DNA of 64,000 bases from an uncultured Fodinibius sp. (GTDB lineage Bacteria > Bacteroidota > Rhodothermia > Balneolales > Balneolaceae), in the NCBI GenBank assembly GCA_913057775.1, contig CAJXOG010000001.1, positions 62,001 to 126,000 on the forward strand, read 5' to 3'. A program made the position numbers and the translations under genes. Below are positions 1-64,000 of the stretch, piece after piece; within the stretch, counting starts at the first letter, position 1, and each line of letters opens with the position of its first letter. The notes below the pieces were generated by a model. The model worked only from the letters and a program-made list of their open reading frames with translations. It made no database searches and was not told where the DNA came from.

Positions 1-1
1 C

Positions 2-136
2 GTTGATATGCGTAGCTTTTTATACCTTTCCGGAACGGAGCTTGATTATACGGATGGCTTAAACGGTGAAGGATTTCACTTTCATAATCCGAATGCCAAT
101 CGCACATGCTCGTGCGGAGAATCATTTTCAATTTAA
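2..136 (+). CDS. C-terminal part of A-type iron-sulfur cluster assembly protein (SufA/IscA/ErpA-like)
   Basis: Only the last 44 codons lie in the window; the gene begins upstream. The frame reads through to TAA with no interruption. Near the end it has the signature [13 protein letters not shown] (about 11 residues from the stop up to it), which carries the two C-terminal cysteines (CSC) that A-type carrier proteins use to hold an Fe-S cluster. The preceding GFHFHNPNA stretch is also typical of HesB/IscA proteins. Family role: scaffold or carrier delivering Fe-S clusters in the cytoplasm. The DUF2480 gene starts three bases after the stop, an arrangement seen next to SUF genes in Bacteroidota. 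Which A-type paralogue this is cannot be told from the fragment. Confidence 0.85.
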
Positions 137-139
137 GCT

Positions 140-664
140 ATGGCTACTGATACCAAAGGCGAAATAGTCAACAAGGTAAAGCAGTCTGATAAGCTGGTAA
201 CTATCGATCTCCAGAAGTATTTCGATGATACTCCCAGGGTCGAACTTGATCTAAAACAATTCCTTTTCAAGGGAATTATTCTGAAAGAAGAAGATTTCAG
301 GGAGCAGCTTGAAAACTTCGATTGGAAGCAATTTGGAGGTCAGTACGTAGCAGTTTACTGCTCGACCGATGCTATCATATCCAAGTGGGCGTATATGCTT
401 GTAGGACAATATCTTGCCGGGCATGCCAAAGAAGTTTTCAAAGGTCAAAAAGATGACATGCTTTTCGAACTGTATCGGCGTAAATTGGATGTTATCGATT
501 GGAGCAGTTATGAAGACAAGTTTGTAATTCTAAAGGGATGCTCGAGCAAAGAAAAACCTGTTCCAGAAAGTGTTTATCTATATGCTACGCAACAACTCGT
601 TCCATATGTTAAGAAGCTGATGTATGGTGAGGCATGTTCTAACGTGCCGGTCTATAGGGCATAG
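140..664 (+). CDS. DUF2480 family protein
   Basis: A 174-residue cytoplasmic protein with no signal peptide or membrane segment. The block from about residue 40 to 90 (FLFKGIILKEEDFREQL, then YVAVYCSTDAIISKWAYML) matches my memory of DUF2480, a family restricted to Bacteroidota and relatives and usually encoded near SUF Fe-S genes. It contains two cysteines near the middle (CSTDA, GCSS) and one near the end (EACSN), but no CxxC motif, so direct cluster binding is not evident. It follows the A-type Fe-S protein by 3 bp and is almost certainly co-transcribed with it. The biochemical function is unknown; a link to Fe-S assembly is inference from context. Confidence 0.8.
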   Translation: MATDTKGEIVNKVKQSDKLVTIDLQKYFDDTPRVELDLKQFLFKGIILKEEDFREQLENFDWKQFGGQYVAVYCSTDAIISKWAYMLVGQYLAGHAKEVFKGQKDDMLFELYRRKLDVIDWSSYEDKFVILKGCSSKEKPVPESVYLYATQQLVPYVKKLMYGEACSNVPVYRA

Positions 665-741
665 AGATTTGTCGAATCTTTGGATGCCCTCAATCCGATT
701 CTTACCTTCACAGAAAGTAATAATAACGAACTTAAATTACT

Positions 742-1470
742 GTGTACGCATTAGTCACCGGCGCTTCTCGCGGTATCGGTAAAAGTATCACTAAATCTCT
801 TTTGAAACAGGATTTTCGTGTTATAGGTACCGCTCGTTCATCCGAATTTCCCAAAGAATTTTCTCAAAACGAAAACTTTGAGGGCCTTTATGTTGATTTG
901 GCCGATCCGGTAGCAGTAGAATCAAAACTAAAGTCAATATTTAATAGGGAAGAGGTTCCCAATGTGCTCGTCAACAATGCCGGAGTTTTTATGGAGTCCG
1001 GCTTTGATAATAATGACGAGACCTGGCTTGAAAAATGGGATCAAACCATGCAGGTAAACCTCCGTGCCCCCGCTTTAATATCTAAATGGGCATTAAATCG
1101 CTGGATAAAAGAGGAGGAAGGATATCTTATTAATATATCTTCCAGAGCAGCTTATCGGGGTGATACACAGGAATATTCGGCTTATGCGGCATCTAAAGGT
1201 GGGCTTGTAGCATTTACCAAAAGTGTAGCCCGGGACTTTGGTGAGCACGGCATTTCCGCATATTCCATTGCACCCGGATTTATCAAAACCGATATGGCCA
1301 TGGATTCTATTGATGTCTATGGTGAAGAGTATCTAACCGAGGGCATGGCCTTTAATGAGATAACATCCCCGGATGAAGTAGGAGAACTGGTTGCATTTCT
1401 GGCAAGTGGTAAAGTTCCACATATGACGGGATCGACCTTCCATATTAATGGTGGAAGTTATATGATTTAG
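742..1470 (+). CDS. SDR-family NAD(P)-dependent oxidoreductase
   Basis: A 242-residue classical short-chain dehydrogenase/reductase. Visible motifs: TGASRGIG cofactor-binding turn at residues 6-13, NNAG at 78-81, catalytic Ser near 133, and YAASK (Tyr148, Lys152). The C-terminal HINGG is typical of FabG-like members. The start is GTG directly ahead of the first beta strand; an earlier start is not available because the leader contains stops. The next gene, type 2 IPP isomerase, begins 2 bp after the stop, so the two are co-transcribed. The substrate cannot be read from sequence; FabG-like 3-oxoacyl reduction or a sugar/steroid-type alcohol are both possible. Confidence 0.88.
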   Translation: MYALVTGASRGIGKSITKSLLKQDFRVIGTARSSEFPKEFSQNENFEGLYVDLADPVAVESKLKSIFNREEVPNVLVNNAGVFMESGFDNNDETWLEKWDQTMQVNLRAPALISKWALNRWIKEEEGYLINISSRAAYRGDTQEYSAYAASKGGLVAFTKSVARDFGEHGISAYSIAPGFIKTDMAMDSIDVYGEEYLTEGMAFNEITSPDEVGELVAFLASGKVPHMTGSTFHINGGSYMI

Positions 1471-1472
1471 CT

Positions 1473-2495
1473 ATGAGTATAAAAGACCGTAAAAAAGATC
1501 ACGTAGATTTAACAACCTTTGGTGAGGTGGATTATCAAATTCCTGCCGGATTTGAGCAGTATTACTTTGCTCATAATGCACTACCCGAGATGAACGTTGA
1601 CGAGGTTTCAACAGAAGTTAGCTTGCTGAACAGAACCTTTTCTTTTCCTCTCTTTATTTCTTCGATGACCGGTGGATATACAGATGCCGGTGCTGTAAAT
1701 GCGATTATTGCTGAGTTTTGCGAGGAGCATAATTTACCATTCGGCGTGGGAAGTCAGCGTGTGATGCTCGAAGATCCCGAGACCACCTCTTCGTTTTCTA
1801 TTGTAAGAGAAAAAGCGCCAAACGCTTTTATTGCTTCGAATATTGGTGGCGCTCAATTGGTGGGAGGATTATCAAAAGAGAAATTGCATTTACTCATTGA
1901 TTCTATTGAAGCCGATGCTGTGATTGTTCACCTCAATCCGCTCCAAGAGCTAATGCAGCCAGAAGGAGATCGTAATTTCGTAGGCATTGAAAAAGGAATA
2001 GCACAACTTTGCCGGGATACTGCGCTTCCCATTATTGTAAAAGAGACCGGTGCGGGAATCTCGGCAGAGGTGGGTAAACGACTTTTGGATGTAGGAGTTG
2101 ATGTTATTGACGTGGCCGGGGCAGGGGGCACCAGCTGGGCGAAAGTTGAGAACGAGCGTGCATCTAACAAAAATCCCGACAATAATTTCAATGACTGGGG
2201 AATTCCAACCTTGGAATGCGTTATGCAGCTATCAGATCTTAAAGAAGATCAAAATTTCGAACTTATTGCTTCGGGAGGAATTCGGTCGAGTCAAGATATT
2301 GCAAAATCATTTTGCTTAGGAGCCGATTTTGCCGCTTCCGCTCAGCCGGTGATTAAAGCTGTTGTTGAAAATGGATACGACGGCTTAGAACAGTTGTATC
2401 AAAAATGGTACAATCAGCTGGTTACTATTTTTACCTTATTGGGATGCAAAACACCTTCAGAATTAGCTCCCAAGCACTTAAAATTGAAGCAATAA
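1473..2495 (+). CDS. fni: Type 2 isopentenyl-diphosphate delta-isomerase (FMN-dependent)
   Basis: 340 residues, normal for the family. It interconverts isopentenyl and dimethylallyl diphosphate in the cytoplasm using reduced FMN. Diagnostic blocks: SSMTGG at 63-68, LNPLQELMQPEGDR at 154-167, KETGAG at 190-195, VAGAGGTSW at 214-222 and the late IASGGIRS phosphate-binding loop of the TIM barrel. The downstream neighbour is a polyprenyl diphosphate synthase that would use both products, so the two form a small isoprenoid module. Type 2 isomerases often accompany the mevalonate pathway, but no mevalonate gene is in this window. The gene is followed immediately by a 9-bp stem hairpin (2495-2515). 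Confidence 0.96.
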   Translation: MSIKDRKKDHVDLTTFGEVDYQIPAGFEQYYFAHNALPEMNVDEVSTEVSLLNRTFSFPLFISSMTGGYTDAGAVNAIIAEFCEEHNLPFGVGSQRVMLEDPETTSSFSIVREKAPNAFIASNIGGAQLVGGLSKEKLHLLIDSIEADAVIVHLNPLQELMQPEGDRNFVGIEKGIAQLCRDTALPIIVKETGAGISAEVGKRLLDVGVDVIDVAGAGGTSWAKVENERASNKNPDNNFNDWGIPTLECVMQLSDLKEDQNFELIASGGIRSSQDIAKSFCLGADFAASAQPVIKAVVENGYDGLEQLYQKWYNQLVTIFTLLGCKTPSELAPKHLKLKQ

Positions 2496-2515
2496 CAGCA
2501 ACAATATGTTGTTGT
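2495..2515 (+). terminator. Hairpin after fni, possible weak terminator or attenuator
   Basis: ACAGCAACA (2495-2503) pairs with TGTTGTTGT (2507-2515) across a three-base ATA loop; all pairs are Watson-Crick except one G-U. It overlaps the last base of the fni stop. There is no clean T run, so it may act as a weak terminator, an mRNA-end stabiliser or nothing. A TATATTTG sequence resembling the Bacteroidota -7 element follows at 2524-2531, before the next gene. Confidence 0.4.
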
Positions 2516-2559
2516 AAATTACTTATATTTGGCCTTTTGCAAATACAGCCTGAAAGAAT

Positions 2560-3555
2560 TTGAAAATTACAGAACGACAGCAAAAACTTTCTGATCTTAT
2601 AGATGAAAAGCTGGCAGAACTAAATCTGCCCGAAGAACCATCGTTATTATATGACCCCGTACGCTACACGTTAGAACTGGCGGGGAAGCGTATCCGACCG
2701 TATTTAACATTGGTAGGTTGTGGCATTTGTGGCGGCAAAGTTGAAGAAGCATTACCGGCAGCGCTATCCATAGAACTGCTCCATAATTTTACGTTATTAC
2801 ACGATGACATTATGGATAGAGCGGATACAAGGAGGGGGAAAGCCAGTGTGTTTAAAAAGTGGAATTCCAATACGGCTATTTTATCCGGTGATGCAATGTA
2901 CGCAAAGGCTTTTAAACAGTTGCAGTATTACGGGCACTCGGATTTTTATAGTAAGAATCAGTACAGAACAATCCTCGATATTTTTTTGGATAGTGCTGAA
3001 ACGGTTTGTGAAGGTCAGGCTTATGATCTTATGTTCGAAAACCAAGCTGATGTACACATTGAAGAATACATCCAAATGATTGAGGGTAAAACGGCAGCTC
3101 TAATCAGCGGAGCATTAGCAATAGGAGGAGCTGTTGCGGAAACAGATGAAGCTACTATTGATGAGTTACGTTTTGTTGGCAAAAAGGCCGGCATTGCTTT
3201 TCAAATTCAGGATGATTTGTTAGATGCTATTGCTGACCCCGAAAAGTTTGGTAAAAAAAGGGGGGGAGATATTATTGAAGGCAAAAAAACATATTTAACT
3301 CTGCTTACTCTGGAACGATGTAATAATAAGCAGCAAAAACTGTTACAAAAGATACTAACGAACAATAATAGTAGTGCCGCGGATGTCGATACTGTTATTC
3401 GAATGTATCAGGATTTAAATATTATTGAAGACACTAAAAATGCCGTTCAATATCATTACCAAGAAGCGATGGACCATCTTGAACGGTTTGACGATTCGGA
3501 GTACAAAAAAGAAATAATAAACTTTTTTAATCACTTGATATCTCGTGAATATTAA
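2560..3555 (+). CDS. Polyprenyl diphosphate synthase (FPP/GGPP-type)
   Basis: 331 residues. Trans-isoprenyl diphosphate synthase that condenses IPP onto allylic diphosphates. Both aspartate-rich motifs are present: DDIMD at 82-86 and DDLLD at 218-222; GKR at 42-44 and EGKTA at 175-179 complete the active site. The residue five positions before the first motif is Phe77, and a bulky residue there usually limits the product to C15-C20; this is inference, since octaprenyl-type synthases also occur in this family. The start codon is TTG. The stop at 3553-3555 lies 16 bp before the chosen bamD start. Chain length and physiological product (quinone tail, undecaprenyl precursor or carotenoid) cannot be fixed here. 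Confidence 0.93.
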   Translation: MKITERQQKLSDLIDEKLAELNLPEEPSLLYDPVRYTLELAGKRIRPYLTLVGCGICGGKVEEALPAALSIELLHNFTLLHDDIMDRADTRRGKASVFKKWNSNTAILSGDAMYAKAFKQLQYYGHSDFYSKNQYRTILDIFLDSAETVCEGQAYDLMFENQADVHIEEYIQMIEGKTAALISGALAIGGAVAETDEATIDELRFVGKKAGIAFQIQDDLLDAIADPEKFGKKRGGDIIEGKKTYLTLLTLERCNNKQQKLLQKILTNNNSSAADVDTVIRMYQDLNIIEDTKNAVQYHYQEAMDHLERFDDSEYKKEIINFFNHLISREY

Positions 3556-3571
3556 ATCAGAAATAAAGATA

Positions 3572-4456
3572 ATGCATAAGCTTTCTACTTTAACATTTAA
3601 ACTTTCCTGTCTATTTCTTGCTGTATTTGTTTTTGCATCCTGTAAAAATAGCGATCTGATACAAAGAGGGGACTCTTTGGAGGTAGCGTTTGACAAAGCC
3701 ATGGCTTTTTATGAGAAGGAAGACTATACCGAAGCTTCCGAAGCTTTTGAAACAGTTGTGCAAATTGCTCGAGGCACTGAATATGGTCAGGATGCGCAGT
3801 TTTACTTGGCAGAATCTTACTACAACGATGGACGATATTTGTTGGCAGCTTCGGAGTATGAGCGCTTTATTTCGCTTTTCCCTCGTGTAGAAAGGCGACA
3901 AGAAGCTCAGTTCAAGGAAGCATACTGTTACTATAAATTAAGTCCCCGTTACAAGCTTGATCAAGAATATACGCGTACAGCAATAGAAAAATTTCAATTG
4001 TACAATTCACGTTTTGCAAATTCAGAAAAAGCCGAGGAAGCCGGCCAGTATATCTCTGAAATGAGATCAAAGCTTGCTAAGAAACTGTATTATTCTGCTG
4101 ATTTGTATTTGCGTACCGATCGATATGAAGCAGCTGCAATATACTATGATTTGACTATTGACAAATATCCCGAAACAAAATGGGCACAACGGGCACTGGT
4201 TGATGAAATAAAAACGTACAATATTTATGCCGATCGCAGTGTGCCATCTAAACAGCGTGAGCGCTATCAAAAAGCGGTAGAAGCGTATGAAAAATTTATA
4301 CAGCTCTTCCCAAATGGAGAATACCGCCAAGAGGCAGAAGAGCTTGTTGACGAAGCCCGCACAGCGCTGGCCGAACTACCAGAACAAGCACCAGTTGTTG
4401 AAGAAGATGGGGGGAGTATCCAAGCTGATGTTGATGAAGATCCCAATACAAATTAA
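3572..4456 (+). CDS. bamD: Outer membrane assembly lipoprotein BamD
   Basis: 294 residues from the ATG at 3572. This start is preferred to a GTG at 3545, which overlaps the upstream gene and would bury the signal peptide. The N-terminus is a clear lipoprotein signal with lipobox FASC and lipidated Cys24. The rest is a run of tetratricopeptide-like helices (for example AFDKAMAFYEKEDYTEASEAF and DAQFYLAESYYNDGRY), the BamD/YfiO architecture. Known role: periplasm-facing lipoprotein of the outer-membrane beta-barrel assembly complex with BamA. The acidic tail (EEDGG...DVDEDPNTN) is poorly conserved. Its stop overlaps the nadD start as TAATG, implying translational coupling. Confidence 0.9.
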   Translation: MHKLSTLTFKLSCLFLAVFVFASCKNSDLIQRGDSLEVAFDKAMAFYEKEDYTEASEAFETVVQIARGTEYGQDAQFYLAESYYNDGRYLLAASEYERFISLFPRVERRQEAQFKEAYCYYKLSPRYKLDQEYTRTAIEKFQLYNSRFANSEKAEEAGQYISEMRSKLAKKLYYSADLYLRTDRYEAAAIYYDLTIDKYPETKWAQRALVDEIKTYNIYADRSVPSKQRERYQKAVEAYEKFIQLFPNGEYRQEAEELVDEARTALAELPEQAPVVEEDGGSIQADVDEDPNTN

Positions 4457-5064
4457 TGTCAATCCAGCAGAATAGCATCGGGTTATTAGGAGGCAGCTTT
4501 GATCCCGTTCACAACGGGCATTTATCCATTGCAGAATCATTTTTAGAGTCGGATTTTCTTGATGAGCTCTGGGTACTCTTGACGCCTGATCCCCCTCATA
4601 AAACAGACAAGCCGCAAGCCGACAAACAATTGCGGTTGAAAATGCTGGAGACAGCTTTCAAAGATATTGATAATATCATAGTCAGCGACATTGAGAAGCA
4701 ATTGCCCAAACCGTCTTATACCATCCAGACTCTAAAATTTTTAAAGGACAAATATCCTAATTATACCTTTTACTTGTGTATTGGAGGGGATTCGCTGCGA
4801 GATTTCAAGAAATGGAAAGACTGGCGAAACATTCTCGACCACGCTGATCTTCTGGTAGCTCAACGCCCCTCTGCGGTTATCAGTAAAATCGATAAATTTT
4901 TAAGGAATCATATCCATTTTGTTGATCATGAACCTATTGAGGTTTCATCAACAATGATCAGGGATACGGTTGCCAATGGGGGTGATATCTCCGGGCTGGT
5001 TCCTTCATCCGTAAAATATATTATTGACAAGCAACAACTTTACAGGGGAAAGCATGATGAATAG
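4456..5064 (+). CDS. nadD: Nicotinate-nucleotide adenylyltransferase
   Basis: 202 residues. Transfers AMP from ATP to nicotinic acid mononucleotide in NAD biosynthesis. Nucleotidyltransferase signatures: GGSFDPVHNGH at residues 12-22 (the HxGH motif) and the C-terminal SSTMIRD (ISSTxxR motif) that contacts the triphosphate. DPPHKTDK in the first third is typical of NadD rather than CoaD. The ATG shares one base with the bamD stop. The 3' end overlaps the next gene by 11 bases, so bamD, nadD and the S66 peptidase look like a coupled unit. Confidence 0.95.
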   Translation: MSIQQNSIGLLGGSFDPVHNGHLSIAESFLESDFLDELWVLLTPDPPHKTDKPQADKQLRLKMLETAFKDIDNIIVSDIEKQLPKPSYTIQTLKFLKDKYPNYTFYLCIGGDSLRDFKKWKDWRNILDHADLLVAQRPSAVISKIDKFLRNHIHFVDHEPIEVSSTMIRDTVANGGDISGLVPSSVKYIIDKQQLYRGKHDE

Positions 5065-6076
5065 GAAGGGATTTTTAAAGCTTTTGTCAGCAGGAGGATT
5101 AGGAGCATTTCTGACAAATACCGGAAATTATCTCCATAAAAAAAGCGTAGTCAAGCCAAAAAAACTCCAGCAAGGGGATACTATTGGACTTATCAGTCCG
5201 GGATTTATTTTACCGGATTCTGACAGGTACGATAAGATCATTGACCAGATTAGAAAACTGGGCTACAAGGTGAAAGAAGGACCCAATGCACGCAATCAGT
5301 ATGGCTATTTAGCGGGGACAGATAAAGAGCGGGCAGCCGATCTCAATACCATGTTTGCGGATGATTCAGTGGATGCCATCATGCCATTTAGAGGTGGATG
5401 GGGCTGCAATCGCATTTTACCACTCATCGATTTCAATATTATTCGGGAAAATCCGAAAATCCTTGTCGGTTATAGTGATATCACGACGTTACTGTTATCT
5501 ATTTTTGCTAAAACAGGTCTAATTACATTTCACGGTCCGGTGGGGAAATCTGCATGGACAGACTACACAAAGAAAAATTTTAAAGAAGTTCTTACAGGGC
5601 AACAAAAGTTATTTAATATCCCAGACAAGAATCTATGTGAGGATTGTGACGAATTAGCGACAATTACCCCGGGCAAAGTAAAGGGTAAGCTTCTGGGCGG
5701 TAACCTGAGCGTCTTGACGGCCATGATGGGGTCAGACTATCTACCTGACTGGAATAACAGCATTCTCTTTTTGGAAGATGTGGGGGAAGATGTATACCGC
5801 CTTGATCGAATGTTAACACAACTCAAATTAAACGGTGTTCTGGAAGAAATTTCAGGATTTATTTTTGGGCAATGCACCTCATGTGAAATGTCGAGCTCTA
5901 AAAGTCTGACTCTCAAACAAGTCTTTGACGATCATATCAAGCCCCTTGGCATCCCGGCATTTTCGGGAGCGATGATTGGGCATATCGATAATATGCTCAC
6001 CTTGCCTGTTGGTTTGCCGGTTGAAATGGATGCACAAGAAGGAACAATCAAGCTAAAAGAAGCTGCCGTTACGTAA
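5054..6076 (+). CDS. S66 family LD-carboxypeptidase-like protein
   Basis: 340 residues from ATG 5054, which has AGGGG 5-6 bases upstream; a TTG at 5024 is also in frame but less likely. The N-terminus (NRKGFLKLLSAGGLGAFL) resembles a relaxed Tat-type signal with Arg-Lys in place of the twin arginines, so export is plausible but not proven. Family features: GLISPGF near 45, FRGGWGCNRIL near 112-122, GYSDITTLL at 139-147 with the nucleophile Ser141, GGNLSVL and LEDVGEDVYRLDRML for the catalytic Glu, and MIGHIDN for the catalytic His. Family role: cleaves LD bonds of murein tetrapeptides or, in MccF relatives, microcin-type amide bonds. Murein recycling is the default guess. Confidence 0.88.
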   Translation: MMNRKGFLKLLSAGGLGAFLTNTGNYLHKKSVVKPKKLQQGDTIGLISPGFILPDSDRYDKIIDQIRKLGYKVKEGPNARNQYGYLAGTDKERAADLNTMFADDSVDAIMPFRGGWGCNRILPLIDFNIIRENPKILVGYSDITTLLLSIFAKTGLITFHGPVGKSAWTDYTKKNFKEVLTGQQKLFNIPDKNLCEDCDELATITPGKVKGKLLGGNLSVLTAMMGSDYLPDWNNSILFLEDVGEDVYRLDRMLTQLKLNGVLEEISGFIFGQCTSCEMSSSKSLTLKQVFDDHIKPLGIPAFSGAMIGHIDNMLTLPVGLPVEMDAQEGTIKLKEAAVT

Positions 6077-6086
6077 GTAAATGACT

Positions 6087-8210
6087 CTACGGCAATGATA
6101 AGTATTTTCGCAATATCCACTCGCTGCTTAACAGGATTATTACGAGAATAAACCAGCCGACATGCTGATATAAGTAAAATAAATTCGTTTCTACTTGCTC
6201 TTGACGGTCCAAAAGACTCTTTTCTTTTAACTGATTCCAGAATCCATTCACAGAATCAAAAGGCACATATTCTCCGCCCGTATTCTGCGCAATTTGCCGC
6301 AGCAGTTGCTCATTTCGGTTAATATCAAGGTATTCAGCATTTGAGGCACTTACAGAAAACTCTCCACGGTCTGTATCTAACGTTCGTTCACCTTTCTGAG
6401 CTCTTGCTTCATAAGAATAAATGCCTTCGGCTAAGGGGGGTGTGGATAAACGGTAATTACCATTGCCTCGATTTTCCATAGAATACATTCGATCATCTAA
6501 TGTGTCAGAACTAATAGAGATCGTTATATTTGCTTCCGACTCGTTTTGACCCCGCTCGTTTTTTAGATAGGCCTCTATAATTATCGGCTCGGAACCTGAA
6601 AAAGAGTCTTGCTGGGGTTGAACATCGAGCAGTTCATTATCAGGATCGGTGGCCGTCCAGCTTATCATGTTCTGCCAGAGCTGCTTTGCAAAAGCTTGTG
6701 TTTCTGGATTTTGATCTTGCTGAAAATGATACCAGTTATAAGCAGTCACAAATAAGTGACGTTTGTTACCCAATTCATGAGCAACAACCACAGGGTTTTG
6801 GATCGATTCTCCCCGATAGCTACTGCTGAAGAGCATATTCGCATAACTTGCAGTGCTGATGTTTTCTATAGGACCCGTTAGATTAGGAAGTTGATCATAG
6901 GTAACAGCTGGCAGTTCTGTAATAGGATGCCCAGTTGTTTTGGATACTGAACGAAGAGAAATTTTACCATAATTCCATGTCCCCGTAATGTTAACAGGCA
7001 GTTCTGTGACATCCTGCTCAAACTGCCCGGGGCTAAATTGGGGGGTAGCAATTATAATCATAGGAACTTTATCACCTATTGTTGCTAATTTTTCTCCTAT
7101 CTCTGCAGGTAATCCTGCGCTTGGATAGCCGTGGATAATCGCAAGATCAAGCGAATCGGCGGCAGATGAAAAATCTCCTTCTATAAACCTATCTCCTTTC
7201 AGCCAGGTTCGATTGATAAGCTCCGTATTTTCATCTGTTGACAAAAGTGATCGCACAAATCGTACATCCGGATGTACTTCCAAAGCAAGCGATAGTATTT
7301 GCTGTTTGGCATCTTGGACATCTATCGTAAATCGCTGCGTATTATTAGCAGAGGTCCATTCATCGCTGAGTGTTGGGACATGTATTTGGTATTGTTGCAG
7401 CCCTTCTTGTTCGAGTAAGAGGTCAAAACTTACCTCTTGACTGCTATTTCTTATTTCAGGAATTATTACTTTTTCTGAGAGAATTTTATTTCCCTTTTTA
7501 AGATGAACAGGGATAGAGCTCCCTTTAAAGCCTTTGCTGTTTATCGTTGTGGTTATGCTCTGGGTACTGTTAAGATAACCCCTGGAATTCGTTGAGATGG
7601 ATGAAACCAACACATCTTTTTGAAATGTCGTATCTCCCAAGCCAATTGAAAAAACGGGGATATTAATATCCGAAGTTTCATATATGGGATTTTTTCCTGT
7701 GGTATAAATGCCATCACTTATAAACAGGGCTGCATTGGCATCAGTCTGGTTGACCCTGATTGCATCAATTCCGGCCGATAGATTCGTTTGATTTTCATCA
7801 AAAGTAAGGCTATCAAGTTCCGTCTGTTCTACTTGGCTACCTATTTTGTAAAACTGATAATTGACATCAGCATCATCAGTGAAATTAAGTTCTTGTAAAA
7901 GATCACCATAACTTTCGCTGCCTTGATATACCTTTTTCTCGATTTGCGAACTGGCTGAATTATCAAGCAGCACTAAAACATTGGCGGGTTCGTAATAAGT
8001 GTCTTCTGTTTTAATAAATGGGTTTATGAGAAGTAGGAGCAGGATGAAATACACACTTGTACGGAGAGCTATGAGAGTGTAATACTGAAGACTACCAATT
8101 TTATTAACATTGGAATATGACCACCAGGCAACAAGAAAAGTACAAATAAATATCAGCGTGTAAACCCAAAAGGGGAGAGAAGCCTGGAATCCTTGAAAGA
8201 TAAAGTCCAC
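6087..8210 (-). CDS. vWA-type membrane protein downstream of MoxR
   Basis: 707 residues, GTG start. Two N-terminal membrane helices (about 13-30 and 47-64), a large presumably periplasmic region and a C-terminal helix (about 683-702). Just after helix two, VLVLLDNSASS (DNSAS at 83-87) has the D-x-S-x-S pattern of a von Willebrand A MIDAS, followed by an alpha/beta region with a segment resembling the vWA Thr/Asp loop (ALFISDGIYTTG). Later segments look like Ig-like beta domains. It lies 11 bp downstream of a MoxR ATPase, matching the known MoxR/vWA pairing in which the ATPase remodels or activates partner complexes. The exact substrate is unknown. It converges on the S66 gene with a 10-bp gap. 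Confidence 0.75.
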   Translation of the reverse strand: MDFIFQGFQASLPFWVYTLIFICTFLVAWWSYSNVNKIGSLQYYTLIALRTSVYFILLLLLINPFIKTEDTYYEPANVLVLLDNSASSQIEKKVYQGSESYGDLLQELNFTDDADVNYQFYKIGSQVEQTELDSLTFDENQTNLSAGIDAIRVNQTDANAALFISDGIYTTGKNPIYETSDINIPVFSIGLGDTTFQKDVLVSSISTNSRGYLNSTQSITTTINSKGFKGSSIPVHLKKGNKILSEKVIIPEIRNSSQEVSFDLLLEQEGLQQYQIHVPTLSDEWTSANNTQRFTIDVQDAKQQILSLALEVHPDVRFVRSLLSTDENTELINRTWLKGDRFIEGDFSSAADSLDLAIIHGYPSAGLPAEIGEKLATIGDKVPMIIIATPQFSPGQFEQDVTELPVNITGTWNYGKISLRSVSKTTGHPITELPAVTYDQLPNLTGPIENISTASYANMLFSSSYRGESIQNPVVVAHELGNKRHLFVTAYNWYHFQQDQNPETQAFAKQLWQNMISWTATDPDNELLDVQPQQDSFSGSEPIIIEAYLKNERGQNESEANITISISSDTLDDRMYSMENRGNGNYRLSTPPLAEGIYSYEARAQKGERTLDTDRGEFSVSASNAEYLDINRNEQLLRQIAQNTGGEYVPFDSVNGFWNQLKEKSLLDRQEQVETNLFYLYQHVGWFILVIILLSSEWILRKYLSLP

Positions 8211-8221
8211 GATGATGATAT

Positions 8222-9214
8222 TTACATTTCGTCAAGCAGCATTTCAATGAGCTTGTCAGCTGTTAATCCCTCTGCTTCTGCCGCATAATTATTGACAATC
8301 CGGTGACGCAATACCGGCTTTGCAAGTGCTCTGATGTCATCCTCCGAAACGTTATACCTACCCCGCGAAAGCGCACGGGCTTTACCTCCCAATACCAGGT
8401 ACTGAGAAGCGCGCGGACCGGCCCCCCAGCTCATATATTTTTGGATAAATTCTGGAGCTATTTCAGATTGTGGACGGCTTTTCGTTACAAGTTCAACGGC
8501 TGATTTCAATACCCCGTCCGGAACGGGTACTTTGCGTACTAAATCTTGCAGCTCAACGATCTGCTCAGCATTTAAAACCGCATTGATTTCAGCCTCACCA
8601 AGGGAAGTGGTTTGACTTACAATATCCTGTTCCTCATCAAGAGAGGGATAATCGAGCCACAGATTAAACATAAACCGATCAAGTTGAGCTTCCGGCAAGG
8701 GATAGGTTCCTTCCTGTTCAATAGGATTTTGTGTGGCCAATACAAAGAACGGCGGCTCAAGGGGATAGGTTTGTCCCGCCGTAGTGATATGAAATTCCTG
8801 CATCCCTTCGAGAAGTGCAGCTTGTGTTTTGGGTGGAGTACGATTGATCTCATCAGCCAACACGATATTGGCAAAGATAGGACCTTTAACGAATTTAAAG
8901 CTCTTTTTTCCAGTCTCTCGATCATCTTCAATAACTTCTGTCCCTGTAATATCACCGGGCATAAGGTCAGGGGTGAACTGGATACGGCTAAACCTGAGAT
9001 TTAGGGTTTTGGATACCGTACGAATAAGAAGCGTTTTGGCAAGGCCCGGAACTCCGATAAGTACGCAGTGTCCCCGAGAAAAAAGACAAATAAGTAGTTG
9101 GTCAAGAATTTCCTGCTGACCAACTATAACTTTACCGACCTCTTTTCGAATCTTTTCAAAAGATTCCTGGAAAAAATCTACTGCCTCAACCGATTCCTCA
9201 GGTATAGTACTCAT
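8222..9214 (-). CDS. MoxR-family AAA+ ATPase
   Basis: 330 residues. Walker A GVPGLAKT at 54-61 and Walker B VLADE at 118-122, followed by [18 protein letters not shown], which is the diagnostic MoxR/RavA-type block. [25 protein letters not shown] is the sensor 1/arginine-finger region. MoxR ATPases are cytoplasmic chaperone-like ATPases that mature complexes, often via vWA proteins. Here the vWA membrane protein follows after 11 bp and the SurA gene precedes by 5 bp, suggesting an envelope-related role; that is inference from context. Confidence 0.93.
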
Positions 9215-9219
9215 TTCGT

Positions 9220-10608
9220 TTAATAATTGATATTTTTGTAACGCTCAGGAATCGTAATTTTATATTCCACGTACATATCTTTGCGCAAATCCGTTAACAG
9301 CTTATTCATATATTCTGCCTGTTTCTCTTGCAGTGCAACCTGTTTAATACGGGTATAATCCTGTTTTAAGTTTGCTCTGTGCTCTGCAATTCTTCTGTCC
9401 AGTCGAACAATGCGAAAAGCACGTTGGGAGTTATTTTCTTCGCCCATAGTAAACGATTTTGGCTCTGAAATATCTCCGACCTCATCCAGTAAAAGCACTA
9501 TTCGATAGAGGGCAGGGTCAAGTTGTTCAAGGGCAATAAGCCGTTCACCGGTCTGTGGATTCAATACACGACCACCTTGAGGAGCCGTGTTAGGATCATC
9601 GGAGTGACGTCTGGCCATCTCAGCAAAGGTTATATCCTCATTGGTAAGCACAGAGTCCCGAATTTGCCTCAGTTCCTCTTTGGCGGCCTCATCATCATAG
9701 CTTTTATCATCAACTTCAATAAGGATATGATTAGTATCAATTTGATCGCCCTGACGCTTATTAAGTCGAATAACATGAAAACCAAAGCTCGTTTCTACAA
9801 CCTTAGAAATATCACCCGGTGCAAGTGCTGAGGCTGCGGCTGAATACTCAGCTACAAAATCATCCATAGACATCATCGGAAGATTTCCATCAGAGGAAGC
9901 GGAAGGCCCGTCACTATATTTTCTTGCCATCTCTTCAATCGTTTTACCATGATTAAGCACCGAGTCACGTAACTGTTCTGCCAGTTTTCGAGCTTCGGAT
10001 CTGGCATTCTGCAAGGGAGGGGGGACAGAAACAATCTGTGATACGGCTACTCTTTCGGGAATCATAGGCAATGAATCCTGCGGAATCTTATTAAAATGCT
10101 CCTCGACTTCCGGCCGGGTTATGGAAACGTTACTCCGCTTTTGTTGCTGAAACTGTTGCACAATCATCTGTTCGCGGTAGTTATCACGTAAATCAGCCCT
10201 AATCTGAACAATACTTTGTCCCATTTGTTCTTCCAAGGCTTTCTCGCTACCTACTTGTTCTACGTAAGAGTTTATTTGTTGATTGATCTGTTGATCAACT
10301 CTTTCGTCAGAAACTACGATGGAATCGCGTTTGGCCTGATCAAGCATTACATGCCGATCAATAATGTTTTCCAATACCGTGTACCAAATCTCTTTGCTAA
10401 ATGAGATCTGCCGATCTTGTTGCCGTTGAAGCTGCATCATGTATTGCTGTACTTCTTGATCAACATCAGATTTAAGAATAATGTGATCATTTACAGCAGC
10501 AACAATCTGATCTAATTTTTTGTTAGATGGCTTATTTTGTGCTTGTGATAAGAGGGGAGTTAAAATTAATGAAACTACAAAAAATAGCAGTAAATATGCT
10601 TTATTCAT
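9220..10608 (-). CDS. surA: SurA-like peptidylprolyl isomerase/chaperone
   Basis: 462 residues from the ATG at 10608; a longer in-frame start at 10638 would precede the signal peptide. Signal peptide of about 24 residues ends SQAQ. The SurA-type N-terminal chaperone region follows ([20 protein letters not shown]). Two parvulin (PpiC) domains are recognisable by the paired [14 protein letters not shown] and [15 protein letters not shown] blocks and [14 protein letters not shown] segments. Role in the family: periplasmic chaperone for outer-membrane proteins. The start overlaps the stop of the upstream lipoprotein gene by 8 bases (ATGAATAA), implying coupling. Confidence 0.9.
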
Positions 10609-11533
10609 TCGTTGAGTTGTTTTCAAGGGTATCGTCAAGCGTTGTATTTTGATTAGGTTTAGTAGGTAAAACGTTAAAAGTCTCTACTTCATTATTCGAT
10701 TCAGCCTTAAGATAAAGATTCTTAACAAAGGAACTGAAATTTCGTTGTCGATTATTTAAAGTCATCCAATCTTTAATCTGTTCTATAAGCCATTCAAGGT
10801 TGGGATGATCGCCTTCAGATCGAGTATCAATTAACTGTACAAATTGATATATCCCATTTACACGCTGGATCGGAGAGATTTCACTTTGTCCGATGACCTT
10901 TAAATATCGGTTCATAATATCAATATCCTGGGCAGCCATCGAAACCGGCCAGTATTGATCAGATTCACTGACAACAGTTGAAGGATTGATGGCATAGGTG
11001 CGGGCAACTTCGGGCCAGGGCACGCCATCTAATAGATCTTGCCGGGCGTTACGAGCCTCCTTAATCGTTTTTGTACGCATATGCCGGAATTTTACAAAAT
11101 CCTCTTCGAGCACAAATTGCTCTTTGTTAGCCTGGTAATAGGTTCGGGCCTCCTCATCTGTTATCTGCATATCCTTTTCATTAGAAGCCAAGACATAATC
11201 TTTAAGTGCCTGACGCAGAATTTCTTGCCTTGCCCGATCAATTTTTTGTTGAATTTCGGGTTTCTGTTCTAAGCCAAGCCGCTTGGCTTCTTGGACCAGC
11301 AGTTGCTGACGAATCCAGTTATCTCGATATTGAGTTAAAGCCTCAACACTGTCTTCGGATATAACAGCTTCAGGGATATCCTCAATTGCCTGATCAACCC
11401 TTAAATATTCACTACCAACTCGTGCAAGTGCCTTTTCAGTATTTTGTTGGGTCGATTGCTGACAAGAGACAAATAATAACATTGCCCCAATAATAATCAG
11501 CAGATAAAATTTATATGATTTACCTAAATTCAT
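10601..11533 (-). CDS. SurA-N-like periplasmic lipoprotein (chaperone or degenerate PPIase)
   Basis: 310 residues. Signal peptide with lipobox FVSC predicts a Cys-anchored lipoprotein. The body has a long helical region (WIRQQLLVQEAKRLGLEQKPEIQQKIDRAR) like the trigger-factor/SurA-N peptide-binding module and an ITDEEARTYYQANKEQF block that in PpiC proteins leads into the parvulin domain. The parvulin core itself is not convincing: the paired S-x-D-P/GG-x-L motifs present in the neighbour are missing. It probably works as a membrane-tethered chaperone alongside SurA, encoded immediately downstream with an 8-base overlap. The nupC gene ends 6 bp upstream. Confidence 0.75.
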   Translation of the reverse strand: MNLGKSYKFYLLIIIGAMLLFVSCQQSTQQNTEKALARVGSEYLRVDQAIEDIPEAVISEDSVEALTQYRDNWIRQQLLVQEAKRLGLEQKPEIQQKIDRARQEILRQALKDYVLASNEKDMQITDEEARTYYQANKEQFVLEEDFVKFRHMRTKTIKEARNARQDLLDGVPWPEVARTYAINPSTVVSESDQYWPVSMAAQDIDIMNRYLKVIGQSEISPIQRVNGIYQFVQLIDTRSEGDHPNLEWLIEQIKDWMTLNNRQRNFSSFVKNLYLKAESNNEVETFNVLPTKPNQNTTLDDTLENNSTNE

Positions 11534-11539
11534 AATCAG

Positions 11540-12874
11540 TTAGAATAACATCCCTGCAATTGTTGCCGTCATTAAATTCGCAAGTGTACCGGCTAATACC
11601 GCTTTTAGACCGAACTCTGCAAGCTCGGATTTTCTACTCGGGGCTAATCCACCGATACCTCCAATTTGAATAGCGATAGAAGAAAAGTTCGCAAATCCAC
11701 AAAGAGCAAACGTAGCCATTCTAATCGTTTTGTCACTTATCTCAGATGCACTTACCATCTCTGATAATTGCAAGTAGGCAACAAATTCATTGAGGACCAC
11801 TTTCGTACCCAGCAAGGATCCCATATTAATTGCATCCGCCCATGGTACGCCCACAACAAATGCAATGGGAGCAATAATCCATCCAAGGACTCTTTCAATC
11901 GTCAGCTTTCCATCTGTAATCATTGCATTAATGCCAGTAAAACTTCCAAAGCTTTCCAGAAAATAATTGCCCATTGCCAATAACGCTATAAAGGCCAATA
12001 ACATAGCCCCAACATTTGCAGCTAATTTTAGCCCTGTAGCAGCACCAGTGGCAGCAGCATCGATTCCATTGGCATCGGTTTTTTCAACACTCATATTAAC
12101 TTCGCCTTTGGTTACAGGCTCATCCACTTCGGGATACATGATCTTAGCAATAACAAGGGCAGCGGGAGCGGCCATCAAGCTTGCTCCCAGCAATTGTTCG
12201 GCAAACATAAGGCGTCCTACATCCAATGCCACATCATGTGCCTGGGCATAGGAATTACCTAACATTTGAACGTATGCAGCCATCACTCCACCTGCAATAG
12301 TGGCCATTCCTCCAGTCATTACAGCCAACAGTTCAGATTTAGTCAGTTTTTTAATATAAGGCTCAATTACCAGAGGTGATTCGGTTTGGCCCACAAAAAT
12401 ATTTGATATAACTGCTAATGACTCGGCTCCTGATGTCCCCATCACTTTCTGCATACCTTTGGCCATATATTTTACAATGCGCTGCAGAATCCCATAGTGG
12501 TATAAAATAGCGGTAAGGGAAGCAAAAAAGATGATGGTTGGCAGTACCTGAAAAGCAAAAAAGTTGCCCATACTGCCTTCCATACCCGGACTTTTTGCCA
12601 GATCACCAAAAATAAATTTAGCTCCTTCGGTTGTAAAGTCTAATACAATTACAAAAAAGGAAGACACCCAGCTAAAAAATTCTTTTGGCCATCCCAAGGG
12701 GGTCCAATATTCAGCCATTTGGCGACCCTTTAAAATGAATACAGCCAAAACAAACTGTATTCCAAGCCCGGTACCAACTAATTGCCAATTAATATGTTTT
12801 TTATTCTTACTAAATAATATTGAAATGCCGATAATAACCGCCATTCCGATCATACCACGAAATATGTCAATCAT
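11540..12874 (-). CDS. nupC: Concentrative nucleoside transporter (NupC family)
   Basis: 444 residues with roughly ten or more membrane helices. CNT signatures: GQTESPLVIEPYIKKLTKSEL, GGMATIAGGVMAAYV, TKVVLNEFVAYLQL and the helix-hairpin CGFANFSSIAIQIGGIGGL. The family imports nucleosides with Na+ or H+ across the inner membrane. The start overlaps the tdk stop as ATGA, so thymidine kinase and transporter are translated together, an obvious salvage pair: uptake followed by phosphorylation. Sodium versus proton coupling and substrate preference cannot be decided from sequence by eye. Confidence 0.93.
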   Translation of the reverse strand: MIDIFRGMIGMAVIIGISILFSKNKKHINWQLVGTGLGIQFVLAVFILKGRQMAEYWTPLGWPKEFFSWVSSFFVIVLDFTTEGAKFIFGDLAKSPGMEGSMGNFFAFQVLPTIIFFASLTAILYHYGILQRIVKYMAKGMQKVMGTSGAESLAVISNIFVGQTESPLVIEPYIKKLTKSELLAVMTGGMATIAGGVMAAYVQMLGNSYAQAHDVALDVGRLMFAEQLLGASLMAAPAALVIAKIMYPEVDEPVTKGEVNMSVEKTDANGIDAAATGAATGLKLAANVGAMLLAFIALLAMGNYFLESFGSFTGINAMITDGKLTIERVLGWIIAPIAFVVGVPWADAINMGSLLGTKVVLNEFVAYLQLSEMVSASEISDKTIRMATFALCGFANFSSIAIQIGGIGGLAPSRKSELAEFGLKAVLAGTLANLMTATIAGMLF

Positions 12875-13509
12875 GAGTCGTTTTCTTCTTTCATATTATT
12901 TTGTTTCTGGATAGGCTGAATGGGCTTTCCTCTTCTTTTGTCGACGGGAGGGCGATAGCAATGTCTTGCGCGGGGTTCATAGGCATCTGTTTCTCCAACG
13001 AGTACCCGATCCTTGTTTTCTACGACCCGCTGTGAGTAATGGGCCATTGTTCCGCTTTCTGCACATACGGCATGTAACTTAGTTACATATTCAGCAATGG
13101 CCAGCATCTGGGGCATAGGCTCAAAAGGTCGTCCCTCAAAATCCATATCAAGACCGGCTACAATTACTCTTTTACCATCATTTGCCAAGGTGTTAGCGAC
13201 ATTCATCAATTGTTTATCAAAAAATTGCGCTTCATCAATACAAACGACTTCAGCTTCGCCGGTAAGTAGTATAATTTGATCAGCCGTATCGACTACTAAT
13301 CCGGGCAATACATTTTTATTGTGCGAGACTACGTCTTCCTCATCATAGCGGTCATCAACTTTTGGTTTTACCACTACCACTTTTTGCCCGGCAATATGGG
13401 CTCGTTTAGCACGTCTGATCAGTTCTTCGGTTTTACCGCTAAACATTCCACCACATATAACTTCAATCCAGCCAACTTTGTGCGGTACAAATGACGGTTC
13501 GTTAAGCAT
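12871..13509 (-). CDS. tdk: Thymidine kinase (type II)
   Basis: 212 residues. Phosphorylates thymidine to dTMP. P-loop GGMFSGKT at 20-27 and DEAQFF at 92-97 are diagnostic; KRVIVAGLDMDFEGRPF is the conserved thymidine-binding region. The zinc-ribbon lasso is altered: the first pair is CAES (C149, S152) rather than CxxC, and the second is ARHC rather than CRxC, so only two of four usual cysteines remain. It is the first gene of a six-gene minus-strand run reaching 6087, coupled to nupC by ATGA. The basic tail after 190 is lineage-specific. Confidence 0.95.
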   Translation of the reverse strand: MLNEPSFVPHKVGWIEVICGGMFSGKTEELIRRAKRAHIAGQKVVVVKPKVDDRYDEEDVVSHNKNVLPGLVVDTADQIILLTGEAEVVCIDEAQFFDKQLMNVANTLANDGKRVIVAGLDMDFEGRPFEPMPQMLAIAEYVTKLHAVCAESGTMAHYSQRVVENKDRVLVGETDAYEPRARHCYRPPVDKRRGKPIQPIQKQNNMKEENDS

Positions 13510-13605
13510 AAATACTTTTCTTATAAATAATTCTAGGTACCCCTGTTAAAGCATGGAATATATCTTTGTAAGGGTAAAAATAAAAAGATGAATTAGAATT
13601 GAATG

Positions 13606-14877
13606 TTACACTGATTGCAATCGATCAACATTGATCTCATCCACTGATCTACATCCCGATAACGCCATCGTTAATTCAAAGTCTGCGCGGTAGTTCTGGA
13701 TAACTTCCTGCACGCCTTGTTTGCCGGCAATGGCAAGGGCATAGGTATAAGGCCGTCCCAATAATACCGCGTCAGCTCCTAACGCGATAGCTTTAAACAT
13801 ATCACTACCCGATCGTATTCCGCTGTCCATTAATATCGGGATATCCCCATTTACTTCTTTCGAAATATCCGACAATGCTTCAATAGCACTTACAGCGCCA
13901 TCGACCTGACGTCCACCGTGATTTGACACGATAATCCCATCCATATTTCTTTCAATGGCTTTACGAGCATCGTTGGTATTTAAAATGCCTTTCAATAAAA
14001 TGGGCAAGTCGGTAAGTGATCGTAAAAAGGAGAGATCATCCCACGTTAACGAGGGACGTGAGTAGCACTCGATAAATGTTTTAACGGCCCTGCGCGGATC
14101 TTCAGAAACCAAATTGCTCCAAAATCCACCGGGATAATTCTTTGCCATTTTAATGAGTGCCTTGATGGAATTCCAGGTAAGTTTAGGCGGTTCATCTGCA
14201 TCTCCAAGCGAGGTATTCATCAATTCACGAAAAACCGGGTCGCTTGTATATTGTGCGATTCCACGGCCCCGCAAAAAGGGGAGATAATCGAGATCCAGAT
14301 CGCTGGGACGCCATCCCAACATGGTTGTATCAAGGGTAAGAACGATGGCTTCACATCCGCATAATTCTGCACGACGCACAAAACTCTCAACAAGATCGTT
14401 GGATGTACTCCAATACAACTGAAACCAGCGCGGCGAATCGCCCATAACCGAGCTGCAGGCTTCCATATCAACCGAAGCCTGACTAGAAAATACAAAAGGG
14501 ACGTTTTCTTCGGCTGAAGCTTTAGCTACAGCCAAGTCTGCATCTGGATGAGCCATATCCAACACACCAATGGGTGCTAATAAAAAGGGGACAGGATAGC
14601 GCTGCCCAAATAGAGAGACCTCCGTATTACATTCTGAAACATCGTTGAGCATTCTCGGCGTAATTTTCCACTGGTTGAAATCGGTGCGGTTGGATTTCTT
14701 GGTGACCTCACGTCCCGCAGAACCGGCAATATAAGCATAGGTCTCTTTCGACATTTTCTTTTTAGCCGCCTCGCGGAGCTTATCAAAAGAGACAGGAATT
14801 GTTCGATTCTTACCCCGAAGACTTCCTAAAAAAATATTGGTCTGCCGTTCTCTGGAAAATAATTTTTCAGAAGCCAT
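13606..14877 (-). CDS. FMN-dependent alpha-hydroxyacid oxidase/dehydrogenase (lactate 2-monooxygenase-like)
   Basis: 423 residues, single TIM-barrel FMN domain. Key parts: YAYIAGSAG at 47-55 (active-site Tyr49), APIG at 101-104, SSQAS at 131-135, LKG with Lys296, SNHGGRQ at 318-324 with catalytic His320 and substrate Arg323, DSGIRSGSD at 351-359 and LGRPYTYALA. Family reaction: FMN oxidation of L-2-hydroxyacids such as lactate. Extra sequence around 190-270 and the overall length resemble lactate 2-monooxygenase-type members more than LldD. No signal peptide. The small membrane protein upstream ends 2 bp before the start. Electron acceptor and substrate remain open. Confidence 0.88.
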   Translation of the reverse strand: MASEKLFSRERQTNIFLGSLRGKNRTIPVSFDKLREAAKKKMSKETYAYIAGSAGREVTKKSNRTDFNQWKITPRMLNDVSECNTEVSLFGQRYPVPFLLAPIGVLDMAHPDADLAVAKASAEENVPFVFSSQASVDMEACSSVMGDSPRWFQLYWSTSNDLVESFVRRAELCGCEAIVLTLDTTMLGWRPSDLDLDYLPFLRGRGIAQYTSDPVFRELMNTSLGDADEPPKLTWNSIKALIKMAKNYPGGFWSNLVSEDPRRAVKTFIECYSRPSLTWDDLSFLRSLTDLPILLKGILNTNDARKAIERNMDGIIVSNHGGRQVDGAVSAIEALSDISKEVNGDIPILMDSGIRSGSDMFKAIALGADAVLLGRPYTYALAIAGKQGVQEVIQNYRADFELTMALSGCRSVDEINVDRLQSV

Positions 14878-14879
14878 GG

Positions 14880-15119
14880 TTATTTAACTTCTTTTTCTTT
14901 CATAAGCTGGCTCTGCCGATACATATCAACAAAAACCCAAATAATAGGATAGGGAGGAAAAAATATAGAACAGACAAGCTTTGCATTTTTTTTACGTGAT
15001 TCCGGAAGCTGCGAGAGTCCCGCTATGCCGGCCATCCAAAAAATGAACGCGAGAAAAATAGTAAATGCGACTGTGATAGAACCGAGAAATCCGAAGCTAT
15101 TATAAAAGGTTTCCAGCAT
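14880..15119 (-). CDS. Small two-helix membrane protein
   Basis: 79 residues with two hydrophobic stretches, about 11-32 and 47-66, joined by a polar linker (LPESRKKNAK). The C-terminus is charged (QSQLMKEKEVK). I do not recognise a family. It ends 2 bp before the FMN oxidase start, so the two are probably co-transcribed, and a role as a membrane partner of the oxidase is conceivable but unsupported. Coding status is supported by the operon-like spacing and membrane-protein composition. Confidence 0.6.
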   Translation of the reverse strand: MLETFYNSFGFLGSITVAFTIFLAFIFWMAGIAGLSQLPESRKKNAKLVCSIFFPPYPIIWVFVDMYRQSQLMKEKEVK

Positions 15120-15202
15120 TGAGTTTATACTCTACTTTAACAGTTAAATTCCTTATTTTTGTGGCTTGTCATTGAAAATAAAATATAAATAATAAATACC
15201 AC

Positions 15203-16510
15203 ATGCTCCCTGTAGTTTCAATCGTAGGGCGGCCTAATGTAGGCAAATCTACTATCTTTAATCGACTTATTGGCAGCCGTAAAGCCATTGTCGATGATCA
15301 ATACGGTGTTACCCGTGACCGCCATTACGGAGAATCGTTCTGGAATGGCCGTGACTTTAATGTTATTGATACCGGTGGATATCTGCCAAATGAAACGGAT
15401 GTGATGATCCAGGGTATCCGGGAACAGATTCATATCGCTATCGAAGAGTCTGATCTTATCTTGTTTGTAGTAGATACCGAGGCCGGCATTACCAGCCTCG
15501 ATCAGTCGGTGGCTCAACTGCTTAGGCAAGAAGAGAAACCCGTAATGTTGGTGGCCAATAAAGCTGATAATGATGAGCGTGAACTAAACGCTACCGAATT
15601 TTACTCCCTGGGTTTTGAGGAATTGTATCCCATATCGGCATTAAGTGGCCGGGGTACCGGAGACTTGCTTGATGAAGTCGTTAAATTACTGCCTGAGGAA
15701 AAGGATGAAACCGAAACATCCATACCGAAATTAACTGTAGTTGGACGTCCTAACGTAGGTAAAAGCAGCTTTATTAATGCACTGTTGGACGATGAACGCT
15801 GTATCGTAACAGATATCCCAGGAACCACCCGTGATTCCATCAACAGTAAGCTTATTTATAATGAAAAGGAATATATTCTCGTTGATACCGCGGGGCTAAG
15901 AAAGAAAGCTAAGGTTAAAGAGAATGTAGAGTTTTACAGTACTGTCAGAACAGACAGGGCTCTCAAGGAATGTGATGTTGCATTAATCATGCTCGATGCC
16001 ATGCGTGGGTTTGAGGAGCAGGATAAACGTATTTTACGGAATGCTGCAAAATATAATAAGGGTATTGTAATTGTGCTCAATAAGTGGGATTTGGTTCCTG
16101 ATAAAGATACCAATATCCATAAAGAGTTCGAGGAGTATGTATACAGTCGCGTGCCGATGATGAAATATATTCCTATTGTGTCCATTTCTGCAATACACAG
16201 GAAACGTATACACAAGGTAATAGACGTTGCCGATAACGTGTTACGGGAACGGAAGAAGACAATAAAAACTTCAGATTTAAATGATTTTATCGAACGCATC
16301 TTAAAAGAAAAATCATTGCCGGTTCGGCGGGGAGTTAAACTGAAAATAAAATATGGCACTCAGGTAAAATCGAATCCCCCTGTGTTTAAGTTTTTTATGA
16401 ATAAACCTGAGGAATTACCGGCCAGTTATCGACGATTTATTGAAAATAAGATCAGAGAAGAGTTTGAATTTACCGGAGTTCCTATTACAATGAGATTTGT
16501 ACAAAAATAA
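15203..16510 (+). CDS. der: Ribosome biogenesis GTPase Der (EngA)
   Basis: 435 residues with the double GTPase arrangement unique to Der. G1 motifs GRPNVGKS occur at 9-16 and again at about 180-187; each domain has its DTGG/DTAG G3 motif (IDTGGYLP, VDTAGLRK) and N(K)xD G4 motif (VANKADN, LNKWDL). The C-terminal KH-like domain includes RRGVKLKIKYGTQVKSNPPVF and FVNKP-like FFMNKPEELPASY. Known role: 50S subunit assembly. A TATTTTTG sequence at 15154-15161 fits a Bacteroidota -7 element, but no good -33 partner was seen. Confidence 0.97.
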   Translation: MLPVVSIVGRPNVGKSTIFNRLIGSRKAIVDDQYGVTRDRHYGESFWNGRDFNVIDTGGYLPNETDVMIQGIREQIHIAIEESDLILFVVDTEAGITSLDQSVAQLLRQEEKPVMLVANKADNDERELNATEFYSLGFEELYPISALSGRGTGDLLDEVVKLLPEEKDETETSIPKLTVVGRPNVGKSSFINALLDDERCIVTDIPGTTRDSINSKLIYNEKEYILVDTAGLRKKAKVKENVEFYSTVRTDRALKECDVALIMLDAMRGFEEQDKRILRNAAKYNKGIVIVLNKWDLVPDKDTNIHKEFEEYVYSRVPMMKYIPIVSISAIHRKRIHKVIDVADNVLRERKKTIKTSDLNDFIERILKEKSLPVRRGVKLKIKYGTQVKSNPPVFKFFMNKPEELPASYRRFIENKIREEFEFTGVPITMRFVQK

Positions 16511-16598
16511 TTGATATTCCTTTTGACGTGAATCATTGAATCAGTTATTTTTCCAGCGATATTACGTTGAGCAACAACCAATTTTTAATTGCATACTC

Positions 16599-17297
16599 AT
16601 GCCAAGACCACAGAATTTAGAAAAACCCAGAGCTAATGCGCTCAATGAGCAGTTTGACCGAGAGCGCTCTTTTTCTTTTCTGGAAAGTTTGTATCTGCCC
16701 GAAATCTTTAAGGCGCTATGGTATACGCTTAAGCAGATGTTTCAACCCAGTGTAACACTGCAGTATCCCGAAGAAAAATGGGAGCCCCCGTCTATATTTC
16801 GAGGACGACCGGTGTTGGTTGAAGATAATGGCAAGGAACGTTGTGTTGCCTGCGGGTTGTGTGCACGAGCTTGTCCGCCGCTGGCCATCAGCATGCAGGC
16901 CAATGAGGATTCTGACGATCCCAAGGAACGGTATCCTGATTTTTTTGAAATCAATATGCTACGGTGTATTTACTGTGGATATTGTGAAGAGGTATGTCCG
17001 GAAGAGGCGATCGTTATGAGTAAGGACTACGATATTGTCTTTGAATCCAGGGAAGAGGCCATTTATGACAAACAGCGGCTGTTGGTACCTAAAGAAGATC
17101 TTCAGGAACGCTTAGAGTTTCTGCGCGAATATAAAAACCGTCAGTTTGGTCAATTCTGGGATTTTCAGGAAGAAAATAATATTCACTCAGTCCGTGACCG
17201 AGATGAAGAATTCCATTCCGGGCTCTCTCTTGTTGAAATGTTAGAGCAGCAGCGTCATAATGACGATGTTGAGCCCGAATCCGAATGGGTGAGATAG
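16599..17297 (+). CDS. nuoI: NADH-quinone oxidoreductase subunit I (NuoI)
   Basis: 232 residues from the ATG at 16599; an upstream TTG at 16536 adds an unlikely leader. Two 4Fe-4S ferredoxin motifs: C82, C85, C88 with C92, and C123, C126, C129 with C133. The amphipathic entry segment ([23 protein letters not shown]) and [26 protein letters not shown] are NuoI hallmarks. In complex I this subunit carries clusters N6a and N6b. None of the neighbours (der, DinB-like, membrane protein) is another nuo subunit, so the complex must be encoded elsewhere or split. The acidic C-terminal tail is longer than in E. coli. Confidence 0.92.
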
Positions 17298-17304
17298 TTT
17301 CATC

Positions 17305-17868
17305 ATGACTGATCGGGAAATCTCACAGGAAGAACTTGACCGCTTGGTTGACGACGCCTCGTATCTGCAGGATGAGGCAGAAGCCATGCAATACGTGATC
17401 GATGACGTACCTTACTCTAAAACACCTCCCGAGGGGCGTTCAATAGCAGAAATGTTATTGCTTATAGATCACGCTCAGCTTTCCTACTATCGGCCCATCA
17501 TGGAAGAGGCCATTGACAGTCCTCGTCCCACTCACTTAGAAAACTACACTCACTTTGAAGAAGATTTCGAAAAAGATGAGGAGAAATTGGAGGATGTACA
17601 CAAGATTCTTAAAAAAATAGCCAAGCACAGGGCAGGACTTGTAAATGCTATTAAAAATGTACCTCTAATTGATTGGGAAACAGTTGTTTACAGGAATGAT
17701 AAGCAACTTATATTATTCGATTTTATGAAAGAAATGATTCGCTTTGAAAGGGGAATATTGAAGGATATCGCCGATCAAGTTCGTGTTTACAACCAAGAAA
17801 AGAAACAACAGCGTGATATTGAACAACGTCGTTCACAACGGCAAGATCAACATCCCACTGAAAACTAA
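17305..17868 (+). CDS. DinB-like four-helix protein (putative)
   Basis: 187 residues, soluble, strongly helical and acidic. IAEMLLLIDHAQLSYYRPIMEEAI and the later LIDWETVVYRNDKQLILFDFMKEMIRFERGILKDI resemble the first and last helices of DinB/YfiT-type metal-binding bundles, with a His in the first block but no clear triad of histidines. The C-terminus is a charged Q/R-rich tail. It begins 7 bp after nuoI and lies 20 bp before a membrane-protein gene. The assignment is a fold-level guess; function unknown. Confidence 0.55.
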   Translation: MTDREISQEELDRLVDDASYLQDEAEAMQYVIDDVPYSKTPPEGRSIAEMLLLIDHAQLSYYRPIMEEAIDSPRPTHLENYTHFEEDFEKDEEKLEDVHKILKKIAKHRAGLVNAIKNVPLIDWETVVYRNDKQLILFDFMKEMIRFERGILKDIADQVRVYNQEKKQQRDIEQRRSQRQDQHPTEN

Positions 17869-17888
17869 GACTGGTAAAACCAACTCTT

Positions 17889-18515
17889 ATGATTTGGGCA
17901 ACAATATTACTCATAGGTGTCAGTGGTTATGTTGCCGCTAAATTATTTAGTCTGACAAATAAAAGGGGGAAACTTAAGTTTCTTGGGCTTACGATTGCAT
18001 CTGCGATATTTATGGTAATGCAATTTTCTGTATTTTTGGATTATTTGATGGCGGATCCCAATGTAACTGTTGCTGCTGAATTTATTGTTGAATGGGGACA
18101 CGTAACAAGTTTGGCCTTTGTATTAAGTTCGTTAGCAATATTCATACGGGAGTCAAAACCTGTGTTTGCTCAGTTCCCGATGATTTATACAGCCTTACCA
18201 CTTTTAATTATCATCTCTTATTTACTGGTTCAGGATACATATGCCATCAAAACATGGCTTTTAGTAATTTATCAGGGGGGAGCAATCACTGTAGCACTCC
18301 TGATGTATTCTGTTTATACCTATCGTCGTACTGAATATGCATTTATCCTGACTGGGGTGATTCTATTTCTGATTTCATATATCCTATTTTGGAGCATATC
18401 AGAGATCCAGGATTCCTATCAATGGATATGGAAATTGCTGGTAGGTATTGCCATGGTCTTAAGTATTGTTGGATATGAACAAACGGAACAAGAATTTGTT
18501 GTAAATACTGCGTAA
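17889..18515 (+). CDS. Seven-helix integral membrane protein of unknown function
   Basis: 208 residues composed almost entirely of about seven hydrophobic segments separated by short loops; no signal peptide is needed. His106-like EWGHVTS in the third segment region and several Trp residues are the only notable polar positions inside membrane stretches. I do not recognise the family. It sits between the DinB-like gene (20 bp) and a peroxiredoxin gene (6 bp) on the same strand, so it belongs to that transcript. A redox or heme-related sensor is conceivable from the neighbour but unsupported. Confidence 0.75.
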   Translation: MIWATILLIGVSGYVAAKLFSLTNKRGKLKFLGLTIASAIFMVMQFSVFLDYLMADPNVTVAAEFIVEWGHVTSLAFVLSSLAIFIRESKPVFAQFPMIYTALPLLIIISYLLVQDTYAIKTWLLVIYQGGAITVALLMYSVYTYRRTEYAFILTGVILFLISYILFWSISEIQDSYQWIWKLLVGIAMVLSIVGYEQTEQEFVVNTA

Positions 18516-18521
18516 TCTATT

Positions 18522-18992
18522 ATGATACGAAATATTGATTCTAAGGCCCCTGATTTTACATTACAGAACACAAAAGGAGAGAAGGTAACACTTTCTGATT
18601 TTCAGGGACAAGCAAATGTGATATTACTATTTTTTCCAGTCGCATTTTCCAGCACGTGTACTAAAGAGCTTTGCACTGCAAGAGATAATATGAAGTTATA
18701 TGACTCTCTGGAGGCAAAAGTCATGGGGATAAGTGTGGACAGTTTCTTTTGTCTTCGGGAATTTAAGAAGAGCGAAAATTTAAACTTCACACTGCTAAGT
18801 GATTTTAATAAAGAAGTATCAGCAAAGTATAATGTGTTAAATAATGATTTTTATGGCATGAAGGGAGTTTCCAAGCGAGCATCATTTGTAATTGACAAGG
18901 AGGGCACCATAAGATTTCAAGAAACATTAGATGATGCCAGCGAACTACCAGACTTTAAAGCCATCCAAGAAATGCTTTCCAGCCTTAATTAG
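18522..18992 (+). CDS. Peroxiredoxin (AhpC/TSA family, AhpE-like)
   Basis: 156 residues, thioredoxin fold. FFPVAFSSTCTKELC holds the peroxidatic Cys46 with the conserved Thr and the following ELC (Cys51). The FPxAFSxxCTxEL form is that of the AhpE-type peroxiredoxins rather than the typical two-Cys AhpC/PrxQ. Another Cys lies in DSFFCLREF at about residue 76 and could act as resolving cysteine. Role: thiol-dependent reduction of hydroperoxides in the cytoplasm. Last gene of the der-to-Prx cluster. Confidence 0.9.
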   Translation: MIRNIDSKAPDFTLQNTKGEKVTLSDFQGQANVILLFFPVAFSSTCTKELCTARDNMKLYDSLEAKVMGISVDSFFCLREFKKSENLNFTLLSDFNKEVSAKYNVLNNDFYGMKGVSKRASFVIDKEGTIRFQETLDDASELPDFKAIQEMLSSLN

Positions 18993-19747
18993 ATAACAAG
19001 TAATATTTCTTTCATTATAAGTTAACCGACAGTGGGTAACCATAATACAAAAACTATCTCTACTTTACATAATATAAATTATACGACAAATATGTAGTAT
19101 AATACTCTAAGGTGATTTATATCAGTTATATGAGCTATTGCTATATCCAACACCGCGTCATTATTTTTATATAATTTAACAACTATATTTAAATTTTAAA
19201 TGGATAGAAAATTGAGGCATAATCAAAAAAACTATACGCCACGTTATTATTTTATATTCACAACTAACCTATCAATTAATTCCCAGTTAGTCTTGAATTG
19301 ATTAACAATATTTATACTTGCACATTTCTTTTCTGATACTACTCTTTTAAGTATTTATAAGTCTTTAATAAAAATATGTGCCAGGATACTTTTGTGAATT
19401 CATACCATGCCTTTTAAATGAAATTTAAGTATTCCGTTACCCTAAAATAGTCGTTTTAAAGCTACAGGGAGCGATAATTAGTAAATTTACATTCTAAGCG
19501 GCTTAAATAAATTTATCATGCATTGGTATGCCTATTAGGTCGCAGTTCATCAATTATTGTTCATTTTGTATCTTATGAGTGGTTTTTGGAACAGATATTT
19601 TATAATTGGGTACTATCAATTACGCGGAATTTTATTTGCGGTATTAGTATTTGGATCTCTAAAAAAACACATTATAATGAATAAGGTTTTAAAAAGTAGC
19701 CGACTGCATTCATCAAGTTTATTTTAAAATAATTATAAAACTCTGAC
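18993..19747. other. 755-bp AT-rich gap without a convincing gene
   Basis: No frame carries a long or recognisable protein and no RNA gene was evident. The only coding candidate is a 50-codon frame at 19575-19727 (+) with one hydrophobic stretch (FIIGYYQLRGILFAVLVFG), which has no ribosome binding site and no recognisable family. Base composition is more AT-rich than the flanking genes. It may hold the fasciclin promoter and degraded sequence. Confidence 0.5.
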
Positions 19748-20197
19748 ATGAAGTTTTCTAAAAAAATATTCGGATTGGCTTTCGCCCTGTCTTTTTTAAT
19801 TGCTTTTCCTGACACACAGGCGCAGTCCATTTTAGATAAATTGAAATCCAACAGTCAAACAACCCAGTTTGCCCAAGCCATCGAAAATGCCGGCATTAAT
19901 GAGCGCTTAAATCAATCCGGACCTTTTACGGTATTTGCACCTACCAATGAGGCTTTTGATGAACTTAGTTCGGGGCAAAGGTCAGATTCAAGCCTTTTGC
20001 TTAATCATATTTTAACCGGGATGGCTACCGAACGCAGTTTACGCGCAATGTCGGATATTACTTGCTTAAGCGGTCAGACGATTTCTATTCAGAATCAAAG
20101 TGGCAATAACCTGGCTATCGAATCAAACAGAATTAAGGTATCTAATATCAAGGCTAGCAATGGAGTCATCCATATCATTGATGGTGTTATTGATTAG
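19748..20197 (+). CDS. Secreted fasciclin (FAS1) domain protein
   Basis: 149 residues. Signal peptide of about 26 residues ends TQAQ. One FAS1 domain: SGPFTVFAPTNEAFDEL is the H1 box and SNGVIHIIDGVI the H2 box, with the YH-like NHILTG in between. FAS1 domains mediate adhesion or surface interactions and in bacteria are secreted or surface attached. It is a single-domain form of about 120 residues after processing. The gene is convergent with the lipid kinase gene, 5 bp apart at the 3' ends, and stands behind a long AT-rich gap. Confidence 0.92.
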   Translation: MKFSKKIFGLAFALSFLIAFPDTQAQSILDKLKSNSQTTQFAQAIENAGINERLNQSGPFTVFAPTNEAFDELSSGQRSDSSLLLNHILTGMATERSLRAMSDITCLSGQTISIQNQSGNNLAIESNRIKVSNIKASNGVIHIIDGVID

Positions 20198-20202
20198 TTA
20201 TT

Positions 20203-21078
20203 TTATAATGGGCAAATAACTTCTAAAGAATTGGCATTCAGTGATATATTAAACTTACTTAATCCTGATTCAATGAGCTCCCCATCAGCATGAATGTCTA
20301 CATCATTACTAAAATTAAGGGTAAGGTTCTCAACTTTTGCTGATTTTACATGGGGAATCAACTGTGGTTTTTTTATTAAAAAAAGAGGCAGCAAGATAGG
20401 AATAAGCAATTTTGCTATTGGTTTTATCAAAACGGCATTTAATTGTCCATCTGTAATCGATGCATTAGGGGCAATCCAGAAAGAACCGCCCTCTACCCTT
20501 CCATTTGCCAGCGAAAACATAATAGCACGTTCTTTAGAAATATTCCCATTATTATTAATGGTTACTTCAAATGATGAGTGATTTATCACTGCTTTTAGTG
20601 CGGATATGGCATATGTTAAGAAGGGATGTAAATATTTTAGCTCTAATGCATAACGGTTGGTAAGCCCGTCAAAACCAAATCCCAGTGAATTTAAAAATAT
20701 AAAATTATTGCATTCTCCTACATCTATAGAAACAGGATTTTCTTTTTTTAACACGGAAATGGATTGCTCCAAATTAACCGGGATTTTAAGCGTTTTACAA
20801 AGATCATTTCCTGTCCCAAGAGGGATAATCCCCATCTGTTTTTGAGTATTGATAAGAGGAGCAGCAACCTCCCGAACGGTCCCGTCACCGCCACAAGCGA
20901 CAAAAACTTCAAATTTATCAAAATTCTGATCAATGAAGTCAGAAATATCACCAATATTCTTAGAGTGAAACAGATATGCATCATCAAATTCTGTGATGAA
21001 GGTTTGTAGACGCTCCAATTTCGATTCTGACTTTCCTCCCTGTGCAGCGGGATTGTATAAAAAGGCATATCGTTTCAC
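20203..21078 (-). CDS. Diacylglycerol kinase family lipid kinase
   Basis: 291 residues. YNPAAQGGKS near 8-16, CGGDGTVREVAAPLI at 62-76 with the GGDGT catalytic loop, and PLGTGNDLCKTL at 86-97 define the DAGK/YegS catalytic domain. The second half is the beta-sandwich domain ending in a HADGELI-type motif (DIHADGELIES). Family reaction: ATP-dependent phosphorylation of a lipid hydroxyl such as diacylglycerol or sphingoid base. Its start overlaps the stop of the metallopeptidase gene as ATGA, so it is the last gene of the rimB-rimK operon. Confidence 0.92.
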   Translation of the reverse strand: MKRYAFLYNPAAQGGKSESKLERLQTFITEFDDAYLFHSKNIGDISDFIDQNFDKFEVFVACGGDGTVREVAAPLINTQKQMGIIPLGTGNDLCKTLKIPVNLEQSISVLKKENPVSIDVGECNNFIFLNSLGFGFDGLTNRYALELKYLHPFLTYAISALKAVINHSSFEVTINNNGNISKERAIMFSLANGRVEGGSFWIAPNASITDGQLNAVLIKPIAKLLIPILLPLFLIKKPQLIPHVKSAKVENLTLNFSNDVDIHADGELIESGLSKFNISLNANSLEVICPL

Positions 21079-21926
21079 AGGATAGAATCATTTAGATACG
21101 ATTCTAATATGGCTAAACAGCGACGAATGTCATCAATAAATACCCGCTCACCTTTTTGATGATACGGATAAATAGAAGGCTCTAAAGCTACTGAAACTGT
21201 TGTATGATTATCTCTTTGATTAAACTCTTCTCCATAGTGAAGATAATCATTGGTATTGTTATCAACTTTGATATCAGAATCAATAGCTAAAAATTGATTA
21301 ACCGCCTGCTCTGTCTTTTCGATAAGCATTTCTGTGGGATCAAGATTATTTAACTCCCAGTGATTGGCATATAGCGCTACACCTTTCTCTCCTTTAAATA
21401 GCGGGGTTGTATCCAAGGTAATAACCTGGTCAGGCACTATATGTAGTTCTATACATTGCTGAGCAATGCGACGAGCCCCCATCCCATTTGTAAATTCTTT
21501 GCCGTTATTCTTTAATAATTCGGGATGTTCTTTAAGCCCCTTTTTCTCTTCCATTTCAGAAAAGAAAAAAAGCATATTTGGCCATTCACGGCTTTTCGCC
21601 ATTTCTGCCAACGTTATAACCATCCCCAACCCGGCACTATCGTCCATAGCACCTTTTATTTGGTCATCAATAATATCAACAGGCAATGGATCGGGGTAAT
21701 CAGAACCATAATGGTTTATTTTATCGAGATGGGCCGTTAATGCAACCGTTGGCAAATCGGGACTATCACCGACTTTATAAATTAAATTATTGCCTTTGAC
21801 GTCTATTTCGTGGGCTTGAATTTCCCCAAATACCTGACGAATATATGGATGGAGGCGTTCTTCGTAGGAACTAAACGAAGGAATTTGCGCAATCTCTGTA
21901 ATATGTGTTATCGCCCGGTCTAACAT
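21075..21926 (-). CDS. M28/M42-like zinc metallopeptidase
   Basis: 283 residues, no signal peptide. Co-catalytic zinc pattern: TAHLDKI with His66 and Asp68, AMDDSAGLGM with bridging Asp95, and SEMEEKKG with Glu126/Glu127; a late His in IYPYHQKGERV completes the set. This order is that of M20/M28/M42 aminopeptidases. The position between a DUF952 gene (2 bp) and the lipid kinase (4-bp overlap), in the operon headed by RimB and RimK, suggests a role in peptide or amino-acid trimming, which is inference. Exact subfamily uncertain. Confidence 0.75.
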   Translation of the reverse strand: MLDRAITHITEIAQIPSFSSYEERLHPYIRQVFGEIQAHEIDVKGNNLIYKVGDSPDLPTVALTAHLDKINHYGSDYPDPLPVDIIDDQIKGAMDDSAGLGMVITLAEMAKSREWPNMLFFFSEMEEKKGLKEHPELLKNNGKEFTNGMGARRIAQQCIELHIVPDQVITLDTTPLFKGEKGVALYANHWELNNLDPTEMLIEKTEQAVNQFLAIDSDIKVDNNTNDYLHYGEEFNQRDNHTTVSVALEPSIYPYHQKGERVFIDDIRRCLAILESYLNDSIL

Positions 21927-21928
21927 TG

Positions 21929-22279
21929 TTAATTTGTAGTAAATGCAATATCAAATTTTCCGTCGTCTTCAGCCTTTATAGTTATTTTGTCAATAATGGC
22001 ATTAGTATTAAGTGGACTGTAAAGATGCGGGAATTTTTTGCCGGTATCCTCATCCTTTTCATATTTAATATCATCGTGTAGTGTGGTTGCATCAATTACA
22101 AGCAGAAGAATCTCATCTTTATCTCCAAAAATTTTGTTTGCAGTAGCTTCTACTTGTTCCCCCGTTGAACAATGGATAAACCCTTCGCTTTCAAGGGATT
22201 CCGGCTCATAACTTCCACCATTATTAAACTCTTTCCAATCGTTGTTGGTAGTTATATGAAATAAAAGATCGTCGCGCAT
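21929..22279 (-). CDS. DUF952 family protein
   Basis: 116 residues. LFHITTNNDWKEF, LESEGFIHCSTGEQVEATAN and GKKFPHLYSPLNTNAI are the three conserved blocks of DUF952, a small ADP-ribosyltransferase-like fold family of unknown function. The His in FHITT and in FIHCS are the invariant ones. It lies between the aspartoacylase-like gene (23 bp) and the metallopeptidase (2 bp) on the same strand. Confidence 0.88.
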   Translation of the reverse strand: MRDDLLFHITTNNDWKEFNNGGSYEPESLESEGFIHCSTGEQVEATANKIFGDKDEILLLVIDATTLHDDIKYEKDEDTGKKFPHLYSPLNTNAIIDKITIKAEDDGKFDIAFTTN

Positions 22280-22302
22280 AATATGATTAAAGTAATTTAA
22301 AA

Positions 22303-23247
22303 TTATTCATAAGCTAAATGTAATAGTGCATCACCTTTATGAACCACAGGAGCATAATTTAAGCCAATCACCCGTCCATCATGCGGACAAGTAAACTTAA
22401 ACTGTTCATTCCCATAAGGATCGTTGACATGCCCCAACACCTGGCGCTTTTTAACCTTGTCGCCAAGCTCAATTTTGGGTCGAAATAAGCCAGCATATTT
22501 TGCCCTTACCCACGTAGTCTTTCGATATATCTTGGTCTCTTGAATAGTTTTTGGGGCTTCATCTTTCATCCCGAGGTATTTCATCAGGCGTAATGTGCCG
22601 TTAATACCTTCCTGAATACCAAGCTCATAAAAGCGAGTGGATTCGCCGGCCTCATAAACCAAAATATGCTTTCCCTTTTTGTGAGCCGCCTTTCGAAAAG
22701 ATTTTTCAATAAGAGAAGAATGAATCACAAATGGAGCTGCAAAAGCTTCTCCAAGTTCCTTATTCTTTTCTAGATCTAATGTGCATCGTACTTGCGGATA
22801 ATTTGATCGGGCTGAGCCACCGGTATGAAAATCGATTCCGTAATCAATCTTTGGGACGATCTCATTCATCAAAGTATGAGCTAACAAACGTGCCAGCGAA
22901 CCGCCCTTTACACCCGGAAAACTACGATTAATATCTTTACCATCGGGTAATCCCCGCACATTTTGGATAAATCCATATACATTGACCAAAGGAAGCGCAA
23001 TCACACTGCCCTTTTTGGGCATGAGCAGATCTTTGGCAACCATCCGGCGAATAATTTCGATTCCGTTCAATTCATCACCATGTAGTCCTCCGGTGAGCAG
23101 TAAAGTAGGTCCCTCCTCTTCAGACCGGAAAACATGTACCGGTAGATCAATATTGGTATAGGTTGGCAGCCGGGCTATATTTAACTGAATCTGTTTTTCC
23201 TCTCCGGGCTCAATCTGGTGATTGTTAATCGTAATTGTATCAGGCAT
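22303..23247 (-). CDS. Succinylglutamate desuccinylase/aspartoacylase-family metalloenzyme
   Basis: 314 residues. Zinc site: [10 protein letters not shown] with His56 and Glu59, and DFHTGG with His141; [11 protein letters not shown] carries the substrate DxNR motif (Asp105-Arg108); VYEAGES supplies the probable catalytic Glu. The last 65 residues form the beta-barrel, lipoyl-like domain common to this family ([16 protein letters not shown]...CPHDGRVIG). Family chemistry: hydrolysis of an N-acyl amino acid amide. It overlaps rimK by 8 bases, so a substrate containing an amide bond made by the RimK-type ligase is an attractive inference. Confidence 0.9.
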
Positions 23248-24163
23248 TTCTGGTCAAGTTCTGACTCTTTCGTGGGCTATTTTGTACTTCGGTAGCTTTA
23301 CGCTCAACGAATGAGATAATACGTCCGGCAATATTTTTGCCTGTTGCCGACTCAATACCCTCTAATCCAGGGGAAGAATTTACTTCGAGTACTAGTGGTC
23401 CTCGTTCAGATTGCAGCATGTCTACTCCTGCAACCGATAATCCCATCGCACGAGCAGCAACAAGCGCGGCACGACGTTCTTCTTTAGATAACTTTATCAA
23501 CTCTCCACTACCGCCCCGATGGATATTAGATCGAAACTCCCCTTCGACCCCTTTTCGCTTCATAGCTCCAACAACTTTGCCATCCACAACAAAAGCTCTG
23601 ATATCTTCACCTTTAGCCTCCTCTATAAATTCCTGAACAATCACTCGAGCCTTCATACTATGAAATGCCTGAATGATCGACTCAGCCGCTTTAAAGGTCG
23701 GTGCTAGGACGACTCCAACGCCCTGAGTACCTTCTAGTAATTTAACGATCAACGGCGGACCGCCTACGGATTCAATAATTTTTCGTACCTCGGTAGAATA
23801 GTTTGTAAACACCGTTTTAGGCATTCCAACACCTGCTCGAGCCATAATTTGAAGGCTCCGCAGTTTATCGCGAGAACGTACAAGTGCTTGTGATTCTACG
23901 GCCGTAAACACTTTCATCATCTCAAACTGACGAACAACCGCAGATCCATAGAACGTTACGGATGCACCAATACGGGGTATTACTGCGTCAACACCGACAA
24001 CTTTTGTTCCGCGATAGTAAATGCATGGATTATCTTTTTCACTTACAATATCACATTTAAGATGATCTAAAACGGTAGCTTCGTGGCCAGCTTCTTCAAT
24101 AGCTTCTGTAAGGCGAGAGGTGGAATAAAGTTTAGAATTTCGGGATAAAACAACTATGTGCAT
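23240..24163 (-). CDS. rimK: RimK-family ATP-grasp alpha-L-glutamate ligase
   Basis: 307 residues. Starts with the RimK N-terminal domain ([18 protein letters not shown]) and continues into an ATP-grasp domain: [52 protein letters not shown], and the metal-binding [15 protein letters not shown]. Known E. coli reaction: ATP-dependent addition of glutamates to the C-terminus of ribosomal protein S6; it also makes poly-glutamate in vitro. The tail after 290 is Asn/Arg-rich. It lies 10 bp after the RimB-type gene and overlaps the aspartoacylase-like gene. Confidence 0.94.
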
Positions 24164-24173
24164 GTATAATTAA

Positions 24174-24632
24174 TTATGTCTGTTCTTTGATTTCATTTTC
24201 AGATAAATATTTCTGGGATACATCAACGAGAAACCTTCCATTAATTAACTTCCGCCCAACTAAGACGGGGTAACGCATCTCAGAACGGTCCGTAAGCGAC
24301 AATTCAGCCGTCAAAAGCCTATCAGAAAGTTGAACCTTTGTTTTTACAACAAAACGATCTTCCCTTGATCCATTAGAACTTTTAACGACTTTTTTACGGT
24401 ATACCGGCAGCTCAAAGAGCTTGTCATTATAGGTTTCATGTGATGGATCTAATAAGTTGAACCGTACATATTCCCCATCATCCTTTTCAATGGGCTTTAT
24501 ATGATGACAGTGCAAACTGGAAGTATAAGCTCCGGTATCAATTTTTGCATCGATCCCATATAAATTCCACTCGGGAAAATTGATTGGTTCCAATCTGCCA
24601 ATAACCTTGAGATCCTTTTTCTTAGCAGCCAT
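24174..24632 (-). CDS. RimB-type ATP-dependent zinc protease/retropepsin-like protein
   Basis: 152 residues from the ATG at 24632; an upstream ATG at 24665 is less likely. IDAKIDTGAYTSSLH places a retropepsin-like D-T-G at 32-34, and YPVLVGRKLINGRFLVD is the second conserved block of this family (Pfam ATP-dependent zinc protease, known from RimK neighbourhoods). Despite the old family name, the DTG points to an aspartic-protease fold. It is the first gene of the operon. In Pseudomonas the homologous RimB acts with RimK on ribosomal protein modification; the same pairing here is established for the family, its target here is not known. Confidence 0.88.
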   Translation of the reverse strand: MAAKKKDLKVIGRLEPINFPEWNLYGIDAKIDTGAYTSSLHCHHIKPIEKDDGEYVRFNLLDPSHETYNDKLFELPVYRKKVVKSSNGSREDRFVVKTKVQLSDRLLTAELSLTDRSEMRYPVLVGRKLINGRFLVDVSQKYLSENEIKEQT

Positions 24633-24688
24633 TTTACAATCACATTTTATCGTTAATGAACCCACTCAAGTATACAAGTTATTCAGCA

Positions 24689-24716
24689 TTGTATCATCTG
24701 CGAACTTTTAAATTTG
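24689..24716 (+). promoter_or_regulatory. Candidate Bacteroidota-type promoter for the acid phosphatase gene
   Basis: TTG at 24689-24691 and TAAATTTG at 24709-24716 are separated by 17 bases, resembling the -33/-7 pair used by Bacteroidota primary sigma factors (TAnnTTTG downstream element). The start codon of the acid phosphatase is 68 bases further on. Found by eye only; no measured start site. Confidence 0.4.
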
Positions 24717-24784
24717 ATTCTTCGAAATATCACTCTTTTTAATACCTTACAGAAGTAAATTTTTAACGAAATCAATCGTTTATA

Positions 24785-25633
24785 ATGCTTCATTCATTTC
24801 AGAGATTAACGCTTTGTAGCCTTATTGCTCTTGGATTTCTTTTTGCTTCTTGCAGCAGTTCTTCCACTCTTCAACATCCAACTACTTCAGCCACATTGTG
24901 GGCACAAAATGCTGCTGAATATAAGGCACTTACCACATCAGTCTATAATACAGCTCTCTCAAATTTGGGAATGGCCATTGAAGATTCCTATTGGACCGCC
25001 TATCCCAATCAAGAAGATCAGAAAATACACAACCTACCTCCTGCCATCATTTTAGATGTAGATGAAACAGTCTTGGATAATTCCCCCTTCCAGGCTCGAA
25101 TGATTAAACAAAATAGCAGTTTTAATCCACAGAAATGGAATGATTGGGTGATGGAGGCAAAAGCAAATCCTGTGCCGGGTGCTGTTAAGTTTACACAGCG
25201 AGCAGCCAATCAAGGTGTAGCCGTATATTACCTAACGAATCGTGAAGCCAAGGTCGAAGAAGGAACCCGCCAAAATTTAAAAGATCTTGAGTTTCCTCTT
25301 GCTGAGAATGAAGACCGTATTCTAAGTAATAACGAGCGTGAAAATTGGACTTCGAATAAAACAGAACGTCGGGCGTATGTTGCTAAAAATCATCGCGTTA
25401 TTATGATTTTTGGTGATGATTTGAATGATTTTGTGCAGGCTAAGGACATTTCACAAATAGAACGGGCAAAACTTGTTGAAAGCAATCGAGATAAGTGGGG
25501 AAAATTTTGGTACGTGCTTCCTAACCCTGTTTATGGGTCTTGGGAAAATGCGCTCTACAATTTTGATGACTCATTAAGCCCTGCGCAAATTGACAGTGCG
25601 AAAAAAGCGGGTCTCAATACTAAGAAACAATAA
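24785..25633 (+). CDS. Class C acid phosphatase, lipoprotein e(P4) family
   Basis: 282 residues. Signal peptide with lipobox FASC, lipidated Cys23, followed by a Ser-rich linker. HAD-type catalytic motif DVDETVLDN with nucleophile Asp91 and acid Asp93, YYLTNR as motif II and MIFGDDLNDF as motif IV. The e(P4) relatives are outer-membrane 5'-nucleotidases/acid phosphatases that release nucleosides or nicotinamide riboside for import. A promoter-like TTG-N17-TAAATTTG precedes it. The next gene starts 6 bp after the stop. Confidence 0.93.
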   Translation: MLHSFQRLTLCSLIALGFLFASCSSSSTLQHPTTSATLWAQNAAEYKALTTSVYNTALSNLGMAIEDSYWTAYPNQEDQKIHNLPPAIILDVDETVLDNSPFQARMIKQNSSFNPQKWNDWVMEAKANPVPGAVKFTQRAANQGVAVYYLTNREAKVEEGTRQNLKDLEFPLAENEDRILSNNERENWTSNKTERRAYVAKNHRVIMIFGDDLNDFVQAKDISQIERAKLVESNRDKWGKFWYVLPNPVYGSWENALYNFDDSLSPAQIDSAKKAGLNTKKQ

Positions 25634-25639
25634 TATATT

Positions 25640-26065
25640 ATGGCCAGTCGAAAAGTTATTGAAGAGTTTTTCAAAGAAGAATTACAAACCAAAGGTGTCT
25701 TTTCATTTTATAACAGTCTATTTCTATATAAAGACAAACAATTACTAAAAGAAAATAGACTGAAGGAATATGCAGAGCGTCAAATCGATAAATCTAAAAA
25801 CATATTCTGGTCAGTTTCATTTAGCATATTTATTGCATCATTTTACTCTTTTTGGCATCTCATTGAGTTTGGCAAACATTGGCATTGGAGCGATCTCACA
25901 ATTGCATTAACATTATGGACTGGCCTTATTTACGTCTTAATTAAAGCATGCAAAGAATATTACACTATCACCGGCTCTATGTCGCTGTTTATTAAGTTGT
26001 TGAGCGAAGATAAGGCTGATGTAGCGTCGACCGGTAATCAAAATAATCAAGGCCCCGCTCAATAA
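25640..26065 (+). CDS. Two-helix membrane protein of unknown function
   Basis: 141 residues. A charged N-terminal region is followed by two membrane helices (about 54-72 and 87-106), then a soluble tail ending in a polar low-complexity stretch (ASTGNQNNQGPAQ). No family recognised. It follows the acid phosphatase by 6 bp and ends inside a hairpin terminator (26045-26080), which supports it as the last gene of a two-gene transcript. Confidence 0.65.
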   Translation: MASRKVIEEFFKEELQTKGVFSFYNSLFLYKDKQLLKENRLKEYAERQIDKSKNIFWSVSFSIFIASFYSFWHLIEFGKHWHWSDLTIALTLWTGLIYVLIKACKEYYTITGSMSLFIKLLSEDKADVASTGNQNNQGPAQ

Positions 26066-26080
26066 AACGAGACCTTGGTT
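26045..26080. terminator. Hairpin between convergent genes
   Basis: AATCAAGG (26045-26052) pairs with CCTTGGTT (26073-26080), with an inner CTC/GAG pairing and an asymmetric internal loop. It includes the stop of the plus-strand gene and lies 28 bp from the end of the minus-strand coiled-coil gene, so it could serve both directions. T runs are modest. Confidence 0.55.
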
Positions 26081-26107
26081 ATAAAGGGTAATAAAATCTT
26101 AAAATTA

Positions 26108-27352
26108 TTAAGCAGATCCCCCATTTTTCTTTTCGCGAATTAACATGACGCCTAATGCTACAGCCAGTAATACACTTCCGCCGAGCAGATACACAAGTAT
26201 ATTATTAGATCGAGGCTGTGCAATCTGGGTCCATTCATCTACTTTTTGATTAAGCTCAGATGTTTGGTCACGGCTTAGCACGTTGGCATGAGCCAAGTTG
26301 CTTGTCCACTGCACTTCTACGCGATCCCAAAACTCCTTAAATCTCTGAAGATCACTATAATTCGCTTCAGAACGATTGTCTCTGCTCTCTTTTATCTTTC
26401 GATCCAGATATGAATGTAACGCTGTATTAAATTCATTAGCGGACTCAAAAGAAGTAGTTTTAATGCCCTGCTGAGCAAAATAATCCTTCACAGCATCAAC
26501 AGTATTGGTTTGTAACAGGTTGTTCCATTCAGTTAGGTTTGTATTAATATTCTCAGCCAACATATCGGCATTATCACCTTCATAAACTTCATGGATTTTA
26601 TCGCCAAGTCTATTCCACATAGCTTGGAACTGATAGTTTACCTCAGCCATACGCATATAATCATCCAGCTGTAAATTTGAGGCATTGCGCTGTAATATTT
26701 GGATATTCTCTTCCGAAATATCGTGGATTAATTTAAGTGCGTCATTAGTCTTAATCCGTGATCTTTTATCATAATCCTCGATCTCTTGCAAGGCGTCCAG
26801 ATTCATATTCTGATACGTTACAACCATTGAATCAATAAACGTTAAAATAAGCTCATCACGCTTCTCTAAACTTTGGCGATATTCGCGTACCATATTTGAC
26901 AACTCTTTTTCACTCTCGGTAGACTGACGGATAGCCGTTTTAAGAGAATCAGTCTGTTGATCAAGCTGGCTTAAATTCTGTTCGTATGATGCAAGCTGAT
27001 TCTCAAGTTTATTGAGCTTCTTCTGCTGCTTCGTAATAGTTTCAACCTTATTAAGCGTATGAACAGATGACTTCTTTAAGTTCTCCATCTGTTCTTCATA
27101 GGTATCCGGATACAAAGCCTTATTAAGCAACTCTTTGTGCTCACTATAATTTTGATCGAATTCTTTAATTGATTCGATCAACTTTTCTGCACTATCGGGT
27201 GATGATATATTATCCAACTGCTGTTCATAGTCAGTATACTGCTCCTTAAATGTTTGCTGTATCTCGTAATCCGACTGTGCTTCCTGAGCAAAAAGCGTCG
27301 ATGAAAAAAGTCCGATTGCAATTATTAACAATATTATTCTATGAAATTTCAT
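26108..27352 (-). CDS. Exported coiled-coil protein with C-terminal membrane anchor
   Basis: 414 residues. Signal peptide (about 1-22, ending LFAQ), a very long alpha-helical, coiled-coil-rich region (for example KQQKKLNKLENQLASYEQNLSQLDQQTDSL within 110-160), then a single membrane helix (about 384-404) and a short basic tail REKKNGG. Unknown family. It is the second gene of a pair: the upstream lipoprotein ends 2 bp before its start. The layout suggests a periplasmic rod spanning from the inner membrane, possibly working with the lipoprotein. Confidence 0.75.
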   Translation of the reverse strand: MKFHRIILLIIAIGLFSSTLFAQEAQSDYEIQQTFKEQYTDYEQQLDNISSPDSAEKLIESIKEFDQNYSEHKELLNKALYPDTYEEQMENLKKSSVHTLNKVETITKQQKKLNKLENQLASYEQNLSQLDQQTDSLKTAIRQSTESEKELSNMVREYRQSLEKRDELILTFIDSMVVTYQNMNLDALQEIEDYDKRSRIKTNDALKLIHDISEENIQILQRNASNLQLDDYMRMAEVNYQFQAMWNRLGDKIHEVYEGDNADMLAENINTNLTEWNNLLQTNTVDAVKDYFAQQGIKTTSFESANEFNTALHSYLDRKIKESRDNRSEANYSDLQRFKEFWDRVEVQWTSNLAHANVLSRDQTSELNQKVDEWTQIAQPRSNNILVYLLGGSVLLAVALGVMLIREKKNGGSA

Positions 27353-27354
27353 AA

Positions 27355-27852
27355 TCAGTTCACCTCTCGTTGAGCCATTTGCGATTCTTCTTTTTCAATA
27401 CTTTCTGCATCAACCTTCCACACCTCTCCTGTTGATCGATTAATCAGCTGAATATGTGTCATTCGCTGGTTAAATGCAGGTTTTGCTATACCTTCATCTG
27501 ATGTTTTAAAAGTTTCTTTCAAAACCAATTCCCCTTTCTCAGGAGCCATAACGTATACATTCTTATAATTGGGAGCAGTTATATAGTAATACCCCTCCTG
27601 GCCGCGGATATATCTTACCTGTTTAGTAGTTACAGATGAAGTGTCTTGGGTTTCTGCATATTGGATAGGTTTGATATTGAACGTTAGCCCATGCTTGATA
27701 TCATTAACCGTACCATTCTCGTCAGGTTGTAATACCGACTCAATTGATTGGGAATAGTCTACCTCACTGATAACCATTGATTGCTTGCAGCCTGTCAGAA
27801 GAACCGCTGCAATCACAGATATCATCGTAACCGTTTGTATGAATGACTTCAT
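27355..27852 (-). CDS. Lipoprotein of unknown function
   Basis: 165 residues from the ATG at 27852, which starts a clean lipoprotein signal (lipobox LLTGC); an earlier in-frame start at 27903 would add an improbable leader. The mature part is beta-rich, with alternating charged and hydrophobic segments (VRYIRGQEGYYYITAPNYKNVYVMAPEKGELVL). No family recognised. It sits 2 bp upstream of the coiled-coil membrane-anchored protein gene, suggesting a two-component envelope structure. Confidence 0.75.
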   Translation of the reverse strand: MKSFIQTVTMISVIAAVLLTGCKQSMVISEVDYSQSIESVLQPDENGTVNDIKHGLTFNIKPIQYAETQDTSSVTTKQVRYIRGQEGYYYITAPNYKNVYVMAPEKGELVLKETFKTSDEGIAKPAFNQRMTHIQLINRSTGEVWKVDAESIEKEESQMAQREVN

Positions 27853-28041
27853 GATACCATTTATTCTATTTATTAATAATTGAACTATTATTTTGTTGTT
27901 CAATTACTTATAGAGGGCATCACACACAAATGTTCCTTAAAAGAACTATAGCAGTTTCAGAGCAGAAAAATTATAAAAATAAACTGGTGAAAGTCTTGCA
28001 GAATGATTGAAAAAGGCTCCGAGATAAGAGGTGAAAACTTT

Positions 28042-28584
28042 TTATAAAGAGATAAGAACATCTTTTGGGATATCATTGGGAAGCTGATCACATCCCTGCA
28101 AAGCTTGCAACTCAATAATGAATGAATAACCCACAACGTGTCCACCAAGCTCTTGAACCAGCTGTGTAGCAGCCTTGGCAGATCCCCCTGTGGCTATCAA
28201 ATCGTCGTGTATAAGAATACGATCTCCTTCTGAAAAGGCATCATCATGCATTTCGATAGTATCTTCACCGTATTCGAGTGCATAAGTTGCTGATATAGTA
28301 TCGGCAGGCAGTTTCCCAGGCTTACGGATGGGAATAAATCCTGCATGCAGATCTTGAGCAAGATTAGTTCCAAACAAAAAGCCGCGTGATTCCAATCCCA
28401 CCACATAGTCGATATCCATATGACGGAATGGACGAGCTAACACCTGTGAAGTCAGTTCCAATGTATCAGGATTCTGAAGCAGCGGAGTTATATCCTTAAA
28501 CTGAATACCCGGTTTAGGAAAGTCTGGAATATTACGGATATTCTCTTTTAACAATGCAATTATTTGTTGTTTAACACCGTCCAT
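28042..28584 (-). CDS. apt: Adenine phosphoribosyltransferase
   Basis: 180 residues from the ATG at 28584, the length normal for Apt; an in-frame ATG at 28647 would add 21 residues not found in the family and abut the divergent tadA start. Converts adenine and PRPP to AMP. IRNIPDFPKPGIQFKDITPLL is the diagnostic N-terminal block and RILIHDDLIATGGSAKA the PRPP-binding loop; VGLESRGFLFG is the purine-side region. Cytoplasmic purine salvage. Divergent from tadA. Confidence 0.95.
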   Translation of the reverse strand: MDGVKQQIIALLKENIRNIPDFPKPGIQFKDITPLLQNPDTLELTSQVLARPFRHMDIDYVVGLESRGFLFGTNLAQDLHAGFIPIRKPGKLPADTISATYALEYGEDTIEMHDDAFSEGDRILIHDDLIATGGSAKAATQLVQELGGHVVGYSFIIELQALQGCDQLPNDIPKDVLISL

Positions 28585-28652
28585 TTGCCGTATTTTCTGA
28601 TTCAAATTATCACGCTGATAATACCTATTTGATCCCCAAGGAAGCAAATTAA

Positions 28653-29150
28653 ATGAACTCTGATATTTCTGGTACCCAAAAACACCTTCGTTTTATGCAA
28701 CAGGCCTTTTTTCTGGCCGAACAGGCCTATGAAGAAAAGGAAGTGCCGGTTGGTGCTGTTGTGGTGAAAAATGATCACATTATTGGTAAAGGATATAATC
28801 AGACGGAACGATTAAACGACCCCACCGCCCATGCCGAAATGCTGGCCATCTCTGCAGCATGTTCAACTCTTGGACAAAAATACCTTCAGGATTGCACCCT
28901 ATATGTAACCCTTGAACCCTGCCCAATGTGTGCCGGCGCACTTGTTTGGTCCAAAATTGATCAGGTCGTAATTGGTGCGCTTGATGCCAAAGCCGGAAGC
29001 TGTGGCAGCGTCTATAATCTTGCATCAAATGACAAGCTAAATCACCAAGTTGATATAATTCATGGATTTATGGAAGAAGACTGCGAGTGGATTCTAAAGC
29101 GGTTTTTCCAGGAACGTCGTTCAAAGGGAAATGGACGAACTGACTTATGA
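28653..29150 (+). CDS. tadA: tRNA-specific adenosine deaminase
   Basis: 165 residues. Deaminates A34 to inosine in tRNA-Arg(ACG). Zinc deaminase motifs: HAE with His60 and catalytic Glu62, and PCPMC with Cys90 and Cys93; KEVPVGAVVVKND and VVIGALDAKAGSCGSVYNL are TadA-type blocks. The last six bases overlap the end of a truncated integrase gene on the other strand. A plus-strand hairpin with a T run lies about 395 bp downstream. Confidence 0.95.
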   Translation: MNSDISGTQKHLRFMQQAFFLAEQAYEEKEVPVGAVVVKNDHIIGKGYNQTERLNDPTAHAEMLAISAACSTLGQKYLQDCTLYVTLEPCPMCAGALVWSKIDQVVIGALDAKAGSCGSVYNLASNDKLNHQVDIIHGFMEEDCEWILKRFFQERRSKGNGRTDL

Positions 29151-29498
29151 CGTTGAAATCTGTTGTTTCCTGTTGGTGTTTCGCGATCGACAAATATAAG
29201 GCGTTTTTCCTTTTATAACACCCTTTAACGATGTTAAGGGTTTTCCAATAATATGCCGATATAAAAATTCTATAGCTTGACGGGCTTGGTTTTGTATAGA
29301 ATCAGGAACTTCCCTATTTGTAACAAGATGGTTTAGGAATTCCACTACCTCTTTCTCACCCATATTTTGGGGATGCTCCAAATTATGATAGTAAATAAAA
29401 CGGGTTATCCATCCGATATAAGTTTGCTCGGTGCGATAGCTCATTCCCTGTCTTCTAATCTCTGTACGAACCTTACTAAGCAGTACCGATTTTCCCAT
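29145..29498 (-). pseudogene. Truncated integron-type tyrosine recombinase (N-terminal domain only)
   Basis: 117 residues. SKVRTEIRRQGMSYRTEQTYIGWITRFIYYH and then NMGEKEVVEFLNHLV and SIQNQARQAIEFLYRHII follow the SAM-like core-binding domain of IntI-type integron integrases in order. Alignment from memory runs through the point where the interdomain linker (K-x-P-x-R) would lead into the catalytic domain, but the frame ends in a short Arg/Asn/Gln tail. The R-H-R-Y catalytic domain is absent; the space downstream is the tadA gene. So it cannot recombine DNA by itself. It is either a decayed remnant or a stand-alone DNA-binding domain. Confidence 0.8.
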
Positions 29499-29543
29499 TG
29501 GTATTCCCTTCTTTTAATTGCTTTTATTAGTAAGACCACAGAG

Positions 29544-29567
29544 AAATGTAATCCTTACATTTTTTTT
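29544..29567 (+). terminator. Perfect 8-bp hairpin with T run
   Basis: AAATGTAA (29544-29551) pairs perfectly with TTACATTT (29555-29562) across a TCC loop and is followed by a T run through 29567, a classic intrinsic terminator on the plus strand. The nearest plus-strand gene upstream is tadA, ending 394 bp before; the truncated integrase (other strand) lies between, which hints that the integrase piece was inserted ahead of the tadA terminator. Confidence 0.6.
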
Positions 29568-29688
29568 GACCTAATATGAAAAAGCACTCTTCATAATACA
29601 CTTTTAGGAACACAATTTATTTACCTATAATTGGACTAATAAAAATGGAAACAAATCAAATATTTTACAGTAAATAATTCCTTTTGTT

Positions 29689-30597
29689 ATGGCCGCATCG
29701 TCAAAGAAAGTTATTTATGCTGCATTAATTGGAAATGGGCTCATTGCGATCACTAAATTTATAGCTTCTGTGTTAACAGGCAGTTCAGCAATGATGTCGG
29801 AAGGAATACACTCCTCGGTTGACACCGGAAACCAGCTATTACTTTTACTAGGATTAAAAAAAGCCAAAAAACCGGCTGACAAACAGTTCCCCTTTGGACA
29901 CGGTAAAGAAATTTACTTCTGGAGCTTCATTGTTGCTATCATGATATTTGCCGTAGGTGCCGGTATTTCTATTTATGAAGGTATTCACAGCCTAATGGAT
30001 CCCCATCCCGTTCAAAATCCAATGATAAACTATATTGTTTTAGGATTAGCTATGATATTTGAAGGTTTTGCTTTGTACTTTGCCTGGAAGGAATTTAATA
30101 AAGCTCGTGGAGAACGGGGATATTATGAAGCTGTACGAAAAGAGAAAAATCCGACATTATTTGTTGTTTTATTTGAAGACTCCGCTGCCATGCTGGGATT
30201 AATTGTGGCATTTATAGGTATAGCGTTAGGTCAATATACAGGGCTACACATTTTTGATGGTATCGCTTCTATCGTTATCGGACTAATTCTGGGAATTACT
30301 GCTGCTTGGCTCGCTTATGAGACGAAGGGACTACTTATTGGCGAAAGTGCCGATCCCGAAATAGTAACAGGAATTACCAGTTTGGCTAAAAACTATAATT
30401 TTATATCCGGTGTTAATGAGGTATTGACCATGCACATGGGACCAAACTACATCCTATTAAACCTGAGCGTAAATTTTAAAGACAAATTAGATGTATCCAA
30501 TGTAGAAGAAAATATCTCAACCTTATCCTCTCAGATCAAAAAAGAGTATCCGCTTGTTAAACGCGTATTCGTAGAAGCAGAAAAAAATAGTATATAA
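29689..30597 (+). CDS. Cation diffusion facilitator transporter
   Basis: 302 residues with six membrane helices. The HSSVD motif in helix two (His41, Asp45) is the CDF metal site; the matching position in helix five is FEDSAAMLG, with Asp but no His, an arrangement found in the ZnT9/CDF subgroup and likely to change metal preference. C-terminal cytoplasmic domain (about 210-302) has the usual alpha-beta fold and a MHMGPN motif. Family role: proton-driven efflux of Zn2+, Mn2+ or related ions. Metal specificity is uncertain. Confidence 0.9.
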   Translation: MAASSKKVIYAALIGNGLIAITKFIASVLTGSSAMMSEGIHSSVDTGNQLLLLLGLKKAKKPADKQFPFGHGKEIYFWSFIVAIMIFAVGAGISIYEGIHSLMDPHPVQNPMINYIVLGLAMIFEGFALYFAWKEFNKARGERGYYEAVRKEKNPTLFVVLFEDSAAMLGLIVAFIGIALGQYTGLHIFDGIASIVIGLILGITAAWLAYETKGLLIGESADPEIVTGITSLAKNYNFISGVNEVLTMHMGPNYILLNLSVNFKDKLDVSNVEENISTLSSQIKKEYPLVKRVFVEAEKNSI

Positions 30598-30643
30598 ATA
30601 TTTATGATTAGGAACTGTAACTATATACCAGCAAATCTTTAGA

Positions 30644-31303
30644 ATGGATAAGAAGATCTTAGTAGCTTTATGTTTTTTATTAACTGTATATAATTTCGGT
30701 TTTGGTCAAACCAAAGGCCATACTTATAATCAAGAATCCGATTCGAATTTTGCTGATCGACTTACATGGGTTAATGAGAAAAATACGGATATCCATGAAA
30801 TGAATTTTGTGGTCGGCTATTCTTTTGGTTCTACTAAAGGATTCTGGGGTAAAATACCCAAAGCTACACTTAGCATTTATACTATCCGATACAACCGAAA
30901 GCTTGTAACTTACAACGCAAAGCATCTGCTCGAATACACAGCTGAAGCCAATTTAGCGGCAAACTATACCCTCTCCAATACAGCCAGATATCAGGCGGGT
31001 TCGTATAGCGGCTTCGGAATTAGCCCCTTGGGATTTCAATTCAATATAAATCAACAAAATACTGTACAACCCTTCATTAAGTCCTCAACAGGATTTATGT
31101 ATTTTAAAAAGCCCTTTCCTGATGGTCGCGGCGTTCAGTTTAATCTCACCCTCGAATTGGGCACAGGAGTCGAAATAATGGTATTAGAAAATATCTCTCT
31201 TTCTGTTGGATATAAGTACCACCACATGTCTAACGGACATTTGGGCGAAATTAATCCCGGTGTAGATTCAAATATCTTTTATACCGGCTTTACTATTTTT
31301 TGA
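30644..31303 (+). CDS. Acyloxyacyl hydrolase (PagL-like lipid A 3-O-deacylase)
   Basis: 219 residues. Signal peptide ends FGQ. Alternating amphipathic beta strands and a C-terminal Phe (GFTIF) indicate an outer-membrane beta barrel. YKYHHMSNGHLGEINPGVDS near the C-terminus includes the HxSNG catalytic pair (His194, Ser196) of PagL-type lipid A deacylases; the Glu in GEINP would be the third member. Predicted role: removal of an ester-linked acyl chain from lipid A. It is followed by a surface-repeat protein gene. Confidence 0.88.
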   Translation: MDKKILVALCFLLTVYNFGFGQTKGHTYNQESDSNFADRLTWVNEKNTDIHEMNFVVGYSFGSTKGFWGKIPKATLSIYTIRYNRKLVTYNAKHLLEYTAEANLAANYTLSNTARYQAGSYSGFGISPLGFQFNINQQNTVQPFIKSSTGFMYFKKPFPDGRGVQFNLTLELGTGVEIMVLENISLSVGYKYHHMSNGHLGEINPGVDSNIFYTGFTIF

Positions 31304-31413
31304 CCGGCTAAATATATTTCAAAATACGACCTTTCCTATAACAAATTTTTCTTGGTTTCGTACATTCTTCTGTAAAAATATGCAATCATAAATCATGGTA
31401 TTTGTACTGACCG

Positions 31414-32679
31414 ATGAACACAATTAAATTTCCAATTATTGTCTCATTTGTATTTTTACTGATCACTCCTCTATCAATGCAAGCGCAAGATACTACGGAT
31501 CATCAGCAGTGGGAAAAATATGATCTTAAATACCGTAAATACCGATTTACAATTTTCCCGGGATTAAGCACCAATGGCGTTGATGCCGTTAATTATGCCT
31601 CAAAATATTCCTTCAACTTGTTGGGGGGCTACAATGGCGCACTTCACGAAGGTTTTGAGTTTGGCACCCTGATTAATGCCAATAAATATTATGCCTCAGG
31701 TGTTCAAATTGCAGGTATGGGAAATTACACGGGTGAAAATACAATGGGCGTACAAATCGCCGGAATAGGAAACTACAGCGGCAATTCGATGCAGGGAATC
31801 CAGATTTCTGGTATTGGCAATTGGGCGTCTTCAGATATACAAGGTCTGCAATTTGGAGGGATATTTAATTTGTCGGGAGGTGATATTCAAGGATTGCAAT
31901 CTGCCGGAGTATTCAACGTTGCAAAAAATGATATACAGGGACTTTTAGTCTCCGGCGTTGCGAATATTTCCGGCGGTAATATACAAGGATTACTGTTGAG
32001 TGGATTTGGTAATATTGCCCGGCAGGATGTGCAGGGTATTATTGCATCAGGAGGATTGAACTATGCTAAAACCTTTCAGGGAATTAGCCTGAGCTCGTTA
32101 AATATAAGTCAGGATTTTCAAGGTATTCAACTGGGCGCAGCCAATATTGTAGGTAAAGGAGAAGGTATTCAGGTAGGATTAATAAACTATGCAAACGAGT
32201 TTGATGGTCTACCGGTCGGTCTCGTAAGCTACTACAGGGATGGCCGGAAAAATCTTGATCTTTGGACTACTGAAACCGGATTTACAAATATTGGTGTTAA
32301 GCTGGGAACAGAGCAAGTTTACAACAAGCTTTCCATTGGATTTAATCCCGTTCTCAATCGTGATGTTTGGCAGATTGGATGGAGTATCGGAAGGTTACAT
32401 GAATATAAAAATCATCACCTCTATTCTGATTTTTCATACTTTAAAATCAATGAGGGAGGGTGGACCAGGGATTTAAATTCAATCTTAAAATATCGCCTTT
32501 TCTTTGGAAAAGAGATAAATAAGGATTTCAAATTTTATGGAGGTCCTACGGCAAATATGCTTATCTCTCGTTTAGATGAGAGCGATGATTATGCCCCCTA
32601 TCGATTATTTGATATTAAAGCAAAGGGTCGACAATATGTTTTCTGGATTGGAGCAACACTGGGAATTGAATTATTTTAA
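31414..32679 (+). CDS. Surface protein with 16-residue solenoid repeats (LA_2272-type)
   Basis: 421 residues. Signal peptide ends MQAQ. Residues 96-265 hold about twelve copies of a repeat of the form G-[VILF]-x-x-[SAG]-G-[VIFM]-x-N-[YFIVW]..., the starting glycines falling at 96, 112, 128, 144, 160, 176, 192 and 208, exactly 16 apart, then at 15 and 14 residue intervals. This suits a beta-solenoid. The C-terminal 140 residues (RDGRKNLD...GIELF) look like outer-membrane beta strands with a terminal Phe. The family resembles the Leptospira LA_2272 repeat proteins. Function unknown. Confidence 0.78.
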   Translation: MNTIKFPIIVSFVFLLITPLSMQAQDTTDHQQWEKYDLKYRKYRFTIFPGLSTNGVDAVNYASKYSFNLLGGYNGALHEGFEFGTLINANKYYASGVQIAGMGNYTGENTMGVQIAGIGNYSGNSMQGIQISGIGNWASSDIQGLQFGGIFNLSGGDIQGLQSAGVFNVAKNDIQGLLVSGVANISGGNIQGLLLSGFGNIARQDVQGIIASGGLNYAKTFQGISLSSLNISQDFQGIQLGAANIVGKGEGIQVGLINYANEFDGLPVGLVSYYRDGRKNLDLWTTETGFTNIGVKLGTEQVYNKLSIGFNPVLNRDVWQIGWSIGRLHEYKNHHLYSDFSYFKINEGGWTRDLNSILKYRLFFGKEINKDFKFYGGPTANMLISRLDESDDYAPYRLFDIKAKGRQYVFWIGATLGIELF

Positions 32680-32739
32680 AAGAATCTTACATACATTATA
32701 TAACGTGATTATTTTTGAACAACAACGAAAAATCCAACT

Positions 32740-33276
32740 ATGACAGCTAAGACAAAAGTATTACGAAAAGCGGAATTTAATCCGCGAATTAAAAGGTATT
32801 TGCTAATCTACGGGGTCTTGTTTTCGATCATTACTATTGTGGGGATCGTTCTATTACCTATTTACCTTATTGTGGCACCTATCATTATTAATAAATATTT
32901 CGATCGATTGAGTGCCGAGCTTACAACACGGGCCCTTCGCTTTGAGAAAGGGGTTATATTCCATGTAGAGCGCACCATCCCATTGGATAAAATTCAGGAT
33001 CTCACTTTTAAAGAGGGTCCCCTTCTCAAATATTTCGGCCTAAGCATCTTAAAAGTAGAAACGGCTGGTGGTAGTGGTCAGGGACAAGCCGATCTAACCC
33101 TCATCGGCATCAGAGATGCTTCCGACTTTCGCAGCCAGGTTTTGGAACAGCGCGATAAAGTGACGGATAATAAATATTCATCCTCGACAAGTGAAACCGA
33201 TGAATCCACCCTGGCTGTACTCAAAGAAATCAGAGACTCCCTGCAATCAATAGATCAAAAAATGGATTCGAAATAG
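32740..33276 (+). CDS. Bacterial PH domain protein (YdbS/bPH2 type)
   Basis: 178 residues. A pair of hydrophobic helices (about 21-50) is followed by the bPH2 fold: KYFDRLSAELTTRALRFEKGVIFHVERTIPLDKIQDLTFKEGPLLKYFGLSILKVETAG contains the conserved R-x-x-P-[LY]-x-x-IQ-[DN] motif of this family. The tail is a polar coiled-coil segment (ESTLAVLKEIRDSLQSIDQKM). YdbS/T-type proteins are membrane-associated; their role is not known. It converges on the NSS transporter gene, 3 bp away. Confidence 0.85.
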   Translation: MTAKTKVLRKAEFNPRIKRYLLIYGVLFSIITIVGIVLLPIYLIVAPIIINKYFDRLSAELTTRALRFEKGVIFHVERTIPLDKIQDLTFKEGPLLKYFGLSILKVETAGGSGQGQADLTLIGIRDASDFRSQVLEQRDKVTDNKYSSSTSETDESTLAVLKEIRDSLQSIDQKMDSK

Positions 33277-33279
33277 GTT

Positions 33280-34782
33280 TTATTCAGTTTTTCGCACCGT
33301 CTTTTCAGCAATCTTATCGTTGTAGAAGTAAAACAGTCCCATCGCAATGCCCCACTGCACTGCAATAGTCGCCACTGAAAATGCGCTAAGCGGATTGTAC
33401 CAACTTTCGGGGGCATAGGATGTAATACTGAGATATATCCACCAGATGAGCAGTGAAATAACTTCAACGGGCACCACATACTTTATGATCACTGTCCACC
33501 ATTTTCCCAGATCATACCGCTGGCTTCCCGTATTTACAATGGCAGATCGAAATTTATCAGGATCAAATTTGATGATTGCAAACGACATAAAAGCCCCGGA
33601 AACCATTAGCCCAACTGCCCATACAAAATCTTGATTGGCAAGAATATCCGTCGAAATTGCTGAAGGCATCCCTAATAAAAAACCGGTAACACAGATGGCA
33701 ATAGTGGCATTTTTTCGAGGAAAGCCCATATCAACAAATACGCGGCTGGCTAATTCAATCATTGAGATGAGCGAACTAAAAGCAGCAAATGTTAATCCCA
33801 GGAAGAAAAGGATGGCAAAAATCTTTCCGCCGGCCATCTCATTGAAAAGCTGAGGCATCCACATAAAAGTAAGCCCCGTAGAAGCCGGTCCTGATTCTTT
33901 CATTATATTCAGGATCTCACCATTACCCATGCTGCTGCCAAGGGTACCAAATACCGTCGCAAAAATGGTCATAGCAGCCAGCAGCGAAACAATGTTATTA
34001 CCAATACCCGTTTGAAAGGCACTAATGGTAATATCATCCTTAGAACGCATATAAGCACTATAGGTCAAAATAAGTCCCCATGCGGCACCGGTATCCCAGG
34101 CATTTTGCGTCAATGCCTCAAGCCACAAGCTCGGCTCTGCCAAGGTCGCCCAATCAGGCGTAAAGAGATATTCAATACCCTGAAAGCTGCCGGGAAGTGT
34201 TACTGCACGTATCAGTGATATTACCACAACCAGCAACAAGGAAGGAATGAGCACCTTATTAATTCGCTCTATGGATGAAATACCTTTGAAAACAATGAGG
34301 CCGCCGAGACCAATCATTACTGCGTGAAAAACTGAGGGCAACATCGAACCTTGAAAGCCATACCAGATAGTTTCGGCTTGAGCCATACTTGCCGGCAAGC
34401 TCGAAAAGATGGATTCTATCAAATAATAGAGACACCAACCGGCTACCACGCTGTAGTAAAACATAATAGCAGTAGCTACAAAGCCAATAAAACTTCCCAT
34501 CCAGGCATATTTCTTACCAACCAAGTTTATAAACGAGCCAATCACGCCTTTACGTCCATGGCGACCAATGCCGTATTCGGCAATAATTAAGGGGATTGAG
34601 AACAAAAAGAGGCACGTTATCCAGGCAATAAGAAAGGCGCCGGCCCCCTCCTGCCCTCCATTTTGTGCGGCAATACGGGGAAACCGCCAGATATTTCCCG
34701 TCCCAACGGCAATACCCAACACACTTAAAATAAGCCCCAGTTTAGTCGAAAAGAGATCCCCTGATCCATTTTTACCGCTCAT
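33280..34782 (-). CDS. Sodium-dependent transporter of the NSS/SNF family
   Basis: 500 residues with about twelve membrane helices of the LeuT fold. KLGLILSVLGIAVGTGNIWRFPRI at the N-terminus is the NSS helix-one signature with the unwound Na+/substrate-binding segment; GIGRHGRKGVIGSF and the SLISMIEL/FVWAVGLMVSG regions fit helices six to ten. Family role: Na+-coupled uptake of amino acids or related solutes. Substrate cannot be told by eye. A GAGGAA stands ahead of the ATG. It is divergent from the GT117 gene. Confidence 0.93.
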   Translation of the reverse strand: MSGKNGSGDLFSTKLGLILSVLGIAVGTGNIWRFPRIAAQNGGQEGAGAFLIAWITCLFLFSIPLIIAEYGIGRHGRKGVIGSFINLVGKKYAWMGSFIGFVATAIMFYYSVVAGWCLYYLIESIFSSLPASMAQAETIWYGFQGSMLPSVFHAVMIGLGGLIVFKGISSIERINKVLIPSLLLVVVISLIRAVTLPGSFQGIEYLFTPDWATLAEPSLWLEALTQNAWDTGAAWGLILTYSAYMRSKDDITISAFQTGIGNNIVSLLAAMTIFATVFGTLGSSMGNGEILNIMKESGPASTGLTFMWMPQLFNEMAGGKIFAILFFLGLTFAAFSSLISMIELASRVFVDMGFPRKNATIAICVTGFLLGMPSAISTDILANQDFVWAVGLMVSGAFMSFAIIKFDPDKFRSAIVNTGSQRYDLGKWWTVIIKYVVPVEVISLLIWWIYLSITSYAPESWYNPLSAFSVATIAVQWGIAMGLFYFYNDKIAEKTVRKTE

Positions 34783-35032
34783 ATAGCGTATTCCTCTTCT
34801 TTTATTGGCGTTAAAATTTCCAGCGTCTATTTTTAATGATTTTTTTGCGAAGTGGCAACCAACACTTAAAATCGTTACTACTTTTAAAAGAATATTGCTA
34901 ATAAATAGTCGTTAAAAAATCTTTTTTAGCAGGAAAGTCGGCCTATTATCATTTTGATTCTATCACGCCTATGGCTATTATTGCCTGCTAATGAAATCTA
35001 TTTTAAACAGCATTATAAGGGATTAGGTACGA

Positions 35033-38008
35033 ATGTTTTCGAATCACAAGACGACCAACCGTACGTTAGCTTTAATCACATTTTTCGCCTCTCTCATTTT
35101 ATATTTCATTACCATGGCCCCTACGGCCAGCTTTTGGGATGCCGGCGAATTTATTGCCGTCGGTCACGGCCTGCAGGTTAATCACCCTCCCGGGGCTCCA
35201 TTTTATTCCCTACTGGGACGCATCTTTTCCATGTTTATGCCCACTGCTTATGTAGCAGCTAGCATAAACTTTATTAGTGTGCTAAGTTCCGCTCTTACCG
35301 TTATGCTTCTATATCTTATTATTGTACGATTGGTTAGAGAGTGGAAAGGCGCTCCCGATAATATGCTAACAATTGATAAGATTGGCATGTACGGTGGAGC
35401 AATTCTAGGTGCTGCCACTTTTGCTGTTACTGATACGTTCTGGTTCAGTGCTGTTGAAGCTGAGGTTTATGCTCTTTCAATGCTATTTACAGCCTCGGTT
35501 GTGTGGCTGGCGCTGGTATGGGCCGAAAACCACGATGAAGATTACAATGAGCGATGGATAATTCTCATTGCCTACCTTTTTGGGATTGCATTGGGAATTC
35601 ACCTCCTTAACCTCCTTGCCCTGTTTTTTGTAGCACTTATCATATATTTCAAAAAGTACGAATTTAGCTACAAGTCGTTTGGCGTACTGATGGCTATTTC
35701 TGCGGGAGCCTTTTTACTGATTTATCCTGGCACTATTCAAGGTATTCCAAACCTCATGGAATGGGTTACAAATGCTAGCTATGGACTTATAGGGCCTGTT
35801 GGATTTTTTATAATTGTTATTATCGCTCTTAGTTGGGGACTATACTATACCCACACAAGAGGATATCGAGTAGCAAATATCGTGGTGCTTTGCTACGCGA
35901 TGATAATGATTGGTTATTCTTCCTATTCCCTGATCTTTATTCGTTCAATTGCTGATCCTCCTATTGACGAAAACGATCCGGAAACCGTAGAAGCCTTTAT
36001 TGATTACCTTGAACGTGAGCAATATGGACAAACACCGCTGTTAACCGGTAATACCTATGATAACAGCCAGGGAACGCTCAACCGTGATGAGGAAACCTTC
36101 TTCCCCCGTCGCTATTCTTCGAATCCACAGCATATGCAGCAGTATGCACAATATTCTAGCGATTGGGATTTCTTTTTAAGGTATCAGGTAAATCATATGT
36201 ATTGGCGTTATTTTGCCTGGAATTTTATTGGCCGCGATGCTGATATACAGGATGCGGGTTGGCAGGCTGGCTTTAGCGATACTGAACATGAAGATAACCC
36301 CGCCCATAACAGTTACTTTTATATACCGTTTTTGGTTGGGCTATTTGGGATGCTATTTCATTTTCAAAATGATTGGAAAAGAGCCCTCTCAGTTCTGGCA
36401 TTATTTGTCTTTACCGGGCTTGCCATCATTTTCTATCTCAATCAAACTCCTATGCAACCGCGCGAGCGAGACTACGCCTATGTGGGATCGTTCTTTGCTT
36501 TTGCCATATGGATTGGCATGGGTGGCATTGGATTAGTAGAATTAGTTAAGGATTATTTAAAGTCTAGCAAAATAGTTTCCTATGCCATTCTGGGGATATT
36601 GTTTTTAGCTGCTCCGGTATGGATGGGCATGGAGAATTTCCATGATCACGATCGCGGTGACCGATACGTTGCTCCTGATTATGCGTATAACCTGTTAAAT
36701 TCAACAGCACCCAACTCTATACTATTTACCAATGGCGACAACGACACCTTCCCGCTTTGGTACCTACAGGAAGTTGAGGGTGTGCGAACGGATGTTCGTA
36801 TTGTTTGCCTGAGTTTGCTTAATACGGATTGGTATATCAAGCAGCTGAGAGATCAGTGGTCTCACGAATCCGCCCCCCTCCCTATCTCTTTTGATGATGA
36901 GAAGGTTGAGCAGTTGACCAGCGGACTCTCGATGCATGATCCCGATACGCTTAGAATACCGGTTGACAAAAACATGTTGAACAATGCATTTAGGAACATG
37001 GAAAATTATAAGAAAGCAACCGGTGTTGATCCCAGTAAGAATCTTGGACTGGATTTATCAAAAATACATTTCCAAATTCCTATAGATTCTCTGGATAATG
37101 AAGTGGCCTGGTATTACGATGGACGTTCAGCAGGACAGGATCGGCAGGGAAATAGGCGATATTATACCCAAGTACAGGACGAGGTTATTTTAAATCTCCT
37201 TCGGAATAATGACTGGTTGCGACCGATTTATTTTGCAAATACCGTTTCCAGTGAGAGTCAGATGAACCTCCAGCCCTACTTCCGTTTCGAAGGCAAGGCG
37301 TTCCGCGTTGTACCGCAAAGACGGCAATCGCAGGGCTATGGCTGGATGGATGCGAGCATTCATGCCAAACGGCTTTCAAACTTCCGGTTCAGGGAATGGA
37401 ATAATCCCGACAATTACTTTGATGAAAATATTCGTCGCATGTTGGGCAATTATCGCTTTAGTATTACCGAACTTGCTAATAAATACAGTGAAATGGGTAT
37501 GCCAGATAGCGCCAGCTACTGGCTGGAATGGGGCGAAGAGAACCTACCCTTTAACATCAACGATAATAACATTAACTCAACAATACTCTATGCATACAGT
37601 TATGCCGATGTTGGTGATACCCAAAATGCTGTTGAATTAGCGAGAAGGCTTGAAGAAGGGATTTTTAAAAACCTAGAAAGTAGTATTGCTGAGTACGATA
37701 AAATCCAAAACGAAGTATCGCAACTCAACCAAGAAGCCGAACAGGCACGAAATAACGCCAATATGCAAGCTCAACGGCGCTTAAAACAGCGCATGCAGAG
37801 CATTAACTCTGAACGCCAACAAATAGCTCGTGAAATTTCAAGGTCTGTTAGCCACCTCACCATCATACAACGTATTTACTTTATGAATGGGGATAACGAA
37901 AAAGCCACAGGATTGCATGAGCGCGTTAATTCTATAACCGGCAATCGTATTTCGGTTCCAGCTACGAAAGAAGAAAACAAGAAAGAATTCGATAGATTCC
38001 AGTTGTAA
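35033..38008 (+). CDS. DUF2723/GT117 membrane protein, putative protein O-glycosyltransferase
   Basis: 991 residues. About twelve membrane helices in the first 520 residues, then a long soluble domain. The WDAGEF motif (Asp36, Glu39) at the first loop, followed by VNHPPGAPFYSLLGRIF, is the DUF2723 signature; acidic residues at this place are the catalytic type found in GT-C glycosyltransferases. DUF2723 is assigned to CAZy GT117, whose human member TMEM260 O-mannosylates receptor domains; a lipid-linked sugar donor is implied. Near residues 895-945 lies an Arg/Gln-rich coiled coil, and 830-900 look TPR-like. Function in bacteria is not established. Confidence 0.8.
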   Translation: MFSNHKTTNRTLALITFFASLILYFITMAPTASFWDAGEFIAVGHGLQVNHPPGAPFYSLLGRIFSMFMPTAYVAASINFISVLSSALTVMLLYLIIVRLVREWKGAPDNMLTIDKIGMYGGAILGAATFAVTDTFWFSAVEAEVYALSMLFTASVVWLALVWAENHDEDYNERWIILIAYLFGIALGIHLLNLLALFFVALIIYFKKYEFSYKSFGVLMAISAGAFLLIYPGTIQGIPNLMEWVTNASYGLIGPVGFFIIVIIALSWGLYYTHTRGYRVANIVVLCYAMIMIGYSSYSLIFIRSIADPPIDENDPETVEAFIDYLEREQYGQTPLLTGNTYDNSQGTLNRDEETFFPRRYSSNPQHMQQYAQYSSDWDFFLRYQVNHMYWRYFAWNFIGRDADIQDAGWQAGFSDTEHEDNPAHNSYFYIPFLVGLFGMLFHFQNDWKRALSVLALFVFTGLAIIFYLNQTPMQPRERDYAYVGSFFAFAIWIGMGGIGLVELVKDYLKSSKIVSYAILGILFLAAPVWMGMENFHDHDRGDRYVAPDYAYNLLNSTAPNSILFTNGDNDTFPLWYLQEVEGVRTDVRIVCLSLLNTDWYIKQLRDQWSHESAPLPISFDDEKVEQLTSGLSMHDPDTLRIPVDKNMLNNAFRNMENYKKATGVDPSKNLGLDLSKIHFQIPIDSLDNEVAWYYDGRSAGQDRQGNRRYYTQVQDEVILNLLRNNDWLRPIYFANTVSSESQMNLQPYFRFEGKAFRVVPQRRQSQGYGWMDASIHAKRLSNFRFREWNNPDNYFDENIRRMLGNYRFSITELANKYSEMGMPDSASYWLEWGEENLPFNINDNNINSTILYAYSYADVGDTQNAVELARRLEEGIFKNLESSIAEYDKIQNEVSQLNQEAEQARNNANMQAQRRLKQRMQSINSERQQIAREISRSVSHLTIIQRIYFMNGDNEKATGLHERVNSITGNRISVPATKEENKKEFDRFQL

Positions 38009-38117
38009 GAAGCTCTATTTTGTGATATGAACGGTACAGCCAAAATTTCTAATTTATAGCTGTGAATGGTATATTCCACTGAATCAAAAAATAATGATTG
38101 CTTAAGATTGCGAACCG

Positions 38118-38576
38118 ATGGTCCATCAGTTTACAAAAGAAAATATTGATGCTATTGCTAATGTCTTGGAAACAAAGGCCAAGCCTCTTGGTAATGATGT
38201 ATTTCGCCTTGAAGTAACTAATGAAGAGGAAAAACGGCGCCTTGCACTGGAGATACATCTTGGCCTTGAGGTAAAAGGGGTAAACTCAAATATGGTTTCG
38301 GTGTATGCACAGAATACGTTTTTACAGCTTCACAACTGCACAGCATTTATTGCCAGCGAAATGCTCCAGCAAGTGACTTTCTTCGGACGTCAAAATGAAC
38401 GCACATCCGGGCTTATCGTAGAAACCGGGGCCGGCTGCAGTTTATATGCCAATGTAAGTGAAACTATTTTAAACAGCGATTTCACCCAACTCCCAGAAGA
38501 TCTGATGATGAGCGCCATTGCCTTATCACTTACCGAGTCAGTAGATCTGGATGATTTTTCGTTTGATGAAGATTGA
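38118..38576 (+). CDS. Conserved hypothetical protein upstream of ybeY
   Basis: 152 residues, soluble, no signal or membrane segments. Alternating beta strands and helices (RLALEIHLGLEVKGVNSNMVSVYAQNTFLQLHNC, then VETGAGCSLYANVS), acidic C-terminus DLDDFSFDED. No family recognised. It is in the GT117-ybeY-DUF445 run and its stop lies 5 bp before the chosen ybeY start, so it is likely translated together with YbeY. Confidence 0.7.
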   Translation: MVHQFTKENIDAIANVLETKAKPLGNDVFRLEVTNEEEKRRLALEIHLGLEVKGVNSNMVSVYAQNTFLQLHNCTAFIASEMLQQVTFFGRQNERTSGLIVETGAGCSLYANVSETILNSDFTQLPEDLMMSAIALSLTESVDLDDFSFDED

Positions 38577-38581
38577 TATCA

Positions 38582-39034
38582 ATGGCTGATGAACTCCCTG
38601 ATATTCAAATCTTCAACCAGACGAACGTTTCTATTCCCCTCGAGCAATCTTTTTGCGAAGCAATAGCCAAACAACTATCTGACAAGGAAGAATGCAGTTT
38701 TAACTTTGTTGAGATAGTCTATGTTGATGAAGATAAGATTGTCCAGATTAACAGCGAACATCTTGATCGGGACTATATAACTGATATTATCACCTTTCGA
38801 TATGATGATTCCGATCATAATAAAGAGATTGAAGGTACTATGTTCTGCTGTGCTCCTCGAATTGTAGAACAGGCAAAAGAGTTTAATGAGTCCCCCGAAA
38901 GGGAGTTTTTGCGGATTTATATTCATGGGCTCCTACATTTAGCAGGTTATGAAGATCAATCCCCCGAACAAAAAGAGCAGATGACGCAAAAGGAAGAATT
39001 CTATCTTGAGATTGCTGCAAAACGGCTAAAGTGA
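38582..39034 (+). CDS. ybeY: Endoribonuclease YbeY (rRNA maturation)
   Basis: 150 residues from ATG 38582; a TTG at 38573 overlapping the previous stop is also possible. Role: single-strand-specific RNase acting in 16S rRNA 3'-end maturation and ribosome quality control. HGLLHLAGYED is the metal motif: two histidines are kept, but the usual third ligand in GYDH is Asp here, which is the form I know from Bacteroidota. DYITDIITFRYDD and the final RMKxKEDFYL-like block (QMTQKEEFYL) agree. Confidence 0.92.
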   Translation: MADELPDIQIFNQTNVSIPLEQSFCEAIAKQLSDKEECSFNFVEIVYVDEDKIVQINSEHLDRDYITDIITFRYDDSDHNKEIEGTMFCCAPRIVEQAKEFNESPEREFLRIYIHGLLHLAGYEDQSPEQKEQMTQKEEFYLEIAAKRLK

Positions 39035-39114
39035 TTCTAGTTTTGCAGATCCTAAACTACTTACCCATATTTACGTACAGCTTCCCGTCAACAGTTCAAT
39101 AAATTGCATCGGTA

Positions 39115-40278
39115 ATGAGTATAGATCATCTTCCTGGTAATAAATCTGACGGCGCGCTGGATACTGCCAAAAAAAAGACGCAAGAACATGCCCGAAATTT
39201 GTGGCAAATAGTCAGCCGGTATACCCGAATTGAGGATCTCACGGAAACGAGGAGCCAACCCCAGCAGCAACCGAAGCGCAAACAGCTCTACAGCAATACA
39301 TTTATATCGGCACTTTCGGTTATCCCCTATTTACTAGTACTGCTTTTCGGGGTTTCTTTTTTCTGGGATTTTGATGGGTTATCGGCTACCGTTTGGGGAC
39401 GGTCACTCCAGTTCGAGGGACTTTTGAAAATACTGAGCGTCAGTGGTTTGATTGGTTTCTTAACCAACTGGCTGGCTATTACTATGCTTTTTAAGCCGGC
39501 TGAAAAACGTCCTATTTTAGGGCATGGACTTATTCCGGCACAAAAAAACCGTATTGCATATCGACTGGCACAGACTGTTTCTGAGGATTTGATCAATCCC
39601 GAAATCATCAAGAAGAAAATAACGGAGTCTAAAATCATTGGCCGCTACCGCGAACTTTCAACTAGATATATCAAAAGTATTATCGATGATCCTGAGTTCA
39701 GAACAGATATTAAACACTGGGTAGTTAAATATGTTGATGAAATGATTGCTGACCCAGAAATAAGGGCAGCCCTTGCCAAACGCATTCTTACCCAAATCGA
39801 AGAAGCACTGCATAATAAATCATTTGAAAAAATTGCGCTCAAAACGTATACGTTCGTCAAGGGACAGGAAATGCAGGCGATTATCGAAGAGGCGTTGGTG
39901 CAAATTCCCACATCGGTAGAAAGCGGACTGGATAAACTGGATGATTTATTGGATCAGCTCCCTCGAAAAATTGATAAGAACAGTGATACAATAGAAGATA
40001 TCGTCACAACCCTACTTTACAAGCTTATCAATCAGCTGAATGTACATGCATTAGTGGAGGAAAATCTGCGAAGTTACGATGAACAGCATATCTCGAACAT
40101 CATCCGGTCGGCAACGAATGAACAACTGCGTTATATTCAGTACCTGGGAGCAGTATTAGGTGTTATCGGTGGATTTGTAATATGGGAACCGCTATTGAGT
40201 GTTATTGTGCTGTCAAGTCTCTCAATTGTTATCCTGCTTTTGGATAAGCTGCTTTACCAGTACGCTATAGACTCGTAA
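39115..40278 (+). CDS. DUF445 family membrane protein
   Basis: 387 residues. Two membrane helices near the N-terminal third (about 62-82 and 100-125) and two hydrophobic segments at the C-terminus (about 340-380). NWLAITMLFKPAEKRPILGHGLIPAQKNRIAYRLAQTVSEDLINPEII is the DUF445 (YheB/YtmA-like) signature, in which the long middle part is helical and presumably cytoplasmic. Function unknown. It follows ybeY by 80 bp, last in the same-strand run. Confidence 0.85.
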   Translation: MSIDHLPGNKSDGALDTAKKKTQEHARNLWQIVSRYTRIEDLTETRSQPQQQPKRKQLYSNTFISALSVIPYLLVLLFGVSFFWDFDGLSATVWGRSLQFEGLLKILSVSGLIGFLTNWLAITMLFKPAEKRPILGHGLIPAQKNRIAYRLAQTVSEDLINPEIIKKKITESKIIGRYRELSTRYIKSIIDDPEFRTDIKHWVVKYVDEMIADPEIRAALAKRILTQIEEALHNKSFEKIALKTYTFVKGQEMQAIIEEALVQIPTSVESGLDKLDDLLDQLPRKIDKNSDTIEDIVTTLLYKLINQLNVHALVEENLRSYDEQHISNIIRSATNEQLRYIQYLGAVLGVIGGFVIWEPLLSVIVLSSLSIVILLLDKLLYQYAIDS

Positions 40279-40288
40279 GTATAAAAGC

Positions 40289-41104
40289 TCACATTCTACG
40301 GTGATTGAGAGAAGGAATCTGGCTACGCACTTGTTGAACTTTTTTAGGATTGATCGCCGCAGTAGCAATACCCGGTTCTTGTCCCACATCTGATATAACA
40401 TGTCCCCACGGATCGATAATCATTGCATGCCCCCAAGTTTTCCTATTTTTGCCATGTAAACCGGTTTGTGCAGGAGCGAAAACATAGCTCATATTCTCGA
40501 TAGCACGGGCTCTCAACAACGGTTGCCAGTGATCCTGGCCAGTGGTGTATGTAAAAGCTGAAGGAATGGACAAAATTTCGGCACCGCCAGCTACCAGCTT
40601 TCGATAGAGCTCAGGGAAACGCAGATCATAACAGACCGAAAGCCCCCAATTACCTATTTGATTACTCTCATAGATAACTGCCTCCGGATTCCCTGATTGT
40701 ACATAATCAGACTCCCGGTATGTCTCATCATTATCCAGATCCACATCAAAAAGATGGATTTTGTTATAACTTTGTACTTCTTTACCATCGGGGGAATAAA
40801 ACGGTGAATGGTTAAAGACTTTTCCTCCATCTGCCGGTACGGGGTAGCTCCCTCCCATAATGTGTACCTCAAACTCCTTTGCTGTCTCAGAAAGAAATTC
40901 CGGAACTTCTTCAGCAATTGTATCCGCTTTCTTCATCCGCATCGATAGTCCACCCAAAAAGGCAAAGTTCTCGGGCAGCCCCACTACTTTAGCTCCTTTT
41001 TCCACGGATTCTTCGATGTATTGGTAGGCCAAATCTAAATTGGCCTGCAAATCCGTTTGGCTGTTCATCTGAATAACTGCTGCTTTATAGGACTCAGAAA
41101 ACAT
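40289..41104 (-). CDS. Carbon-nitrogen hydrolase (Nit-type amidase)
   Basis: 271 residues of the nitrilase superfamily. Catalytic triad: Glu45 in LPENFAFLGG, Lys115 in YNKIHLFDVDL and Cys158 in LSVCYDLRFPELYR. The YNKIHLFDV and CYDLRFPELYR wording is that of Nit1/Nit2-like enzymes, which include deaminated-glutathione amidase and omega-amidase. Cytoplasmic, no signal peptide. It stands alone, 10 bp from the convergent DUF445 end; a terminator for the upstream amidohydrolase genes lies ahead of it. Confidence 0.93.
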   Translation of the reverse strand: MFSESYKAAVIQMNSQTDLQANLDLAYQYIEESVEKGAKVVGLPENFAFLGGLSMRMKKADTIAEEVPEFLSETAKEFEVHIMGGSYPVPADGGKVFNHSPFYSPDGKEVQSYNKIHLFDVDLDNDETYRESDYVQSGNPEAVIYESNQIGNWGLSVCYDLRFPELYRKLVAGGAEILSIPSAFTYTTGQDHWQPLLRARAIENMSYVFAPAQTGLHGKNRKTWGHAMIIDPWGHVISDVGQEPGIATAAINPKKVQQVRSQIPSLNHRRM

Positions 41105-41155
41105 AAAGAGAAAATTATTTTGTTAGTACGTCTTTATAACTAACCCTAAAATAAA

Positions 41156-41186
41156 AAAGGTACAACACTATTCATGTTGTACCTTT
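41156..41186 (-). terminator. Intrinsic terminator of the amidohydrolase operon
   Basis: A perfect 12-bp stem: AAAGGTACAACA (41156-41167) and TGTTGTACCTTT (41175-41186) around a seven-base loop. Read on the minus strand it is followed by TTTATTTT, as expected of a rho-independent terminator just after the last amidohydrolase gene (ends 41210). Confidence 0.85.
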
Positions 41187-41209
41187 AAATTTATCTTAGA
41201 AAAGTAATT

Positions 41210-42526
41210 TCAGTTTGTTTTTGCCCCCCTATCTAAATACTGCTGGTAGAGCTGTATATGTCGACTCACCATCGGAATTTTATTGCCACGAATAAATACA
41301 TCAGTGATATGGTTCATCGGCTCAAAAGGATCACCATCAGCAATAAATAAGTTTGCCTGTTTGCCTTCTTCAATGCTGCCGAGCTTATCACTTACGCCAA
41401 AAATTTCAGCAGCATTGATCGTAATAGCCTTCAGTGCTTCCTTCTTGCCTAATCCATAGCTGGCTGCAAAACCGGCATGATATGGGGCATTTCGTACATT
41501 TTCGACCCCTCCGGTAGCAATAGCAACTTTTACGCCTGCTGCATGTAACTTGCCAGGATTCTGATAAGGGCGCTGATAATTGTCATAATCACGTTCCGGA
41601 GTATACAGCGTAGAGACCAAGCATGGGAGTCCAGCCTCGGCAATTTCATCAGCCACGCGCCAGCCATCTCTTACGCCAGCCAACACGAACTGCATATCAG
41701 GATAATTCTCTGTCCACTCAATGACATCGAGGATATCATTTTTGGCATCTACCGAAATAATAACCGGTATTTCCCCTTTAACGACTTCTCTCATCGCCTG
41801 CATCTTCTCATCCATATCAGGCTGTTGCTTGTTATTTGGATTATTTTCAAAATCCGTCATCATTTTATCATAGAATTGGGCCCGGGATATAAAATCATTG
41901 AGCTTCTTCAGGTCTTCCTTATACTCTTTTGCAACCTCCTCGTCTGATCGGTCATCCCACCAGCCTCCTTTTTTGGATGTCGGCCAATTTAAGTGCAATC
42001 CCGCATTTGGGCTAACAGCCATTGAATCCGGGGAATAACCATAGAGATCAATGAGTGTGGCCTTGCCTGCCAATCGTCCTGAAACTGGCATAGAAATAAC
42101 ATGCGTCACTCCGTTAACCCTCGTAACAGGAATATTTACGCTGCTTGGATTAATAGCCGTAAAAGCACGCACATGAGGATTAAAATCGCCAAGCTCTGCC
42201 TGGTCATTGGTAACCGCTACGGCTCCAATTTCCTGTAGCCCGAGCTGCGTGCCCGCATCAAAAAATCCCGGATACACATACTTGCCGGAAGCGTCAATCT
42301 GTTCATACTCCGCCGGGATATTGACATCAGATCCCACCTCGACAATTTTCTCACCACGAATCAATACCGTTCCATTTTCGATCACACCATTGGTGACGGT
42401 ATGGACCGTTGCATTGGTGATAGCAAACTTCCCGATTTTAGCTTTCTGAGTAATTTGAGCCTCAGCGCTCATCCCCCAAAAGAGTACCAAGAGACAAGCT
42501 ATAATTGTGCTTTTCAAATAGGTCAT
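41210..42526 (-). CDS. Exported amidohydrolase-fold protein lacking metal ligands (third of the operon)
   Basis: 438 residues from the ATG at 42526, the start of a good signal peptide (ends SAEAQ); longer starts overlap the upstream gene. The composite domain is recognisable (YPGFFDAGTQLG, ATGGVENVRN, ALKAITINAAEIFGVSDKLGSIEEGKQANLFI) but the usual HxH is DAGTQ, the VHTH strand is VIISVDAKND and the late metal Asp is lost in ATGGV. It is therefore unlikely to be a working amidohydrolase. It is the last gene of three related genes; gap to the upstream gene is 29 bp. Confidence 0.85.
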   Translation of the reverse strand: MTYLKSTIIACLLVLFWGMSAEAQITQKAKIGKFAITNATVHTVTNGVIENGTVLIRGEKIVEVGSDVNIPAEYEQIDASGKYVYPGFFDAGTQLGLQEIGAVAVTNDQAELGDFNPHVRAFTAINPSSVNIPVTRVNGVTHVISMPVSGRLAGKATLIDLYGYSPDSMAVSPNAGLHLNWPTSKKGGWWDDRSDEEVAKEYKEDLKKLNDFISRAQFYDKMMTDFENNPNNKQQPDMDEKMQAMREVVKGEIPVIISVDAKNDILDVIEWTENYPDMQFVLAGVRDGWRVADEIAEAGLPCLVSTLYTPERDYDNYQRPYQNPGKLHAAGVKVAIATGGVENVRNAPYHAGFAASYGLGKKEALKAITINAAEIFGVSDKLGSIEEGKQANLFIADGDPFEPMNHITDVFIRGNKIPMVSRHIQLYQQYLDRGAKTN

Positions 42527-42555
42527 AATAATTTCAGTGTCTTTCATTATTTCAA

Positions 42556-43956
42556 TTAATTGCCTTGAAGTTTCATGCCATTCTTGCTGAAACGAATTTC
42601 TGCTCCTCTCAGGCATGTCTCCGAATGACGGCCGTTTTCGTTGTACCACCGACCCGATGCCTCTTCGAAATCCTGTTCAGCATCTACCTTCAATCGCATA
42701 TCATCAGCATCTTCAGCACGGTCAAAATATTTCTTGCCGTCTACATATGTTTTTAGTGTTTTACTGTAGATGCTCAACGGATGACCGTCCCAAATAGCAA
42801 CGTCTCCATGCTTGCCTACTTCTAAAGTTCCCACCTTCTCATCAATCCCCAACTGGGCGGCGGGATTTATCGTAATCATTTTAAGAGCATCCTGTTTTGA
42901 GGTATTGCCGTAATGAACAGCTTTGGAGGCTTCGTGATTTAAGTGACGGATCAGCTCTCCGCTGTCCGAGTTAATACTGTTTTTAACGCCATTGGCATTC
43001 AGGATGGAAGCGTTATAAGCGGTCGAATAGTACACCTCAAACTTGTATGCCCACCAATCGGCAAAGACTGAGGTATAGGCACCATTTTTCTTAAGCTCAG
43101 GTGCTACCTTAAACGCTTCGTTTGCATGCTGAAATGTATAGTCTTCGATACCGTAATCGTTAAAAACGCGCATCAGCATCGTTATTTCATCCGCTCTATA
43201 GGAGTGAGTATGAACAAGAACTTCCCCTTCTAAAATATCCACCAGTACTTCAAGACGCTCATTCTTGGCAACCGGAACGGGCGGTGTGGAGCGAGTGCCA
43301 TCTTCATAGGCCTGTTTAGCATCTAAATATTCTTGGCGGTTTCGCTGATAATCTATAGAAGCATCAAAATGATCACGAATTACCTGTTCAACACCCATGC
43401 GAGTCCGCGGCTGTACGTCAAATCCCTGTCCGTGCACACGCGTTGGATTTTCTCCAAGTGCAAACTTGATGGTTCGAGGGGCACCCTCAAAACGCATCTC
43501 ATTCATGCCCGAACCATAGCGAAGCTTGAGGGTTTCATTCTGTCCACCAATCACATTAGCAGAGCCGTGCATCAAATGGATAGAGGTAACGCCACCGGCC
43601 AACGCCCAATAGATGTTAATATCATTGGGATTGATCGACTCTTCCATCGAAACCTCGGCTGTAACGGGATTGGTCCATTCATTGATGTCCACGCCTGCAA
43701 TATGCGAGTGCGCATCAATAATACCCGGCATCACATACTTTCCGGAGGCATCAACGGTTTCTACGCCACGGGGAGCAGAAATGTCTTCTCCAATTTCAGT
43801 AATTAAACCATCCTCAATTAAGAGATCGGTATTAGACATATTACCGTTGGCAATCGTGATCAGGGTGCCATCTTTGATAAGAACCGATCCCTTTTCCTGA
43901 GCAAAGCCCGTTAGACTAAAACAAAACGTTAGTATTAGTAAAAATAACTTCTTCAT
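42556..43956 (-). CDS. Exported amidohydrolase with intact metal site (middle of the operon)
   Basis: 466 residues from the ATG at 43956 (signal peptide KKLFLLILTFCFSLTGFAQ); a longer frame extends into the upstream gene but is not needed. Metal ligands are present: DAHSH with His83 and His85, VLVHTHS for the third histidine, FQHANE for the fourth and NSDSGE with the catalytic Asp. GKHGDVAIWDGHPLS is the typical end of the imidazolonepropionase-like amidohydrolases. It is predicted to act in the periplasm on an amide or cyclic amide; the substrate is unknown. Confidence 0.9.
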   Translation of the reverse strand: MKKLFLLILTFCFSLTGFAQEKGSVLIKDGTLITIANGNMSNTDLLIEDGLITEIGEDISAPRGVETVDASGKYVMPGIIDAHSHIAGVDINEWTNPVTAEVSMEESINPNDINIYWALAGGVTSIHLMHGSANVIGGQNETLKLRYGSGMNEMRFEGAPRTIKFALGENPTRVHGQGFDVQPRTRMGVEQVIRDHFDASIDYQRNRQEYLDAKQAYEDGTRSTPPVPVAKNERLEVLVDILEGEVLVHTHSYRADEITMLMRVFNDYGIEDYTFQHANEAFKVAPELKKNGAYTSVFADWWAYKFEVYYSTAYNASILNANGVKNSINSDSGELIRHLNHEASKAVHYGNTSKQDALKMITINPAAQLGIDEKVGTLEVGKHGDVAIWDGHPLSIYSKTLKTYVDGKKYFDRAEDADDMRLKVDAEQDFEEASGRWYNENGRHSETCLRGAEIRFSKNGMKLQGN

Positions 43957-43960
43957 AATG

Positions 43961-45289
43961 CTATTCCTCGGAAGATTCTTGTTCAAATTCTGTAAGATTT
44001 CCATCCGTAATAGAGTAAAGAGCCTGAGCCTTTTCCTCCATAAATGGCTTGGTAAATACGGTGAAACTGGCGATACGACCTTCATCAATATTTCCAAGCT
44101 GGTTACTGTAGCCCAGAATGTCGGCCGTTGATTGCGTCAACATTTGTAGTATCTCTTCATCTTCAAGGTCGCCGTCTTCTTTCAGAGTCATGAGATTCTT
44201 ATTGATCTCAGAAAGTTCCAATCCATTTGAAGCAAATCCAACCTTTACCCCGCTATCGATAAGTTTTGCAATATTTTGGATGTCAGCTTTATAGGCTGCT
44301 TCCTGCTTATCTCTGAAAATGCGTATCTCCTCGGTTATTTCTGGCTGATCCTCATCCTCCTCTTCTGATCGCCACTTGGGCTCTTCGGGTAGATCGATAC
44401 TTGCCAATACCGGGATCTCACGCTGTTTCAACTCTTCAGCTTTCTTATAAGCTTCTTTCCCGGATACAATCACTACCTCAAAACCTAGTTCATCCTGTAG
44501 TTGAAATATCCGTTCAATATTCTCTTCGGTGTCTACCACAAAATAGAACGGCTGCTGCTTATCCATCACCGGATACAGCGCTTGGAGCACTTTATTTTGT
44601 TTTGGAGCGGGATAATTCGACGAAACGGAAGCAAAATATTGCTCCTGTTGCTGCAGGGCTTTAGTATCATTAAAAAGCTGCCGCAACTGACTCATGATAC
44701 CCATCGTTGTTGAGGGATAGGCTTGTCCCTGTGCCTCTTCAAACTGGGCCGTCACTCCTACTCCCTGTTCTAACAGTAAATCTTCAGTCTTTTTTCCATT
44801 GATAAAAAACAGGTCAACTTGACCGGGGAGCATCTGTCCTTTTAATCCCAATGCTGCCGTCGTAAATCCTTCTTTAGGAGCCTCAGAAAGAGCTTTACTG
44901 TCGGCTTGTAATAGCTCCGACGGCTTACGTTCGGGTTGAATTCCCGCACGCCCATAACCGGGATTGCCGGGTTCTCCGGGCGTTTCTATGTCTTCATCTA
45001 TATCGGGACTTCCCCAGAGCGCATGGCCGTCAATAAATCCGGGATAGACATGTAAACTATCCCCGCCATCACGAACATAGGCATCAAAGGGAATGTCAAC
45101 ATTTTTGTCGACGTCCGTAATTACGCCATTTCTCCAAACGATCGTTCCCCCTTCAATAGAGTTTCCGTCTGATGTATGGATCGTTACATTTTTAAAAGCC
45201 TCAGCCGGTGACGACTGCGACCATCCCTGTAACGAACACACCATCAGAAAAGCAAAACAAAAAACAATTAAACGAGCTGTTTTCTTCAT
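43961..45289 (-). CDS. Exported amidohydrolase-like protein lacking metal ligands (first of the operon)
   Basis: 442 residues. Signal peptide ends GWSQ. Overall layout matches its two downstream paralogues (ITDVDKNVDIPFDAY...VYPGFIDGHALWGS and STADILGYSNQLGNIDEGRIASFTVF), but the HxH is GHALW, the second His segment is FYFVVDTEEN and the late Asp region is FASNGLELSEINKN. So the zinc ligands are missing and a structural or regulatory role is more likely. The C-terminus is acidic (EFEQESSEE). It ends 4 bp before the middle gene. Confidence 0.82.
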   Translation of the reverse strand: MKKTARLIVFCFAFLMVCSLQGWSQSSPAEAFKNVTIHTSDGNSIEGGTIVWRNGVITDVDKNVDIPFDAYVRDGGDSLHVYPGFIDGHALWGSPDIDEDIETPGEPGNPGYGRAGIQPERKPSELLQADSKALSEAPKEGFTTAALGLKGQMLPGQVDLFFINGKKTEDLLLEQGVGVTAQFEEAQGQAYPSTTMGIMSQLRQLFNDTKALQQQEQYFASVSSNYPAPKQNKVLQALYPVMDKQQPFYFVVDTEENIERIFQLQDELGFEVVIVSGKEAYKKAEELKQREIPVLASIDLPEEPKWRSEEEDEDQPEITEEIRIFRDKQEAAYKADIQNIAKLIDSGVKVGFASNGLELSEINKNLMTLKEDGDLEDEEILQMLTQSTADILGYSNQLGNIDEGRIASFTVFTKPFMEEKAQALYSITDGNLTEFEQESSEE

Positions 45290-45601
45290 AAAGATTTGAT
45301 TTAGTGCAAATTAAAACCAATCTGAATATATGGTTATAAGTGTAATTTGAAAGTTTCGAAAGGAAAAAAGATGTAAAGCAATAAATGAGTTTAAACCTGA
45401 GTGAGTTTGGTTTCTTACCACAGTTGTACATCTTTAATGCTGTGAACAATCTACTGCCTGCTTTATTAAAGATTTCTCAGCATTATACATGCAATGGATA
45501 AGATGCATAGAATAGAATTTGTTGCGCAGTAATAAGGATTGTAACTTTGCTGTTTCAAATTCTGAGTTTAGAATCTATTTAAAACGGAAAAGAAATACCC
45601 A
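45290..45601. other. 312-bp intergenic region between divergent genes
   Basis: Holds the start regions of the amidohydrolase operon (minus) and of the malic enzyme gene (plus), including the promoter-like TTTG-N20-TAACTTTG noted separately. No further coding frame or RNA was seen. The stretch is AT-rich. Confidence 0.6.
45518..45549 (+). promoter_or_regulatory. Bacteroidota-type promoter for the malic enzyme gene
   Basis: TTTG at 45518-45521 and TAACTTTG at 45542-45549 are separated by 20 bases, matching the TTTG/TAnnTTTG pair. The ATG of the malic enzyme follows 52 bases later. Assigned by eye from the consensus; strong match but untested. Confidence 0.55.
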
Positions 45602-47020
45602 ATGAGTGAAGTACAACCCAGCGTCAGCTATAGTTTTACCATGCGTTTATATATCAAAAATAAACCAGGTATGCTGGCCAAGATTTTAAGTGAAATTGCA
45701 GATCATAAAGCAGATCCCGGCGCCGTTGATGTCGTAGAGGTTAAAGGAGAATATAAAGTCCGGGATTTGACCGTAAGTGCCCGCGATGAGGAACACTCCA
45801 AGGCTATTGTTAAAGCTGTTAAAGCAATTGATGGCGTCAAAGTTAGAAACGTATCTGACCGTGTATTTCTGCTCCATCTGGGAGGAAAAATCCGAATTGA
45901 AAACAAAGTGCCTGTCGATACTCGTGATTCCCTTTCGATGGCCTATACTCCGGGTGTGGGACGTGTCTGTGAAGCTATCGCAAAAGAAAAGGATAAAGTT
46001 TACTCACTCACGATAAAAGAAAATTCTGTAGCCGTGGTCAGTGATGGATCTGCCGTATTAGGGCTGGGTGATATTGGTCCAGAAGCCGCCATGCCTGTAA
46101 TGGAAGGAAAGGCTATGCTTTTCAAAGAATTTGCGGACGTAGATGCCTATCCTATCTGCTTGCAAACCCAAGAGGTTGATGAAATTGTCAATTCCGTTAA
46201 ATGGATGTCACCCGGATTTGGAGGAATCAATTTGGAAGATATCGGAGCGCCACGCTGCTTTGAGATTGAAGAAAAACTTAAGGAAGAGCTGGATATACCG
46301 GTTTTTCATGATGATCAGCACGGAACAGCCGTTGTAGCACTGGCTGCTACTATTAATGCTCTAAAAGTTGTTGAAAAAGACCTTTCTGATCTTCGAACAG
46401 TAATTGTTGGAGTCGGTGCGGCCGGTGTAGCCATCACCAAGATTCTGTTAGAAGCCGGTGCAGAAGATATTTTATGCTGCGACAGAAGCGGTATCATTAA
46501 CCGGGAGAAGCTCGACGAACTCAATTCCAGCAAACAATGGGTGGCTGAAAATACCAACCCGAAAAACCTGTCCGGTTCCCTGTTGGATGCTACCAAAGAT
46601 GCTGATCTCCTTATTGGCGTTAGCGGTCCGGGTACCGTCCCCATTGAAGCAATCGAACAGATGTCTGTTGATCCTATCGTCTTTGCACTTGCAAACCCGG
46701 TTCCGGAAATCATGCCGGAAGAAATACAGGGAATTGCCCGTATTATTGCCACCGGACGTAGTGACTATCCCAACCAGATAAACAATGTATTGGCATTTCC
46801 GGGACTTTTTCGCGGTGCTTTGGATGCTCGTGCTACTGATATTAATGAGGAAATGAAACTGGCTGCTGCTCATGCTATAGCAGAATGTATTGATAAAGAA
46901 GGACTTAGCGAAGAGTATATTGTCCCCAGTGTATTTAACAAAGAAGTAGTACGGAGAGTATCAGAAGAGGTTAAAAATGCGGCATATGACAGTGGAGTAG
47001 CACAACGTCCACAGCCGTAA
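45602..47020 (+). CDS. NAD(P)-dependent malic enzyme with N-terminal ACT domain
   Basis: 472 residues. Residues 8-85 form an ACT-type regulatory domain (SFTMRLYIKNKPGMLAKILSEIA), then the malic enzyme domains: YTPGVGRVCEAIA, SDGSAVLGLGDIGPEAAMPVMEGKAMLFKEF with the catalytic Lys, FHDDQHGTAVV for metal binding, and VIVGVGAAGVAITKILL as the dinucleotide fold. Reaction: oxidative decarboxylation of malate to pyruvate. An ACT domain implies allosteric control by a small molecule, perhaps an amino acid. NAD versus NADP preference was not resolved. Confidence 0.93.
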   Translation: MSEVQPSVSYSFTMRLYIKNKPGMLAKILSEIADHKADPGAVDVVEVKGEYKVRDLTVSARDEEHSKAIVKAVKAIDGVKVRNVSDRVFLLHLGGKIRIENKVPVDTRDSLSMAYTPGVGRVCEAIAKEKDKVYSLTIKENSVAVVSDGSAVLGLGDIGPEAAMPVMEGKAMLFKEFADVDAYPICLQTQEVDEIVNSVKWMSPGFGGINLEDIGAPRCFEIEEKLKEELDIPVFHDDQHGTAVVALAATINALKVVEKDLSDLRTVIVGVGAAGVAITKILLEAGAEDILCCDRSGIINREKLDELNSSKQWVAENTNPKNLSGSLLDATKDADLLIGVSGPGTVPIEAIEQMSVDPIVFALANPVPEIMPEEIQGIARIIATGRSDYPNQINNVLAFPGLFRGALDARATDINEEMKLAAAHAIAECIDKEGLSEEYIVPSVFNKEVVRRVSEEVKNAAYDSGVAQRPQP

Positions 47021-47064
47021 AATCTTTTCCTGGAAAGGACAAATCCTTTTCTTCGTACAATTAA

Positions 47065-47787
47065 TTACATCGGCGGCACGCGTCCGTATTGTGGCTTAAC
47101 CAGTATTTCTTCAATAACTGTTCGTGGAGATAACCGAGTTAAATTGAGAATAATGTTAGCTACGTCATCGGGATCAATCAACAGATCCCGATCAATAAGC
47201 GAACCCTCCCAGGATGTAGATTGCGTTTGTCCCAGATTAATAGCCGTTACTCCTACTTCAGTTTCTAGCAGTTCCTGACGAAGTGAGCGCGTATATCCCA
47301 GTAGAGCATGTTTCGAAGCCGAATAAGCTCCGCTATCTTTAAGCCCCTCCACTGCTCCGACTGAGCAAATGTTAACGATTAATGAGTTAGATTTACTTTT
47401 TAAATCATCCAAAAAACGTTGTGTGATATTTACCGCCGAATATAAGTTTGCTCTTATTTGCTGATCAAATTCTTTGAAACTGGTTTTCTCTAACTTTTTT
47501 AGTAGAAATGATCCCGCATTATTTACAATAATTTTCGGTGGCGGAAAATCCTTAGGAAGCTTCAATTTCGCAACGCTCTCGGGCTTAGCTGCATCACATG
47601 GTACAATAACAACCTTGTTATCCCCTATATTGTTACATAGAGTTTGAGTGTCTTTTAGATCGGATTTTGTTCTGGCAATAAGCAGAAGCGCATATTCGGT
47701 TTCACGGGCAAAAGCCTGTGCAATACGTCGGCCAATACCACGACTGGCACCGGTAATAACCACAGAATGGTTTTTCTGGTCAGTCAC
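47065..47787 (-). CDS. SDR-family oxidoreductase downstream of queE
   Basis: 240 residues. TGASRGIG at 12-19, NNAG around 88-91 and YSASKHALLGYTRSL with the catalytic Tyr/Lys. It is closer to sepiapterin-reductase/YwfD-like SDRs than to FabG, but the substrate is not readable. The start directly follows the queE stop, so it is in the queuosine transcript. A pterin- or deazaguanine-related reduction is an inference from context only. Confidence 0.87.
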   Translation of the reverse strand: MTDQKNHSVVITGASRGIGRRIAQAFARETEYALLLIARTKSDLKDTQTLCNNIGDNKVVIVPCDAAKPESVAKLKLPKDFPPPKIIVNNAGSFLLKKLEKTSFKEFDQQIRANLYSAVNITQRFLDDLKSKSNSLIVNICSVGAVEGLKDSGAYSASKHALLGYTRSLRQELLETEVGVTAINLGQTQSTSWEGSLIDRDLLIDPDDVANIILNLTRLSPRTVIEEILVKPQYGRVPPM

Positions 47788-48444
47788 TTATCTGACCTCC
47801 ATAAACTTATGCGTCTGCAGGCTGATGCCCCACTGCGGATTTTTCTTTACGTAATCTATAATTAAATCTACGGCTCCCTCCTTTTCCCATTCAGGTTGTA
47901 GTAAAAGCTGTGTGCTATCTGGACATTTTGAAGCATTTTTCTCCGCCCATTCCAGATCCTTATTGGTTAATACAACTACTTTTAATTCATCGACATAAGG
48001 AAAGATATCATCCAACGGTTCTTTAAAACGCTTGGGGGAAAGCGTAATCCAATCGAGATAGCCCGATATAGGCGATGAACCACTTGTTTCGATATGCACC
48101 TGAATTCCAGCCTGTTTTAATTGAAAGGTAAGCGGATCAAGATCGTGCAAAAGCGGTTCACCACCGGTGATAACGGCAAATTCGGCACCACTGTTTTTGG
48201 CTCCCTGAACAATTTCTTCAACAGTCTTTGGGGGATGTTCTTCCTCATCCCAGCTTTCCTTTACATCGCACCACCAACAATTTACATCGCATCCCGCTGT
48301 ACGAATAAAATATGCCGGACGTCCTGTATGTGCTCCTTCACCCTGAATAGTATAGAAATCTTCCACCAAAGGATATTCTACCGACAGCATCTGATCCTGA
48401 TCGATAAGCTCTTCCAATTTTTCCTGATCAAATTCGTTAAACAT
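47788..48444 (-). CDS. queE: 7-carboxy-7-deazaguanine synthase
   Basis: 218 residues from the ATG at 48444. Radical SAM enzyme of queuosine biosynthesis, ring-contracting 6-carboxytetrahydropterin to CDG. The cluster cysteines are GCDVNCWWCD (Cys52, Cys56, Cys59), a CxxxCxxC motif; FYTIQGEGAHTGRPAYFIR and VITGGEPLLH are the QueE-specific substrate and SAM-binding blocks. The start overlaps the queD stop by 8 bases (ATGTTTAA). A longer in-frame start at 48495 would overlap queD further. Confidence 0.95.
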   Translation of the reverse strand: MFNEFDQEKLEELIDQDQMLSVEYPLVEDFYTIQGEGAHTGRPAYFIRTAGCDVNCWWCDVKESWDEEEHPPKTVEEIVQGAKNSGAEFAVITGGEPLLHDLDPLTFQLKQAGIQVHIETSGSSPISGYLDWITLSPKRFKEPLDDIFPYVDELKVVVLTNKDLEWAEKNASKCPDSTQLLLQPEWEKEGAVDLIIDYVKKNPQWGISLQTHKFMEVR

Positions 48445-48826
48445 TATTCTCTGTGTATTCCACCCAACTATTTTCGGTTTCCCAAACGGTGACATTTAAT
48501 TCAATACCTTCGGGAATACGCTGCTGGGTTTCCTTATAAATAAATTCGGCTATTCGTTCTGCTGTGGGATTCACCGGCATCTCTTCATTCAATACGGAGT
48601 GATCCAATCCTCCTTTTTGAGAGCCCTTGGAAGCCCACTTTAATTCCCTAAAATCACAGACCATATCATCCGTATCAAGATACTTCGACGGATTCAGCTT
48701 ATGCGATTTTGCAGAGATATGGACTTTGTAACTATGGCCGTGCATACGACCACATTTGCCGTCATAGCCCTCAATTAAGTGAGCAGCATCAAACTTAAAT
48801 TCTGTATGTAATGTCCACGTGGGCAT
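48437..48826 (-). CDS. queD: 6-carboxy-5,6,7,8-tetrahydropterin synthase
   Basis: 129 residues of the PTPS fold. Zinc ligands His16 (FDAAHLI), His29 and His31 (MHGHSY), catalytic Cys25 in GKCGRMHGHSY, and LDHSVLNE as the downstream His motif; NPTAERIAEFI and VTVWETENSW complete it. Converts dihydroneopterin triphosphate to CPH4 in the queuosine/deazapurine route. First gene of a queD-queE-SDR transcript; the first pathway enzyme (GTP cyclohydrolase) and QueC are not in the window. Confidence 0.95.
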   Translation of the reverse strand: MPTWTLHTEFKFDAAHLIEGYDGKCGRMHGHSYKVHISAKSHKLNPSKYLDTDDMVCDFRELKWASKGSQKGGLDHSVLNEEMPVNPTAERIAEFIYKETQQRIPEGIELNVTVWETENSWVEYTENNV

Positions 48827-48856
48827 TATGCTGGTTGTTCATTAGTTCCATAAGAA

Positions 48857-48882
48857 AAGGCTTGCCGTCGCTGACAAGCCTT
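48857..48882 (-). terminator. Intrinsic terminator of the six-gene operon
   Basis: AAGGCTTG (48857-48864) and CAAGCCTT (48875-48882) form a perfect 8-bp stem; on the minus strand it is followed by TTCTT. It lies just after the thioredoxin-like gene that ends at 48915 and before the queD start region. Confidence 0.75.
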
Positions 48883-48914
48883 CAAAAATAAGGAAATATT
48901 GAGACAATTAGGAA

Positions 48915-49541
48915 TTACTTAGGCCACTTAATCGTACATCCCAATGCTTTGGTGGTCTTGGGATCAATCTCTTTACCCGCTACCAGGTTTTGGATCGCAT
49001 TTTTTAGGTAAGGCTGATCAACTTCCTCTGCTGATTTGGCATTATCATCGATGGCACCGGTGTATACCAGTTCCATATTGCTATTAAAGAGGAATATATC
49101 GGGTGTACGGGTTGCTCCAAAAGCTTCGGCCAACTTCGCCTGCTCGTCAAGAGCATAATAAAAGTCATAGTTACTTGATTTTGCCCGGGCTTGCATATCA
49201 TCCATCGATTCCCCATCGTTACGGATGGCTGCGTTGGGATTTAACATTATAACCCCTATTCCATTCTCCTCAGCCATTTTTGTGATAGGATTATATCGGT
49301 CTTCCCAAGCCTCAACCCAAGGACAGGTATTACACGAAAAGTTAACCAGCAATCCATTTTCTCCCGCGACTTCTTCAAGCGTTAACACTTCTCCCGATAC
49401 GTCTGTCACTTCCACATCCGTAAGCGGAGCTTTAGAGCCAATTTCTAACCTATCTGCAAGCTTATCTTCAACCGGCAAAAACGCCAGAAATCCAACAGAT
49501 AATAATATTAATAACACATAAACTAATCTATGTAATTTCAT
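48915..49541 (-). CDS. Thioredoxin-family exported protein
   Basis: 208 residues. N-terminal signal or membrane anchor (about 7-23), then a thioredoxin/AhpC-type fold. FSCNTCPWVEAWEDRY contains CNTC (Cys70, Cys73), the redox pair; GVIMLNPN and ATRTPDIFLFNSNMELVYTGAIDD fit the family, and the C-terminus LGCTIKW has another Cys. Likely a periplasmic thiol-disulfide protein, acting with the TlpA protein encoded 5 bp upstream. Last gene of the six-gene operon. Confidence 0.87.
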   Translation of the reverse strand: MKLHRLVYVLLILLSVGFLAFLPVEDKLADRLEIGSKAPLTDVEVTDVSGEVLTLEEVAGENGLLVNFSCNTCPWVEAWEDRYNPITKMAEENGIGVIMLNPNAAIRNDGESMDDMQARAKSSNYDFYYALDEQAKLAEAFGATRTPDIFLFNSNMELVYTGAIDDNAKSAEEVDQPYLKNAIQNLVAGKEIDPKTTKALGCTIKWPK

Positions 49542-49546
49542 GATAG

Positions 49547-50068
49547 TCAGTTGTTTATTGCTTTTTTAATGTAACGTTCAAACTTTTCGTATTCGGCACC
49601 TTGTTCCCAGCTGGCAATAACTTTACCCTCCTTATTCAAAACTTTCGTAAATGGCAGGGCCCCGCTCCAATCATTCGACAACGCCTCGATAAAAGGCTGA
49701 TCTTTGCCTGTTTTAAAAAAGGTTGCCCAATCTACATTTTGCTCTTTTAAAAACTCCAAGGCTTTATCGCGCTGACTTGGAAAATCAGCCGAGACAAAAA
49801 CAACGTGTAGCTCATCCTCATATTCTTGCTTCAGATCTACAATATAGGGAAATTCTTCGATACAAGGTGCACACCAAGTAGCCCAAACATTAACCAACAC
49901 AGCCTTTTCACCTTGATAGGAACGGATGACTTCCTGCAGTTCCTCACCAGTGGTATCTTTTAATAATTCTTCATCAGAAATATGCTGTGCCGCCGATTCG
50001 CTTACCGAACCGAACGCCGTCAGTACAGCAAAACAGAGAAAAAGTACTATCTGCTTAGATTTCATCAT
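49547..50068 (-). CDS. TlpA-family disulfide reductase
   Basis: 173 residues. Signal peptide of about 28 residues (ends ESAAQ). NVWATWCAPCIEEFPY gives the CxxC pair Cys66/Cys69, and YEDELHVVFVSADFPSQRDKALEFLK with cis-Pro region LPFTKVLNKEGKV fits periplasmic TlpA/ResA thioredoxins, which keep cytochrome c or other cysteines reduced. Encoded 3 bp after the ATL gene and 5 bp before the thioredoxin-like gene. Confidence 0.93.
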   Translation of the reverse strand: MMKSKQIVLFLCFAVLTAFGSVSESAAQHISDEELLKDTTGEELQEVIRSYQGEKAVLVNVWATWCAPCIEEFPYIVDLKQEYEDELHVVFVSADFPSQRDKALEFLKEQNVDWATFFKTGKDQPFIEALSNDWSGALPFTKVLNKEGKVIASWEQGAEYEKFERYIKKAINN

Positions 50069-50071
50069 AAA

Positions 50072-50389
50072 TTACTCCATTTCCTCATTAGGATCCCAAA
50101 AATGACGGTCAATATCTACCTGGTATTCATCAACAAATGTAACTTTTTCCTGCTTTAAACGTTCTCGCATGGTATCATCGGGGAAATATGCACGTCCCGA
50201 CAGCTCACCATTTCTGTTAACAACACGGTGAGCGGGTATGTTCGTTTCTGCTACTTTATTTAATGCATATCCCACCATCCGCGCACCAGACGCAATACCT
50301 AGAAAGCTAGCAACGGCGCCATAGGTAGTAACGCTACCCATGGGAATTTGCTCTACAACCTTGTAAACACGCTGGTAATAATCATCCAT
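50072..50389 (-). CDS. Alkyltransferase-like (MGMT-family) protein
   Basis: 105 residues, the DNA-binding domain of O6-alkylguanine transferases alone. IPMGSVTTYGAVA and GARMVGYAL give the helix-turn-helix with the Arg finger (Arg38); in the PCHRVV active site the Cys is Ala: PAHRVV at 52-57. Such ATL proteins bind O6-alkylguanine lesions and hand them to nucleotide excision repair. The Cys replacement is seen directly; the repair role follows the family. Confidence 0.93.
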   Translation of the reverse strand: MDDYYQRVYKVVEQIPMGSVTTYGAVASFLGIASGARMVGYALNKVAETNIPAHRVVNRNGELSGRAYFPDDTMRERLKQEKVTFVDEYQVDIDRHFWDPNEEME

Positions 50390-50395
50390 GGCGTA

Positions 50396-51262
50396 TCATT
50401 CCAAAATATTAAGCATTTTTTTTGCAGTATCCTGGTCAATCCGCTGGTTTTTTCTTGCGTTCTTAACGGTCCTCAGCCCTAATATCCGGTATAGCGTTAA
50501 AAGCTCTGGCTGACTTTTAAGTAAATCCAGATGATGTTTTACTGTTGGTATGTCTCCACGTTTAATGGGACCGCTCAGGGCCTCTTCAAAAGATTGAACC
50601 TCAATATTTTGAAGCGTCGTCTTTACCAGCGGCATAAGCGCTTTTTTAGCTTCTTCTGGGGCAAGGTCACTGACTGCAGCCGTTTCTACTGCTGCATCTA
50701 ACAGCGTATTTAAATAATTTGATGCCATTACGGCTGCGGCGTGTAAATGGGATTTTTGATCTTCAGTAACTTCTAACGTATCTGCCCCAAGTTTTTGTGC
50801 AATCTCTTTAAGCTGGGGAAAAGCAGAGGTATCACCCTGTAGGCTAAAATAGATATCCTCAAAATCTGATGCGCTTGATTGCTTAGTAAATGTCTGTAAC
50901 GGATGTAAACAAGCAATGCTCCCACCCTTTGATTCTAATACCTTAAGAAGGCTTGCCGATTCGTTCCCCGAACAGTGTACAAATATATTATTATTGAAAT
51001 CTTCCAAAATAACAGCCAGCCGTTGAGCAATATTGTTAATGGCCGAATCTGAAACCGTAATAAATATAAGATTACCCAACTCATAATCGTTTGATGGGAA
51101 AGATCCCGATATACTTATATCAAGCTCATCTGCGAGATCTTGGGCTTTATCAGCAGTACGGTTAAAAATGCTCTTAATGGGAATTTCTGCCGCTGATAAC
51201 GCTCTAGCTAAAGAATTACCCAATCCGCCCACACCAATTATTGTGATCTCAGGTGCTGGCAT
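50396..51262 (-). CDS. Rossmann-fold/DUF2520 protein
   Basis: 288 residues. GVGGLGNSLARAL at 6-18 is a dinucleotide-binding turn; IFNRTADKAQDLADEL fits an NADP-type strand. The C-terminal half (SHLHAAAVMASNYLNTLLDAA...MPLVKTTLQNI...GPIKRGDIPTVKHHL) is the DUF2520 helical domain, related to ketopantoate reductase and 6-phosphogluconate dehydrogenase. Substrate unknown. Flanked by 6-bp gaps on both sides in the operon. Confidence 0.88.
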   Translation of the reverse strand: MPAPEITIIGVGGLGNSLARALSAAEIPIKSIFNRTADKAQDLADELDISISGSFPSNDYELGNLIFITVSDSAINNIAQRLAVILEDFNNNIFVHCSGNESASLLKVLESKGGSIACLHPLQTFTKQSSASDFEDIYFSLQGDTSAFPQLKEIAQKLGADTLEVTEDQKSHLHAAAVMASNYLNTLLDAAVETAAVSDLAPEEAKKALMPLVKTTLQNIEVQSFEEALSGPIKRGDIPTVKHHLDLLKSQPELLTLYRILGLRTVKNARKNQRIDQDTAKKMLNILE

Positions 51263-51268
51263 AATAGT

Positions 51269-52033
51269 TTATGAAAAGATTACCTTTTGATGATCGGCAT
51301 ATCCCGTTAACAAGCTGCCGCTGTAATCTTGATACTTGCCTCGCAAAAAGTGAAGGTCAAGCTTCCATTTGTTGGCAACAATTATTCCAGCGATAAATGA
51401 TGTAGTGCCCTTAATGTGCGACTCACCGCTATTTAAATAATTCATAAGTCCCGACTCATTTTGGGATTCCACCATCTTGACGACCTTTTCAAATTCACTT
51501 TTTCGATCATTGTCGAGCTCACAACTAAATACCAGCAGTGCACTGCGTGATGCAAGTACCTCTTCGAGCACATATCCTATTTCCTTTACAATAGCAGGGT
51601 CGGGATCAGCAATTTGCACGCTGAGAGCTTCAAAATCATCCGAAAGGGTTTGCAGAAACATCAGTTGTTGGAAGAGACTGATATTCTTTGTAAAAGCCTC
51701 ATCGTGGATGAAGAAATCATCGTCTTCATCACAAAACTCATTACGCATATAATCATTAACCGGCACTTTGCCGAGCGACGTTTCAAAAAAAGAATTAGAT
51801 GCCATCGGCAACTTTTTATCCAGCTTTTCATCGTATGATTCTACGATAACCACGGTATCGTAATTCGACATATCCAGCCGACTGTAAATGTCGCATGCCC
51901 GTTCAAAATTATCCTCGTTAATCTCTTCAGGGGCAAACAGCAACCGGATATGGTCATTGACTCCTTCATGGCGCTCCCGTGCTTTATCAAGTCCTTCTTG
52001 GATATGCTTGCGGGAATAAGAAGTAATATTCAT
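51269..52033 (-). CDS. MEMO-like protein with missing active-site histidines
   Basis: 254 residues. SNSFFETSLGKVPVNDYM recalls the (F-x-TPLG-x-V-P-V) stretch of MEMO1/AmmeMemoRadiSam B proteins, and FLQTLSDDFEALSVQIADPDPAIVKEIGYVLEEVL the following block. In MEMO family members the zinc-type site uses conserved His and Cys; here the HEHSIE segment is FTKNISLFQQL and the SSDLSHY segment is FSCELDND, so most active-site residues are absent. The annotation is by weak similarity. Part of the operon between the PPTase and DUF2520 genes. Confidence 0.55.
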   Translation of the reverse strand: MNITSYSRKHIQEGLDKARERHEGVNDHIRLLFAPEEINEDNFERACDIYSRLDMSNYDTVVIVESYDEKLDKKLPMASNSFFETSLGKVPVNDYMRNEFCDEDDDFFIHDEAFTKNISLFQQLMFLQTLSDDFEALSVQIADPDPAIVKEIGYVLEEVLASRSALLVFSCELDNDRKSEFEKVVKMVESQNESGLMNYLNSGESHIKGTTSFIAGIIVANKWKLDLHFLRGKYQDYSGSLLTGYADHQKVIFS

Positions 52034-52056
52034 AAAATAGTTCTTCTGAATTTTAA

Positions 52057-52686
52057 TTAATGATAATATGCAACGGCTAACCAGTTATTTTTCAATTTAA
52101 AACTACAAATTTTAGCTCTTTTATCATTATTTATTTCAGCAAATATCCGGTCGGATTCTCGGTTTATTTGCACCTCATTCATATTCATGCGCAACCCTTG
52201 ACCGCGAAGTTTTATATAGGCTTCCTTTATAGTCCACAAACGAATAATCGAGATTTCTTTGAGAATACTTGTTTCTTTGGAGTGGGTGATTCGCTGCTTA
52301 AGCTTTGCGGAAACTGTTCGATCAACAGGTTCTAAATCAACTCCGAAGGGATACTCCAGCGCTAATCCACAAAAGACGAAATGATCCGTATGGGCAATAC
52401 TGACAAAAAACTTTTTGCCATCCGTTTTCCCAAAAGGTTGTCCAAGTTCATCTTTTAAAATTTCAAAATCTGAACCAATTCCTATTCGCCCTGCAATCTC
52501 TTTCAAGGTAATCCGGGAGGTTACAAACTCGCACTTACGTTTGAGGCTTTTGCACAGCTCAAGCTCGCTCTTTTCCTCTGTACTGAGTTGGCTTATAGCT
52601 TCAGGAGTAATGGGAACAATCTCTGTCAAAGAAAACGCCGCGTTAAACGGCAAATGTTTTTTAATTTCTGAAAGCGGATTATCCAT
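52057..52686 (-). CDS. 4'-phosphopantetheinyl transferase superfamily protein
   Basis: 209 residues. PFGVDLEPVDR (about 113-123) is the first Mg2+/CoA motif and LWTIKEAYIKLRGQGLRMNM (about 149-168) is the second, the (F/W)-(S/C/T)-x-K-E-(A/S) motif of Sfp-type enzymes. VSIAHTDHFV includes the His of the adenine-side contact. It transfers phosphopantetheine from CoA to carrier proteins. No carrier protein or synthase gene is in view. First gene of the operon. Confidence 0.9.
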   Translation of the reverse strand: MDNPLSEIKKHLPFNAAFSLTEIVPITPEAISQLSTEEKSELELCKSLKRKCEFVTSRITLKEIAGRIGIGSDFEILKDELGQPFGKTDGKKFFVSIAHTDHFVFCGLALEYPFGVDLEPVDRTVSAKLKQRITHSKETSILKEISIIRLWTIKEAYIKLRGQGLRMNMNEVQINRESDRIFAEINNDKRAKICSFKLKNNWLAVAYYH

Positions 52687-52948
52687 TACATTATCTTATT
52701 CAATCTAAAACAACTGAAAATCTTTAATTTTACGCTTTTCTGAAACTATTAATTGGGCACTCCCGAAAAAGAAAAATATTATTCTAAAGCATAGCACCAG
52801 AATGAATAAATACCTTCTGCCCTGTTACCTCCTAAAGACCAAGCGTGCTATCTAAATGCGTTATTATAATATATATTAAAGACGTATTTGCTATACTATA
52901 AAAGTAATTCGACAATATTATTCCACAAGAAATAAAAGAGAGGTTGTT

Positions 52949-53353
52949 ATGAAATTAAATACCACCATACTCCTAACTTTCCTATTGAGTCTTATCTCCT
53001 GTTCAATGTTAGGCAACGATTCGAATAAATCAACAATAGTTGGAGAGTGGGAATGGCTTAAGTCAACAGGTGGTTTCGCCGGGCACACAATAACACCAGA
53101 TTCAACCGGATATTCGGAACAGCAGCTTCACTTTGGGCCGGATAGTGAGTTTTTATTTTTTCGTGCAGATACGATGGTCACATCAGGACAATATTCCCTT
53201 TCTAAGGAAAGCGAAAAAATCATGATAAAATATAGTACGGGAGATGGTCCCCATCTTCCTGATCAATGGGTCGAGTTTAACAACAATGATACGCTGGTAC
53301 TCAGAGATAGATGTGCAGATTGTTATACAAGTACGTATAAAAGGAAAAATTAA
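52949..53353 (+). CDS. Small lipoprotein, lipocalin-like
   Basis: 134 residues. Signal peptide with lipobox LISC. The mature part is a short beta barrel-like run (IVGEWEWLKSTGGFAG, LHFGPDSEFLFFRADTMVTSGQYSLS, VEFNNNDTLVLRDRCADCYTSTYKR) resembling lipocalin-like/META repeats of Bacteroidota lipoproteins. A CADC pair near the end could be structural. AGAGAGG stands upstream of the ATG. Isolated gene flanked by AT-rich spacer; function unknown. Confidence 0.8.
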   Translation: MKLNTTILLTFLLSLISCSMLGNDSNKSTIVGEWEWLKSTGGFAGHTITPDSTGYSEQQLHFGPDSEFLFFRADTMVTSGQYSLSKESEKIMIKYSTGDGPHLPDQWVEFNNNDTLVLRDRCADCYTSTYKRKN

Positions 53354-53558
53354 TCAATATTATTCTATTTGTTTAGAGCCTTTTAAATAATATAACGCAT
53401 CGATATAGATATCTCATTATTGGTCTTCTACTGATTGTAATAGGAATGGAATTTAAGATATAGTCGCTCTAAATGAAGCTTATTGGGAAAGAATCGAAAT
53501 CAGAAAAAGGTATAAAATACCTAAGACCCGTAACTGTTAGTATATATGTAATCTGTCC

Positions 53559-53801
53559 TTATCGCGAAGATCTCATAAGTCCTTTCAGCAATTCTTGATA
53601 CGACTCAATATCTTGATCGTTTTGCTGTGTCTTAAGCTTAATTGAACCATTGAGAATTAACTCGCATTGCTGCCCTTTATAGCTAAATTCAACGACCTCT
53701 AATTCATTTGGGGCATCATAATATGGTTCACAAACGTCGCTTACGAAAAAAACCTCGTATTTAAGTTGTTGAGTCAGCGAATGAAACAAACGCTTATTCA
53801 T
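53559..53801 (-). CDS. Small protein of unknown function
   Basis: 80 residues from the ATG at 53801, which has GGAG nearby; a start four codons earlier (53813) is equally possible. Soluble, with LFHSLTQQLKYEVFFVSDVCEPYYDAPNELEVVEF and a helical C-terminus. No family recognised. It is isolated between two AT-rich stretches and has no clear operon partner, so coding status is probable rather than certain. Confidence 0.5.
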   Translation of the reverse strand: MNKRLFHSLTQQLKYEVFFVSDVCEPYYDAPNELEVVEFSYKGQQCELILNGSIKLKTQQNDQDIESYQELLKGLMRSSR

Positions 53802-53813
53802 GAGTTCTCCCAT

Positions 53814-54441
53814 ATTTAAAATTTTTACTCTCCAATTCGATCTCTTTGTGATCGATTACTTACGTTACGATTTGAGAAGTGGAACTTTATTATTTAATGA
53901 ACAAAATGCTACTATTTAAAGGGATTTTAATGCAGATTATTGAATTGTAATCTAAGTCTGCCTTATCAAATAACCGCTTTCATCCCCCCTACTGAAGAAG
54001 AACATTTTGCTTGCTATAATGTAGATAACTACAATTAAATCTTGAATAAGGTTAAGTGGCTTATTTAAAAAATGCAAGCCAATAAGAAAATATTCTTGAC
54101 AAAGTCTTTCATAGCCACCTAGATATTTATTTACCAGCTGTTAATCGTACAGAAATTCCGTGCATTCAGAAAGATATCAGGAACGAACAAGTTCCGGATC
54201 GTGAGTACCTCAAAGAGTAAAATTAGCTGGAAAGAATAATCTCACTTTAAAAAACACAAAAGGTGGTTAAAATTTCTATATATCATGATATTCACTCAAA
54301 AGAATGTAGTAACACTATAAATTATACGCGTTTGTAAAACGATAAATTATAGCTGAGAAAAAAATCAAACTTTTGCCATGAATTCTTTATTTTTAGCGAC
54401 TTAATAAACCATAGTAAAAACGAAACAAATACGACTTTCTC
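53814..54441. other. 628-bp AT-rich region ahead of lysS, no gene seen
   Basis: No frame longer than a few dozen codons and no recognisable RNA. Two very short frames (near 53898 and 54072) lack support. Probably holds the lysS promoter and decayed sequence. No tRNA-like or riboswitch-like fold was apparent by eye. Confidence 0.5.
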
Positions 54442-55974
54442 ATGAGCAATACTGAGTCTTCAGTAAGCGAACAACACGAAATACGTCTGGAAAAATTACA
54501 GGAACTCCGAGAGATGGGGTACGATCCTTATCCTTATGACTTTGAGGTAACACATAAGAGCAAACAGATTTTAAATCGACCAGAGCTCATTAAAAAGGAC
54601 GACCAGGATGAAGAAGATGTTGAGAAAGTTGCTGTTGCCGGACGTGTGATGACGCGGCGTATTATGGGCGGATCTACATTCTTCAATCTGCAAGACTCAG
54701 AAGGTCAAATACAGATATATATCCGCAAAAATGATGTCGGCAAAGAAGAGTACAATGAAGTATTCAAACGGCTGACTGATATTGGTGACATCGTTGGTAT
54801 TAAGGGCCATGTATTTAAAACAGGTACCGGTGAAACAACCGTCTATGCCAAATACTTTACGCTGCTCAGCAAAACCCTCCGCCCTATTCCACTCCCAAAA
54901 GAAGTTGAAGAAGACGGTGAAACAAAGGTCTATGACGCATTTACGGATAAAGAGCAGCGCTACCGCCAACGTTATCTTGATCTGATTGTAAATCCTGAGG
55001 TACGCGAGGTATTTCAACAGCGGACCGATATGGTTCAGGCAATGCGTGATTATATGAACGAAGAGGGATATATGGAGGTTGAAACACCTATCTTACAGCC
55101 TATTTACGGTGGTGCTTCAGCAGAGCCCTTTGTAACGCATCACAATGCGCTTGATATGAAACTATACCTCCGTATTGCCAATGAGCTGTATCTCAAGCGA
55201 CTTATTGTTGGCGGATACGATGGCGTCTATGAATTTTCTAAAGACTTTCGCAACGAGGGGCTTTCCCGATTCCATAATCCCGAATTCACCCAGGTAGAGC
55301 TCTATGTAGCCTATAAGGATTACAACTGGATGATGGAGTTTGTAGAGAATATGATTGAATCGGTAGCAAAAGCACTTCATGGATCTACCACCGTTATTGT
55401 TGGTGATAATGAGATCGATTTTTCTGCTCCCTGGCCTCGTATTCCGATGTTCGAAGCTATTGAAGATGAGACGGGTAAAGACCTTTACGGCAAAGATTTA
55501 GATGAATTGAAAGAAATTGCCGGTGAGTTAGATGTGGAACTGGAAGATAGTTTCGGAAAAGGCAAAATCATTGATGAAATCTTCGGAGAATATGTTGAGC
55601 CAAAGCTTATACAACCTACATTTATTACGGACTATCCCATTGAAATGAGTCCACTTGCCAAGAAGCACCGCGAAAAAGAAGGACTCGTTGAACGATTTGA
55701 ATGCATCTGTAATGGTAAAGAAATTGCCAATGCATTCTCGGAACTCAATGATCCGGTGGATCAGCGTGCACGTTTCGAAGAGCAGGCTCGACTACGTGCC
55801 GAAGGTGATGAGGAAGCAATGGCTATTGATGAAGACTTCTTGCAGGCTCTTGAATACGGCATGCCTCCTACCGCGGGACTTGGTATCGGCATTGACCGTC
55901 TGTCAATGATTATGACTGACTCAGATTCCATCCGTGACGTATTATTCTTCCCGCAAATGAAACCTGAGAAGTAA
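54442..55974 (+). CDS. lysS: Lysyl-tRNA synthetase (class II)
   Basis: 510 residues. An OB-fold tRNA-anticodon domain ([34 protein letters not shown]) precedes the catalytic domain. Class II motifs: [15 protein letters not shown] (motif 1 region), [20 protein letters not shown] (motif 2), and [15 protein letters not shown] (motif 3), followed by [13 protein letters not shown], the typical LysS end. Charges tRNA-Lys. No unusual feature. Confidence 0.97.
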
Positions 55975-55988
55975 ACACTCCTTTAAAA

Positions 55989-56014
55989 GTCATTTCGAAC
56001 GCAGTGAGACATTT
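55989..56014. repeat. REP-like palindromic repeat copy
   Basis: GTCATTTCGAACGCAGTGAGACATTT resembles the short intergenic palindromes of many Bacteroidota (form TCAT-TTCGA-AC-x-AG-x-GAGA-ATCT). It stands 15 bp after lysS. Only one further candidate (57943-57988) occurs in the window. Confidence 0.45.
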
Positions 56015-56079
56015 TTGTTTTCAATATATCATTAAAAGATCACTCCAACGTTCCAGATGATAATATTTAAATTAACGCC

Positions 56080-57306
56080 ATGAATTTTGAGTGGTATTTA
56101 GCTAAACGATATTTCAAGGGTAAGCGGAAAGGGTCTCGTTTTCTATCCTTTATTAAAGTGATGGCTATAACCGGCGTAGCTGTTGGTTCGGCCGGGCTAC
56201 TTATTGCATTGTCGGTTGTTCACGGTTTTAAATCCGTAATCGACAATAAAGTTCTTGGTTTTGCTCCTCACGTAACCGTAACTTCGTTTGGAGGCAGGGC
56301 CATAGAACGAGCTGATACCCTTTTAAAAGAGCTAGATACTTATCCCGAGATCAGTAAAGCCCAAGCTGTTGTCAATGGCCAGACTATGATTCAAGGTGCT
56401 GATAACGTAACAGGAACGCTGCTAAAAGGTGTAGATAAAGAAGGAGATGTAACAGATATCAGAGATTATATAACAAAGGGAACCTACGATCTTAGTACAG
56501 ACAGTGCCGGTCGCCCGGGAATAGTTATTGGTTCCAAGTTAGCGCAAACACTTAACGTTGATATAAATTCCACCCTCACCGCATACACGGTTGATGGTCT
56601 TCCCTCCCCATTAAGTTCGCCTGAAATTGAACAGTTTCGACTTTCTGGAATTTATCAGACAGGTATAGGTCAATTTGATGATATTTTGGCGTTGTCAGCC
56701 AGACCTTATGTTCAAAAGTTTTTTCTCAAATCACCTGAAGAAGCCTCAGCAATAGAAATTCGCCTCAAAAATCAGTCTCAAATAGAATCTCTGGGCAAAA
56801 AACTGGATGGTGAACTCAGTTATCCTTACTTCTCAGAAACGATTTATGAGCGCTACAGCAATATCTTTGCATGGGTAGACCTACAGGAACAGACTATTCC
56901 CTTTGTCATAGCTGTAATGATTATTGTAGCGGCCTTTAACCTAATTGGTACCGTATTAATGATGGTGCTTGAAAGAACACGCGATATTGGCATCCTAAAG
57001 ACCATTGGTGCCAGTGACAAAAGTATTCGTGGCATCTTTTTGCTGGAGGGATTATTCGTAGCTGTGGTTGGCTTATTAATCGGAATCTCACTTTCACTGG
57101 CCTTTGCATGGCTGCAGTCAACCTATCACATTATTCCGCTTTCCGAACAAAATTATTATATGGCCTATGCTCCCGTTGAGCCGCACATGCTTGATTTCGT
57201 ACTGGTCACAGGCGTCACGCTTTTTCTCTGTGCCCTTGCCTCTTGGCTTCCTGCTCGCATTGCATCTAAAACCGACCCCCTTAAAGTTATTGCTTACGGG
57301 CGATAA
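56080..57306 (+). CDS. LolC/LolE-type ABC transporter permease (FtsX-like)
   Basis: 408 residues. One membrane helix at the N-terminus (about 27-47, MAITGVAVGSAGLLIALSVVHGF), a large periplasmic MacB-like region (about 50-270), then three helices (about 275-298, 318-345, 372-392). LERTRDIGILKTIGASDKSIRGIFLLEGLFVAVVGLL is the FtsX-family signature. LolC/E permeases extract lipoproteins from the inner membrane for LolA. The cognate ATPase is not adjacent. A weak hairpin terminator follows at 57328. Confidence 0.9.
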   Translation: MNFEWYLAKRYFKGKRKGSRFLSFIKVMAITGVAVGSAGLLIALSVVHGFKSVIDNKVLGFAPHVTVTSFGGRAIERADTLLKELDTYPEISKAQAVVNGQTMIQGADNVTGTLLKGVDKEGDVTDIRDYITKGTYDLSTDSAGRPGIVIGSKLAQTLNVDINSTLTAYTVDGLPSPLSSPEIEQFRLSGIYQTGIGQFDDILALSARPYVQKFFLKSPEEASAIEIRLKNQSQIESLGKKLDGELSYPYFSETIYERYSNIFAWVDLQEQTIPFVIAVMIIVAAFNLIGTVLMMVLERTRDIGILKTIGASDKSIRGIFLLEGLFVAVVGLLIGISLSLAFAWLQSTYHIIPLSEQNYYMAYAPVEPHMLDFVLVTGVTLFLCALASWLPARIASKTDPLKVIAYGR

Positions 57307-57327
57307 GTAACACTAATGGCACCCAGC

Positions 57328-57350
57328 AGTGAGTAATCTCTCACTTTATT
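57328..57350 (+). terminator. Weak hairpin after the LolC/E-type gene
   Basis: AGTGAG (57328-57333) pairs with CTCACT (57340-57345) with a six-base loop, followed by TTATTTA. It is between two convergent genes. Short stem, so confidence is limited. Confidence 0.4.
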
Positions 57351-57356
57351 TACGAT

Positions 57357-57818
57357 TTATGTATTTTTTATCCTTTCTATTCCTTTGGGACCAATAAAAC
57401 TCTTGATAATTCTATTAGCACCATCTTCGTCAAAATGTAACTCGACTAATCTGTTGAAATAAGTATTCTTTTTGATCTCTTTGAGATTTTTAAGAGATTT
57501 TTTACTATCTGCTTGAGGCATATCATCTGCAAGCAGAGGGGAATAAAGAGAAAGGATAGTTAGCCCGTTTTCATAATCTGTCATCTCAATGATCCGGAGT
57601 GACTTCGTCAATCTGTAGGTTGGAACTGCGAGAAAAAGGAATATAATTCCTAAAACGGTTAGGATAAGATTTTTTGAGACAGATTCTATAACACCTATTT
57701 GACTAGCTTCATTAACAACATTAATTACAGCAAAAACCCCAAATATGTAGATAAGTATTGAAAGGAGACCAGTACTATAGACCAAAAGGTTATTTGAAAT
57801 TTTGTGTGTTTTCTTCAT
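57357..57818 (-). CDS. Two-helix membrane protein of unknown function
   Basis: 153 residues. Two hydrophobic helices (about 11-35 and 47-66), then a soluble C-terminal part rich in Lys/Leu (SKKSLKNLKEIKKNTYFNRLVELHFDEDGANRIIKSFIGPKGIERIK). No family recognised. It is alone on its strand, convergent with the LolC/E gene and flanked by the REP-like candidates. Confidence 0.65.
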   Translation of the reverse strand: MKKTHKISNNLLVYSTGLLSILIYIFGVFAVINVVNEASQIGVIESVSKNLILTVLGIIFLFLAVPTYRLTKSLRIIEMTDYENGLTILSLYSPLLADDMPQADSKKSLKNLKEIKKNTYFNRLVELHFDEDGANRIIKSFIGPKGIERIKNT

Positions 57819-57942
57819 CGATTGATGATTTTATAAAATATGTCAGGTTAGCGGCTTCAGAAATTCACCATTATTCCTTCATTGCAGGATTCGAAACGGA
57901 ACGGAAACCTACTATACCTCAATAAATATTTCATAGCAAGAT

Positions 57943-57988
57943 AGAGGTCTCGATACCGGTTTACCTCGCTCGACATAAGAACCGACAT
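57943..57988. repeat. REP-like palindromic repeat candidate
   Basis: The TCTCGATACCGGTTTACCTCGCTCGACATAAGA segment carries TCTCGA and CTCGA arms around an ACCGG core, similar in style to the intergenic Bacteroidota palindromes. It lies between the minus-strand two-helix gene and the carboxylase gene. Identified by eye from similarity of form only. Confidence 0.35.
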
Positions 57989-57994
57989 CTTTTC

Positions 57995-59629
57995 TTATAC
58001 CTGCATTACGCCCGTTTTAAACTCTTCGATGTCTGGGTTATGGTTTGCACATTTTATAGCATGTGAAATGCGGTCACGAGTTTCAATGGGATTAATGATT
58101 CCATCAACCCAGAGACGAGCGGCTGCATATCGTACATCAGTCTGCTCCTCATAGCGTTCGCTTATCTCTTTCATAATCTCCTGCTCCTCCTCTTCGGTAA
58201 TTTCCTTACCCTTCTTCTCAAGCGTTGAAACACGAATTTGGGTTAACACTTTTGCGGCTTGTGTCCCTCCCATAACCGCAATCTGGGCTGACGGCCAGGC
58301 ATACATAAAGCGCGGATCATAAGCACGTCCACACATGGCATAATTGCCCGCACCATAGCTGTTGCCAACAACAATAGTAATTTTAGGTACCGTACTATTG
58401 GATACGGCATTCACCATCTTGGCACCATCTTTTATGATACCTCCGTGCTCTGCCCGCTTGCCAATCATAAATCCGGAAACATCCTGTAAAAAGACAATCG
58501 GGATCTTCTTTTGATTGCAATTCATAATAAATCGGGCTGCTTTATCGGCGGAATCAGAATAGATAACACCACCTACCTGCATTTCGCCCTGTTTGGTGCG
58601 TGTCACCTTGCGCTGATTTGCTACAATTCCAACGCTCCATCCGTCCACACGGGCAAACCCTGTAATAAGCGTTTGCCCATATCCCTTTTTAAACTCGGTA
58701 AAGGAATCCTCATCCACAATGCACTCCAACACCTTATTCATGTCATACGGCTTGGTACGATCATCCGGAAAAACATCGAAAATTTCAGTTACATCCCTGG
58801 CCGGTTCTACAGGATTTTTTCGGTTAAATCCAGCTTTATCAAACGGACCCAGCTTATCAACGAGATCGCGTACTGTTGAAAGACACTCCTCATCATCTTC
58901 CATTTTATAATCCGTCACACCGCTAATTTCTGTATGCGTAGTTGCCCCGCCCAAGGTCTCGTTATCCACCTCTTCGCCGATAGCCGCTTTCACCAGATAG
59001 CTGCCCGCCAAAAAGACGCTGCCGGTTCCATCAACTATAAGAGCTTCGTCACTCATAATAGGAAGGTATGCCCCGCCGGCTACACAACTACCCATAATGG
59101 CTGCAATCTGTGGGATGCCTTCGGCACTGAGGCGAGCATTATTTCGAAAAATACGTCCAAAGTGCTCCTTATCAGGGAAAATCTCGTCCTGCATGGGCAG
59201 ATAAACACCGGCAGAATCCACCAAATAAAGAATGGGTAGCTTATTCTCTAGTGCTATTTCCTGAGCTCGTAAATTCTTTTTCGCTGTGATGGGAAACCAA
59301 GCTCCCGCTTTCACTGTAGCATCATTGGCTACAATCACGCAATCACGCCCTGAAACCGTTCCAACCCCCGTTACAACACCTCCGGAAGGGCATCCGCCCT
59401 CATCTTCATACATCTCATAGCCGGCCCACAATCCCAGCTCATAAAGTCGCGTATCATCATCGATCAACATATCGATACGTTCGCGGGCGGTAAGTTTTCC
59501 TTTGTTATGCTGTTTTTTAATTCGCTTTTCTCCCCCGCCCTTTTTAATCTCCTCCTCGGTTTTATTGATCTCTTGAATAAGTGATTTTAAATCCTGTGGA
59601 GATGAACCATTTGAATCTTGGGAACTCAT
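57995..59629 (-). CDS. Acyl-CoA carboxylase carboxyltransferase (beta) subunit, methylcrotonoyl-CoA type
   Basis: 544 residues. Biotin-dependent carboxyltransferase: KGKLTARERIDMLIDDDT and the N-half LVDSAGVYLPMQDEIFPDKEHFGRIF are of the methylcrotonoyl-CoA carboxylase beta type; MGSCVAGGAYLPIMSDEALIV and GGATTHTEISGV are the oxyanion-hole regions, and MIGKRAEHGGIIKDGAKM with NSYGAGNYAMCGRAYDPRFM the C-half. Predicted role: leucine catabolism or another acyl-CoA carboxylation. The biotin-carrying alpha subunit is not next to it, so substrate choice remains open. Confidence 0.9.
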   Translation of the reverse strand: MSSQDSNGSSPQDLKSLIQEINKTEEEIKKGGGEKRIKKQHNKGKLTARERIDMLIDDDTRLYELGLWAGYEMYEDEGGCPSGGVVTGVGTVSGRDCVIVANDATVKAGAWFPITAKKNLRAQEIALENKLPILYLVDSAGVYLPMQDEIFPDKEHFGRIFRNNARLSAEGIPQIAAIMGSCVAGGAYLPIMSDEALIVDGTGSVFLAGSYLVKAAIGEEVDNETLGGATTHTEISGVTDYKMEDDEECLSTVRDLVDKLGPFDKAGFNRKNPVEPARDVTEIFDVFPDDRTKPYDMNKVLECIVDEDSFTEFKKGYGQTLITGFARVDGWSVGIVANQRKVTRTKQGEMQVGGVIYSDSADKAARFIMNCNQKKIPIVFLQDVSGFMIGKRAEHGGIIKDGAKMVNAVSNSTVPKITIVVGNSYGAGNYAMCGRAYDPRFMYAWPSAQIAVMGGTQAAKVLTQIRVSTLEKKGKEITEEEEQEIMKEISERYEEQTDVRYAAARLWVDGIINPIETRDRISHAIKCANHNPDIEEFKTGVMQV

Positions 59630-59751
59630 AGATGTGATTTATTATTTTGGATAATAGTTGAACTCATTTAAGCGTTTCAAAAATAACGAAATTTAGCAAT
59701 CTCGAAAGTATTGATTCTATATATTCCACCAAAAGTTCTTTAGTTTACTTT

Positions 59752-61197
59752 TTGAGATTAACATCCATAAAAACTTATCAGCTTGTGAAAAACTCCAAAA
59801 CGTATCTGGCGACCTTGTTCGTTATCCTGTTCTCAATTACTTCGGTTTCTGAACTTTACGCGCAACGTAATGTCAGCTATCAAGATCTGGCTATGCGTCA
59901 GCAACAGCAGCAGGCCTCGTTTGACTACCTGACACTGCCAGGAAATGATGATAATAGTGCTGTACAATTTGTCGTCATCTTTCATGTTCCTTACAGCTCT
60001 TTGCCTTTTAAGAAAAACCGAGATCGCTCATCAGAAAATGAATATTTCAGTTCTATGGACCTGATGCTGGAAGTTTTTAAAGCAAAAGAAGCAAATATGG
60101 GCAAAGGAAATGAAAATATTTCCGTTGAAGGGCTGGAACCCGCCGGCCGCGCCTTTTGGGCAGATACCGCTTATGCAAAAGACTATGAAAGCAGTCAGTC
60201 TGGTGAAAAGTTTTTAAGCGGTTTTATCAAAGTGAATCTTAAGCCCGGCTCGTATAATTATGTACTGCAAATGAAACGAGGCGAACAAACTGATAGTCGG
60301 ATTTCCCGTACGCAAAAAATCAACATAAAATCTTATAGTGAAAAGAAGACAGGAAATGTTCTTGTTAGCCCTACACTTACTGACAAATCTGAATCTTCCC
60401 GTTTTATTCTAAATACAACTGGAAATACTGTTGAATACGCCAAAGATTTTTATGCTATTGCCTATCTGCCGCAGTATCAGGAGGACGAAACTTACACGTT
60501 GGATATCATTAAATTAAGTGCTTTACAAGAGGATACAACCAAGCAAAACAACGTATTTTCAAAGAAGCTAACAGGAGAAAATATCAAAACAGATGTCCGA
60601 CCCCAGTTGCTTCATACCGAAGCAAAACCCTATCTAAATCTCAACGAAACGAATAACGGATACACTTATGCTATCATTGATGTGCCCAATAGCAAATTCG
60701 AAAATTCTTTATATCAGCTTACGATAAAAAATAGTGCTGGGGATATTGTTGTCCGAGATAACTTTCGCTCCCAATGGAAAGATATGCCTACCAGTCTCTT
60801 AAATTTAGAGATCTCCATAGAGATGCTTCGATTTATTGCTAACAAGGAAACCATTAGAAAAATCAACAGTGGAACTCCTGCAGAACGAGAAAAAAGGTTC
60901 CGCTCATTCTGGAAAGAGCGCGACCCTACCCCGAATACTGAGTTTAATGAACTGATGGCTGAATATTATCAACGAATCGATTATACCTATAAAAACTTTA
61001 CTACAGAAAATACCATTGGCTACAATAGTGACCGGGGTGAAGTGTATATAAAATTTGGGTCCCCAGAAGATATTAACCGCAAATTTCCCAAAGATGGTCC
61101 CACTACTGAAATATGGACTTATCCTGACAGACAGTTCATTTTTGAGGCAACAACAGGCTTTGGAGATTTCAAACTTGTTTCCAATCAATCAAGATAA
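59752..61197 (+). CDS. GWxTD domain-containing exported protein
   Basis: 481 residues. Signal peptide ends LYAQ; TTG 59752 and GTG 59785 are both possible starts. The last third is the GWxTD domain: FRSFWKERDPTPNTEFNELMAEYYQRIDY, then IGYNSDRGEVYIKFGSPEDINRKFP and WTYPDRQFIFEATTGFGDFKLV. The name motif GWxTDRG is varied to GYNSDRG here, so Trp and Thr are replaced. The N-terminal 330 residues are beta-rich. The family is a Bacteroidota/Gemmatimonadota envelope family of unknown function. It precedes pdxA by 18 bp. Confidence 0.82.
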   Translation: MRLTSIKTYQLVKNSKTYLATLFVILFSITSVSELYAQRNVSYQDLAMRQQQQQASFDYLTLPGNDDNSAVQFVVIFHVPYSSLPFKKNRDRSSENEYFSSMDLMLEVFKAKEANMGKGNENISVEGLEPAGRAFWADTAYAKDYESSQSGEKFLSGFIKVNLKPGSYNYVLQMKRGEQTDSRISRTQKINIKSYSEKKTGNVLVSPTLTDKSESSRFILNTTGNTVEYAKDFYAIAYLPQYQEDETYTLDIIKLSALQEDTTKQNNVFSKKLTGENIKTDVRPQLLHTEAKPYLNLNETNNGYTYAIIDVPNSKFENSLYQLTIKNSAGDIVVRDNFRSQWKDMPTSLLNLEISIEMLRFIANKETIRKINSGTPAEREKRFRSFWKERDPTPNTEFNELMAEYYQRIDYTYKNFTTENTIGYNSDRGEVYIKFGSPEDINRKFPKDGPTTEIWTYPDRQFIFEATTGFGDFKLVSNQSR

Positions 61198-61215
61198 ACT
61201 GGGCAAAGCTACTGT

Positions 61216-62229
61216 ATGCAGAAACGTATTGCCATAAGCATTGGAGACATAAATGGGATCGGACCAGAAGTAGTCATAAAATCATTGCATGATCTCTCAT
61301 TGGCAGGAATCACGCCTATAATTCTGAGCTCAAGAAGAGTGGTGGATTTCTGGCTCAGTAATCTCTCCAAATCACTGGATTACCATTATGCACAATCCGT
61401 TGATGAGATTGCCGAACAGCAGGTTAACCTGCTTCAAACCTACGCCGATGAAGCCATTACAGTTAAACCTGGCGACTTCTCCAAACAATCCGGAAAATGC
61501 GCTATGCTGGCAGTCGAAGAGGGAATTTCGCTTTGTAAGTCGAAACAAGCTGATGCCTTGGTCACTGCTCCGATATCAAAAGAAGCTGTAAATTTAGCGG
61601 GATACCATATACCGGGACATACCGAATTTCTGGCGGAAAAGACAGATACTTCTGATTTTATGATGATATTGGTGCACAAGAACTTACGAGTGGGACTTGT
61701 AACCGGACATATCCCTCTTTCCCAAATTGCATCAACCCTTTCGGCTGATTCGATTAAAAGATATATACGGATTATACACAAAACTTTGAGAAATAATTTC
61801 AATATTTCTTCGCCTAATATTGCAGTGCTTGGTCTCAATCCTCATGCCGGCGACGGCGGCATTATTGGTATGGAAGAACAAGATACTATTGCTCCGGCTT
61901 TAAAAGATCTACAGTCTGAAGGGCTCTCGATTTCGGGTCCTCATCCCGCTGATGGATTTTTCGGAAATAGAAAATATGAGGAGTACGATGGCATTGTGGC
62001 TATGTATCACGATCAGGGACTAATTCCATTTAAAACACTTTCTTTTGGCGGTGGAGTTAATTTTACCGCCGGACTTCCGATCATTCGCACATCTCCGGAC
62101 CATGGAACAGCTTTTGATATAGCCGGACAAAACAAGGCAAATCCGTCATCATTTATCGAAGCTCTTAAGCTTGCTTCAGAACTTATTGAACATCGAAACA
62201 AACAGGTATCAAAGGATGAGCACCAATAA
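61216..62229 (+). CDS. pdxA: 4-hydroxythreonine-4-phosphate dehydrogenase
   Basis: 337 residues. NAD-dependent step of pyridoxal phosphate synthesis via DXP. GDINGIGPEV at 8-17, LVTAPISKEAVNLAGYHIPGHTEFLAE with a metal-site His, LGLNPHAGDGGIIGMEE, and AMYHDQGLIPFKTLSFGGGVN with the second metal His, then TSPDHGTAFDIAG with the third. All metal ligands are present. The last codons overlap the methyltransferase start (62216). Confidence 0.96.
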   Translation: MQKRIAISIGDINGIGPEVVIKSLHDLSLAGITPIILSSRRVVDFWLSNLSKSLDYHYAQSVDEIAEQQVNLLQTYADEAITVKPGDFSKQSGKCAMLAVEEGISLCKSKQADALVTAPISKEAVNLAGYHIPGHTEFLAEKTDTSDFMMILVHKNLRVGLVTGHIPLSQIASTLSADSIKRYIRIIHKTLRNNFNISSPNIAVLGLNPHAGDGGIIGMEEQDTIAPALKDLQSEGLSISGPHPADGFFGNRKYEEYDGIVAMYHDQGLIPFKTLSFGGGVNFTAGLPIIRTSPDHGTAFDIAGQNKANPSSFIEALKLASELIEHRNKQVSKDEHQ

Positions 62230-63010
62230 CACCGAACAGCATCCGGAATACTCCAAACTGGCTGATATTTATGATGCTGTTATGGAAGATGTTGATTATG
62301 AGTTATGGGCAGATTTTATCGATGCTATCATGCTCGAGCACCATCCTGATCCTGTAGATATTCTGGAACTTGCCTGTGGTACGGGTTCTGTTTCGCTTTT
62401 TTTGGATGAGTTGGAGTGCTATAACGTGATGGGGACTGACAAATCATTACAGATGATCCAAAAAGCCCGTGAGAAAAATAAAGCTATGCGTTGCAATGTC
62501 GATTTTAAGGTTATGGATTTCTTGGATCTGCAGCTCGACCGCACTTTTGACGCTGCATTTAGTGTTTTTGACAGTATCAACTATCTTCAGAATGCCGATG
62601 AAGTACTAAGATTTCTGAATGAGACAGCGTCATTCCTCAATCCCGGCGGTCTACTCATTTTTGATTTTACAACGCCCAAAAATTCCATACAGGCTATTGA
62701 ATATCTAAATAACGAAGAGGGTTATACCGAGGATAACTACCGCTATTTTCGGAAAAGCAGTTACGATGCCGAAAACCAACTGCATGAAAACACCTTTCGA
62801 ATAGAAAAACTTGCTGACGATCAGGAGACCGTCGTGCAGGAATTCAGCGAAGTTCATCAGCAAAGGATCTATACCCTGCAACAAATGCTTGATATTATCG
62901 ATCAAACAACGTATAACATACGAGCAAAATATAGCGGTTTCGACTTTGAGGAAGCCGATGACCATAGTTTACGAATCACAATGGTATTACAATGTCCCAG
63001 CAATCAGTAA
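62216..63010 (+). CDS. Class I SAM-dependent methyltransferase
   Basis: 264 residues from ATG 62216, which overlaps pdxA by 14 bases; a start at 62171 would extend further into pdxA. VDILELACGTGSVSLFLDE at about 47-65 is SAM motif I, VMGTDKSLQMIQKARE is motif II, DAAFSVFDSINYL is motif III-type. The HENTFRIEKLADDQETVVQEFSEVHQQRIYTLQQM region is the beta-rich insertion of the YdhE/glycine-sarcosine-like subgroup. Substrate unknown. Coupled to ftsE by a 19-base overlap. Confidence 0.88.
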   Translation: MSTNNTEQHPEYSKLADIYDAVMEDVDYELWADFIDAIMLEHHPDPVDILELACGTGSVSLFLDELECYNVMGTDKSLQMIQKAREKNKAMRCNVDFKVMDFLDLQLDRTFDAAFSVFDSINYLQNADEVLRFLNETASFLNPGGLLIFDFTTPKNSIQAIEYLNNEEGYTEDNYRYFRKSSYDAENQLHENTFRIEKLADDQETVVQEFSEVHQQRIYTLQQMLDIIDQTTYNIRAKYSGFDFEEADDHSLRITMVLQCPSNQ

Positions 63011-63675
63011 TTGAATTTTCGAACGTAACAGTATCTTACGATCACCAGCCGGTGCTCGACAACGTTAACTTTTCGCTTGATAACGGTGAATTCACCTATT
63101 TAATTGGTCAAACCGGAGCCGGTAAAAGTTCGTTTCTGCGACTCATTTATCGAGACTTGCTACCCGATTCCGGCAACGTTCGCGTAGCCGATCTGGATGT
63201 TACCTCTCTTCCCGATAAAAAGGTACCCTATCTCCGGCGCAGACTTGGTATCGTATTTCAAGATTTCCAACTTCTTCCTGACCGATCGGTATATGATAAT
63301 GTGGCCTTTTCGTTGCAAGTAACGGGAGAAAAGAAAAGCTATATCAAGCAGCGGGTGGTTGAAGTACTGGGGATGGTTGGATTAAGCCACAAACGAAAAA
63401 ATATGCCCAGTGACCTATCTGGGGGCGAAAAACAGCGTGTAGTCATTGCCCGAGCATTGGCCAATGAGCCGCGTATTATGCTGGCCGACGAACCCACGGG
63501 CAATCTTGACCCCGAAGCCTCAGCCTCCATTATGGAGCTCCTCAAACAGATCAATAACAGGGGTATGGCTGTACTGATGGTAACCCATGACTATGATACC
63601 GTTAAACAATATCCCTATCGGACATTAAAACTGGAAAGAGGAAAAATCAAAGAAATGGCAACTGAAAAACTATAA
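62992..63675 (+). CDS. ftsE: Cell division ATP-binding protein FtsE
   Basis: 227 residues. Walker A GQTGAGKS at 39-46, signature LSGGEKQR at 142-149, Walker [17 protein letters not shown] at 161-176 and the [10 protein letters not shown]-loop. [20 protein letters not shown] is typical of FtsE rather than LolD. With FtsX it controls septal peptidoglycan hydrolases. The ATG overlaps the methyltransferase stop by 19 bases. No ftsX follows in the window. Confidence 0.88.
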
Positions 63676-63769
63676 TATCGGCTTATATTTTCCTTTATAA
63701 CTGCCGGATTTTATCGATTATCATCGATTGCAAAATTCCATTGAACTGTTCATTGAATTCTGTTCTTCT

Positions 63770-64000
63770 ATGAAATCCTTTCAAGCTGCCATTCTCATAA
63801 GCACCATAATATTTCTTTCTGCTTATCCTGTATCAGCTCAAAGCGGTACCTATGCAACTCCATCCATACAACCCGGAGCTATATCTTTGCAAAGCAGTAC
63901 TGCGGTATACAATCCCTCCATTTCTAGATTGTGGTTACAATTCGGTTCGGGTGTTGTATTAGGTGCTGCCGGTGGACTTTTAGGAGGTGTCGGCGGATTT
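63770..64000 (+). CDS. N-terminal part of a secreted Ala/Gly-rich protein (runs off the window)
   Basis: 77 codons are visible from ATG 63770 to the window end with no stop. The start has a clear signal peptide (MKSFQAAILISTIIFLSAYPVSAQ), followed by SGTYATPSIQPGAISLQSSTAVYN and then a hydrophobic Gly-rich run (GSGVVLGAAGGLLGGVGGF), which could be a membrane segment. Too short to classify. It is not FtsX. Confidence 0.7.
   Translation, partial: MKSFQAAILISTIIFLSAYPVSAQSGTYATPSIQPGAISLQSSTAVYNPSISRLWLQFGSGVVLGAAGGLLGGVGGF

Follow-up and report, generated by a model that had tools for sequence, protein, structure and literature searches.

Why would a bacterium keep, on either side of one exported amidohydrolase gene with an apparently complete metal site, two relatives of the same layout in which that site is gone? 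The question is raised by three tandem genes in the window, the whole stretch of 64,000 nucleotides that was analysed, which comes from the 3.1 Mb genome of an uncultured Fodinibius sp.; the nearest named relatives of this genome are Fodinibius/Aliifodinibius and other Balneolaceae. A reading made from the sequence alone had described three same-strand exported genes of amidohydrolase fold and a strong hairpin closing their transcript. These elements are all present, and are located as follows:

43961-45289, minus strand: P1, first gene in transcription order; 442 aa, exported, amidohydrolase fold, probable pseudoenzyme
42556-43956, minus strand: P2, middle gene; 466 aa, ATG start, probable catalytic subunit
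41210-42526, minus strand: P3, third gene; 438 aa, ATG start, exported, amidohydrolase fold, probable pseudoenzyme
41156-41186, minus strand: intrinsic terminator downstream of P3; hairpin and T-rich tail

P1 and P2 lie 4 bp apart, P2 and P3 29 bp. Each protein carries, by inspection, a signal peptide with a glutamine next after the cleavage site (GWSQ in P1, GFAQ in P2, AEAQ in P3), as has been described for exported Bacteroidetes proteins (PMC5837995). A longer TTG-start ORF for P2 was set aside as mechanical and a GTG start at 42649 for P3 would overlap P2, so that ATG was taken for both. The terminator has a 13-bp stem followed by T-rich sequence and a folding z-score of -5.76, and none of 200 shuffled sequences was equally stable. 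Pairwise identity among the three proteins is about 22-28%, and P1, P2 and P3 are therefore not recent copies of one another.

All three have the amidohydrolase-superfamily fold (PF01979/3OOQ-like). Each scores above the cut-off for Pfam Amidohydro_1 (PF01979), the match spanning the whole domain in P2 and the C-terminal block only in P1 and P3, and each has as its best PDB match 3OOQ, the Thermotoga maritima amidohydrolase TM0814 (E-values of 1.1e-54 for P2, 6.3e-35 for P3 and 1.1e-14 for P1). P2 differs from the named amidohydrolase families listed in falling far under their curated cut-offs. The threshold for Xaa-Pro dipeptidase (NF051886, 500 bits) was not reached by P2 (59 bits) or P3 (57 bits), nor was that for imidazolonepropionase HutI (TIGR01224, 298 bits; 51.7 and 50.9 bits, respectively).

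The metal ligands were compared in an alignment of 198 domains, which held 56 P1, 56 P2 and 55 P3 domains (those of the window included), representatives of a second gene pair described below, and 3OOQ. Apart from those of the window, the trio domains came from 60 regions of other genomes that carry all or part of the trio, and the survey covers about 55 loci in many Bacteroidota families. P2 has a complete binuclear site made up of H83, H85, K164, H251, H277 and D331. This pattern (HxH, Lys, His, His, Asp) is the binuclear amidohydrolase set with a bridging carboxylated lysine position, which corresponds to K164 and is invariant in every P2. All six ligands are found in 55 of the 56 P2 domains, the last being masked at D331, and all six align with ligands in 3OOQ. 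By sequence, P2 thus has the ligands of a subtype I binuclear member of the superfamily, and it is probably a metal-dependent hydrolase with a carboxylated lysine, related to 3OOQ. We infer metal binding and hydrolytic activity from these residues. The earlier assignment of metal ligands to the middle gene only was borne out, and the motifs quoted for it (DAHSH, VHTHS, FQHAN and NSDSG) are correct. The ligand list drawn from those motifs needed amendment, as K164 had been missed and the beta-5 ligand is the second histidine of VHTHS, H251. H249 was rejected for this role because its position is occupied by T, Q or S in many P2 orthologues.

P1 of the window retains one of the six ligands, the first histidine of HxH (in DGHAL), and P3 retains none. 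The sequences at the ligand motif positions are DGHAL, FYFVVD, VIVSG and FASNG in P1, and DAGTQ, VIISVD, VLAGV and IATGG in P3. At most two of the six ligands occur in any of the 111 P1 and P3 domains (56 and 55, respectively), with partial His/Asp left in some members; the Lys of K164 and the His of H277 are retained in none, which excludes chance or misreading. No complete metal site was found among the 56 P1 domains. Misalignment was rejected as a reason for the missing residues, since the same alignment lines up the ligands of P2, of 3OOQ and of B2, the live member of the second pair. P1 and P3 therefore lack the ligands expected of a catalytic amidohydrolase, and the suggestion that the flanking genes encode probable pseudoenzymes, together with the motifs cited for them, agrees with the wider survey. 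The former active-site positions of P1 show no new consensus. In P3, the polar residues D108, E111, R136 and Y219 are invariant or near-invariant, as is a DxxExG loop (D108, E111, G113) after beta-1. The segment that follows barrel strand 1 shows class-specific conservation, with NE at 92-93 in P2 and a Pro and a Gly nearby in P1.

Inheritance of the three genes was followed across a phylum sample of 118 genomes. P2 is present in 66 of these, and P1 and P3 accompany it in 65. The exception, G007, has a fused P1-P2 gene with 5,000 masked bases beyond it; a 2531-aa 'giant fusion' in this genome was dismissed as an artefact of reading through the masked bases as an open frame. A further 80 named genome contigs, from Balneolaceae, Rhodothermales, Cyclobacteriaceae, Saprospiraceae and others, carry all three genes in 76 cases, and the other four end at a contig edge where the gene would be expected. 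Retention of the middle gene alone, the pattern that the sequence-only reading had set against its own proposal of a complex, is thus not what relatives show. Junctions between the trio genes are tight across loci, often with 4-bp overlaps. P3 is unlinked yet kept in eight genomes (G023, G027, G043, G059, G086, G101, G105 and G112), in which it lies roughly 1 Mb away or on a different contig. Common descent may account for part of this co-inheritance. The whole trio is absent among the genomes listed for one family, f15 (small genomes of about 2.0-2.8 Mb). Genome G042 has two complete trios (L103 and L112), one with a short P1 of the window's type and the other with a long P1 bearing an extra beta domain.

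This domain, about 110 aa long and all-beta, follows P1 in most lineages, whether fused or unfused, and is absent in the lineage of the window; it has no Pfam match. In the window's own class P1 and P2 are mostly separate genes. A single ORF of about 1000 aa, in the order P1, beta domain, P2 and usually with P3 next, encodes both in many other families and also in some members of the window's own family; no fusion of P3 to P1 or P2 was seen in the sample. The C-terminus of 20 unfused P1 proteins is the same beta domain (hhalign probability 97.8, E 8.7e-13). An example is given here:

L128:2172-5138, residues about 448-545: beta domain of a fused protein; also present at the C-termini of long P1 proteins, e.g. 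L106 and L115

That a dead domain and a live one are joined in a single polypeptide argues strongly for joint action of P1 and P2. An AlphaFold2 model of one 988-aa P1-P2 fusion had a pLDDT of 86 and a pTM of 0.83, the latter apparently better than would be expected for two barrels in arbitrary orientation. The P2 half of the model superposes on 3OOQ with a Z-score of 42.4 (370 residues, rmsd 2.2), followed by isoaspartyl dipeptidase (Z 23), prolidase-like and other subtype I enzymes (Z about 21-23); the P1 half still resembles amidohydrolases such as allantoinase (Z 22.6).

The same genome holds another pairing of an active and a dead protein:

G000:C6:77051-79635 (locus L159, outside the window): B2/B3 pair, exported proteins of the 3OOQ family

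B2 has all six ligands and B3 lacks them. In each of 15 genomes taken for the pair, B2 retains six of six and B3 none or one; the two genes mostly overlap by 4 bp or lie a few bases apart. An unrooted tree of 153 domains places the live P2, B2 and 3OOQ and the dead P1, P3 and B3 on opposite sides of one branch (SH-aLRT 98). This topology is compatible with a single ancient division into live and dead proteins that predates the separation of trio and pair, and the long branches and missing root leave room for independent losses. Another locus outside the window (L283, G000:C11:5780-10297) contrasts with the trio in encoding three tandem exported amidohydrolases of about 535 aa, all with HxH.

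Retention of the trio in scores of distantly related bacteria suggests that the dead copies are working parts of an enzyme. On balance we favour the explanation that the operon encodes one hetero-oligomeric exported metallohydrolase in which P2 would be the catalytic subunit and P1 and P3 obligate non-catalytic ones. P1 would be the direct partner of P2 and P3 a further partner that completes the oligomer, outside the cytoplasm and probably in the periplasm. The fusions and the second pair lend weight to the hetero-oligomer that had been proposed from the window alone; the case for a physical complex is strong for P1 with P2 and weaker for P3. Two points speak against the proposal: the fusions tie only P1 to P2, and 3OOQ, a relative of P2, crystallised as a single chain type. 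Within such an assembly P2 would probably depend on P1 and P3 to be stable, to close its active site or to be regulated, perhaps by way of the conserved loop that follows barrel strand 1. Modelled alone, P3 is predicted with a pLDDT of 89 and a pTM of 0.86, and 3OOQ is again the best structural match (TM 0.71-0.84); residues 100-107, under pLDDT 50, are the least confident internal part. A loop that is conserved yet poorly placed in a monomer model is what would be expected of contact with a missing partner. As the fold neighbours of P2 include isoaspartyl dipeptidases and prolidases, its substrate is probably a small peptide-like compound or a cyclic amide. No conserved neighbouring genes that could hint at the substrate were seen in five 15-kb regions read by eye.

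Loss of catalytic residues within a tandem array could also be taken as a sign of decay, with P1 and P3 as duplicates whose removal is pending. However, these proteins are full length and form old clades common to most of the families sampled. In the 153-domain tree, a single branch (SH-aLRT 99-100) sets each of P1, P2 and P3 apart from all other domains, and the basal split within every one of these clades divides the genomes alike, into a fused and an unfused group; the trio therefore predates the fused/unfused division. Nei-Gojobori estimates against two congeners, whose trio proteins are 85-95% identical to those of the window, gave dN/dS values of 0.069 and 0.079 for P1, 0.023 and 0.020 for P2, and 0.039 and 0.032 for P3, all approximate because dS is about 1 or more. 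Neighbouring genes have similar values (0.078 and 0.100 for a nitrilase-like gene, 0.031 and 0.021 for a malic-enzyme-like gene), which indicates no decay in the trio, and no broken trio copies were found in 12 close relatives. Selection on the inactive copies, as the earlier reading had suspected, is thus strong rather than relaxed (dN/dS 0.03-0.08), and we regard pending loss as refuted and scarcely credible.

The same selection, acting on proteins that retain the fold and have lost the metal site, would also fit if P1 and P3 stood outside any oligomer and served the same pathway as separate proteins, for instance by binding the substrate or product in the periplasm and capturing it or handing it on. 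The unlinked P3 genes and the lack of any fused P3 also fit this explanation. It is harder to reconcile with the covalent fusion of P1 to P2 in many families and with the repetition of an active/dead pairing at a second locus; a shared ligand pocket, moreover, predicts a new consensus, and P1 has none where its active site used to be. We consider separate proteins of one pathway rather unlikely. Still less probable is a new catalytic activity, metal-free or dependent on a single metal, in P1, P3 or both. In its favour are the conserved polar residues of P3 and the His/Asp residues that persist in some members. Against it, the bridging lysine and the histidine at 277 have vanished from the entire set of dead domains, the other former ligand positions vary widely, and the conserved residues of P3 adjoin the low-confidence loop, a setting that suggests an interface rather than a rigid catalytic site.

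The hetero-oligomer explanation can be compared with known systems. TM0814 resembles the trio in having every ligand of P2 and in being the closest PDB relative of all three proteins, and differs in that its crystal contains one chain type only and that its metal site is missing from P1 and P3. In the open literature, which included few subscription journals, we found no papers on TM0814/3OOQ, on pseudoenzymes of this family or on this gene arrangement. IadA, prolidase-like and other subtype I amidohydrolases are the next structural neighbours of P2, and we know of no dead paralogous partners in these families. A dead paralogue is the obligate partner of an active one in the alpha/beta mitochondrial processing peptidase and other M16 pairs; their fold and chemistry are unrelated to those of the trio, which has two dead partners per active subunit. 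Within the amidohydrolase superfamily, the aspartate transcarbamoylase (ATCase) of Pseudomonas aeruginosa requires an inactive pseudo-dihydroorotase for activity and stability, and with complex formation the melting point goes up by some 30 degrees (PMC7053772). The likeness is an inactive amidohydrolase-superfamily chain needed by a partner enzyme. In Pseudomonas, however, that partner is an unrelated, cytoplasmic transcarbamoylase, whereas in the exported trio the presumed partner of the two dead chains is their live paralogue; no transcarbamoylase was seen among the genes adjacent to the trio, read by eye. Dead amidohydrolase chains as obligate partners thus have a precedent, from which an exported set with two dead paralogues of a live enzyme is different.

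A bolder and only tentative extension is that these proteins belong to a class of exported amidohydrolases, found throughout the phylum, whose members function solely as heteromers. Two dead paralogues would complete or gate a single live active site, for example through the loop conserved after strand 1, and the heteromeric arrangement would be older than the split between trio and pair. Exported amidohydrolases of this type are common across environmental Bacteroidota, where generic amidohydrolase domains would lead to their annotation gene by gene. If two in every three serve the third as non-catalytic subunits, annotation of that sort misleads, and single-gene assays would either fail or give misleading results. 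The separate, fused and unlinked genes, together with the second pair, would form a clean natural series in which to trace how an enzyme comes to need its dead paralogues.
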